From the NCBI RefSeq assembly GCF_022458985.1, contig NC_061772.1, positions 10,592,001-10,656,000 of the forward strand: a DNA stretch of 64,000 nucleotides. The letters run 5' to 3'. A model generated the notes under the pieces. It was given only the letters and a program-made list of their open reading frames with translations, had not been told where the DNA came from and ran no database searches. Below, piece by piece: positions 1 through 64,000 of this stretch (position 1 is its first letter; each line of letters opens with the position of its first letter). Source of the DNA: Mugil cephalus. Its lineage: Eukaryota; Chordata; Actinopteri; Mugiliformes; Mugilidae. The position numbers and the translations under genes are program-made.

Positions 1-8869
<8,869 letters not shown>

Positions 8870-10019
8870 CAGAGGCCTATAAAGCTATGATGGTCTTTCA
8901 GGTCGAGAAGTCAGGGGCTGTGGATCAGCTCATTGGAGGAAATAATTTAATTCTAGCCTGCTAATAATTAATTGAATTAATTTAACATAATTCAAATACC
9001 TTTACAACCATAGTCCTGTATGAGAACAAATGTAGAAAACCGAATGCTGCCTCACAAGAACTTTCATGTCTTTGGAAATCCGTTATAACACAGTTGTTGT
9101 TTTTTTTTCTTTTTAAACGTTGATCATTTTTAAATGCATCACCCCAGTTTCAAAGGTGTCGCTCAACATTTACGCTCTGAACAAAGAAGGGTACAGATAA
9201 ACTAGACAGTAACGTACTTGCACACTGTATTCTGCAAGATCTGTGAAATGGTCTTACAGTTAAAATAATTTCCATTGACACTGTGATCATTTGTGCTACA
9301 TCAAACCTCAACTAGGACAGGCTATTACTGACATATGTGTAGTTCATTTCACCCAGCTACTACAGGAAGATGAGCTCCTACACTGAAATGACCACATCTA
9401 CAGGACTTTACAAGCTGTATTATAGTAGCCAGTTCTTTGCCGTTGTTTTTTCACCTCAAAATACCTCATGTGAAGTGTCTAATTTCTTATTTAGTGGAAT
9501 GAGCCACAACAAACTGGTACATAAGTAAGCTGTCAGTTTTTGAAGATTAATTCACTACAGCAACATGTAGGTTGTTTATCACCAGCAGAACTACAGCTGA
9601 ACAGAGAACAAAGAGGTATCATGATGCCTTGAAACTTAAGTTATTTTTCAGTGTTGTTTTTGACAGTGCACTCCAATGTCTTAAACTGTGATGTTCACCT
9701 CTGATTCATTAGTTTGATTGAACAGCATATACCAATTAACTGTGATGAAGCTCCGCGTCTGATTTGACCTGTTAATCTGTTTCTTTGTGTATTTTTTGAA
9801 AACACTTGTGATTTCCTTTTGCTGTTATGTGAATAAATGATACAGATCTTACCAAAGTGTTGAGTATTGATAAATCAAACGCAGACTGATCAGTCAGGGC
9901 TTGTGTATGTTTCATGCTTTATTTAAATCTACTTTTTATCATGTGGTAAAAAGTCTCTGTCTGCAGGTACCTAGCTGTCTCTACATCTCAAGCCCTCTTT
10001 GCTTTTTATATGTCTACAA
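8870..10019. other. DNA2 3' UTR and convergent 3' spacer
   Basis: Noncoding, AT-rich. A plus-strand AATAAA at 9832-9837 is the best DNA2 polyadenylation signal; an earlier AATAAA at about 8779 lies inside the last intron. A minus-strand AATAAA (plus TTTATT, 9918-9923) sits about 97 nt past the PBLD stop. The two 3' ends would therefore lie only tens of bases apart, tail to tail. Confidence 0.6.
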
Positions 10020-13000
10020 TTATACTATGAGTTTTCCCTGCAGTACAGTGACTGTTTGGCCACCTATGTTGATTCTTCCGTCGTCTCTCACTTCAAGTTC
10101 CAGCTCCCCGCCTCGACTGGAGCACTGGTAAGCTACACAAACACACACGGGATAATGTGAGGGTCAGTAATGATCTATTAATAGTGAGAAACTACGCCTA
10201 CTACACGTAAATGATACAAATGACTGTCTCGCTTTTTAACTAATTTGATCTTGAACAGGTTGAATTGGATAAATTACTTACCCAACATTTTATTCTTTCC
10301 TAGTTCTTTAGACCAGTAGCTTCCGAGCACAGTGTGGGCCGATCCTGCAAGGACAGAAAATTAGCTTCCAACCTTTCCAGGTACGTTTGACAGGACACAT
10401 TAAACAACTTGATTGCACGAGAGCGAGGCGTCTGAAACCACCTCTTCATTGTTTCGTTGTGTATGACAACAAATTGATTGCAAAAGTACGGTAACATTAA
10501 AACTTTGTAAAACATTAATGCTATGAGAAGCAGTGATGGTGACAATCTTACCGGTGACGGGGTCTTCTGTGATACCGAACCACGGAGCAAAGTATCTGGA
10601 GTAGAAGTCATATCCTGGCTGGCAGTCTGGTGATCCTGTAGTCGGACAAAGAAACATTTAAAGGAAAAGATGTTGTGACAGACTGGGCTGGTCTGAACAG
10701 GGCTGTTAAGGTTTAATATCTGTGAGCGATGCACATTTATATACCACACTTCAGCTTGGATGACAGGGTTTGCATGTTCTAATGACTAAGGTTTTTTCAT
10801 CTGATCCTTCTAAAGTCTGTTGGTTCACTTTATGAATGATTACTGCATGAGTTCAACCCTGCAAGTCATAAAACCACACAACAGGTCTAGTTAAAGCATC
10901 TCATACGTAGCTCTGGATACCTTTCATAGTGACGATGACTCCTTTGACTCGTCCACTCCTCTCACTGCTCTGAAGAACAGCAGGGTCAACTTTCAGACTG
11001 GTCAGTAGTGACCTGGAAACAATGCAGCACACATGCATTTAGAGATTTGTAAGGTCTGAAAGCTCAAAGGCTTTTTTTTTTTTTCCTACATGCCTTTGGT
11101 GCAAATAACTAGTTTTGCATCAGTGTACAGACTCAAGAAATATAACTCAATGTTATTTGGCAAAGAGATGTGCAAAAATAAGTGGAATTCGCCAGAATAT
11201 GGGACAATAATATTGCCTTAATAGGTCAACAAGCTAAATGTGTGTGTGTGTGTGTGTGTTTTGATTATAACCTGTCACAGCTGTCAGCCAGCCGAATCAG
11301 CAGTTTCTTAGTGTTGGAGCTCAGATAGACACCCTGTACCGGATGGTTTCCAACTGCTGCCTGTATCCCATATTTAAATGAGAGGGAGAGAGAGACCGTT
11401 TCAAACAAACAAAGACGTGTAAGCTCAGTGGTGCAAACAGTTGGACACACTCATGGCTGTTGTATAAATATTACTGACCTTGATAATGTCTCTGAACTCA
11501 TTGGGATCCTGAGATAAAAACAGTTCAGATTAAAAAAAATAAAAATTAATTAAAAGTACTTTCTGACATTTTGGAAAGTCTCTCTGTCATAATCCCGAAA
11601 AAAAAAGTAAAAGGTGCTGGACTTCTGCTATTTCAAATACATTTATATGATATTTTACTGTAGAACAGCAGATTTTGTGGATTGACTCGAGTAGCATTTC
11701 TAACACATTCATACCAGTTCATACCACACACACAGGTTGTTCAAGCACATCACTGTGATCTTATTAGCAAGGATTTTGCTTGCTTGACTTCTTGGTCCTG
11801 ATGGGTTACTCTGACTACATACTCTACCTCCTGAGTGGGTGGATTTAGTGGAAAGTCCATGACATAGCCTTCCCCCTGCTGAGTGACGGACAGTTCTCCA
11901 CTCCTAGTCTCAAACACCAGTGTGGGATTTACGTTCTCTGAAGGAACACATACAGTACGTGGTATTACGAGTCGGCTCGACAAATGCTATTTGTAGTGAA
12001 CTGCTTTGTGTATTATATGATGGAGCTTTACATTACAAGGACTTCAAACTCCAACGTTATGACTCCAGTAGTCTGCTGTGTCCTGCCCTCAGTGATACAA
12101 AACGCAAATACACCCTGTGTGATGTGATGTGTGTACACAGCATATGTTTGTCATGTTGTATCTTACTCTTATACTGGAACAGTACTGCTGCAGAGGCCAG
12201 AGTAGCGTGGCCACACAGATTCACTTCAGTAGTTGGCGTAAACCATCGAAGGCGGAACCTTGAACCTGTTGATAACGTCACATTTTCAGACAGTCGCCAA
12301 ATCACACAGAACGTGTAACTCTCCACAGAGCTCTGACATGTATAAACCTAGCACATACAGGAAATGGTATAAACACAATATATTAAAACGGTTTGCAGTC
12401 TTTCTGATGTCAATAATCAACAGCAGATTCACAAACTTGCAGTTTGACATTTGGACACTTTGAAGTATTTCCTGTTGATATGTTTTGTGCTAACTGCTAA
12501 AACAGTATGCTGTTATTATATTGGTTCTATTAGTTGTTAGTTATATAGTCACTGAGGTTAATAGGTTCATTCAAGAGACTCTTAAGCTGTGTGTAAATGA
12601 CACAACCCTTGTTTTTGGGCTGTTGCACCCTTTGTAAAACACAAGTGACTACACACTGCATTTTAACTGTGACAGCTGTCTGCATTGTTCTTCCACTTCC
12701 CAACAATGAGTCTTAGCTGTGTATTGAACATTGTTACCTGTCAGACTGCTGAGGGCAGGTGTTTTTCTTTTTTCTTTTTGTGTACATACAAGAACAGACT
12801 TTTGACATGCCTTGATGACCTGCACTCTGGAGCCATTTTCAAGTTCTTACCTCTAAAACCTCTGTTACGAAACACTTTGAATGGCCAATAACAGTATTCC
12901 AACACCCCCAATAACAATACATTGATAACTGACTGTGAAAATTTTTAGGTTAGTTCAAGTAATAGACATAAATGTGCTGTTGAATCTTCAGCCTGGGAAG

Positions 13001-13874
13001 TCTCAGCTGACATTAATGATCAGTAATAAATGATGTAATGGGCGTATACCTGTAGTGAAGTCGTCAGAGGGGTTGAGCCTGATGATGAATGCCGTTTCTG
13101 AAAGGTTCATCTCTGCAGCTATCTTCTGATACAAGACATCACTCAGCTCCTGTGAGAAGCACAAGATATAACACACACACATAAATATATTGCAATAATT
13201 AAAAATGGCTAGTGGTGGATGCATATTGACCGTGTGGACTCTAGGGCTGCTTAGATTATTATGATCAACAAATGACAGTCTTGTTTTCATTCATTATTTT
13301 TAGTTCAGCTTTTATTGTATTTTGAATTGTCTTCAGTTCAGTTAGTTTCCAGACGTGTTAGGTCCTTTACATGTAATTGTTCTATTTTGAAATAATAGCT
13401 CAAATAGCTTTGGCTATTTAATTACAAGTATTTGTCAGGCATATGTAATCTCAATACAAATATGCATCACTACCCCCTCATGCGGATTGTGTTGACAGAT
13501 TTGACCAAACTGACAAAGGCAAAAGCTAAAAACATTTATATTTTTAATATATCATGGTTAACTTAGTGAGAATTGTTATTTATTTAAATTTTCTCTCCTA
13601 TTATTTGAGTTTACTGAGATCTCTAAACTGACAGAAGCTAAATGCTGAGTCAGTATTGAATAGCTGTAATCTTTGAATAAACGAGTAAATATTTGATGGC
13701 ACAAGTGGTTTTTGTCACGCTCCAGTGCTGGCCGCCATGGTCCTGTCTGAGTGAACCACACTGCACCCTGATTTAAATATTGTTACTCACTTGCATTAGT
13801 GGACAAATTGCCGCGGGATTTCCCTTGAAGGGTAAATTGGTGAAGGCATCCAGCGTGAATACTTCGATCTCCAT
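10020..13874 (-). CDS. pbld: PBLD, phenazine biosynthesis-like domain protein
   Basis: PhzF-fold protein (MAWBP in mammals), cytosolic, with no firmly known substrate; the family fold resembles isomerases/epimerases. Ten exons in transcript order: 13874-13791, 13149-13050, 12265-12167, 11937-11828, 11508-11479, 11360-11272, 11012-10921, 10635-10552, 10344-10282, 10132-10020. They total 864 nt, 287 aa plus stop, against 288 aa in human. The start is [20 protein letters not shown], typical of the family. NLSETAF places Glu46 where PhzF has its catalytic Glu45. [10 protein letters not shown] (79-88) and the EDPVTGSAHTVL motif are the two PhzF half-barrel signatures. The last acceptor was set at tgtgtag/CTTACC because only this keeps the frame and yields [10 protein letters not shown]. 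It is convergent with DNA2 and divergent from HNRNPH3. Confidence 0.95.
11239..11260. repeat. (GT)n microsatellite in PBLD intron
   Basis: Uninterrupted GT dinucleotides directly beside the splice donor end of the 11272-11360 exon. Confidence 0.9.
11479..11508 (-). other. pbld: 30-nt microexon of PBLD
   Basis: This exon encodes exactly ten residues ([10 protein letters not shown]) in phase 0 at both ends. It is flanked by a ctcag acceptor and a GTCAGT donor on the minus strand. Skipping it would keep the frame and remove one short helix-sized segment. Confidence 0.85.
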
Positions 13875-14651
13875 TATTGTTATTTAAAAAAATGAAAATG
13901 CCTTGAAACCAACAGAGTCTCCAGTGAGGTCGGTTTCTGAGCGTCCGCAGCCAGATGGACTTTCGACCCCGTCTGTTTGGCTTTGCAGTCTGTCCTCAGC
14001 GTTAACTCCCTGACACCCAGCGTTGCCAAATTTTCAACCTGTGTTCTTCATCCAGCACCGAACTGCTTTGTCTGATGTCGGAAGCGAGTTTGTTGTTGTT
14101 ATTGGCCTATTTTAAGTATTTGTTTAAACCACAGCACCTGAAATTAAATTGTATGTATCATGACTGTGGTCAGTGAACAGTATGCCTACCATTGGCATGT
14201 GTCAAATCTACATTTTGAAGTTTTGATATTATATTTGCTGCTACAATTCTGTTTGGTTTGTCATGAATAAACATTTTTCTTACAATGTGTGATGTATGTT
14301 AGCGGATAAGTTGGTAGGCATATTCGTGGGATTCTCCAGGTCATATTCACTATTACTTTACAGTAAATTGGTAACAGTTAATTTATAGTATAGTATTCAA
14401 GCGCTTTGCTTGTGTGAATGCAATAGTTTAACCCCAGTTTTAGTTTACTAAACTATTTTACTCGGGGAATTAGAAACACAGTCAGCCTATGAATCAGACG
14501 TAGTGGGAGCAACATACAACTATTTACGATTAAGGAAAGATAATTTAATTTTTGCTTCACCTCTTTATTCGTCATTTACTATTTATTTTATTGACATTAC
14601 TTTATTGGTGTTTTCTGATTTATATTCGACGTTATCCTTCATCTGCCGAAG

Positions 14652-14661
14652 TCTCGCGATA
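14652..14661 (-). promoter_or_regulatory. TATCGCGAGA, candidate CGCG promoter element
   Basis: TCTCGCGATA on the plus strand is TATCGCGAGA on the minus strand. It differs at one position from TCTCGCGAGA, a palindromic element of CpG-island promoters bound by BANP. It lies upstream of HNRNPH3. The same decamer occurs upstream of the second MADF gene (46571-46580). Confidence 0.45.
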
Positions 14662-14967
14662 ACATACCTGAGGGGTTTTGCTTGCAGTGTCACCTGAGGC
14701 TCGAGGAGGAGCAGGAGGAGACTGGGACAAGGGGACAGAAGACAGGACTGTGAGATAACTTTGCCGTTTTCAGACATTTGCCACTGACGACCGACTTATT
14801 CCTATCGGGGGATATATTTTGATACCCAGTAATAGCGCTCGGTGGTTGGAACGTGAACTTGTTTGCCTCGTACGTTTGACCGCTGCCTGTGTCCTACGGT
14901 TAGCCTTAGCTGCTAAGTGCTAACTTAGCAAGCTAACGTTTTCACGTCAGTCTGACAGTAGAGAAGC

Positions 14968-14985
14968 GTTAGCATCGATGCTAAC
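14968..14985. repeat. 18-bp perfect palindrome GTTAGCATCGATGCTAAC
   Basis: It is fully self-complementary and sits among repeated GCTAAC/TTAGC words at 14895-14940, in the presumed HNRNPH3 5' region. Confidence 0.9.
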
Positions 14986-15682
14986 CCGGTATCCAGGCTG
15001 GCAAACATTCTGTGGCGAACTTTAAAGAAGCAACTTTAATAAATCGTATGTATCTGCTTGTAAGGATATTTTCAGAATAGTGAGTTTAGGGTGAACTGTT
15101 AGCTTAGAAATGCTCCTGATTTTCCATACTTGGGTATACAGTAGGAAGGAGGAAGTATCAATCCTTAGCTTGTTTTAACTTGCAGTAACGTGTATTATAG
15201 CGTCAAATTAATACATATTTTCTACGGGGGCAGGTGTGTAATGCACGGTACTGCGTAGAGTTTATGATTTTGACCTTGTCTTTGTTATGAGCTATAAAAT
15301 TGTTGAGTTGTTATTAACAACAATCAGGTTAAGTTTATCGCAGGAATTCTGTTGTGAAATGAATTGTGTTGTCGCACAAAAGACACCTCTGAATTACCTA
15401 ATATGATAAGAAGTCTCACGCGTCAATAATAGCGAATGCACAGTTACACTGAATTTAAATAAAATATATCAAATACAATATATGTACCTTTGAAAAGTAA
15501 TGGCAGAGCCAATGACCAAAAGAGATGTGGTCCTTAATTTAGACCTGTCACCAGATCTAGTGGCCAGTGCTTGTAGGTCAGCGGACACTGGTAGTGCAAT
15601 GTTTGATCATTTGATTTATGAATATTACTGACACGCAAACTCAATATCTTTCCCCTGTGTTCTGCTCCCTGTGGTAGTGAGG

Positions 15683-18600
15683 ATGTCTTTGAATGATGAG
15701 GGTTACGTGGTCCGGATCAGAGGACTTCCCTGGTCCTGCACTCAGGAGGAGGTGGCCAGTTTCTTCTCTGGTGAGAATATGTACATCTTTATAGACAGAG
15801 GCATGAAATCAGCTTTTAGTGCTGAACATATATTTATGTTTCACAGTGTGAACATTGTCATTTGAACCTATCATCAGAGCTGCTTATGTTGCAATACTAA
15901 AAGCATCAAGAATTGTCAGTCAGAATAGTCGACTGTTGAGGGGTAATTGATCATAATGATTTTTCTCTATTCAAGTCACAAGTGCAGTTTTGTTGGCATA
16001 AAACATAAACAAGTTTGTATGCACAAGTCTTGTCTGGCCTCTACATCCCTTGTTTTGATATGTTGGGTTTTATCTGATCACATTTAAAAACATCAGATTA
16101 ATAATTTGAATTTTTCTCATTTACATGCAGACTGTGACATCGTAGGGAAAGTAAATGGAGTGTGTTTCACTTACTCTAAAGAAGGCCGTCCCAGTGGAGA
16201 GGCATTTATTGAGCTGAAAACAGCAGAAGATTTCAAGAATGCACTGTCTAAGGACCGTAAATACATGGGACACAGATATATAGAAGGTAAGCAATTAATG
16301 CTGTTAACAACAGAGCGGCAGATTTATGGTTGTGTTGGTGTTTAATCTCTTTTTACTGCTGATTATGTCTTTGCATAATTGCTACATTATGCTATTAGTT
16401 CAGATGCAAATTATTCATTTTTAAACATATGCACATATTCAGAGTTTGCATATATTGTTAACATTTGTGAGAATCATAAAATGTGGGCTCACGTAGAGCG
16501 GATGCCCCATAAACTGAGGTTGTAGCCCTCACTGCCCTTTGCTGCATGTCACTACCCCTGATTTCTGTCTCTCTACTAACATCCATCCTGTTTTTTTTTT
16601 TTTTTTTTCATATTGGAAATGTAATTTATCCTTTCCAGTAACAAATATGTCATGTCTTGTGTTCATCTGTGTGAATCAGTGTTCAAGTCGAACCGTAGTG
16701 AGATGGACTGGGTGCTGAAGCGTAGTGGTCCTGCTGACTATGACAGCTGCAGTGGCTGCATGCTGAGACTCAGAGGTCTGCCCTTTGGCTGCAGCAAAGA
16801 GGAGATTGTTCAGTTCTTCTCAGGTACATCAACACTTTGTTTAATTGTGTAATTACGTCTAATATTAAGCTGTAATGATATTACACCAATTATCCAAGGG
16901 ATAACTGTTCATCCAGTGCTTTAAGTTTTCACAGTTGACATCACAGCACAAAGCAAAGAGAGACCAAACCACTCCAGGTTTGGTAGGTTGTAAATACATC
17001 TGCAGTTCAGTATTTACAAAAGCCCCTTTATAGTTTATGCAAGCATTTACCACTTAAAATGTCTTAAGAAACGGTTTAAAAAAGTCCAGTAATTCCTTTT
17101 TGAAAACCTCCACATCGATCTTCTTTGTTATTTATGCTTCTCTGAAATTATTCTGATGTAATCTGAGTGCTGCCAATTGAACTTTGATGGTTCTGTCTTA
17201 TTTTACACAAGAAAAGCCAAGACTAATATTCAAAGTAGATTGACAGATGCTTCACACTACGCTTAAAAATTTCATCATACAAAATAATTGATTTGAGTTA
17301 TTGCTATATAACATGTCTGTGTGTTATGGGCCACATGTCTAATGTGTGTTTGTTGTTGTTGTAGTTTAGTCATGCTGATCTTATTAACTTGTCCTTGTTA
17401 AGAACTGTTAGTGTGATACTACTGTGTTAGTGCTATTTTAGTTGTTTAGTTAGCATGTTTGTATGGCTTGGATATCATGTTTCCTAAGTCAGTAATTTAA
17501 CAAAAGGCTGGGCTGGTTTGGCTGAGGTGAGACAGTCCCATTAAACTGATCTGGGGTCAGTGTTAGTAAAATCCTAATTAGTAATAATACAAAATAATCA
17601 ACACCTAAAAAAAAGTCACATATAAAGAGACGACATTGCCATTCAGAAATCATTTGGCTGGCTAAATGTGTTCTGGTATGTATTACATAAAAAATGTTGT
17701 AATTATAACGTTATATGCTGACTCCAGGCCAGTGTTTGTTTTATTTCAATGCGGGCACCAGCAAGTGTAAAGTCAGTCAGTCCTCTGAGTTGCCCCATGA
17801 TAATTTAGTTTTACGAGATATAGCTGTTGTTTAGTCGCCCTCATAACGTATATTAATTCTGAAAGATCCACTGATGCAGTGGGTGTTGTTCTATCTATTC
17901 TATCAGTCTACCTACCGACCTATGTATTTATGTGTGCTTGGGTTGAAGGGTTGAGAATCGTGCCAAATGGGATTACTCTGCCAGTGGACTACCAGGGGAG
18001 GAGCACAGGGGAAGCCTTCGTGCAGTTTGCCTCAAAGGAGATAGCAGAAAAGGCTCTGGGGAAACACAAGGAAAGAATAGGGCACAGGTGGGACAGACGG
18101 GAAAGGGACGGGCTGGACTGGGTTGGGCTTCTACTGTAGTATTTAACGGGTGGTGATTTAAGAATGATTCTGGCATTAATGGGATGGGTTTGTTCTGGTT
18201 AAATAATAAGCATGGGTTGGTGTGCTAGAATAATTGTGGTTAAACCATGATAAAGTGGTAATTTAATCGGGTGGGTCATGTAATATTTATAAGAATGATA
18301 ATTGGAGGGATTTAAAGGATCTGTGTATTGTAATGAAATATTAAATGTTGAAAGGTTATGTATCCGATCTTTACGTTGAAGTTGGTGTGATAATTTTATG
18401 CCATGGACAGTTTTCCGGTGGTCACTTAAGACCTGGGAGTTTAATCGTAAACATTTGGGTGTATTAGATTATTTATTGCTCTTCCTTTATACCATTACCA
18501 CATCTATTCAATAGATAATAACTGTGGAAGAGGGGATTAAGTGTAGAATTAGACAGTCTCAACCATTGGCATTTCTGCTGAGCTAAATCAGTAAAAACAA

Positions 18601-21122
18601 TCAAAGCAACACCTAAAAGCCCTGTAAGGATTTTTTTAAGCGTGAGTAACAGTGGTTGCCATAGAAATCCTTTACCACAGCCATAAGCCCAGCTAAAGAT
18701 GAGATATGGTTGCGCAGTTGTGCCGACCCTTATGTAGTTTATTTATCATTTGTGTGTTTATCTTCTTTCTGTGTAAATCACATCTATGTATGTAACCCAA
18801 CCTGAGCCATTGCTACAACTGAATCCTGTCCTCTGCTCCCTGTCATCCCACGGGCCTCTCATGTTACAGGTACATAGAGATTTTTAAGAGCAGTCGTAAT
18901 GAGATCAGAGCCTACTATGAGCTGCCCCGGCGGGGAATGGGAGGCCAGAGACCAGGGCCCTATGACAGACCTATGATGGGGGGCCCCAGGGGAGGGTTTT
19001 TTGGGCCAGGGCCTGGCCGCGGTGGAGCTCTGATGGACACGATGAGGAGTGGAGGAGGTTATGGTGGAGGTAAGCAAAAAGATACACAAGAACACCATAA
19101 GTATGAAGAGGTGTTGATATTCATTGTTAACATTTAACATGCAGCTGATTTTATGGTGAAATGTGAGTGTGTTTTGTCTCCTGTAAGTGTTCCACCACAG
19201 TCTTGAGTTTTCCTTCGTGTCTCTGTCTCCAGGTTACAGCGGCTTTGACAACTACAATGGTTTCAACAACTACTGTTTTGGCAACGGCATGTTTGACGAG
19301 CGAGTGAGAGGAGAGAGGGGAGGAAGAGGTAAAGTTCAAACCTCATTTACCGTCCAGACTGTGACGTGTAGACGCTCTGAATTAATGTTTGAAAGGCTCA
19401 GTTTGTACTTACACTTTTGTACCTGGTCAAAGGCTGATTGTGTTTCACTGTATGTTTGTGTCATTTTATGTAGTTTCACATACATTTTTGAGCCAAAGCT
19501 TCAATTTAATTTTAACAGGAATATATAAAACTAGGATTGTGTTTCGTTAAGCTGGACTTTTTAGAGTGTGTTTTTTTGTACTCAACATTGAACCACTCAT
19601 TGGACATTTTATAAAGGTTTCACACCTTTGTGGAACATTGATCTTTAAATTCAAAACGTGAATGTATCAGATAAGGTCACTGTTGAACATCACTGAGAGT
19701 TGTGTTGTTGTTTTGTAGATGTGTCTGTGCGTTTCCACTCAGGGATGGGAGGTCATGGTTATGGTGGACAAGGGGACGGTGGCTCAGGCTTTCATAGCGG
19801 CCATTTTGTCCATATGAGGGGTTTACCTTTCCGTGCCACAGAGGGAGACGTTGCTAAAGTAAGACAACTGTAATTTTTTTATTTCTCTGTGTAATACTGC
19901 AGAGCTGTCTTCAAAAGCACTAATTACCATAGACACGGTTTTGTCTGTTTTTTCTGAATGGCAATGCCGTCTCTCCTTATGTGACTTTTGTCTGTTTTTT
20001 CTGAATGGCAATGCCGTCTCTCCTTATGTGACTTTTGTCTGTGAGGCTATCATTGTGCAACAGTTCTCACAAGAGCATGAAGGGACATTATTTTTTGTTA
20101 AGGACAAGAAGCTCCAACTATGAGAGCACCGGACATAGTTGACATAGAATCAAATCAAATGGGGGCCACGTGAATCTGAGTCATTAATCAGTAAAGATAC
20201 CCAGTCCTGCTGATGTTAGTGATGAGATGTTTTTGTTTCATAGCATCTCATACGTCTCAGTTTGGATCCTTTACATTGGTGAGCTGTGTGTGAAAGAGCC
20301 TGAGCAAAAGCCTGTTGTTTTTAATCTGAGCTGTAGCAAATACATTGTGACTACCTTCATTTATTAATAATCTTTCTGTTGGTAAATGCAAATTGCTTTA
20401 ATAGTTTTGTTCTGTTGTTTTTTCAGTTCTTTTCTCCTTTGAATCCGTTGAGGGTTCACATCGATATGGCTCCGAACGGCAAGTCGACTGGAGAAGCAGA
20501 TGTAGAGTTTCGCTCCCATGAAGACGCTGTGGCAGCCATGTCCAAAGACAAAAACCACATGCGTAAGTTCTCCCTAATTTTTTTTCAGAGTGTGTGGCCC
20601 TTTGGTCCTAAGTGGCCAAACCTTAATGTAACAGAATAGAATAGAAAAACTTTTATTTGTGTATTCTACTAATTTAAATACTAAGAAGTTTAAACTAAGA
20701 TTTAAACTTTGACAATGACCTGTGCACAAAAGTTCTGTGAGGAAAGCAGAGCATTTGGAAAGTCCAGGACAAGGACTTTCCAACTTTCCAGGGCTGAGAC
20801 ATTTTGGATTATACTGGAGGTAGCAGTGAACTTATATTTATATAATAATGGAGTGATGTTCTCTCAACAGAGCATCGTTACATTGAGCTGTTTCTTAACT
20901 CAACGGCCAGTGGAGCGACTGAAATGAGTGAGTCTTCAACAACAGTTTTCATTCATCTTTGCCCAAATTGTTGTTATCATTTGAACATACATGTATAATT
21001 TCATCTATTTTTCAATAACTCAACTTTTACAACCGCTTTCAGGCCGTGGCGGTGGTGGTTACTATGGTAACTCGGGAGGAGGCGGAGGCTCACGGAGCAG
21101 TGGGCTGCGAGGTGCCTACTGA
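15683..21122 (+). CDS. hnrnph3: HNRNPH3-type heterogeneous nuclear ribonucleoprotein
   Basis: G-tract RNA-binding splicing regulator, nuclear. Coding exons: 15683-15770 (exon begins 15678), 16131-16286, 16680-16823, 17949-18087, 18870-19069, 19233-19328, 19719-19858, 20427-20562, 20871-20927, 21043-21122. They total 1236 nt, 411 aa. Three quasi-RRMs: qRRM1 about residues 6-83 ([16 protein letters not shown]), qRRM2 about 105-180 ([15 protein letters not shown]), qRRM3 about 300-377 ([15 protein letters not shown]). A Gly/Tyr/Arg-rich linker lies at about 190-290 ([18 protein letters not shown]), with a short Gly-rich tail. The linker and [18 protein letters not shown] identify H3 rather than H1/F, and the gene neighbours agree. 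Human H3 lacks qRRM1 and starts at MDWV, which is Met90 here. Polyadenylation signal AATAAA at 21983-21988. Confidence 0.93.
16591..16608. repeat. Poly(T) run in HNRNPH3 intron
   Basis: Eighteen T in a row about 70 bp before the acceptor of the 16680-16823 exon. It is probably part of, or just upstream of, the polypyrimidine context. Confidence 0.8.
19939..20043. repeat. 47-bp tandem duplication in HNRNPH3 intron
   Basis: Copies start at 19939 and 19986 with an 11-base third start at 20033 (TTTTGTCTGTTTTTTCTGAA is the first 20 bases). The copies are identical by eye, so the duplication is recent. It lies in the intron between the qRRM3 exons. Confidence 0.9.
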
Positions 21123-22113
21123 TGATGTCATGCCACTCCTCCAATCCATCCTGGCGTTTGTCTCACATCTCTTTAGGCCCCATTTGATAAGTTAGCGTTT
21201 CTAAACAGGAAAGCTGATGCAGAGTCACTCATTTGTTACGTGACAAATGTTTTAGGTAAAGCAAGCTATCGTAAAGCTTTACCCCACATACAAAACCAAA
21301 TACGACCTTAACAATCTTCACATCATTCCTAAAAGCATACAAAGAACACAAAGACTAAAACAGCTTGTCGCTGTTGGGAGGTGCAGAACATGGATGATGG
21401 GTCACGATGGAGATTTCATCTGTATCTGACGTTTTAAAAACATTTGAATATTGTAATATAGTTTATCATAATTCATACAAATACAAAAAGACAGTGTTGA
21501 CACATGAAGTCACTTTTTGTGGTCTGATTAAGAGTAATCAGTTTTGATTGACATAGGACACAGTAAGCAGCTGTGTCGTTTGTTTCATCTTTCAGAAACA
21601 AACTGCACTGTCGGGACGAGCTCGGTCTCTTAGAGTCTAATTACTTGTTACGTCACTTTGACTCGGAATATGTGTTGACGTTAATGATGAGTTTTTCTCT
21701 TGATGAGAATTTTTTATGTTTTAAAAAAAAATTAACTACAGTTTTTTGCCTATTGCTGTTTCTCACCCTGACTGATTCATATTCGATTTCAGATCAGCTT
21801 TCCTGGTTGGAAAGGCTTTCTAAATGTGAGCCAGTGTGCGTTTTTTATGTATGTTTTCACAGTTCATTACAGAATTTAAAGTTAAGTTGAATATTATATT
21901 CCACTCTCAAAGAGTGGAAGGGAAATAAATTCTCTATATTTGAGCTGTAATATAGCTTATGCAGCTGTTGTACATTTTGCCTAATAAATTTTATATTTAA
22001 TTGTTGTCATGCCTCCCTGACTCTGATATATGTCTGAGAAAATGCTGGCGTCGTGGTTACAAATAAATAACAATTAAAAGATGTGTTAATGAGAAATAAA
22101 ACAAATTGAACTG
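21123..22113 (+). other. hnrnph3: HNRNPH3 3' UTR and spacer
   Basis: AT-rich noncoding sequence running from the stop to a clear AATAAA at 21983-21988, so a 3' UTR of about 0.88 kb. After that comes about 100 bp of spacer before a MITE-like element. Confidence 0.65.
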
Positions 22114-22360
22114 CTTTAGAGGATCAGTGTGTAGATTTTAGTAGCATCCAGTGAAGTTGATACTCTCTCCTTATCAAGCATTTAGGGAAATCTACGGCAA
22201 AAGTCCAGCGTTTGGTCTGTCTGCTCTGGGTTGCTACGGAAACATGTCACGCTCCACGGACAAACAGTCACTCCCTATGTATAAAGGAAAGTTCAATTAG
22301 AATATATTTTGTTATTCAAAATAATTCAGCACCTAAATCCTACACACTGGAGCTTTAAAG
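22114..22360. mobile_element. MITE-like element with 28-bp terminal inverted repeats
   Basis: The ends are imperfect inverted repeats: 22114-22141 and the complement of 22333-22360 match at 22 of 28 positions, sharing CTTT and the core CAGTGTGTAG. The interior (about 190 bp) has no open frame. The end sequence (AAATCCTACACACTGG) and inner phrases resemble a short non-autonomous element common in percomorph genomes, by memory only. No clear target duplication was found. It lies between the convergent HNRNPH3 and RUFY2 3' ends. Confidence 0.65.
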
Positions 22361-24620
22361 TGGACGCAGGAAGAAAAGAGACCTGACAGCACACAACATC
22401 TGTAACTTCATTTAATCAGAAACTGCTACACAGTCAAGGCAACAGACTGTTGGCAATATAGTTAAACTGGCAGGATTTAGTAAGCTACAGGGCCACAATG
22501 ATTATCAACATTATTTATGTACAACATATCAACACTGTACAAGTCCCACTGAAAGCTGGGAGAGCAACACTGCACAAAAAAAACAAAACAAAAAGAGTGG
22601 CCAGGGTTCAGTTCAGAAACACCTGCCTTTAACACTTACTGGTGACGTGATAAACCCGTCATAGTTTAAGAATATCTAGAACAAGGAAACACTTTTTATT
22701 CTGAAATGAACCCTGGCCTATCAAGGGAATGGATACTTCCAGTTGTTGGAGAAAAAAAAATCACAGGTTGTAAACATTGTATAAAACCAGAATATCTTCT
22801 GGATTCATCTTATAACCGGTCACTGGAGACCGCGCACTTGACAGTGATCAGATTTAGTTTGACAACAGCGCTATAAAAGTTGATTTGGGGAACAAAGTGT
22901 TATAGAGTTTCAAACTTTCCTCTTTCAGGAACGGAGCAGCAGTAAAATATGATTCTTCTAAAACATCTGATTACAACTGACGGGGAAAGTTCAGACACAT
23001 TCCCCAGACTTCTGAAAGTACAAATGAATGTGCGTAAAACACAAAATCAAATATAAATACTCTCAATCTATATTTCAGACAATATATGATTAGCAAGTGT
23101 TCAAACATACTGTAGTTTGTCCAACATCAGCTGTACCACTAACTAGTGAAGTGTCCATGTTGTCAGCGGCTGATCAACAAAAGAAGCAGCCACACTGATG
23201 CTGACTGAACTCATCTACCTGTTGCTTCTCTTGGTCCTTGAAGCTGCATTAGTGTCTCAAACAAATGGTGAACAGTGAATTGTGTCTTTGATTGTTTGCT
23301 ACCTTCAAACATTTTGGGCTGTTGTTTTTAGATTCTCTACAAAAACCCTTCACTGTAGAGAACATGTTGGCAACATGAGAAGCAAAAGTAAACGGCGTTC
23401 AGTGCATTTACACAGGCACATATGGCACCAACGCAACTATAAAAAGTTAATTTCAGTTCCTTTTTAAAGTCACAGCCCCATGGGGAACTGGTCTAGTCTA
23501 GTGTCAGCAGAGCTCCAACGGCTCGTAGCTGTAAATGTTCCTGGAATTAGTCCGTAGGAGTGTGACTCACTGCACAGTGGCTACTGCTGCAGTTACCTTA
23601 CGGAGCTGAGCTGGAGTTTTCACGACTGATTCACGTGTGTAAACAAACACAAAGATATATTCATGTAGTTCCTGTTAGGCAGCTACTATTAAATCAGACC
23701 AGTTTCATTTTGTGCTCAATTGTCTCACAGCCAAACAGAAATATGTCCTGTTTCTTTCAGCATGGTTCATTTGGGTTTGTTCTTTAGTGCCTGTGTAAAA
23801 GCTACCTTAAGACTTTCGAGTTCGCTTCACTCCATCTTAAAAGAAAGTGCTTACAAGGCCGCTGTACTGCAAGTGTAAACTATAATCTCATCCGTTTGGC
23901 TGATTGGTTAACAGTCTGAGGCTCGACACGTGAATCGTTAACGGGAGGTTTGGATCAGAGAACCGTCTGCATTTAGCTGCAGCTGTGCTCATCTGTCAGT
24001 GCAGTTTCTATTTCAGCTCTTTGTGAAGTTGTTCCGTATTTCATAACTGAACCCACCCGTCACTCGAAGCTTTACCAAAACCTGACCTCCTGATCAGTGT
24101 CAGTGTGTAGACAAGGCCTGTGGTTACAGCTGTTGACGCCTTTTTTTTTTTCTTTTTTTTTTAACGCGACACCCAGTCAGAGCAATCGATGATGACGAGG
24201 TGAATATGTCGCGAAGCTTTTCAGCTTCTTTTGATTCTGTCGAACCCTGTGCTGTAAACTGTGCAGTAGAAGTTCAAACATGGTTCCTTCATTGTGTTTC
24301 ACCTTAGTGTGCATCAGATATATGTTGAGTTGTGAAAGCGGAGCTGTCAGATTAAACTTCCTGTAAATGACTGGTAATTGTCACTTATCAGTTGTCTAGA
24401 GAAACACTTGTAGCCCATGTTAAAGCAGACTGACAGCCTCCTCCTCCTCCTCTGTATATGATAACAGGAGTGGCTTGTATATGAGGGACTTTTTTTGAAC
24501 AATAATGACGAATGTATTGAGTATGCATGCATGTGGTCCACGGCTAGCGTCTGGAGAGCTGATATTTACGAGTTTGATCTCAGATTGTTTCCCAGCTGTC
24601 CTGAGCGCGACAGGACTCTC
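22361..24620 (-). other. rufy2: RUFY2 3' UTR region
   Basis: Noncoding DNA between the RUFY2 stop (24621) and the MITE. Minus-strand polyadenylation candidates are AATAAA (plus TTTATT 22695-22700) and ATTAAA (plus TTTAAT at about 22411), giving a 3' UTR of roughly 1.9-2.2 kb. Small open frames here have no coding character. Confidence 0.5.
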
Positions 24621-27600
24621 TCACGTAGGATTGGAGGAGCATCGCTGGAGGAGGAGGGCGTGGCAGGTGTCGCAGACTCTAACTGGTTTGGGCGACGCCG
24701 GCAGAGGAAGCTCGTTGTCAGAGCAGCTGTTACAGAAAATCTCCCCGCAGTTCCTACAGTGGTGCTGTGGACAAACAGAGAGAGGTAAGCAGTCAGAAAC
24801 ACGCGCTGTTGTTGGATACCAAACTGAGTGATACGCTGCTAATTTCAGCGTTATTTGAGATCTGTGTGATTGAATAAATATTGTTACTGGAAACTAAAAT
24901 CAATTACCTGCTCTACATCTAATGATGTAAAATTCTGTAAAATAAGGAGATAACTCACGATGGAAAAGTATTTAAGCTAAAGTGCAGGGCTTTACCAAAT
25001 AAATAGACACAGAGGGGTAGAGGGGAGTAACCATAGCAACAGAGATGGAACAGCCTCCAGCAAATATGAAGTAAATATGGTAGAGAAATTTACTAATGCA
25101 CATATGGCTCAAAAAATAAATTCACTCAGGAAGAGGAAAACAGGAGCAAGGTAGAATATAAAAAGATTTACCACCAGCTTGTCTTTCCCTAGTGGAGAAT
25201 GCTAAAGAAGAGAGGGGGCAGTAGACTGCATGTCATATAACTCCACAGTGTTTGTGTAACTACTCTCACTGCCAAAAGCAGTGGACTGGAGCACTGTAGC
25301 TTTACAAAGTAATGCAAAGTAATGATTTTCCAGGTTGATTTTGAGCCTTCAATTCTACATGTCAGTTTCTTATTGTTTGCAGTGAGCTGAAGACTGACCT
25401 TTCTTCTTGAGATGGAGAACTCCTTCTCACACAGCTTGCAGTGACTGGCATCTTTGTCCTTCAACCAAACCTGACCCCCCTGAAACAGCATCACACATCA
25501 TTACTTTCTCACTTTGCATTGTACTTGACTGGATTTAAACACTTTCAGGTGTTCTGCTCCGTTACCTGCAGCGCTTTGTTGGCTTCTTTGATGTCTTCAA
25601 TCTTCATTTTGGATCTGACGACAACCACATTTAGACAGTGTAAATAAATGGGAGGGGCACATTTACCTTCTGATGCAATCAGTAAAACCACAGACACAAT
25701 TTAGACGGAAGAGACCTGCAGCTAAAAAAATGAGAGCATCTGCACAAAATCTAATTAAACCTAGACTGATTTAATAAAGTTGACAGACTCGCTGAGTTTG
25801 GAGCCGAGCTCCTCCAGAGCTTGTTCCTGGTCCTCACAGATGGTCTTCAGCTGAATGTTTTCATCCTGGAGACGATGGAACTCCTGGAAAAAAAAAACAC
25901 AAACAGCAGAAAACACAAATTAGATCAGATCAGCTGTATCCTCCCTGCGCTGTTAGATATAAACCGATACACACGTACACAAGGCGTCTGTGTTTCTCTT
26001 ACCTTCTTTAGTCCGTTGATCTGCAGAGCCTCTGTGCTGAGCTGAGCCACCGTGTCTCTTTCTCTGTCCAGATCGTTTTGTAATGTGTGTCTCCACTCCC
26101 TCTCTATCTTTAGGTCTGTATCCAGCTGCTGGCTACAGGTGCACCGCAACCACACATACAAAACAAAATTATGTCAGATCATTGAGAACAAGACCTACAG
26201 TAAGTCTGGTCTCTTTTGAACAGTAATACTTCTTAAAGGAGCGAAGCTTTAATTATAATTTACAGTGATGCTCCTTGGTTTGTGAGACATGACAGGTTTA
26301 CAGCATCAGCCGGTTTAGCATGCTACCAGCTCCTCTATGTGACGCGATGCTAATGTCAGTCGGTCGAGGTCGGTGTGTTGCTTACAGCTGTTTTTCTCTG
26401 TGTTCAATCTGCCGCTGCAGGCTGTCGGCCTTGTTGGCAAAGTCCAGCTTGAAGCGCCTGGTTCCCTCCTCGGCCGAGGTGCGGTGCCTCTCTGCCTCCT
26501 GTAATCTGCACCATTATAACCAGGGACAAACTCAGGACCATGGAGAGAAAAAACTGGGAGGAAGAAGGGGGTTGTAGGGGGTGAAAACAACAGAAGAAGA
26601 CTGGAGGGATGATGGTCGGTAAGGAGGGAGGTTAAGGGCCTGAGGTTTCCGATGGGAAAGATGAAGGGAGTATGGCTGAGGTTGGAGTGAAAGGAGGAAG
26701 TAAAACTGGTGAGTGTGCAACAATGACAAAAGGATGAGATTGTAACTGTGGTGGTCCAAAACAGAAGAGGAAGGAATACAGGAAGGGAAGAGTCCAAAAT
26801 AAAGATGATGAAACGACGATGGGACAAAACAATAAACCAACTGAATGGAGGTTAAGAGCTAACACAGCATCAGAGCGCTCTCCGAACTCACCAACTCTCA
26901 TTCACAAGTTGCAGTTTTTCATCCAATACTGTAAGAAGCTTGTTTTCCCCGCGCATGAGAATTTAAATAAAGGTTTTTATTTAAAAGTCCTGAAGACGAA
27001 TGAACTCAAACCACACTCGGCACTTTCAAAACATCTAACTTTATTGATCACGGTGTTAAAAGACAGTATCTGTGAGTTTTAAACAGCTGTACTGAGGGTT
27101 TTGTCTTCTACAAACTGAGAGTATTATGAACACGGAGCTAGAATAGGTAGACTGATTACTTCCTGATATATCACAAAAGTCAATAAGTATGCCAAAACGA
27201 ACACAGCAACGCATTTCCCTTGACAGAAGCTCCAGAGGTTGACAGCTGTGTGACTACTACTCTATACACTTGGCTCAGTTGCCTGTACTGCAGACACAAG
27301 ACACGTGAATTAGTACTAAAGCCGCTGGTCCCACTGATTCGTTTACATCTAGAAAACTCACTATTTTCAGTTTAGGCTAATTATTATTTAAGGAGTAAGT
27401 CCAGAATCACTCCCTTTTTAAGGGTTAGTGAACTATGTTTATTCCCCGCCACCTTATTTCAGAGTCCGAGAGTGAAAGGGAGTGATTTCTACAACGAGAC
27501 TTTTAGTGTTTTGTACTGTATGTACACTACCACGGACTTGTAATGTAACATTGTATCAACAGTCAATGATGAAGTCTCAGATTGCTCATCGTCTATCACA

Positions 27601-29692
27601 CAGAGCTAATTAGGGGGTGAACGAGGAACTGATTTTGAACACAGCCGTTTCAGAAGCAGGTCAGGAGGCGCAACACATGCAGAGCAAAACCAGCAACAAA
27701 TTACAAGCAGGAGGCCGCACAACCACACTCCTGTCTGACTAAACGCCTGTAGTGAACCTCAGTGTGATTAAACGCACGCAGCGGCAGAAACTGTTCTCTG
27801 CTCTTGCGTGGTGACCTTTGAGACGGCGTCGGCTGCAGCAAAGCCCAGATCTCAGCCGAGCCAACATGGACGCCACCGCGGGGAAAAGTATTTAGCCGAC
27901 AAGAGGTCGGGAGGGTGTTTGGGGATTAAATGTTATCTCTCCAGATTGCAGCTTTTTGACTTTATTCTACTTTATTTGCTTTATCTTAAGAAAAAAAAAA
28001 AAAAAAGCGGCCTGAATACTACAGTGGCTCAACTCCTGCTACCGGTGGCTCAGGGTGTTGGCAAATAAAATCACTCAGTAGTTGTGACATGAGTGTGAGA
28101 GGCCACAGTTCATTCTAACTTACAAACCACTCTATCTTGTTCTTTTTGTTACTGCATATACACTGACCACTGCAAACCGGAAGAAGAATGTGTCAGATTT
28201 CTCTATGTGTGTCCATGCCTGAGCTTCTGAGTGAACAGATAAAGTAGTGTATGATTAATTCTTCTGTTTCTGATAACTGCAGCAATATTCAGATAGAAAT
28301 ATCTGTCCAGTTTCACCTGATTCTGTCTCAGCTCTCAGGCTCTAAAATCATCTGAATATTGTGTGCATAAAAAAATGAAACAAAAAACAAAAAAACCCTC
28401 CCAAAAAACAGGAATGTTCCTTTAAGTTAAAGTCAGTTTATTCATGCGTGCGTGTCCTCAGAAGGAGATGTCCTTGACTAGCTTGTACTGGTGCTCTGTG
28501 TCTGTGCTGGCACACTTAACAAATGACATGGCAAGCGTTCTGGTCTGACTGAGCAGGTCCTTATCGCTGCACGGAGGAGCAGGGATAAAATCAAGAGAAA
28601 CAGAAAATTAAACATGGAGGGTTCAAGGGAGCAAAATGAATGGATGGATGGCATAAGAGAGACGAACAGAAGGGAGGGAAGAAGGAGGAAAGAAAGGAAG
28701 GAAGGAAGAAAGGATGTCAATACATCAGTATTCTAAGTGGCCCCGGTTACACAGAACACCTTTTGTGACTTTATGCATCACAAGCACAGCAGGAAGTGTA
28801 AATGAATGGCATTAAACCGTGGAAATCTGATTTCAGGCTACCACCTTCATTCTGTAATCAGATTTCTACTGTCTGGATGTGTTTCCTTTCAGAGTAAGTG
28901 TGTAATGAGAGGAGGTTGGCAGGAGGAGGAGAGAAGGGTAATGAGGAGGACAGGAGAATGCTCTGCATGGAACTACACGCCCAACATCAAAGATTTAAGT
29001 CTGGACAGCAACTACTGCACTACAGAAAAACAACATAAGCAATTTCTGAGGTTGTGAATTTTCTAATCGCAGCCTTTTTTTTAATCTTTTTTTGGCATAG
29101 TTAGACAATACAAAACGTGTAACCGGGGTCTGTTTCCTGCAACATCAGCCTACATCAACCTTAAAACCAGTGGAAAAAAACAAACAAAAACAAAAAACAA
29201 TCACAAATAGGATTGAACAGATTTAAACCAATGGGAGAGGAGAGTGGAGGGATGGACAGTGTTTACTGGGAGACGATGAAATGGGTGGGGGGGTCATAAA
29301 GCTTCACTGAACCAGCAGACAGCTACAAGACGACAGATATGAAGCGCTCACACACCGAAGGACGTGATGAAAGGAGTACAGAGAACTTAGCATGCATGAA
29401 AATATCTGGCGTGTTTTTTAGGATATAAAGTCTTGCAGGGTTTCCACAAGGAAATCATTAAAGAAACACTGAGAAATCTATGCTGTTAGTTGTTGATGAC
29501 CTAATGAAACAGTTCCTCTCTGAAGGCTCAGGCCTTATTTCATAGAAATGCATTTATCATACTCGAGCCAGTGGCTTTTGTTTCAGGCAAAATTTCTGAT
29601 CTCTGCACTAAAATAATGCAGATCGGAGGTTTTGTTTGATTTGTACTCTATAAGAAAACTTTAAGTCTATAGGGTACATCCTACACACACAC

Positions 29693-29742
<50 letters not shown>

Positions 29743-31367
29743 GAGAGGGAGAGAGATAATCTACATATAGGGTTTATTAACAGCACCACAAACTACATCT
29801 CAAATATGGAGATAATGAAGTTATATTATGAATATTATGAATTAATTTCCCTAGTGTACCTAATCAACTGGCAAATTAGTGTATGCCAACATCCACAAAC
29901 TACATGGATCAGAAACCAAAGTGACTCCACATCCCACATTGTAACGTCAGGTAAAAATAAATTCCCTGTGAGACATGTGGCGTTTTCAGGGTCCAGCAAC
30001 AATTATTTCCACCTCAAACTGTTGCCTTGAGGAAACCCTGAACACCAGCGACGACAAAGTAAACGTAGATTATTTATTGTCATGTCCTCCCCAGGTCCTT
30101 TTCTCCACAGCTACATCATGAGGACTCTTAATACTTTCAATTATTTACCTACTAATAAAACATTTAATTTGAAATGACCAGGTGACTTAGCTATAAACAG
30201 AGCAGTGAACTGGGGGAGCACATGGGATAAAGTTATTGGATTAGTGTGAGCTGTGCGTTTCTGTACCTTTGCTCCAGCTGCTTCATGGTGGCAGTGATCT
30301 GGTTGGTCTTCTCCTCCAGACGCACGATCATATCGTTCTTCTTCTTCATCTCATCGTCAGACGACTAACAAATGAGAATGACTTGCTTTCATAAACAGCT
30401 GTGGTTGTGTGTAATGATTTCAACCTCATTCCTTCACTTCTTTAACCCCTAAATGATGCGAGAGCCTGTACCTGCATCTTCTGGTACATTTCCACGTTGA
30501 TGGCTTTGACCTCGTCCAGTTGATGTCTCAGTCCGATCAGTGTGTCCTGTTGATCCAAAGTCAAAGCCAAGATAAGAGGTTAGAGGAGGAGAACTATTAA
30601 CATATTTACCTGCAGAACATGAAGCAGATTGGGGTAATTTGAAATTATACACACAGAAGGCGAAAAATTAAATGGAAACATAGACACATGAATAACAGAT
30701 ATGGGACTTGGAGGCAAATATTGTATTAAAAGACAAATTAATGAGCAGCAGTGAAAAACAACTTGCTCCCGGTCACTGACAGAATATGAATGAAAAACAT
30801 TACAAGATTTTAATGAGCTCTAAAGTGGGCGACTGTTTTGAAGTGATGCATAATATAACAGAGAAACTGATTTTCTACCTCAAAGTGGAAAAACAACTCA
30901 GAAATATCTGGACAAACTTTATTGGTTTATGTTCAGGAATGTAATTCAGTTAGATTTCAGAACTGTATGATGTGGATATGTATTTGTGTGCATGTTTATA
31001 TTTCAGGTAAAAATAATTCTGGGTTCGGTGAAATATAAATAGAAAAATGTAGCAATCCATGACACAAATGTTTTCAGGATCATTTGTAATTATTTTAATG
31101 ATCCCAGCAACCTCCTTGGTGCTGCTGTGTTCATGTGTTGATAGAAACAGACATCTTTGAATTTACCTCAGCGATGACTGATCCCGCTCACCGTTACCAT
31201 AACTACAATCCCTATAGCCAGAGAAGATAAATGAGCTGACCTGTTTTTCGTGAATATCTTTTTCCAAAAGTTTCATGGCCAGCTCCATTTCCTGTTTCAT
31301 CGACACCTGGACGACCAACTCATTCTCCACATCCTGAAAATGGAAAAGAAAATGTTTATCATCTGTT

Positions 31368-31402
<35 letters not shown>

Positions 31403-34400
31403 AACACACAGACACAGTTTGACCTGTCTGAGCTGACATTCCTCTTTTAGTTGTCTTCGAGCCTCGTTGTACATCTCATCCAAACCCTGGCGAGACTGTT
31501 TGTATGTGTCTCTCTCCACTGACACGTCGCCTTGTGTTACCTATAGCATCAACAGGACACTCATGTCAGACATGTCACATATCAGTCGCACAAGTTCGTG
31601 GTCAGAGCTGGTGACAATAGCCGGAAAAGGAAGGACTACATCTACTTTCAATTTGAACAGAAAGACATAATAAGACACTGACTCATTGTGTTATCGGACA
31701 GCAACATATTTGTGACTGTGTACCTCTAAATGTTGTTGTGCCTTCAGCAGAATAAGGTTGTTTTCGCTCCTCAGCTGCTGGTTTTCTTCCTGAAGTTTGA
31801 TGATGTTGTTCTTGGCTATGGCTAACTGCGGACACAAACACCAACACTTTGACTTCATCTGAGCATGTGTCCTCTGAGACGTGTTCAACATGGCGGCAGT
31901 TCAGCGGAGATATTCTCCCAGTGGGTCTCACCTCTTCTATGAGTTTGGAGTTGGACTTTTCCAAAGAGTCGACTCTGCCCTGAAGACCATGAACTGTGGA
32001 GCTGCACACAAAAACACACACAGACTTACTACTATCATGCAGACATGATTACAAGGCAAAAGATTCACAAAAACCTATTGTTGCATATATGGCAAATTAA
32101 AAGAGATACTGAAAGATACTGAGACAAACTGAAAGAGGAAATGTGTCTTAGTTTGTATTTTAATGCAGGTTTCAGTAGGGTGAGAAACACGTGGACTGAC
32201 TGAAAGCTAATCCCTGGACGTATTTAATTTAAGAAGGTGCACAGATACAAATGATTTATTAGAAGACTTCCTGTCCATGAGCTTCCTTTAAGCTCATACT
32301 CTTCATCACTGCATGCTCTCCCTGCTTTCAGTCCTAAACAAAGTTCTTACTTGAGCTGCCGGTTCAGTTCCTCTACGTAGTTCTTCTGATCCAAGATGGA
32401 TGCTATCTGGCTATTCCTGTTGTCAAAGAAACAGACACAAAAGAGATCTCTGCATGACATCATCAGAAAGAAACCAGCTTCACAAAACAGTGAAGACACG
32501 ACGGGATCATACCTCTCTTCACTCCTGTAGTCATCAATGTCATTCTTCAAGTACATGGAGAAGTCGATCACCCCGACCTCAAATAGAGAAACAATAAAAA
32601 GACAATATTACTCATGAGAAGGAACGCTGGGACAAGCTATTGTTGCACGGGACAAAAAGCTATGGTTACACAACCAGTGATTTGAATAAATGAGTCATCG
32701 TGCCTTAATTACATGCATTTCTATGCAACAATTAAACACGTTTGCAATTATGTAAGTGCACAAAAAAAAAACTCCCACAAAACAAAGTCAAAGAAAATAA
32801 GTACGAGTATAGAACTCAGAATCAATGCTATGCAAGTCTACATTTACCATAAAAACACAAACATGTCCACCATAGCGTTGGTGAAGTGGTGAGTTTGGAA
32901 AGAGCTGATGAATTGTAGAAGAGTTGAGTGTAGATGAATCACTAAGCTGATCACCAGGTAAATGACAATTATTTATTTAACATCAGATGAATGTAAGTGT
33001 TTTCTGATGTTTTATTAAAGCTCCCAAAACTGTTAAGAGTATGTGTGGATGCAAACATTTCTGAGGATATTATATTTGCATTGTGAGGAGCTGAACATGT
33101 CAAAACCTGTCCCTATTTCTCTTTGTGATGTCTCGCCTCACTGAATCTGTCTGTCAATCCCAAGTCACGTCACAATACAAGTCCGGTGTGAACACAGGTT
33201 GTGCAGGGTGTTTGCTTTGTGGAAAAGCCTCCACCCATGGAGTGGAAACACGACACTATAACCTCTGCCTGATGCCAAGATTAAATGACTTCACAGACAA
33301 CTGCCACTGAGCTTCCTGAAGTAGTGTAGATAAACACCGTCAGGCCTGATTGGGTCAATGGTCACGTAGTCACAGGAAGAAGGGGAACTGATCGGAGCAG
33401 ATTTTTTCATACCCAGAGTTAGAAAATATTTTAATGAATACTGTAGATATGTTTTTAGTCAAGTATTTCAAAGCCATAGCTACCTGAGAGTCCAAGTCCT
33501 CGCCTTTGACACACAGGTTAGCGTCGATGACGTTCAGGCCCACCAGCAGGCCCACGATCACGGCTCCCTCCTCCTCCAGCATCAGGGCTGAATTCTCATA
33601 GAAATCACTGAGGACAAGAATACAACAAATGTTTTTATATATTTTTTTGGTACCAGTTTTTCTGTCTAAATATTTCTCCCATATTCTTGCAGTTTTTACC
33701 TGAGCAGGTCTTTTCTGGTGATGAGGAGTCGCAGGTAGTCGGCCAGCCGTTTCTGCATGAGCGCCAGACGCAGCCACGCTCTGGCTCTTCCCAGCGGGGT
33801 CCTGGAAAACACGGGTTCACCCCCGGGTTAAGGACGTAGTCCAAGGACGCTCTAAGGGCCTTAAAGTGGCGGAGCTGGGACATGATTACAAGTGCGTGCT
33901 CAGATCTGCTGGAGTGTTTTTCTTTCGGTCTCCTGTTACTGTTCACTTCCTGAAATGTCTGCTCAGTCTTTCATCTTTAAATCTCACAAAAAGCACAGAT
34001 TCTACACTTAATATCTTACTTCCTGGTTTGAGCATTTACTGAATTTCAATGCCTGACCTTAAACTGCCCTTACAACTTCACAGCTACTTTGTAATGCCGT
34101 TTGCTAAAATGCAAACACGTCTGCTGCTCTGACTCAGCACCAACAGAGGAAACGGACTGAGCTCTTCATCTGAAACAACACAACTCTTCCTCATTTTGCT
34201 GAATCGGAGAACACATGAATTTTTTTGGATTCTTCTTTCATTTTAAGACTCGTGACTGAGTAAAATCATATCAGAAGCCTGTACATGAATGAGGTTTTTG
34301 CTGAATCCTGCTAACTACAGGCACTAGAGGACAGAACTTTGGAAAACATCTTTTCAGGTTTATATTTTATTCATCTGTATTTGACACTAATCACCACTCC

Positions 34401-36700
34401 ACAGAAACACTACTTCCTCAATCTGATGATAAATATACTGCTGCAGCACGTCTGATGAAATGTTTTTTAAAGCTGCCAAACTCCTTCATGCAAAAGAGTA
34501 ATGAAGAATTAAGTACAGGGAGCAACGAGTTTGCAGGGACGGGAAAGGTGAAGTGAAAGTAAGTAACACTCAGGTACTTCCCAGATCAGTCTCAGGCTAC
34601 ATTCTCGTGTTACTCTGGTTGTGAGTGTGTGGCTGCTGTTCATCCACCAGTTTGCAAGGTTATGCACTATGAGAGCAAATACGCGTGTGCACACTATATC
34701 AGTCCTTACTTAAGTCCAGGCAGGTCTCGTACGGAGGCTGAGATCTCTGCTGCCTCAGGACACAGTTTCTCCACCAGCTCCAGAGGACCCCACAGAGACT
34801 TGTTGAACCCCAGAAATGACTTCTTCACTGAAAAAGGAATCAACAAATTACACCATTTATGGGTGTTTTTAAAATCACAGACACACATGGCCATGCATAC
34901 AGTCTGTTTCCCTCTCACCTCTCAGGCCATGTTTGAGGCAGTGCTCCATGACCACGAAGAACTGCTGGAGAGGAGGGTAGTCCGAGTCCAGCGTTCGTCC
35001 GAAGCTCAGAGCCGACTCGATCAGCCCTTTAATGCTCAGCTTGGCCATGTTCAGCAGGTTGGCTCGCTCCATGGACATGGGGTCTCGCAGAGCTGCAGGA
35101 CGAGAGCCACACACACACACTTAAAATAGCCATGTCAGGAAAGCCCTTCCCTGTTTATTCAAAATGCTTTCCTCTTCTGAAGCCATCGCTGCAAATCTGA
35201 ATTGTGTCTGAATGGCTAGTGTGGTTAAATAAAGCGTTGAAAATAACTAAATATTATAAATGTTTTACGTAATGATAAATGCAAACAGAAAGGTAATAAA
35301 TAATTATACCTAAGCCAAACAAACAGATACGACTGGGTGTATTTCTTTCTGAGCTACAGGTAAAGGATTAAGACTGGTCATTTGCTTTTGTGTGTCAGGT
35401 CAGTTTAGTAACAAAGAGTCACCTCCACCAGACCATAATTACTATGGCAAACATGTGAACAAGGTACAAAGTACAATCAGTGTTTCAAGGAACCTTGAAT
35501 TTGTGAAACTTTCTTAAAAATAATTAATCTGGGTACATTTCCCTTCATTGACATACATATGCACATTTGTTTGTAAATCCTGTAACATCATGTTTCTTTT
35601 TTTTTCTAGAATAAAAGGTGTGAATTTTAAAACACTCAACATATGGACCTCCACTGAAGGTTAATGTGTAGCCAAACACCTGAGCAGGACAGGACGATGC
35701 AGGGTGACAATGTACGTAGATGTTGCCTAGCAACGTGGAAGACCTTTAATTGGTGCTGCAGGACGGATCACAGGCAGAGACACCTACATATCAACAAATT
35801 ACTTCTTGCATTAACCGAGTGGCTGTATTATCATGTGACTTCTACCACACTACGTCTAAACTTATGAAACTTAAGGAAAAACAGCAAAACTAACACACCT
35901 GGAACCTCAGAGATCAACCAGCATCTCACTCCTAGCAGTTTACCACTAGATGCTTGAATGTTCAACACATAAAATGTAACAGAAATAATAATAACTTGCA
36001 ATTAAATTTCAGCTAAATGTGGGCAGTCACATTAAGTTTAGTTGGGAGTGGTGGTGGGGGCTGGCAAAGCATGATAACTCCCAGGGCACTGGAGACAGGA
36101 CATATTTTTCCATTTGTCTCAGTGCAGCATGTGATGCCTCAGGCAGTGAAGTTGTGTGCCGGTGTTAAGCAGCAGGTCACCCACAGATACAGGTCACAGA
36201 TGAGGATGTACCATGAAAAACAGCCGGACACCACACAGACATGATAGCTAGTGAGGTAAAAGACAGCCCCCCCAAAAAACAACTAAACGTGTCAGGAGAT
36301 ATAAGACTGGGTCACATATTGTCAGCATCTAAACCAGATCGTAAATCTGGACGCCATCAGATTTGACCATTTCCTTCCTCCCTGGTGCGGATCACACTCT
36401 ACCTTGGACAGTCCATTCCCCGGGCAGAGACGTCCTGTGCTCCGACACTTTGGGAAGGACGTGAATGCTCCCTGAAATGGTCTCGGACGCTTTCCTGGCC
36501 AAAGCGAAGATAGGAGCCTGCCATCGCCCGTCTCCTCCTCCTCCTCCTCCTCCTCCTCCTCTCACCGTGCTGCTACTGCTAGCTTTATCCGCAGCTCCAG
36601 ATTTCTCCTCCTGAAGCCTCAAAATCCCAAACACCTGAGCCTTCTCCTTGCCGCTGTCCGCTTCAGACAGAGCCAGGTCGTGCTCTGCGGGCGATGCCAT
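24621..36700 (-). CDS. rufy2: RUFY2, RUN and FYVE domain protein (long form)
   Basis: Endosomal adaptor: RUN binds small GTPases and FYVE binds PI3P. Exons in transcript order: 36700-36403, 35092-34919, 34827-34710, 33801-33700, 33607-33484, 32577-32513, 32416-32351, 32001-31932, 31825-31724, 31540-31424, 31333-31241, 30546-30472, 30364-30267, 26505-26386, 26132-26003, 25883-25789, 25614-25566, 25479-25399, 24764-24621. Sum 2121 nt, 706 aa. RUN spans about residues 105-272 ([20 protein letters not shown] onward), a long coiled coil about 295-620, and FYVE about 637-704 with WLKD, CKLC, RRKHHCRNC, CNSC and RVCDTC all present. Start ATG 36698-36700 gives [11 protein letters not shown]. Exon 1 holds a nine-glycine tract (48-56) and [12 protein letters not shown] (60-71), like the RUFY1 N-terminus. 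Neighbours favour RUFY2 over RUFY1. Confidence 0.94.
28458..28566 (-). CDS. rufy2: Alternative terminal exon of RUFY2 (FYVE-less isoform)
   Basis: Between the 30267-30364 exon and the 26386-26505 exon lies a minus-strand exon with acceptor cgtgcag. It joins the same phase-2 donor, encodes [20 protein letters not shown] and continues to KLVKDISF and a TGA. Used instead of the downstream exons it gives 536 aa, ending in the coiled coil without FYVE. The closely related RUFY3 is known mainly as a FYVE-less form, so a two-ended RUFY gene is plausible. The peptide is far from random and keeps frame exactly. Confidence 0.75.
29684..29742. repeat. Compound (CA)/(TG)/(TA) microsatellite
   Basis: CA repeats pass into a short ATAT, then (GT)n, then (TA)n, in the RUFY2 intron between the long-form exon and the alternative terminal exon. 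It can form a CA-TG hairpin. Confidence 0.9.
31371..31400. repeat. (CA)n microsatellite in RUFY2 intron
   Basis: It occupies most of the 90-bp intron between the 31241-31333 and 31424-31540 exons. On the transcript strand it is (GU)n, 23 nt after the donor. Confidence 0.9.
36532..36561 (-). repeat. rufy2: (GGA)n coding microsatellite in RUFY2 exon 1
   Basis: Ten CTC triplets on the plus strand encode the glycine run at residues 48-56 of RUFY2. Length variation would be in frame. Confidence 0.85.
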
Positions 36701-37250
36701 GTTCAAGTGCCTCTGAAACGGCCTCAGATTCGCGGTGTGCCGGCCGTTAGCGAGCTAGCCCCGGTGCACTATTCAACCGGAGACCATTGTGACAGTCCTA
36801 GCATAAAAATACCTGCGATACCTGCGGCCGCAGAAGTGACAGGTCTAACCAGTGTCAAAAAATCAACAGCCGTAGCGTCGCCGGCCTAAAAGCATGTAAA
36901 TAAGATGTCGGCCTCGCTACATGGTGAACGGTGTCACCCGGGGAGACGGCGAAATGCTCCTTCTCCGTACATCGTGGAGGGCTACGGATTTGTTTACAGC
37001 CAGCAAACCCAACCGATAGTCGGCCGCTCCTCTCCGCGGTCCCGTTGCACCCTCCGGAGGGAGGGCGGTGTCAGGGACGGGGCTCACAAGACACACAAAA
37101 GGCAGCAGCAGCACTACGTAATGACTCTAGCGGCCGCTCTGCTGGAGGGAGGACGCCCCCTGCAGCCGGAGGCGGGAACTGCAGGCGGAGGATGACGGGA
37201 GGCTCCGGACCTTTGATTGTGAACAGATGGGCTGTCACATGTGTGTGAGG
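36701..37250 (-). promoter_or_regulatory. rufy2: CpG-rich RUFY2 5' region
   Basis: The 550 bp upstream of the RUFY2 ATG are visibly richer in CG dinucleotides than the AT-rich DNA beyond 37260, including two GCGGCCGC-like words (near 36825 and 37130) and several CCGG. This fits a CpG-island promoter. Open frames on both strands here look like composition artefacts. Confidence 0.5.
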
Positions 37251-40200
37251 GGGGGAGTATAATGTTTAATGTTTACAGTGATGTACTGTTTTTTAATTGC
37301 CATAATTTGAGTTTTTCATACTTGAGTATTTTCACTTTCTTGCCCTTTATAAAAACTGCACTTATTATTTAGATAATTTAGATTGTCCCTATACTTAAGG
37401 CATGAAGATTATACCGAGTTTATATACTTATATTGTTATAAGGAGTACCAACAAATGTACATAAAAAATAAACGGAAATGAAGGCGCATTTACTGTTTTG
37501 TTTTAATACTCACTTTTTAAACATCCCAGAACTTGCTGCAAAGTACTTTCATATTTAATTTACAGAAAATATAATGAAACTGACACAAATCTTCAAAGTA
37601 TCTTGCCCATAATGTTTCACTGTAGGTAACTTTTCTCAAAGGGTGGTTCTCTGTATATTAATGAACACATACTGAAACCACCGGTGAATTTTTTTTAAAC
37701 AGCACCATAGAATCATTGAGTCAAATTTAGAAGCACTGCAGTGGAAACAACAAACTTTCACGCAGTCACCAGTTTCTTTAGCAGGAAGAAATAGATCAAG
37801 ACAGCAAAGGCGGATGTGTGTGGGGAAAGCTTGATTAAGGTTTCAAGCATGGGAGACAACCGTGCAGCTTCAAATTTCAGGCAGTTCATCTACAGATAAA
37901 TACTCTGTTTCTGATTTCAGTCTTAAAGTATCATTAAACTATATATATATATAAAAAAAACTCACTAACTTCAGGGTAGATCCCTAAGAAAATGAATATT
38001 CACGGTGTGGATTATATATCATGTCTTGATTGGCTGGTGAAAGTGACATGATACTTAAAATAACAAATTAACTACACTGGTCATTCATGAATGCTTAACT
38101 CTGGTGACTCCAATTACTCATGGAAAGGTAATGCCACTGCCACTGGATGTTTTTATTAGACCTTAAGATATTTAGTCAGTCTTGCCAATCCCATCTTACT
38201 TCACTGATGTGTGTGTGGATGTCTCCTAATATGTTGTGGTGCTGTGTACGACAATAAAACACCATAGTATGAGAGGTATCAACATACAGCATTTAAATAA
38301 CATTTGCGTCGTACCTTGGTTATAGGCTAATCGCTCCATACTCTCACTGTGAGTGATGCCCCAGCGGTGAAGACTCTGAGGAGAGTACATGGTGAGAGGG
38401 ACACAGCCTTGTTGCAAAGGGAATAGTCCTTGGAGTGGTGTGGTTTCTGTTGAGCCAGAGCCACACAGTCCTCTCAGGTTTTCTGATATCCTAGATGACC
38501 CAGCCTCTTCAGCAGTGGTGGACTGATGTGATGTGTTCCAGTTTGATCACAGCTTCAAGATGCGATGGGATTCTGAGGAGCTGAATACAAAGGCCTGGGG
38601 CAGAATACACAGTGGAGACTTGAAGCCAGATACAGGAAATATTAAAAGCAGACTGAAGAACGGTTTTAATCATCAGTAAACACCCAAGGGATTTACACTA
38701 TTTTGGCTCTACACACACATTCAGATTAGCCAATCTTTATAATAGAACATAATGAATAAAATTAAACAAAGCAGCAACAAGTATTATTATTACATTGCTA
38801 CATTTTCTCATAATGTACTTGGGTACATTATGTTGAAAATAAAACATTGTGTGTATATATCCTATCACTGACTGACACAAACATAACTCACATAGTCACA
38901 CCCTTCACTCTCATATCTGTTCATATGAATAAAGTGCAGCCCTCAGATAATTATTAATTATGAGTTCTGAATCTTAACGTGAAACCACAAAAACTGCCAG
39001 AAGGACTTTTACCTTTCCTTTCAGTTATGAAGGATGCATCCAGAGGGTCGCCACTTCACTATAGTATAGAAATAAAACCTTCCAACTACACCAATGACAT
39101 GATGCTAGCTCCATTACAGCTTTAGTAGCTCGGAGGCTACAGTAAATGATATGAAACCCCCGTGGTTTCCTCTAGCACTGGTTTTCTCTCATTCTCTCTA
39201 ATAGCTTTAGGCTGACTAGAATCATATGACTGGTTTTGTGCAGCTCTGTTCACTCCTTAGCTGCTTGTGCACTTGCCTGTGTTAAATCTCTGAATGACTG
39301 ATCCCTGTTCAGCCAGCAGAGAATACACAATTCAGGCCGCTACACTTCGATGTTGATGTTGTTTAGTTTTTTTTTTTTTTTTAATATACCAAAAGTGACA
39401 ACAATAACTACATATCATCATTTATGCTTAAATATGGCGAATGTATGTTAAGTCGGAAATATAAATAAGCCAGTGCCCAGCATTTAGAGCTCACCAGCAA
39501 CAAATGTAACAAATGTATACATGGCCAAAGCTTTCAGTGATCACTACACATCATGCTTCCATCTCTCTCCTGCCTCCTCCCCCCTCCCTTCCTCTCAGAA
39601 CCACACCTAAGCCCACTCACTACTAAACACCACTTCCAGGGTGGTATGTTTGTGCCATATGACAATCTGAATCCCGGTTGGAACATGCCCATCACCATGA
39701 CAGGCAGCAAAACGAACCAATCGGTGATCTTTGCCGGAAGCTCTTTCCACCAATCACAGTAGGATGCTGTTTCATGGTAGTAGACAGCCTTTCATTGTGC
39801 AGCAATGCTGCAGCTGGAGTGGTGCTATTCTCTCAGACTCTGACACAGGAATTTGTTATTTTGATTCACAAAGAACAAGACACGATATCTATTAAGAATA
39901 ATTAAGTATAAATCTTAAAGAGATGAATTATACTGTAGTATCAATATGACCTGCGCAGTCCACACACTCTGCTGAATGTTTGTTGACTGTAACTATACTC
40001 AGTGTACACATCACACCGTTATTAATGTAAATGTACTGAAACATGCACTATCACATCTCACCTGAGCAGGAAGAAATTGAGTGTTGATCCTTAGGACGCA
40101 GCTCGTTAGCAATCTGTGGTCTGATCCAAACAGGCTGAGTTTATGCGCTGGTCTTGTACACAGACTTTCAGACGATGACTCTGGGCAAACTGGGCAAGAA

Positions 40201-40282
40201 CAGCCTGATGTGCATCTCAGTCCAGCTGAAGAAGCTACATGCAACTGCAGTTAGCAGCACCCAAATGTCCCATGATAAACAC

Positions 40283-40335
40283 ATCTATCTATCCATCTAT
40301 CCATCTATCCATCTATCTATCTATCTATCTATCTA

Positions 40336-40393
<58 letters not shown>

Positions 40394-40395
40394 CT
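40283..40395. repeat. Compound (ATCT)n-(TGTC)n tetranucleotide repeat
   Basis: An irregular ATCTATCC lead-in, then pure CTAT units, then pure CTGT units, then CTAT again. C/T transitions separate the blocks. Confidence 0.92.
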
Positions 40396-40606
40396 AAAGA
40401 TGTTACAAGGCTGGCATAGCTACATGACTGTCTGTAGAAGCAGGAAGCCGGTACACGCTCTGGAGATATCACCGACAGAAACCACAACCATCACCCCACA
40501 CAGCACCCAATGACATGAAAGAAGGGAAGCTGGGGGAGGGGAGGGGTGGATGAGAGAGGGTAGGGAGGGGACAACAGGGAGGGGGGAGCTAGAAGGGGAT
40601 AAATGA

Positions 40607-40681
40607 AGAGGAGAGGAGAGGAGAGGAGAGGAGAGGAGAGGAGAGGAGAGGAGAGGAGAGGAGAGGAGAGGAGAGGAGAGG
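40607..40681. repeat. (GGAGA)n pentanucleotide repeat
   Basis: About fifteen near-perfect GAGAG units, all purine on the plus strand, following a G-rich purine tract from about 40535. It gives spurious minus-strand frames of Ser-Pro-Leu-Leu. Confidence 0.92.
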
Positions 40682-41529
40682 GCAACGCACTGGTCTAATA
40701 CACAGACCTTATTAATGAAATGCATAAAGATATGAATGAATGAAGATGTTTGTGAATGGTGATTTCTGAAAGCAGATGTCTGTCATTACCATCCAATCCC
40801 TGACTGAGACCTGGATGCGGAGGGAGGTACTTGTTGAGGCAGAAAAGCGATTGGCTTCATTTGTGAAGTGAATGACTTTGCAGCTAACGGAAACAAACAG
40901 CATCACTGCAGCTAGAAAGTGCTCTCTGGGAAAAGGAAGAGGATGAGCATAAATAGGAAAAGAAGAGGAATGCATATGAAAACAAATATATTCCATCTTT
41001 ATGGGCAACAGTATATATTAAATTCCTATAAAAATAAAATAAATCTTTAACAGCATCCCAATTCATCAGGAAGTGGTGAATAACGCTGCAACAGAGCGGG
41101 GGGAAAAACCCAAAACTACGTGAAAACAAACAAGCCGGAACAAGAAAATATTTATTTGTCAAATATTTACAATAGAAAGCTATTCATGTGTAGACAATGA
41201 GCTTTGTCTAGTCTATAAAAAATATCTGAAATAAGTCAGGCAACACTGGCAACTGGGCAATTCTGGGACTAATTTGCATGAAATGAACAGTTTTGTAACT
41301 TTCCAAAAGGTTAAAACAATAACAAAACAAAAGAAAAACCCTAATCAGCACATAAAAATGTTACTCTGGAATTTCTTTTGGTTATTTTTGAATACCAGTT
41401 GGTACTTGTCAGTCCGTCCTGACGGAAACACTGACATAATGACTGTGAATGTCAATATAATTGTGACTATAAGTTTTCACAGTTTTCTGTGTGGTTAATT
41501 ATGCAGATAATATTTGTTACCACTTAAAT

Positions 41530-42095
41530 GGTTGTGGGGGGCTGGGGCCTGTCCCAACTATCATTGTATACCCTGGACAGATACACTAGCCCATCACAGG
41601 GTTAACACAGACACAGCATTCATACTCACATACACACCTACAGTGAATTTACTGTACAATCACCATTTCATCAAACAAGCAAGTCTTTGGACTGTGGGAG
41701 GAAGATCAAACCCAGATCAAACCCTCGTAGCCACAGGGAGAACATGCAAACTCCACAAAACCCTTACAGTCTGGCATAGCTAGACCAGTCTGGAATAGCT
41801 AGATCTGGCCGTTATCAAAATGTGAGTCTCATGGCTCACCATTTGGATTTAATTTACGGAGCATGTTTCAGTCCCTACAGAGAAAAAAAACACCTCTGCA
41901 CGCAAGTCAATAATCCTACAAGATATCAGTCATTTCGTTGTAAACTAATTAAACTCTGCAGTGCTCAGCTGATGAGGAAGACTTTGTGACTGTTAGTCTT
42001 CTGTGTTGTGGGTGGGGAGGTTGGTGTGGCGTCCAGGCTAGAAGCTTCTTACATTGTGAGGCACAGCACTAAGGACTGCACCACTATGCTGCACA
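41530..42095 (-). mobile_element. L2-like LINE/SINE tail, split by an insertion
   Basis: 41530-41763 contains, in order, phrases typical of a very common fish repeat tail: a cctgtcccaacta block, atacactagcccatcacagg, ctttggactgtgggaggaag and gagaacatgcaaactccaca. The expected continuation (cttcttacattgtgaggcac ... ggactgcaccactatgctgc) appears at about 42040-42095, about 270 bp further than expected. The assignment is from memory of the family. A reverse-oriented relative is at about 61390-61610. Confidence 0.65.
41764..42039. other. Insertion inside the L2-like repeat
   Basis: About 275 bp separating two parts of one repeat. It starts with two copies of a CTGG(C/A)ATAGCTAGA(C/T)C-like word (41771-41810). 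No terminal inverted repeats or open frame were recognised. Confidence 0.4.
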
Positions 42096-42451
42096 TGACT
42101 CAACATGTTTTAATATAATGCTGTCAAATACAAAATTTAAGTGAGGGCATCTTAGGAGCATTAAATAGAAAGGGGGTGCTAGGGGGCTGTTGTCTGATTT
42201 ATATTTAACCACATGTGTACCTTATTAACTAACCTCTCTTTTTACTTCAGTTGTCTCAACTGTAAGAAATAAAATGCCTCCCCTGCACCACAGTCAAAAT
42301 TACCAAACGTTTTCAGTGTTTTCAAAATGGTGAATATCCAACATCTATATTTTGATATATTTTAAGAGAGATGATGACGCAAAATTAAGCATACACAACT
42401 TTTTACAAGCTGAATGCTTGTGGGTTGTAGTGAATATGGTATAACGGTCCC
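42096..42451. other. Spacer at 3' end of first MADF gene
   Basis: AT-rich and noncoding by eye. It presumably contains the 3' UTR of the minus-strand MADF-BESS gene. No strong minus-strand AATAAA is seen close to the stop. Confidence 0.4.
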
Positions 42452-43973
42452 TTATAAATCCTTCAGAGCTCTTTGGTCCTCAAACTCTGCAGCATAAAGC
42501 ACTTGCTGGAATTTCATCCGCACTTCCATTCTTTTTTTAATGGTAAGCCTCTTTAGTGAGGGCAGGAGACTAAGCAGAAAGAGTTCATCTTCATCTCTGA
42601 GGTTGGTGAGGCCTTCGGCTGAACTTATCTCAGTCTGTGTGGTTGTTTGCCTTTTGCGTTTATGAGACGGTCCTGAATCGTGATGGTTGGTTTGACATTG
42701 CTCCACAAGAGGAACACTTGTACTAACAACAGGTACCAGCACAGAGCTGCACAGTGTCTTCTCGTCTTTATCTTCCTCTTCCTCCGGTTCACCTGCCCTT
42801 TCAGATACCTGTGGTGCATGAGAACAAAATAGTTACTGGTTAACACACACAACACCTCACTGATAACAACCTTCATTTTACTGGGTGATCACGAGCAAAC
42901 ACATCAAGTGATTCTCACAGTAAAAACTGTTGGCAAAACCATTTATATTCAAACTAAAATATTAAAACGAAAAACTTGATTATGATTTCCAAATATTTTC
43001 TCTGTCGCTTATTAAACATCAGGATTATATCACCACAGATATATCCGTAGAGAAATGCAAAGGTTTCATCTGAGATAATTTAGAGTCTGTGCCCACGGTT
43101 GTTTCCAGTTGAGCCACAGACTGATCACACCCACGCACCAGGTCTAAAATGAGTTTAATCATATATATATATAGTTGCGTGTGTGGGCATGTTTTTCCTA
43201 TTTTCTAGATCCTATATTGGGCATCACTACTTTTTGTCAAACTATTTGCCATCGTTTAGAGGAGGGTTATGTTGACTGATCACATATTTATGATGCGTAT
43301 TCAGATATATAAAACCCTAATTTGAAAATGTCTAAAGCTAAAACATCTCTCTCTTTTAGCCTCGAAAATTAAATATCTGTGGTTCCTCATATTATAAGCT
43401 GGCTGTTGACGTCAAACGGCTTTTATTTTGAAAAACTGAAGCGCGTGTTGATGTGACTGGACGTTTTCAAGGGTTTTTGCCTTTCAGGAAATCACAGCTG
43501 ATGACTAACTTTGTACCGATTAAATATGATGGCGGTAGTCAACATTAGTTAGCTAAGGAGGCTAAGCTAACACGGCGTGTCAACGTGACAGCATATCTCC
43601 GTGGACGACGCACGGACGAACACACCTGTCCGGGCTCCCTCATGCTGCGCTCTACTCTGGGTTTGACATAGGCGCTGAGCCAGGCCAGCTGGTTGTACAG
43701 CACCGGGACCTGCCTCTCTACCGGGTTGTCGTCTTCGTCGCCTTCCAGCAGGGGGACATTTCTCTTGACGAGTCGCTTCTTCGCTTTACAGAACTTGTCG
43801 CGTAGGTTTTTCCATTTCAGTTTCACCTCTTCCTCCGACTTTCCCATGGCGACCGCGATCTCTTTCCAGGACAGATGTCCCTTCAGGTTGTCTTTGTAGT
43901 CCCGCCGGGACTGGTCGTACAGATTCGGGTGTTCGCGTATCAAGTCCGCCAGTTTCTTTTCGACGGTGTTCAT
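42452..43973 (-). CDS. MADF-BESS domain protein
   Basis: Probable DNA-binding transcriptional regulator or transposon-derived factor, likely nuclear. Two exons: 43973-43626 (116 codons) and 42808-42452, with donor GTGTGT and acceptor caccacag, phase 0. Total 234 aa. MADF (Myb/SANT-like helix set) spans about residues 5-100: KLADLIREHPNLYD, WKEIAVAMG, LKWKNLRDKFCKAKKR, then PVLYNQLAWLSAYVKPR. An acidic linker (120-133) and a basic HKRKRQ (165-170) precede a BESS motif at about 188-225 (DEDELFLLSLLPSLKRL). MADF-BESS proteins are numerous in fish and flies. I cannot assign an orthologue. A sister gene lies 2.1 kb away in the same orientation with a transposase relic between, suggesting an origin linked to PIF/Harbinger. 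Confidence 0.85.
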
Positions 43974-44565
43974 TTTGTTTTACTACCACAGCGAAGCCCT
44001 TTCGTCGGCAGACAACGACCTCGGTTCGTTTTCTCGGCTCACGTCGCCAGAAGGAAGTGCGAAGCTGCAGATATTCAAAATAAAACCACTGCCACAACGC
44101 CTTGCCTCCTGTTGGCTTTTATTAACACATTCTGTTTGGAAAATGTGAACGGCAAATGCTCACACAATTATGATACATGGTACTTTCATTTAAAGCAGCA
44201 GCACACGATTTCAAATGGGAAACTTACAGCAAAAAATTAGTGTATTATGATGACAGGGTTATTACAGCACACCAAGAACAGATAAATATGTTTGTTCTCT
44301 CTCGGTGGCAAGAACAAGAACAACATTATGGCCAGGTCATTCATATCTTACAAGAAACCACAGACTGTAAACTCAAGTGTAGAATATCTGGGAAGTCATC
44401 ATGGGAGCCCTGTCTGACACTGATTCACAGAGAAACTATAACAGCAACATGTTTGAAGCAGAGGAGCAGGAACATTTGTTATCATTTGTGATTGCAAAGG
44501 AAATGGATAAAAATCTGAGCGTGTCTGACCACTCAATACAACCAGAGCTGAGCACGGTGAGTACA

Positions 44566-45100
44566 GTGTCGTGGTTCAACAGATGGAGGAGATGGACGAC
44601 GAGAGGCACGCTTCTTATTTTAGGAAGTCGGCCAGTTGTTTTGATGACCTTATCTGTCAGATCACGCCGTTCATTCAGCATGCACCCACACGCAGTCTGC
44701 CGATCTGGACCCATGAAAGATTAGCTCTCACATCGCTAATATTCTACATATGGGAGCTCCGAGGTGACCAAGGCGATCTGGCGGGGTTTGAAATATGACG
44801 TTGAGGCCGTTCCCTCGTCGGGACAGATGGGTGACATCACCCAGGACTTTTGAAGGCCGCTGAACTTTCCTAATTTTGTTGGGGCTATCGATGGGTAACG
44901 TGGTCAGCACACTCTGTTGTTTTGATGGCTCTGTGTGATCACGATTCACGATGGTTGACATCAGGGCTTATGGCAAAGGAAGCGAGGGTAGTGCCTGAGA
45001 AGACCTCCTTAGGGTCTACTCTCAAGAATAGATGAATATTTTTGCATCCACCGGCAAATGCCCCTGGCACTACTGTCAAGACTCCATGTGAGTTTTTGTG
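44566..45100 (+). pseudogene. PIF/Harbinger (HARBI1-like) transposase relic
   Basis: Broken remains of a DDE nuclease. The largest open piece (44571-44798) carries DDERHASYFRKSASCFDDLI and PTRSLPIWTHERLALTSLIF, the N-terminal helical region of Harbinger transposases. After an internal deletion come FPSSGQMGDITQDF and NFPNFVGAIDG (about 44800-44895), which hold the first catalytic Asp. In a shifted frame follow FTMVDIRAYGKGSEGS (about 44940-44995) and PPANAPGTTVKTP (about 45048-45090). Several stops and at least two frame changes interrupt it, and the rest of the catalytic core is missing. It is certainly non-functional as a transposase. Family placement is by motif memory. Confidence 0.75.
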
Positions 45101-46062
45101 AGTTGTTGCATTTCACCTGTATTTAAATCTCATGTACTCCTATTTATTTTTGTCTTGACACGTGATATTCCTATACTCTTACTATTATTTTTATAGAACT
45201 GAACATATATGATAGCAGATATGTTTGTTTATTGTCCCCCCATTAACTGAATAAAAGTGAGCTGCATGTCAAAACTGTGAAAGGTCAAATAAAAGGCTTA
45301 ACTTCAGTTTCACACCTTGGCTCAGATAACAGACAACTGTATCTTTCCTTTCTCGGTCTCACTCATCTGTTTCTGTTCCTCTGTTTTCTCTACATGCACT
45401 GAACACTTTTATATAAGTGTCATAATGTTAAGATTTTGGCTTTGTATTTATTTGATCTCTGTGATGTGGTTCAGTTGTTAGTCTAATGCTTTAATGAAGA
45501 TGTTAAACAATAATAATTGTATTTTGGCAACAAAAAAAATGCATAAAAATAAGGCTTTATGAAAACAGTTAAAGAAAACTTTCTTGGTTAAATTAGTTTA
45601 AAATATTTGGGAGCCATAAGAGCCGGAGGAGCAGAGTCTTTCCATCACTTAAGAGTCTCAATGTTTACGGACTGAAATGCACAAACATGATTGGCTGACT
45701 GTGATCACCTGGGATGGCCTGGCTCGCTTGCAATTGGTTTGTGCGTTTCCTTATCCACTAAACCACTACCGAAAGCGGCCCGTTTTAAATCGTAACCTTT
45801 TGTTTTGGTTGTAGGTCCGAGAATATGGGACGACTTCTGGGACCAGAACCCGACCGCGGGAGTCCCCTGTCAGTGACCTATGGTGCAAAAGGTTTGTCTC
45901 ATGTCGGGACACGTTGTGACCACTGAATAGGTATGAAAAGCCAGTTTTTGCACATTATGCACAGGTGTCATTCTGACAGAGGAGTTGATCTACAGTTACC
46001 ACCACTCTCGTGCATCATATGACTTTATTGTTTACATACATCAGGTGGGCACCATTGCTTAC
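45101..46062. other. Spacer between transposase relic and second MADF gene
   Basis: AT-rich. I searched the minus strand here for a second exon of the 46063-46395 gene and found no BESS-like segment. A plus-strand stretch after a tag acceptor at about 45815 (RIWDDFWDQNPTAGVPCQ then stop) is unassigned. Confidence 0.4.
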
Positions 46063-46395
46063 CTCGGTGTGTGACACAGTCCTGTTGGGGATGGTTTCAC
46101 GGTGTTTAATGTGAGCGTCGAGCCACTGCAGCGAGGTGTACAGGAGTGGGATTGTTTTCCTCCCGTCGGGGTCACAATTCTTTTTTATTTGTACACGCCG
46201 TTTGGCCTTTGCGAATTTGTCGCGAAGGTATCTCCATCTTTTGCGACAGACGCGCTCCTCTGTGCACAAGGTTCGGGCTACCTCTTTCCACGTGTTATTA
46301 GCCATTTGCGTGTCTTTGTGTTCCTTGGAAGATGTATCATACAGGTTATCATATTTCCTCACCTCCTCGGCCAGCTTCGCCTCAAAACGATCCAT
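46015..46395 (-). CDS. Second MADF-domain protein (possibly truncated)
   Basis: The open frame starts at ATG 46393-46395. Residues 1-111 form a MADF domain (KLAEEVRKYDNLYD, TWKEVARTL, RKRWRYLRDKFAKAKRR, IPLLYTSLQWLDAHIK). At 46062 there is a GTAAGC donor in phase 0, matching the intron position and phase of the neighbouring MADF-BESS gene (identity is clear by eye over the domain, low elsewhere). No second exon was found downstream. Read through, the frame ends 15 codons later at 46015 and overlaps an AATAAA on the minus strand (46024-46029), so a 126-aa MADF-only protein ending in intron sequence is possible. Confidence 0.7.
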   Translation of the reverse strand: MDRFEAKLAEEVRKYDNLYDTSSKEHKDTQMANNTWKEVARTLCTEERVCRKRWRYLRDKFAKAKRRVQIKKNCDPDGRKTIPLLYTSLQWLDAHIKHRETIPNRTVSHTEVSNGAHLMYVNNKVI

Positions 46396-46510
46396 CGTTC
46401 AGCCAGAAGAAGGACCGAAATGACAACATTTCCGCATCACCCATTTCTGACCAATCACAGAATAGCTGTAAACCGCGCGAGAGAAAAGTTCTGCCCAGGC
46501 GACGTGTTCG

Positions 46511-46615
46511 AAAACGTCGAGAACAAGCTGCGAGAACCTTGGCGAGAACTCCCAGATGAGGGCCGTTAGTTATCGCGAGAACAGAATGATGTCTTTATTT
46601 CGTCGAGAGAACAAA
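46511..46615. promoter_or_regulatory. CGAGAAC cluster upstream of second MADF gene
   Basis: Within about 100 bp, CGAGAAC occurs at 46518, 46531, 46543 and 46576, with a near copy (CGAGAGAAC) at 46604. The fourth lies in TATCGCGAGA (46571-46580), similar to the TCTCGCGAGA promoter element. The region begins about 120 bp upstream of the ATG on the minus strand, so it is a plausible promoter. Confidence 0.5.
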
Positions 46616-46629
46616 TTTGTGTTCTTGCG

Positions 46630-49600
46630 GAGCATGAAACCAGTCACAATGAGCCGAAAATTAAAGGCAGATTGAAAGCACATCTTTTAAATTCATGTTA
46701 AAATGTGTGCGAGTTCATGTTAGATGTCAAGAAAAGGCAGCTGTCAAACTCAAGTTTAGATTGATTCCAGATTTTGACTCCGCTGTGTTACCCGTCTTTC
46801 TACGTTAGGTGGCGTATTTGCTCTTTTCTATTTTCTATTTCTGCTGTCTCAGTTAGTAGCAGAGAGGTTTCAGTAAACCAGGAGTGCTTGGTCCTGGATC
46901 AGCTCTTTTCTCTTTCTTAAATATAAAAATATTTGTATTGTTTAAAAATGAGGCCACGTGATGTTTTCTGTTTAATTTTTCTCTATGTGTCCCTGGGGCT
47001 TAAAAATATTTGTATTTATGCAACTGAAATATAACAGTCGTAAGCACACGCCAGGAGAGCTGGTTGTGGTACATATTTAACATGACATAACATGATAATG
47101 AAAATATCATTAAAAATACAGCAGTTCATGATAAACCGTGTGGCTGGAGTTTTATTTATAAATGAATGAATGTGTGCGTAAGCTGCAGTCAAGGTTGTCC
47201 GTGTCACTTCATGTTTCCTGGGCTGATATTTGTGTTAAAATAACCACATTTGGCCTGAAAGCCAACATGTAAACCCTGGCTGCACTAACCCTTAGTTTTA
47301 CCATATTTGGATGCAGCCTGCGTGGAGTCAGTTCAGAGCTTCTTCTGGGGGAAAACCTGTGATTGTCAAAGGCCAGAATTTAAAAACAAGCTAATTTAAA
47401 TCATTTAAAATGGTAACCACATCAAGACTCCAGGTGGGTGTGATGAATACTTACATCAGAGCATCAGATTTCATTTACATGTGCCGAGCTGTGATAGATC
47501 AAACATCGTCTCTGCTGGAGGCAGTCTAAGTGTCACCTGGAAGACTCAGTACAGATTACAGGGACAGCACAATGGATAACAGCAATTAGAGGACATCGGC
47601 TATTATCATAGGGATGTCACATGTGACTGCACACAGTGACTATTATAGTGTAACTGTCTAGACTACCTACATAAGTCCCACAAGAGGTGGCACACCGTTA
47701 TTATTGGGATCCAGAGTCAAGACACATTAATTTAAAGGGATGACACTGATTATATGTATACAGCAAACAACAACCCTATTTTATTTATATTTAACTGATA
47801 AACAAGCAGAGTTGTTGATACATATCTTATGACAAATAGATGTGGCCGCTATTTAATGACTTTTCATTTTATTTGCTAAGAAATCTGATTATATATGAGA
47901 ATTCAATGCATGTTTTCAGTCTTTGGGTTTTGTTTTATTGGGGCGATTAACCCAGTAATAAGGAAACATTTTCATCAGATCAACATCTCAATGCTGCAAC
48001 GTTTGTAGCGGGCCGCCCATCAGCTGAGAGTCCATGTGTTCCTGCTGCATGAGCTGAAGCAGCAAGTTTCCTTCTGGTAACGTGAGACCTCGTCAGATAG
48101 AATAATACAACTTTGCAGATAATGAAAGATGCGTGATTTTTGTCTGTGAGGTGAAGAGACACAGTCGGCGAAATGCCAGTTTGTCTACTTACTTTGTATC
48201 ATGTCTCTATTTTACATCTACTGTGCACGTGAAGACTTACATTTCGGGTATGTCTAATTTACTCATCAGCTCTTGTTGCAGATGTCTCCACAGACACAGC
48301 TTGTAGTCAAGAGAGAACAACATTGACAGCAACAATCGGCACATTTTGCCAACATTCGGACAACAATTACCTAGAGGGAGCCAAAGACACTCAGACCAGC
48401 ACACACACACAAACAGTCAAAATCAAGTACAAGCACAACAGGGTTGCAGCATGGGCTTAGTCATGACAAAACATCCACTTGATAGAGATTTTCCTTCTTG
48501 GGTTTATAAATTCTATATGTTGACATTTTGCAGCTCTCGTTTCATGTATTTCTGCAGGTTTTAACAAATCAAGCTGCTGAATTTGTCCAGAACAAACACC
48601 TCATTTACTTTGACAAATGGTTTCTGCTGCTGCTGTGTTGTAGCCGAGATACAGTTTAATTTGTGTGTAGCATCAACCATATACAACACATGATGACTGC
48701 ACAGATCCACCGCAGGGACAGACAGTAACCTGCTCTAAGCATTTAGATGGGATGAGTCGCTCTCTGCCTGCCAGGCGGCCCAGGAATTTGAACCGCTGAC
48801 CCTCTGGTCACGAGGTCACTGCTACGAACATTTGGCTACTGTCCTCCACAAATGTTTAGATTCTGTGCTCTGCTGTTTGCATGCTTGTCCTCGCTGCCCT
48901 GTCGGAGTATCCTGTTGCATGGTGAACCCGAAAGTTTCCAGTGAGTTTAAAATAACACAGTTCGTTTGAAATAAGCGCATGTTTGGGAAGGCTGCCACAG
49001 TCTCGATACAAACAAATTGGTTTGTGTCCATAATGCTGTTTGTCGGCCGTGTTATCTCCCCTACGGTGGGAGACTCCGCATCCCAAGTCGTCTGGACAAA
49101 CACTTTCTCCGGGCCACACACACATCCTCTGAAGTGAGAGTGACATATTTATCGTCAGAGGAAAGGAGGAGGGAGAGCGGAGAAGAGATACACTGCCTAA
49201 AAACAGACACTACGCAGGTACTCGTAGATAAATCTGTGAGTAAGTGTCCGTGTGAGCCACGTGATGCAGATCTGTGAAATGGCAGGATCAGTAAATACCT
49301 TTAATAAAGAAATTTGGAGACTAACCTCTAACTGCTCTCACAGTTGCCACAGTGTTGCCAAGGAAACGCGGCAATTTTATCATTCTCGACTAAACCTGAT
49401 AATCTGTATATCTGGTGAGAAGGAGAGTCATTTTCCAACCGAGTCATCCTTCGGTATCGCTCAGTGCGTATGTGTGTATGTGTTGTTACAGAGCAGCTCT
49501 TTCCCAGACCAGTGATAAGTGTCACCTCAGTGGGGGCTTTAACACCTGGGTTGGTGTAAAGGAGGCCCGGAGGATGGAGGGGTGGGGGGTGAGAAGTCTG

Positions 49601-52600
49601 GGGTTCGCACCTCATTGACGATAGGAGATGATCCTGTAACTAACCTCCTAATACATAAACACACACACAGAGACACACAAACACACACATATACATATAC
49701 AAGTGGTAAAGTTTTAGCCAAATAGTGTCACTGGTTCTCCTGTGGTGAAACATTACGGAAAACTCTAAATCCACTTATTTTATTTAGTGCAGCTGTGATT
49801 CATCGAAGCTCCAACATCTGAAATCTCACTTGCCGCATAACTCTGAGTAAATTATCCTGTCATCGAATCAATAATAATGACAATAACTATGCTTTCTTAC
49901 ATTATTTTGGATGTCCAAGTGTCCTTTAATGCACCAGCAATTAGAAATAAGTCAGTCCTGCAGCTGTGTCATCGTGTCATTAGAATATAACATTTTAATC
50001 AACAAGCAGGACACCCCGTACTCTGTGTTTAAAAGTAAGTAGACGTATTCAAGTAGGCTTTCTAAACACGGGATATAGATAAACTGCTCCCACAGCTGGG
50101 GGGATGATGAGGCTCTATACAGTAAATGTGCCGATCCCTTAAATCCTCTATCTCTCTCTCACACAGACACTCACACATTTCCTGTTCCTTTTGGCGGATA
50201 CATGCTAAAGAGAGACAGGGCCTCATTTGTACTATTTAAGTCTTCTGAGAGACTCGGGTCTTCCTTTCTCTGCCTCGCTCAGTGTTTCACTCATCCTCTG
50301 GGCGTGAGTATTGTGAGTAGTTTTAACTCTCTCATTAGCTCTACGTCTCTTTACGGTTTTCACACGGACCTTCTCCTACAGACACAATCACCCCAGTGAT
50401 AAGAAAGAGATACAGGCTAGGAAAGAGGAAAACAGATAAAGCCCCTGTCTTCTTATCACCTACACTCTGTGTCAAAGTGGCAGATTTGACAAGTGACTCA
50501 ATCCTTACATTTTTTCTTCTTTTTCTGATGTCAGGTGAATAATGACTTTGCGTCAGTTTGATTTTCTTTTACTTGTGCTGTGTCAGTAACGGTCTGTGCT
50601 GTCTTAAGTTACTTGACCGAACCCAGAGTCTGAAACCAACAGCGCAAGCACTACGGCGACAGCAGTGAGACAAAAGGCCAACCGGATAAATACATCCATC
50701 TGAATAAAGCAAACTGCAGCATATTACAGCACGATACAAATAAGAGTCCATAATACTAAGTGATGAATGACACGCGGGTGAGGATAATGGATAAAAGGGT
50801 TACTGACATGCAAGGTATTCAATGTACAACACAGTTGTGGAATACATAACTTTCAGGGGGAGTGAAAATGTCGTATGGGTTTGGACTATAAAGGTAAACT
50901 CTGTGTGCATGTGTTTGTCAGCTCCATGCTAAAGGGAAGTGTCTGTGCCTATCAAAGAGCAGGATGAGCTGACATGTACCTGCTGTACCAGCTTTCTCGG
51001 CCGTCACCCCCAACCCCCCCGCCACACACACAGACACACACACACCACAGAGACACTGTGTGTGTGCAGCGTGTGTGCGTCTTTATTCCACCTACAGAAA
51101 TGTTTTTCAAGTCATAACATATGATAACTCATATGTTATTTATATATGTGTTTACAGCCATAAAGACTCTCCAAGTCTCCAAGTTGTTAAAATAACTCAC
51201 CCTTGTCTGTAAGGGTGGTTTTTATTTATTTATTTTTTAATTTTTAGTTTTCTTCCAAGTTTTAGTGTGTCTGCATATTCACTTTTTTTATTTTTTGTTA
51301 TTTTGGGTAATGTACAAGTTGCCATCTGCACAGCTATATACAGCCTGCGTAGCATATTACTCATTCAGTGTAATCTGATGAGTGGGACCCTTTCATTCAT
51401 AAAGCTGTCTTCTAAATTCCCACTGAGTTGCCCATGTGTCCACTTGGAAAAAGGTGACCTGGTAAGTTGTGGCCCCACCAGTCAAACCCAGACATACTCT
51501 CTCACACACATTTCTTTTTTCTTTTTTCCACTGTGATCAAAGCGTTTCCAGTCAGGCATTCACAGCCATGACTGTGATTTACAGAGAGGAAGACGCCAAC
51601 GTGGTGTGACAGACTTTAAAATGTCAGTTAAATGCCTGCCTCCCATTTTCCTCTCTGATCGATGGCTAGTTAAGATATGTTTGTCACGGTTTGTGGCCTG
51701 TTTCATTGTTTACTTCACATCCCAGCTAGCTGCCATGTAGACTCACTGGCAACAACGTTGTCAACTGTAACTTTAACAGACAGGAGACGTGAGCAGGCAG
51801 CACATTCATACATCTAACTGCATGTGTCGTGGCTCATGATCCTCTATTCATAAATTCTGCAGAGCACATAATGTGCTCTAAGAAAACACCTGTTGCTCGC
51901 TCAGACAGGATGGAAACTGGTTATCTAACATATATCTTAGTAGATCTCACAGGTGCTGTGTGTCTGAGACAAAAAAGAAAGTGAGCACCACCAGATCTAA
52001 CAGCCAAAGAGTAAAGACTGAATACAGTCATAACCGATACAAGTAGGAGTGTTTCAGACAAGCAGCAGATCAAAGCAGATTTCCAAGGTGATCGTCCTGC
52101 ACCGAGCTCAGGGATTTCCCTGTTATCCTGAACTTTGACCATGTCCCGCTATCCCCACCTCCCCAACCTGGCTGCTTGTTAACCTGGGCGTCATGCGTGT
52201 GACCCATCAGCACTTCAGAGGAAGTCCCAGCAGAAAGTCATCTGTGGAGGGTTAAACCGTTACGGAGACACAGAGCGGTATGAATGAGAGTGAGGGAGAG
52301 GAAGAAAGAGAGGCTCCGAGTCAAAGTGTCATCATTCATGCATTAACACATGAATACCGCTGAGAAGTGGAACAGGAACGGTAGTTTCCAGCAGCAGGGG
52401 GAGGGAGGGGGGAACAGCATGGGCATGCAAGTGACGATCTAGTTAAAGGGAGAATCCACAGCCAAACAAAATCCATGTGTGCTGCTTTCCCTCTGATCCT
52501 TCTGGGATTAAAAAACAAGAGAAGACACAACCACACAAATATGTTTATAATATACTAAGAACATTTATAACTGTGCTGCAGCTGTGACTGAGCTGTTCAG

Positions 52601-52950
52601 TTTTTCTTTATTGTGTTACATCTACTTGTTTTAATGTGCAAGAATTCAAAACTGCAAACATTAAGTGATGGAAAAATAAAGATCAAGGCACAGACACAGC
52701 CTTTGGTTGTTAGCTTGATATTAAGTCATCACATACTTGTTGACTTAAAAAAAAAATACTTAAAAAGACTTTAAATTTATGACTCAATTGCACATGTGTG
52801 GCTAACATTTATGTGGCGTTAGGGTTAGCTACCTAGAATTACTTCAGTTTAGAGACGTATACATATTCCTGGATCTCTGCCATTATCTTCTGAATGCGGA
52901 GCTGATACGAAATGATAGGAAACCCACAATCCTTTAATCCCACTGGCTCT
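46630..52950. other. Intergenic, no gene seen
   Basis: AT-rich. No frame shows family motifs or a chain of splice-compatible exons. It includes a short fragment at about 48755-48850 (ggaatttgaaccgctgaccc ... ctctggtcacgaggtcactg) reminiscent of fish LINE/SINE tails, and scattered CA-rich bits (49655-49700, 51030-51070). Confidence 0.5.
48755..48850. mobile_element. Possible LINE/SINE tail fragment
   Basis: It contains the 'gaatttgaaccgctgaccct' and 'tctggtcac' phrases typical of fish repeat tails, followed by a ctgctac ... ggctactgtcc end. It is short and weak. Confidence 0.35.
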
Positions 52951-53079
52951 GGAAACATTATGATGCCACTCCGAACTATTAAGTTTCATGTTTTAAAATA
53001 AAGGACTTTTCCTCAGTTTACCCCCTGCGTCCACACTATTCTAACATTAAAATTGAAGCTTTTAGAAACAATGATCTTA
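52951..53079. repeat. Dispersed decayed repeat, copy 1
   Basis: It shares, in order, ggacttttcct, gtttaccccctgcgtccacac and the gcttttagaaacaatgat block with 55133-55230. Overall similarity is moderate with small indels, so the copies are old. Confidence 0.5.
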
Positions 53080-55132
53080 AAAACAAACAGTCTGAAAACA
53101 TAGCTACGACCGGATAACCTTTGGGATTCCTCAGGGGGAGGATAACGATAACAATCCTGGGACTACTTGGAGTATGTTGCCATGTTTGCTGTAATTTCAT
53201 GTTTTCCCCCACGATCAGTGCCTCAAACCTCCTTAAAGTTTGTTATTTTCAGGCCCGGGGTAGGTCAGTGGCCATGTAATGTTGTTTGTTGATAAAGACA
53301 GGAATTATTAGTGACTGATGAATTCACTTTGGAAGCTTATGAGCGTCTTCAGGTGCTGGGATGAGATTTGAATTTGCAAGTTCATCCATGGGTATGGGAC
53401 ACACGCGATGTTCAAATGGTAAGCTGTGAGACGCCGCTTGTAGGCAACCGTTGGCATTAAGAAGCCACTGAGGATAACAATGTAGTAAGCTCTATCTACC
53501 AGATAACTGAATGTGCAAATGCAAGGGTAGGATAAGAGGGCAGGACCCAAAAGTTGAGGTGTTACTTTAACTGGCAGTAAATATACCTACTTTTGCAATA
53601 CACAAAATTCAATTCAAACATCATGTTAAAGCAAGATTATTGCTTCAGATAATGACACAATAAATAAACTGCATTGTCTTCCACTATTCCCAATGCAAAT
53701 TTTCAGATTTTGGTGATTTTCCACAGTTTCACAAGCTTGTGCCTGCCGCACATAAACTCACATTCATTGTGCATCACAGCAGTGGGAGCTGAAACCGCAG
53801 ACATCTGTAAGGATGACTGTCTCACAGAGAGACAAAACAATGGAGCGTTTTTTTGTCCATCATTAGGATGAACACAAAATAGCAGCAGATGGTAACAGTC
53901 ACTTTGTTAGCGCACGCTGCACGCACACAGCGGCCCACTGTTTGAGGAATTTCATGAAAACAAGGAATAAGCAGGTACGACCGCTCCGCTGCAGTTTACA
54001 CTCCGTGTGTGCATGTGCGTGTTTGCGGTCTCGCGGGTTTTCGTGACCAACCCAAAACATACGGACAGGTATCTTTATCTTCTGGACTCAGTGGAGAATA
54101 AATGATCTCAACCTCTTTCCTCAGCAAAACCAAAGACGCAGGCTTCAATGGAGAAGCAGGACAGACTCACGGGACTTTGCAACTGCACAAACCCCACACA
54201 GATTGTCCTAATACACACAAAAGAGACGTGCAAGGAGAAAGTAAGGCGTGTGGAAAAAAAAGAGAAAGTGATGAGTCCTTTAAGAAAAGTGCAAACAAAA
54301 CAAAGGAAGGCATCAAGAGAAGAAGAAAGAAATAAACAACAGTCGGATAGTGGTCTGGGCCCATAGAGCTAAAGCGCTCACAAACAGATGTGGTGCATGA
54401 CTATAGTTTGCATGCTTACATACTGAATGCAGAGAGACGTTTAGGTTGACTGTAAGAGGTCTGTGGTCAGCAATGTTCTGCTTGCTGAATACTTTCTCTT
54501 TTTCGACTGTTGTTGCCCAATATTACGCCCCCACACGCACAGAGATATATTGTGTTCATCAAGTCTTCTTGTATGTTTTTCTGTACCTGTCAACAGAGAT
54601 AGCGTTACAACAGAGGAGAGAAGCAAAAAGCAGACGCTTCACAATCAGGCCTGTGGGACGCAGGCGTATCTCCAGCCGCTGAGAGTCTGCAGGCACCAGC
54701 AGGCACGGTGGTGGAGAAAACGTGTGTCTCTTTGGACTGGTCTCAAAAAGATAACCCCGGTTTTTATTAGTGCTATCGCTGTAGGAACAAACTCATGATC
54801 ACCAACAGTCAGACTATTTGAAGCTGAAACTGAAAATTAGCACAAAAAAAAAATATCTAGGGGTCAAATCAGAAGCAGAAAGTGCGTTTCTAAGCTCTGA
54901 TAGACAGCTCGGGTGGTAGTTATATTGTTTGTCTTAGCTTTCTCCTCTGAATGTATTTGTCTTTTTGGGGATTTCTTTGAAACATGCACTTCTGTTTAGA
55001 GAAGTATGTTCCTAGATATCAGCAGTCATCATGTACATGCAGAGGAAAAACAAGTGATTGGCAACAACAAAATAACAAAAACAATCAAAATACAGTGGTC
55101 CCTTTATTTGTCACTTTGGACCTCCATGTCCT
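53080..55132. other. Intergenic, no gene seen
   Basis: AT-rich, with no supported coding sequence. Short frames at 54102-54366 and 54463-54798 have no domain features. Confidence 0.45.
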
Positions 55133-55230
55133 GAAACATTATGACTACATCCAAGCTTTACAGGACTTTTGCTATGTTTACCCGCAACGTCCACAATACG
55201 CTTAAACCTACGGCTTTGGAAACAATGATG
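55133..55230. repeat. Dispersed decayed repeat, copy 2
   Basis: Same orientation as 52951-53079: ggacttttgct, gtttacccgcaacgtccaca, ggctttggaaacaatgat. The wording resembles short non-autonomous DNA elements of fish, but no terminal repeats are delimited. Confidence 0.5.
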
Positions 55231-55705
55231 GGCATGAAGTTTTGTAAAAAACTATTCATCGGTGGAAGGATAATATTCTGCTTCGTGATTTGTCTGAATC
55301 CCAACAATGGTCATATTTTCACGCAGAGGGATCTTTTCATCATTACAGTTTCCTTTCCACATGACCACACAGTCAGTATTTTGCAATGCTCATGAGACAG
55401 GTGTTTTAAGTAAGAACGTGACTTTAAAGTGTTGGATGAACACGGACGAATCAAAAAGCTTCAAGGTATAAAGCATTTTCTATTTTTTTTTCTTCTTCAT
55501 TTACCACGACATGAATACAAAACAGGCATACAAGAGGACATCTGTAATAGCTTAAAACGTCTATGTCTCTTTATTACTGCTGTTGAGGAGTATAATCGAC
55601 AGTCAGCCATATATGCAGTAAGGAGTCAGGAAACAATTGTCTTGTGGGATTAACATCAGACGGCATGGTTCTCCTCAGAGACAACCAATCAGCATTAACA
55701 ATAAA

Positions 55706-55759
55706 AAAGAAAAGAAAAGAAAAGAAAAGAAAAGAAAAGAAAAGAAAAGAAAAGAAAAG
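55706..55759. repeat. (AAAAG)n pentanucleotide repeat
   Basis: About eleven near-perfect AAAAG units. Confidence 0.92.
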
Positions 55760-56519
55760 TTTTAAGTATTACTTATGGAAAACGTAAAAAGTATGTTGCA
55801 GCCATGTCTGAGCTACTAGATAGTGGAGACAGTGGTGAGAAACCAGCAAAATTGGAAAGAATTTAGGTGGTTGATGTTAAACCAAGATCATAATTTGGGC
55901 TCAAATATAAAACACCACAACATGGAATGAGCCTCTGTCTGCCAAACAACAAGGACGCTCCAGTAAGTACCCTACCCTTGTTTCAGAGGGGGATCCCTGT
56001 GGGTGTTTGTACTACGAAGACTGTTACCTTGAAATATCTTCACAGGCTTAACTTTGAAATCCCTGAAAACGTTCTCCTGCCAGCACAAGCCTCGTAAGAT
56101 TCGTTTCATGCATCATTTCATCAGCTCATGCCCGTCAACTGATTTGTCTGAAGAAAAAAAAAAGATATGATATGGATGATTGTTATCCCCTGATGCATTT
56201 CCTTTTTTGGAACATACTGTAATCTTTGGTGCATTTTCATGCAGAGCCCTTGTTTTTATAAATACATGGGTTGGATAACTTATTGTGCAGTCAAGCTAAA
56301 TCTCCGAAAAGACCAGAAAAACCAACAATAAATGGATCAAATTAAAAAGTCATTTGGTTGCTTTGTGCCATACGAGTTCAGTTTTTTGTCCATTAAAAGC
56401 ACATCCCAACATCCCGCACTCATTTACATGCACGCTAATGTGTCGATAATCAGACTTTGACACTGGTCATGTTTCATTTGGCTACTCTGAATTAGGTCTT
56501 TTTTATTTCTTTTTTTTTG

Positions 56520-56990
56520 AGCGTGTCATTTTCTGATGAGAACGTTATTCCGATGTTATTCTGGTTTCAGGCGATTCTCTGGACATGGTTTTTACCATAG
56601 TCAACAACCTTTTGTCCGTTCACGGTCACCATGGTTTGTTGTGCGCAAAACCGCCGAGCCAACGGCTGGCGAGGTCGAGGTGCGCGCTGAAAAGAAAAAA
56701 CCCGAATCCCTGGTCAGAAGGAGAAACGCTCCCACTTTTAAACTTCATAAAAGATCTGGATACCAACAAATGTTTGGGTAAATACAGAAACCAGAAGGCT
56801 GTTGGAGGAATGAAGCGGGGGTGGATGTGTTGGCACCGGCGGACGAGCCTGGAGACGTGTACCTGGTAAACGGTTAAATCAGTGGGATGTTTACTTTGAC
56901 CAGCCACAAAAACAGATTGATATTGTCTTTTTTGGGAACATAAGCCGATGCTGCGCTTGGCTTCATCGCTGAACGTGGGCACGGTTTTGA
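56520..56990. other. GC-richer island, candidate decayed element
   Basis: CpG-bearing sequence (gcgcaaaaccgccgagccaa, gaggtcgaggtgcgcgctga, ggcaccggcggacgagcctg) with short open frames on both strands, set in AT-rich DNA. It resembles, by memory only, the interior of a teleost non-autonomous DNA element. No coding homology was seen. Confidence 0.35.
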
Positions 56991-56999
56991 GTCAGTGCC

Positions 57000-58014
57000 A
57001 CACAGTGTCACTCCTCCTCTGAAAACAGTCCACAACAAACTAATTTTTATATGTTATGTGTTTGCTTTTTAAATGAAACGTTACATTTGCGTATTCATGT
57101 CTCGTTGTATTATTACAGTGATCTTTTTGCAACACAATACAGAAAAAGAGCCAGTAAGATTATTCAAATATGAACACAACACGTTTAATAAATAACATGT
57201 ACACGGATATTCTGCAGAGGCCTCCCATTTAATGAAACTATAATTACACAGAACGCAGTGGTCCTCATGAAACCACTTGACAAAAAGGTTTGTGGATTAA
57301 GACGTAACTAGGACGTTGTTTCTGTAAACAGTCGTTGGAGTCGATCACATGTAATTCAAACACCACCGATTCAGATTGAGGTACCACTTTCTAATAAGTT
57401 GCTTTTATAACAAACTTGTTGTTGGGAATGCGGAGAATGAGTCATTTCAAACCAGAACACACTGTTTTGCGTAACTCTGTGACCCCTGGTTAGGAGGCTG
57501 TTTCTGCTCCGTGTTGTTTTTGACTTTCTGTTTACATTAATGCGTCTACACCGAGGCAGACACGCACGCACACAGACGCCACTGTGACAAGTCTTCGGAG
57601 TTTATCGTTGCGTCTCCAGAAATCAGCGTCGGCGACGGGGCCTGCAGGCGAACGAGCCACATGGGCCCGCCACGGGATTCAGCAGGTTCAAATTAAAACA
57701 CATCTACTGTTTTTAACTTGTGAAACTCGGAGCAGAAAATAGTTTTTCTCTCCCCCGGCGAGACCAGAATTGAAAAATATTGAAACTAAGCAGATGCTAT
57801 GTGGTCAGCTGGACTAACGCGCTTTGTTTTAATTTAACCAAATATGGTGGAGGGGGAGACGGGGGAGACAGTGAAGAGGAGATGGCAAATACGTTGGAGG
57901 AAACACACACACACACACGCACACATATATACAAAAGAAGTGGGGGTCCCAGGAGAGGTGTCTCAGAGGAGATGGGCTGACATATGGCCAGCAGACCACT
58001 GTTCTGGGTGGGGC

Positions 58015-58059
<45 letters not shown>

Positions 58060-59794
58060 GCGTGTGTGTGAGGGTGGGGCTGCTGAATGGTCTGACTGAG
58101 GGTGCAGATGAATAGACCGGTGGTTAGAGACAGTTGAAACTCAATATTCATTTTCACTGTTGCCCTGCTGCTATTTGAGTGTGTGTGCTAACAAGTTCCT
58201 AGACCAGTGATCACTGGAGAGGTATTGTGCCTGTGAACGAAAAACAAAACAAACTTTTTTTTTCTAAAGGTTATTCTTTGTATTCCTCAACTTGTCATTT
58301 TTATTATTTGTCATTTGCTTTGGTTCGGTTTTGTCCTGGAGACAATGTCCTCAGCCAGCTACAGTAAAATAAATAAATAAATAAATAAATCGGGCTGATT
58401 GTGGAGACCAAAGAAGAACTGGGATAAAGTGGGAGCAGGTCGGTTGGAGGGTCAACCTCGTTTCATCAACATGTGGGAATTCCTCCACTCTGCCAGTCAA
58501 TTCCTAAACATAAACACATACAAACACACACACACACTAGCACACAAGCACACACACACACACGCACACAGAGCCAGGGGTTGTTTGATGGGCTATTTGA
58601 CTGAATGGCCCATCGTCATGGTTACAGCAGCACTCCATCAGTCCATTCAAGGAACAGATGGCCGATGTGCAACAGGAGGCATATGTTTCAATGAACACAC
58701 AAACACACACACGCACTCACGCGCGCACACACTGACTTGCATTCACACGAGGACGAACGGACACACAGGCGCACACACACCCACGACACTCGGTTCACAC
58801 GCGCACGCATGGATGCGCCCCCGCTCAGAGGGAGGGTATTGAACAACCAGCAGCATATGTTCCACTAGTCAGAGAGCATTCATTCAAGGACAGACGGGGG
58901 TGGAGGGGTGGGGGGGTGCTGTGGAGAGATGGAGGTAGGCGAGAGGCAAAAGAGTGAGGGAGAGGGATGGATGAGGTGAAAAGAGATAAAGGGGGGGCAT
59001 CGGGGGAGGGAGGGAGGCTATTGGAGGAGAGCGGAGAGAGGGAGGGAGCGGTCAGGGAGGTCCTGCCCACCGCTAGAACCAAACACAGTGGGTTTTGAGT
59101 GCTGATGTTGACATGGTGCTGAAGAGAGCGGCCACACCTTCGTCAAAACCCTCTCAGTTTATATGTAACTCAGCGCTAATGGAAGACGTCACTGCCACTT
59201 TCCCTCCTCCCCACACAGGCAGCCAGATCAAGCTAACTGCCTGTGACACCGCAGCACTGTTATAAGTACGATTGTCTCTTTTTATTGATGTTGACAGGAA
59301 GAATGAGCACTAATTGAATGAGTTTATTTAAAATGCAGTTAAACGTAACAGGATTTAGTTATCTAAATCAGACAATTAATTAACAAATCATTACTTTTAT
59401 ACCCACAAAGACACAGAACCAAGAGCCTCGGTCATCTGCTCTTGAGATTCTCTCTCTTTTTTTAAATCTATCTCCAGTTAAAGTAATGTCATGCCACTAG
59501 GGAGCAATCTGGAACGGTTTCCCTTTCTCGCAAAACACGCTCGCAAACAACACACAGACACAGTAGCAGGAGTCTGCTGGGAGTTGTTCCCCCTCTGTGT
59601 TCTGGCCTCGGCTAAAAAAAAACAACTCATTTGTATTTATAGACTCTGCTGTAAATACACCAGTGGTATATTTGTTCACTATGGCGCTGTGTATTTATGG
59701 ATGCCCCGTGTCTCTTCAGTGAGGGCCTTTGTAAAAGGGACCGTAACGAGGACAAAATAACATAACAGAGCCACTTCTGTTTGTCTCCGTCTCA

Positions 59795-59834
<40 letters not shown>

Positions 59835-60436
59835 ACAGGAATATCAGTTTGGAGATTATCTGGGCAAACGCGAATTCAGATGAAACTACCTGGACCAGAT
59901 GATCACGTTAAAGATCAGGCTATTCCAAATGTCAAGACACGTCAGCTTATAAGACTTTCAGATTGTCTTTTAGACTGTAAACATTTAATTGCCACCGGTG
60001 ATGCAGCTGGACACACACCTGAGCTAAGATGTGAAATAGCTGCAACAAAGAGTCTCCATCTTACACACCTGTGCGCAGGTGTAGCGTAGAATCTGAGTGA
60101 AACCTTCAAGTCGGGCTTTTCTTGGGTTCCTCATGTGGTTGAGCCCGCACGGTGGCCACCACTGGACACCATGAGGGTTAAACTCAAATCCCCAGTCGGC
60201 CCAGCTGGGTTACACAGATGGGCGGCTGGTCAGAAGGCCGCAACGCGCAGAAAGCCTCAGAAAGCTTAAGCAAGACGGGGAGAGTGTGCGACACAAACAC
60301 AGCCGACAGCGCGTTGACTGACCGCCACCAGAGAGGAAGGAGGCCTGAGCCAATCTCAGGGAGGAGGCAGCAGAAAAAAGGGGGTTTGACTGTTTGTCTC
60401 CCTGCTGCTGGAGGGACCACGCCCAGACCTCCACCA

Positions 60437-60473
<37 letters not shown>

Positions 60474-61380
60474 AAGCTGATCTGTCGTGCAGCCAACAGG
60501 GTTTCCTCCAGTTGAAGCAGGACTAGCAGCTCTGCATGAACTTCTCTGTCTTCCTTTTCCTCGCCTCCTCCTGTTTTCTGTTGCTTTCTCTATTCTTAGT
60601 CTCCCACCTCCAGTCCCCATTAGTGGGTTTCCTTCACTCTTCATCTCTCCCAGTGTTTACTTCTCCTTTAAACTCCTCCATTCTCTTTTCATCCCCTCCT
60701 CTCTTCTGTGTAACCTTGCATCCCGCGTTTCCTCCTCGCCACAGAAAACATCCCTCCTCCTGTTATTGTTATTATCTAGAAGGGGCAACCGGACTCCTGT
60801 CATGTTTGTGTGTTGCGGGCCCCACCCTTGTGCCTCGCACACACCCACACCCACTCCACTCACCACGGTTACTAACCCCAAAACACCCACATGCTTTTGT
60901 TTCTTCTGCTGCCACTGGCCCGAGAATAAAGGCAGGGAGTGGACTCTGTGGTCACATCCTTTTAAAAAAGGGTTTTATATGTCAATCAGTCGCTGAGGTG
61001 CTGAATCCCCCCCCCTCCATTAAAACTCATATAGATCAAATGTTTATCTTTAACACGGGCCCTCAAGAAATAGGACTCCATGAACAAACCGCTCTTCGTG
61101 TCATAATCATGCTTGAAGATTTTTCTGTAACATTTCTACTTCTCTTCATAGACATTTCTTATCTTATATGACTATAAACATCAGTTTTTTATACCTGCAA
61201 TTAGACAACAAAAGACCCATAATCTCTTCCATGTTATACATGTGTGTGCTGTCTAACTACATTATACACCTTTCGTGAATTATTGTATATATTTCATGTG
61301 CTAAACCAACGAGGATAAACCTCTAAAACTCCATGTCAGTGTTCTTACAAAGCTCCATTTGCACATATGTCATTATATAA
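57000..61380. other. Intergenic, rich in simple repeats
   Basis: CA/GT microsatellites at 58018-58070, 58516-58566, 59796-59831 and 60439-60471; AAAT repeat at 58366-58390; broken CA-rich stretch at 58685-58800; G-rich purine tract at 58890-59050; pyrimidine-rich plus strand at 60540-60780. No gene is supported. The long frame at 60536-61171 is rejected as a composition effect. Confidence 0.55.
58895..59052 (+). repeat. G-rich purine tract with G-quadruplex potential
   Basis: 58896-58916 has G-runs of 5, 2, 4 and 7 separated by single bases. Further GGGG runs continue to about 59050 (GGGGGGG at about 58990, GGGGGAGGGAGGGAGG at about 59000). Strand asymmetry is strong. Confidence 0.7.
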
Positions 61381-61384
61381 CTAA

Positions 61385-61615
61385 TGGGTCTGGGTGGGTT
61401 CTCTCTGGGTCTCCGGCTTAGTCCCACTGTCCACACACATGCTCATTAGGCTCCTTGGTGAGTCTAAATTGTCCCTCTGTGTGTCTCTGTGTTAGTCCTG
61501 AGATAGACTGGAGACCTGTCCAGTGTGTATCTTGTCCCTCGCCCAATGACAGCCGGGATAGACTCCAGCCCCCCTGCGACAAGAGGACAAGAGGTTATAG
61601 AAGATGAGAATGAGA
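61385..61615 (+). mobile_element. L2-like LINE/SINE tail
   Basis: Ordered phrases of the common fish repeat tail: gggttctctctgggtctccg, gtgagtctaaattgtccctc, tagactggagacctgtccag, and cctcgcccaatgacagccgg followed by atagactccagc, ending near ggttatagaagatgag. It is opposite in orientation to the copy at 41530-42095. Confidence 0.7.
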
Positions 61616-63430
61616 AGTAACTACCCACCTTGAAGGCACAACGCGTCTGATTGTGAATCAAAATATTTGAATTTATAGCTAATTGTTAGATAAGGTCTCA
61701 TCAATGATGAGTAACAGTTTCTAAAAAAAACCCATCATATCAGCTTTTGTGGCTCAGCGCTGAAAACTTAAGTGAATGCAGAAACGAGGCTGGCTCCAAA
61801 AAGTGAGTCAATCCCCACAGACCTCCGAATGCCCCAATTTACAGCGGAAATAAAAACGTTTACAGTCTGGAACAAAAAGGCTTTGGTCTCTAATTTCTTT
61901 GTTTCTTTGATCTGTACAGGAGATAAATTACCAAAGTTAAAATTACAACTCCCTGTTAAAACGAATAAAGTTCTGCATAACGTAAACCGCTCCTTGGTAT
62001 CTCAGGTTGCTAGTTGTCCGCCTACAAGTCGCCACCTCAGCTCCATGCGAACGGCAACTTCTTTTTTTGAATTGGTCAAACTCAACCAAGATGGCGGCGA
62101 CCAAAGTCAACGCACTGAGCTTCAAATCCGGCCTTGGGGTAATTTATGGGTGATGTCACAAATGGTTCGTTCAGCTTCATATAATTAGTGAACAGTTTCA
62201 TGTCTCTTAGTAAATCACTCTTCAGTCTTTTCTTTACTGCTCTGCTTATAGATGCACACACACGTAAACACACACAACCACACACACAGGCTGTTGAACC
62301 TTTGCTGCATCCTCTTCCTCTCTGGCGGGTTTTATGACGTCCATGGGGCTACAGGAAGGAGGCCAGCCTGCCTATACAGCCTATACATTCCTCATCAACA
62401 CAACAAACACACAGAAGCCACAGCAACTTAACTCCCGCATACTTGTCCCAAGTGGCATCTTGTTAGTTTCACAACAATGCCGCGATGCTTCAGATGTGTT
62501 TCGGGGTCACATTTTGGCATCTGGTTTTGTTTTCTTTGAACAGCAGCAAATAATACATTCATGCTTAATAAATAACTAAATACGTTTAAGATCAAGGTTT
62601 CATCACATATATGTCAAACGTGGACAGTATGGACTTTGAAGGAAATGGTTAAGATGTTTAAATCATTTAGCATCACAAAGCTTCTAGGGGCAGGGCTGGT
62701 GTAGTCTATGAAGACTATAAAAGGTAAAGTAAAAGATATATTTATGTTGATCGGTTTATTTTACAGACAACTAACAGGCATTTGTTTAAAAAAAAAAAAA
62801 AAAAAAAAAACAGCAGCCCTGTGAGTGACTTCAGTGATACATAATGTATAAACCTGTGGCACAGATGTCTCATTTCATTTGATATTTAATTCCAGCGTTA
62901 CTGTTTCTCTAGTTAAACCCACTCCTTTAAAAGGATTATTCCTCTGCTTACACACAGCTTTTAAGACCTTTACCTTTTTACTGACAAAGATAAGAGAGAG
63001 AAACAGGTTTCAGGATTAACCTTTAATCCACTTCTCAGCTGAAGTGCGTAGTGGCTCACTTTGTGTTTATTTGATGACTTCTCCTTCATACTGTTCATTT
63101 TCTGTCTCAGTGAAAGAGGTAAACTGTCCCGAGATAAAGCAGAGGCTGCCGGCTGACTTCAAAAGTATCACCACTGGATTATTTTGAGATGTGAGGACAG
63201 ACAAATTGAGGCTCAACTCAAATCTAATGACGTGTTGCTAAACTCTTCACTCTGCCTCCTCTTAATCCTCATTTCTCTATCTGCTCCATCCTTTGGGCAA
63301 ACATTCCTGACGGGTCACTCACTAATCAGTTTGTTCAGAGAAATCTGATTCCTTCTCTCCTTTCATCTCTGGGTCATTCCCATCCTCTTAGCTGCCTAAG
63401 TCCTACCATCTAATCCTCAACTCCTCTCCT
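61616..63430. other. Intergenic, no gene seen
   Basis: AT-rich, including a 23-base poly(A) at 62788-62810. No coding exon or RNA gene was recognised. Confidence 0.5.
62788..62810. repeat. Poly(A) run
   Basis: Twenty-three A in a row. It could be the tail of a retroposed sequence on the plus strand, but no element body was recognised to the left. Confidence 0.85.
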
Positions 63431-64000
63431 CACTGTCCAGGTCGAGTTATGCTCCTGCAGCAGGAGGTTGTGGCCATCGAAGAACGTCTCCAGATGTTTT
63501 TCTGTCAGTGGTTCTATCCTGGAGTCTGATGGCATCTCCCTCTGTTGTACCATCGACCTCTGGACTGGCTCATGCTCTGTGGTCCTCCGTCACGTGAGTT
63601 AGGGTGAGATGGATGAAAATGTTGACCTCTTCCTCTGTGTTCTCCTCTCCCCCACTGTCTCCCTCCATCTTCATATTCACCTTGGTCTCTCCTGTCGTCC
63701 CCTCTGTCCCTCCATCCTCGTCCGTGCTGATGTCCTCTCCTCCATGTTGTCTCTCCTCTTCCCCTCCAGGCCTCACCGCCGCCTGGAGACCCCCCTGAGG
63801 GCGACAAACAAAGCTAACGCCGATGCAAAGCAAATGTCTCCTGTAAAGTTGTATTTTATTTTTTTTGTGTGGTCATCTCACTGATTTTCAGGGACCATAA
63901 TGAAAATTAGTTATTTAATGCTGAAACAAGCTCATTTTGTCATTAACCGAATTCTCTTACTTTTTTAAAAGCAGCAGAAACAGCCGTATGATCAGACTTA

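Follow-up and report, generated by a model that had tools for sequence, protein, structure and literature searches.

The stretch from 44256 to 46645 of the window, the 64,000-nucleotide piece of Mugil cephalus DNA that was analysed, is a single old and decayed PIF/Harbinger-type element (family A). We propose that this element, which holds a transposase relic and a MADF gene of its own (MADF2), was inserted beside a separate MADF-BESS gene (MADF1), and we put the probability of this explanation as a whole at about 0.75. The preliminary description had taken the locus for a Harbinger relic whose MADF partner was captured as a host gene and then duplicated. The kind of element was recognized correctly, but its partner gene is MADF2, inside the same pair of ends as the relic, and not MADF1. 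The locus thus adds a new member to a type of transposon already known, and is not a domesticated pair that arose by duplication. The features of the locus are as follows.

42300..44245, no strand: stretch around MADF1, no further copy detected in the genome (the only candidate in a DNA search was the stretch itself)
42452..42808, minus strand: MADF1 exon 2, BESS motif including the stop codon (Pfam BESS, E 1.4e-12)
43626..43973, minus strand: MADF1 exon 1, MADF domain, 116 codons (splice check; Pfam MADF, E 6.4e-13)
44256..46645, no strand: decayed PIF/Harbinger-type element of family A, 2390 bases long, flanked by the triplet ACA on each side
44256..44297, plus strand: left terminal inverted repeat (TIR), degraded, TIR score 26
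44383..45100 (end approximate), plus strand: transposase relic, pieces in different frames with stops
within 44529-44760, plus strand: N-terminal piece of the relic, with 68 other placements in the genome
44764-44895, plus strand: FPNFVGAIDG piece of the relic, with further pieces onward to about 45100
45190..45890 (limits approximate), no strand: dispersed repeat D, apparently nested in the family A element, as inferred
46063..46395, minus strand: MADF2 open MADF exon, 111 codons (Pfam MADF, E 9.4e-14), followed by GTAAGC, frame open to 46015
46604..46645, minus strand: right terminal inverted repeat, TIR score 40

Both terminal inverted repeats scored above the background maximum of 20 (200 draws). 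As TIR-like ends are present at 44256 and 46645, the relic (plus strand) and MADF2 (minus strand) are enclosed by one pair of ends and belong to one element, from which MADF1 is excluded. The search for terminal inverted repeats and 3-bp duplications recommended in the preliminary description thus yielded such ends with ACA on both flanks, but around a different gene from the one that had been expected. A consensus built from 19 short copies matches the window at 44242-44411, 44588-44759 and 46440-46538 and, in inverted orientation, at 46643-46608; thus, both element ends are represented in it. In seven of these 19 copies, the match to 44588-44759 is followed after 25–90 bases by the match to 46440-46537. 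Four loci (L087-L090) were considered as longer family A copies and rejected: family A ends are lacking in them, and what they have in common with the window consists of parts of the different repeat D.

Short derivatives of family A are dispersed throughout the genome. Among 52 ends examined in 26 other copies, 30 were recognizable, and TTA or TAA, scored within one base of the TIR model boundary, was found at 19 of them compared with a background of 10.7% (P = 6e-12). Nine copies had both ends recognizable, and four of these carry TTA on both sides, only if a shift of one base is allowed; identical flanking triplets at the exact model boundary were seen in none of the 26 other copies. Within one base, the family hence shows the 3-base target duplication, usually TTA/TAA. 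The window copy has ACA, not TTA, at its flanks; this and the lack of identical triplets at the exact boundary in the other copies speak against our explanation.

A strong DNA match to the start of MADF2 was detected at seven loci, and in all seven, family A sequence flanks the match on both sides. Three of them (L065, L066, L068) had been retrieved by the MADF2 protein alone and four (L078-L081) with a DNA query that also contained the right end. Since these seven decayed copies carry a MADF2-like start between family A sequences, MADF2 belongs to the element itself as its second gene, in line with PIF/Harbinger elements that have a second Myb/SANT/MADF-domain gene. The copies in this one genome document a family of PIF/Harbinger type with a true MADF gene in second place, and some family A derivatives kept the start of the transposase only, others the start of the MADF gene only. 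Three further MADF2-like loci (L069, L070, L074) have 68–88 bases in common among themselves.

The decayed nuclease said to lie between the two MADF genes could be traced as a broken plus-strand frame at about 44383-45100, but its direct similarity to DDE_Tnp_4 is weak. Pfam searches with the relic pieces and the N-terminal piece of the family gave nothing relevant, apart from one chance-like match to EGF_4 (E 0.16), and although DDE_Tnp_4 has 142 matches in the genome, the window contains none of them. The FPNFVGAID segment reached a z of 5.1 with the DDE_Tnp_4 locus L040, yet E was 0.085 by BLASTP and 0.17 by phmmer, and in one comparison three chance-like matches equalled or beat its score. 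A comparison of the relic with 20 DDE_Tnp_4 loci gave nothing at 1e-3. The putative assignment to DDE_Tnp_4-type nucleases is thus weakly supported by direct protein similarity, a point that also counts against our explanation; the structure of the element provides better support for a Harbinger origin of the relic.

The two MADF genes with a common orientation (minus strand), and the intactness of MADF1 with its BESS motif, had been reported before and were confirmed by Pfam. The splice check placed the MADF1 intron at 43625-42809 (GT...AG, phase 0), with the donor CAG/GTGTGT and the acceptor ACCACAG/GTATCT. The protein has 234 amino acids, with MADF at the N-terminus and BESS at the C-terminus, both above the Pfam cut-off; BESS has four matches in the genome, MADF1 exon 2 among them. 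The start codon lies 282 bases beyond the left end of the family A element. The 5′ region of MADF1 is CpG-rich, and this richness stops at the element. No match to the family A ends was found around MADF1 above the shuffled background, so that its location in a left-hand family A copy was rejected, and for the ends of another repeat family (family B) the best TIR scores, 16 and 15, did not exceed the background median of 16. The DNA search revealed no second genomic copy of 42300..44245. MADF1 is thus an intact single-copy gene without element ends, as expected of a domesticated partner. No similar solved structure was found at E up to 1, and no relative was confirmed in two contig collections (genomic and viral). 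A further comparison is with the MADF-BESS transcription factors typified by Adf-1. Like them, MADF1 has an N-terminal MADF domain and a C-terminal BESS motif; unlike them, it has no intron inside the MADF domain. By predicted function, MADF1 is probably a host DNA-binding regulator.

The adjacency of the two genes, their orientation and a similar phase-0 donor just past the MADF domain would fit the alternative that the relic and MADF1 derive from one captured element and that MADF2 is a local duplicate of MADF1. We consider this highly improbable, as one pair of ends is common to the relic and MADF2 with MADF1 outside. Moreover, the identity between MADF1 and MADF2 is 38% (99 columns), so that MADF1 is no closer to MADF2 than to an unlinked MADF gene on contig 11 (43%, 97 columns), and the upstream DNA of the two genes is not similar above the shuffled background; local duplication was therefore rejected. 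As to the common intron position and phase previously noted, a phase-0 GTAAGC is indeed present in MADF2 at the place matching the MADF1 donor, but neither a second exon nor a BESS motif was found for MADF2. A further alternative is that MADF2 itself became a host gene, kept by selection after the death of the element. Its MADF exon is open and scores strongly in Pfam while the element is otherwise broken, and the chance of the exon staying stop-free is 0.08–0.25. The first 37 codons contain no indel compared with four in about 135 bases upstream, and differences from the dead copies number 3, 3 and 6 at codon positions 1, 2 and 3. The absence of indels in the covered coding part and an exon intact despite expected decay hint at constraint. 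In observed/expected CpG, the exon (1.02) and the right end (1.29) exceed the left end (0.14) and the window as a whole (0.49), but the dead copy L078 is higher still (1.36). Compared with the majority of the seven dead copies (30 usable codons), MADF2 shows seven nonsynonymous and three synonymous differences (P = 0.42), the ratio expected without selection, so that this small test gave no sign of purifying selection. The divergence of coding (12/103) and upstream (23/119) positions did not differ significantly (P = 0.14), and that no BESS exon was found also argues against a retained gene. Domestication of MADF2 appears unlikely; most likely, MADF2 is a surviving open exon of a dead element rather than a working host gene.

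For the origin of MADF1, the nine MADF matches in the genome are informative. The domain is contained in a single exon in MADF1, MADF2 and the contig-11 gene, each of which is similar to MADF fragments in decayed repeats, whereas in the remaining six each open frame covers about half of the domain. MADF1 is 43–62% identical over 32–64 columns to four decayed MADF fragments of a second repeat family, distinct from family A, that has inverted ends; in one copy of it the inverted repeats are flanked by TTG/TTG. In family C, the ends are too indistinct to call target duplications. The unsplit MADF exon and the similarity to these fragments make it plausible that MADF1 was captured from another, older transposon; more probably than not, it is an older host gene of transposon ancestry. 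It could instead be an ancestral host MADF-BESS gene that never belonged to a transposon, the family B MADF sequence being host-captured or distantly related. This is possible, if on balance doubtful: MADF1 has neither a second DNA copy nor element ends, its BESS motif and that of a contig-19 gene have 60% identity over 42 residues, and a FastTree of the short fragments groups MADF1 with MADF2 and the contig-11 gene (0.66), apart from family B, although this tree is not decisive. However, its MADF exon is unsplit as in transposon genes and unlike the six other matches, and MADF1 is the best-scoring partner of L014, a family B fragment (48.9 bits; 35.0 with the contig-11 gene and 27.7 with MADF2). 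Rather unlikely, too, is a non-random insertion beside MADF1, whereby family A elements or their MADF protein would favour promoters or MADF loci. For 69 placements (the window copy and 68 others) in 635 Mb, the expectation for a distance of at most 300 bases from one particular start codon, on either side, is roughly 7e-5, and the CpG-rich 5′ region ends at the element; but the copy number is a lower bound, the estimate was made after the fact, and a preference cannot be demonstrated from a single case.

By analogy with the known biology of the superfamily, the transposase of an active family A element would have cut and joined the ends, while the MADF protein would have bound element DNA and helped to carry the transposase into the nucleus. 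Short copies retaining both ends may have been mobilized in trans, and the window copy would have inserted upstream of the separate, intact MADF1. It is also conceivable, though improbable, that MADF1, MADF2 and the contig-11 gene were all kept as separate partner genes, each the sole intact survivor of its own extinct transposon family, and that the dead family A element upstream of MADF1 now acts as a binding and promoter platform for mutual regulation among the MADF proteins.

Published PIF/Harbinger elements include some whose second gene is of the Myb/SANT/MADF type (PMC9710019) and, in fish, some with Myb-like proteins (PMC9179366); the word MADF is absent from the main text of the latter paper. 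The window family resembles these elements in its inverted repeats, TTA/TAA ends, transposase-like frame, MADF-type second gene and two-ended short derivatives. It differs in that the window element is decayed, the transposase is in pieces and the second gene is a Pfam MADF gene. In insects, transposase-MADF pairs have been co-domesticated (DPLG7-DPM7, APLG-APM and LPLG2-LPM2; PMC9710019). Here, too, a MADF gene adjoins a transposase frame of PIF type, both from one insertion. Unlike in the insect pairs, where both frames are intact, the transposase pieces are broken by stops and lie in different frames; thus, no more than the MADF partner can have been retained. Confirmation that MADF1 and the contig-11 gene are captured partners would make it testable whether MADF genes alone were domesticated recurrently in fish, which would complement the insect pairs. 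The locus also illustrates how adjacency can mislead, as the MADF gene carried by the transposon can now be told apart from the separate MADF-BESS gene that neighbours it.

A fish MADF gene next to PIF/Harbinger-like sequence is also known from the miiuy croaker, where ADF-1L, on chromosome 19, has been ascribed to this superfamily and has an active 7SL gene at a distance of about 800 bases; Adf-1 is named in the same paper (PMC11893794). Identity of our locus with the published ADF-1L/7SL-23 locus is unsupported. Neither of the two ADF-1L siRNA targets occurs in the window or in loci L001-L040 when up to two mismatches are allowed. No Rfam family reaches the threshold in the window, and hence no 7SL gene lies at a comparable distance. 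The genome contains at least 17 SRP genes (26 of 9854 candidates scored), and those listed are located on contigs 13 and 21.

The window occupies positions 10592001-10656000 of contig 3 in a genome of 634.8 Mb in 24 contigs. It holds an old, real PIF/Harbinger-type element with a MADF gene of its own; an independent MADF-BESS gene lies next to it. The neighbouring genes presumably include DNA2, PBLD, HNRNPH3 and RUFY2; among ten neighbouring open frames scanned, five matched Pfam families (AAA helicase-type domains in two frames, PhzC-PhzF in one and RRM in two) and five did not; RUFY2-like pieces also lacked a Pfam match.

MADF exons and a dispersed repeat (window positions unless a contig is named)
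43973-43626, minus strand: exon 1 of MADF1, the MADF-BESS gene, ending in phase 0 at CAG/GTGTGT
from 42808, minus strand: exon 2 of MADF1, preceded by ACCACAG
46395-46063, minus strand: open exon of MADF2, with a MADF domain (E 9.4e-14), then GTAAGC in phase 0
about 45190-45890: a further dispersed repeat that seems to be nested within the element; four fetched loci (L087-L090) share parts of it
contig 11, 13642257-13642505: third intact MADF exon (L001, the contig-11 gene)

The element (44256-46645) and its short copies elsewhere in the genome form family A. DNA of the N-terminal stretch of the transposase relic has at least 38 other placements at 71-83% identity (best 40 of 123 candidates scored), and the relic protein gave 68 matches beyond the window, all within the N-terminal piece. 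In 7 of 19 fetched copies this piece is followed, 25-90 bases on, by sequence like 46440-46537, which lies beyond MADF2. A consensus built from the 19 copies matches window positions 44242-44411, 44588-44759 and 46440-46538; in inverted orientation, the left end of the consensus also matches 46643-46608. The preliminary description had proposed looking for terminal inverted repeats (TIRs) and 3-bp target duplications. The repeats are present, the TIR model scoring 26 at 44256 and 40 at 46645 compared with a maximum of 20 in 200 background draws; the duplication is less clear. The three bases flanking the element are ACA on both sides, not the TTA or TAA of the family. The 26 other copies offer 52 ends, 30 of them with a recognisable TIR, and TTA or TAA lies within five junction bases at 19 of these 30, compared with 10.7% of window positions (P 6e-12). 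Nine copies have both ends recognisable, four of them with TTA/TAA on both sides. At the exact model boundary identical flanking triplets were found in 0 of the 26 other copies; thus, the target duplication is visible only with a one-base shift. Many matches to one part (45392-45585) of the apparently nested repeat lie on contig 2, at 29.8-30.2 Mb.

Between the two MADF genes, pieces resembling a Harbinger transposase lie on the plus strand in differing frames from about 44383 to 45100. The broken frame of the dead nuclease described earlier is there, but its match to Harbinger at the protein level is weak. The motif FPNxxGAIDG gives the relic its likeness to a Harbinger transposase. Pfam gave nothing relevant in the relic pieces, the read-through or the family A N-terminus, and no DDE_Tnp_4 match fell in the window among the 142 genome matches listed (best 150 of 214 candidates scored). 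One of 20 fetched DDE_Tnp_4 loci (L040) aligns around FPNFVGAID of the relic with a z of 5.1 (score 51, where the best of 200 shuffles reached 44); by E-value the same match is weak (0.085 in BLASTP, 0.17 in phmmer), and in the comparison with these loci three chance-like matches scored equal or higher. Direct protein support for a DDE_Tnp_4-type transposase is weak.

MADF2 is the second gene of the family A element, because its start lies between family A sequences at seven loci. A search with the MADF2 protein gave 17 matches, three strong (MADF2 itself, the contig-11 gene and MADF1) and 14 weak. Three of the weak ones (L065, L066, L068) have left-hand family A sequence on one side and right-hand family A sequence on the other. 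A DNA search added four further loci (L078-L081); its query included the right end, so independent evidence at these four comes from the left side alone. In all seven, family A sequence flanks the MADF2 start (about 46275-46400) at either end. The fetched copies retain the start of the transposase or that of the MADF gene; among the best candidates scored, both occur only in the window copy. Two other loci, L064 and L077, whose DNA resembles the MADF2 start only weakly, lack the ends of family A and have DNA in common with the contig-11 locus instead. Three weak MADF2-like loci (L069, L070, L074) have 68-88 bases in common with one another and may represent a fourth MADF-bearing repeat family.

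On balance, MADF2 is better read as a relic with an open exon than as a gene kept by selection. Over its first 37 codons (30 usable), comparison with the majority of the seven dead copies gave 7 nonsynonymous and 3 synonymous differences, the neutral expectation (P 0.42); differences at codon positions 1, 2 and 3 number 3, 3 and 6. Divergence is 12/103 in coding sequence vs 23/119 upstream (P 0.14), and indels number none in the covered coding part vs four in about 135 bases upstream. The frame remains open as far as 46015; a simulated 333-base frame stayed stop-free in 8-25% of runs at 20-10% divergence. CpG o/e is 1.02 in MADF2, 1.29 at the right end of the element and 0.14 at the left end, and spans 0.15 to 1.36 across the dead copies.

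MADF1 is a gene separate from the element. Its two exons encode 234 residues, with MADF and BESS both above Pfam cut-offs; CpG o/e is near 1 across its first exon and upstream region (43251-44250) and drops to 0.1 at the left end of the element. An origin of the MADF pair by local duplication, as proposed earlier, is ruled out: MADF1 is 38% identical to MADF2 (99 columns) vs 43% to the unlinked contig-11 gene (97 columns), a DNA search with 42300-44245 returned only itself, and family A ends, family B TIRs (see below) and the MADF2 upstream region had no match around MADF1 beyond background. The shared intron shrinks to a shared donor position, because the only BESS in 40001-47500 is that of MADF1: a profile built from three BESS motifs found nothing else there, and the four genomic Pfam BESS matches (one weak) include no other in the window, which leaves MADF2 with no second exon found. 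A phase-0 GT lies at about the same place in the contig-11 gene, 10 to 12 residues past the domain in all three genes.

We lean moderately towards a transposon ancestry of MADF1. Five loci found with it (L014, L015, L016, L018, L020) align with one another over 124 to 704 bases at 71-85% identity and constitute family B, with at least 39 further placements (best 40 of 133 candidates scored). In L014 the inverted repeats are 41 bases long, with TTG on each flank; the ends of the other four are less clear. For MADF fragments taken from four of these five loci, identity to MADF1 is 43-62% (32-64 columns) and to MADF2 21-28%. Counting against this ancestry, a FastTree of short fragments placed MADF1 not with family B but with MADF2 and the contig-11 gene (0.66), and the BESS of MADF1 shares 60% identity over 42 residues with the BESS of a contig-19 gene. 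The contig-11 gene is possibly another transposon partner gene; it is bracketed by inverted repeats (about 140 bases, 73% alike), and six other loci share DNA with it. Across the genome, Pfam matched nine MADF domains. The MADF2 and contig-11 matches cover the whole domain, the MADF1 match ends at position 64 of 84 with the frame continuing through the rest, and the other six cover 36 to 53 positions, first or second half, and would be split by an intron. The open frames adjoining one of the other MADF matches (L006, contig 19, near 21147574) resemble a Tc1/mariner transposase. Five family B placements match the identical query stretch 221-547 at 72% (contig 13 at 1.48, 2.32, 2.59 and 2.61 Mb; contig 3 at 31.3 Mb), a hint of a separate derivative that has been amplified.

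PMC9710019 describes PIF elements whose second gene is of Myb/SANT/MADF type, as well as insect cases in which such pairs were co-domesticated; Harbinger elements of fish with Myb-like proteins are the subject of PMC9179366, whose main text never mentions MADF by name. PMC10027918 left MADF genes out because they lack a transposase domain. Among the titles listed in broader literature searches, no other concerned MADF genes in fish transposons. In PMC11893794, a croaker MADF gene beside 7SL-23 is assigned to PIF/Harbinger; the window locus is unlike this ADF-1L/7SL-23 locus as presented there. The genome holds at least 17 SRP (7SL) RNA genes (best 26 of 9854 candidates scored), 15 on contig 13 and two on contig 21; those on contig 13 lie at 6.5 and 7.1-7.2 Mb, and a stretch of about 34 kb contains 12 of them.
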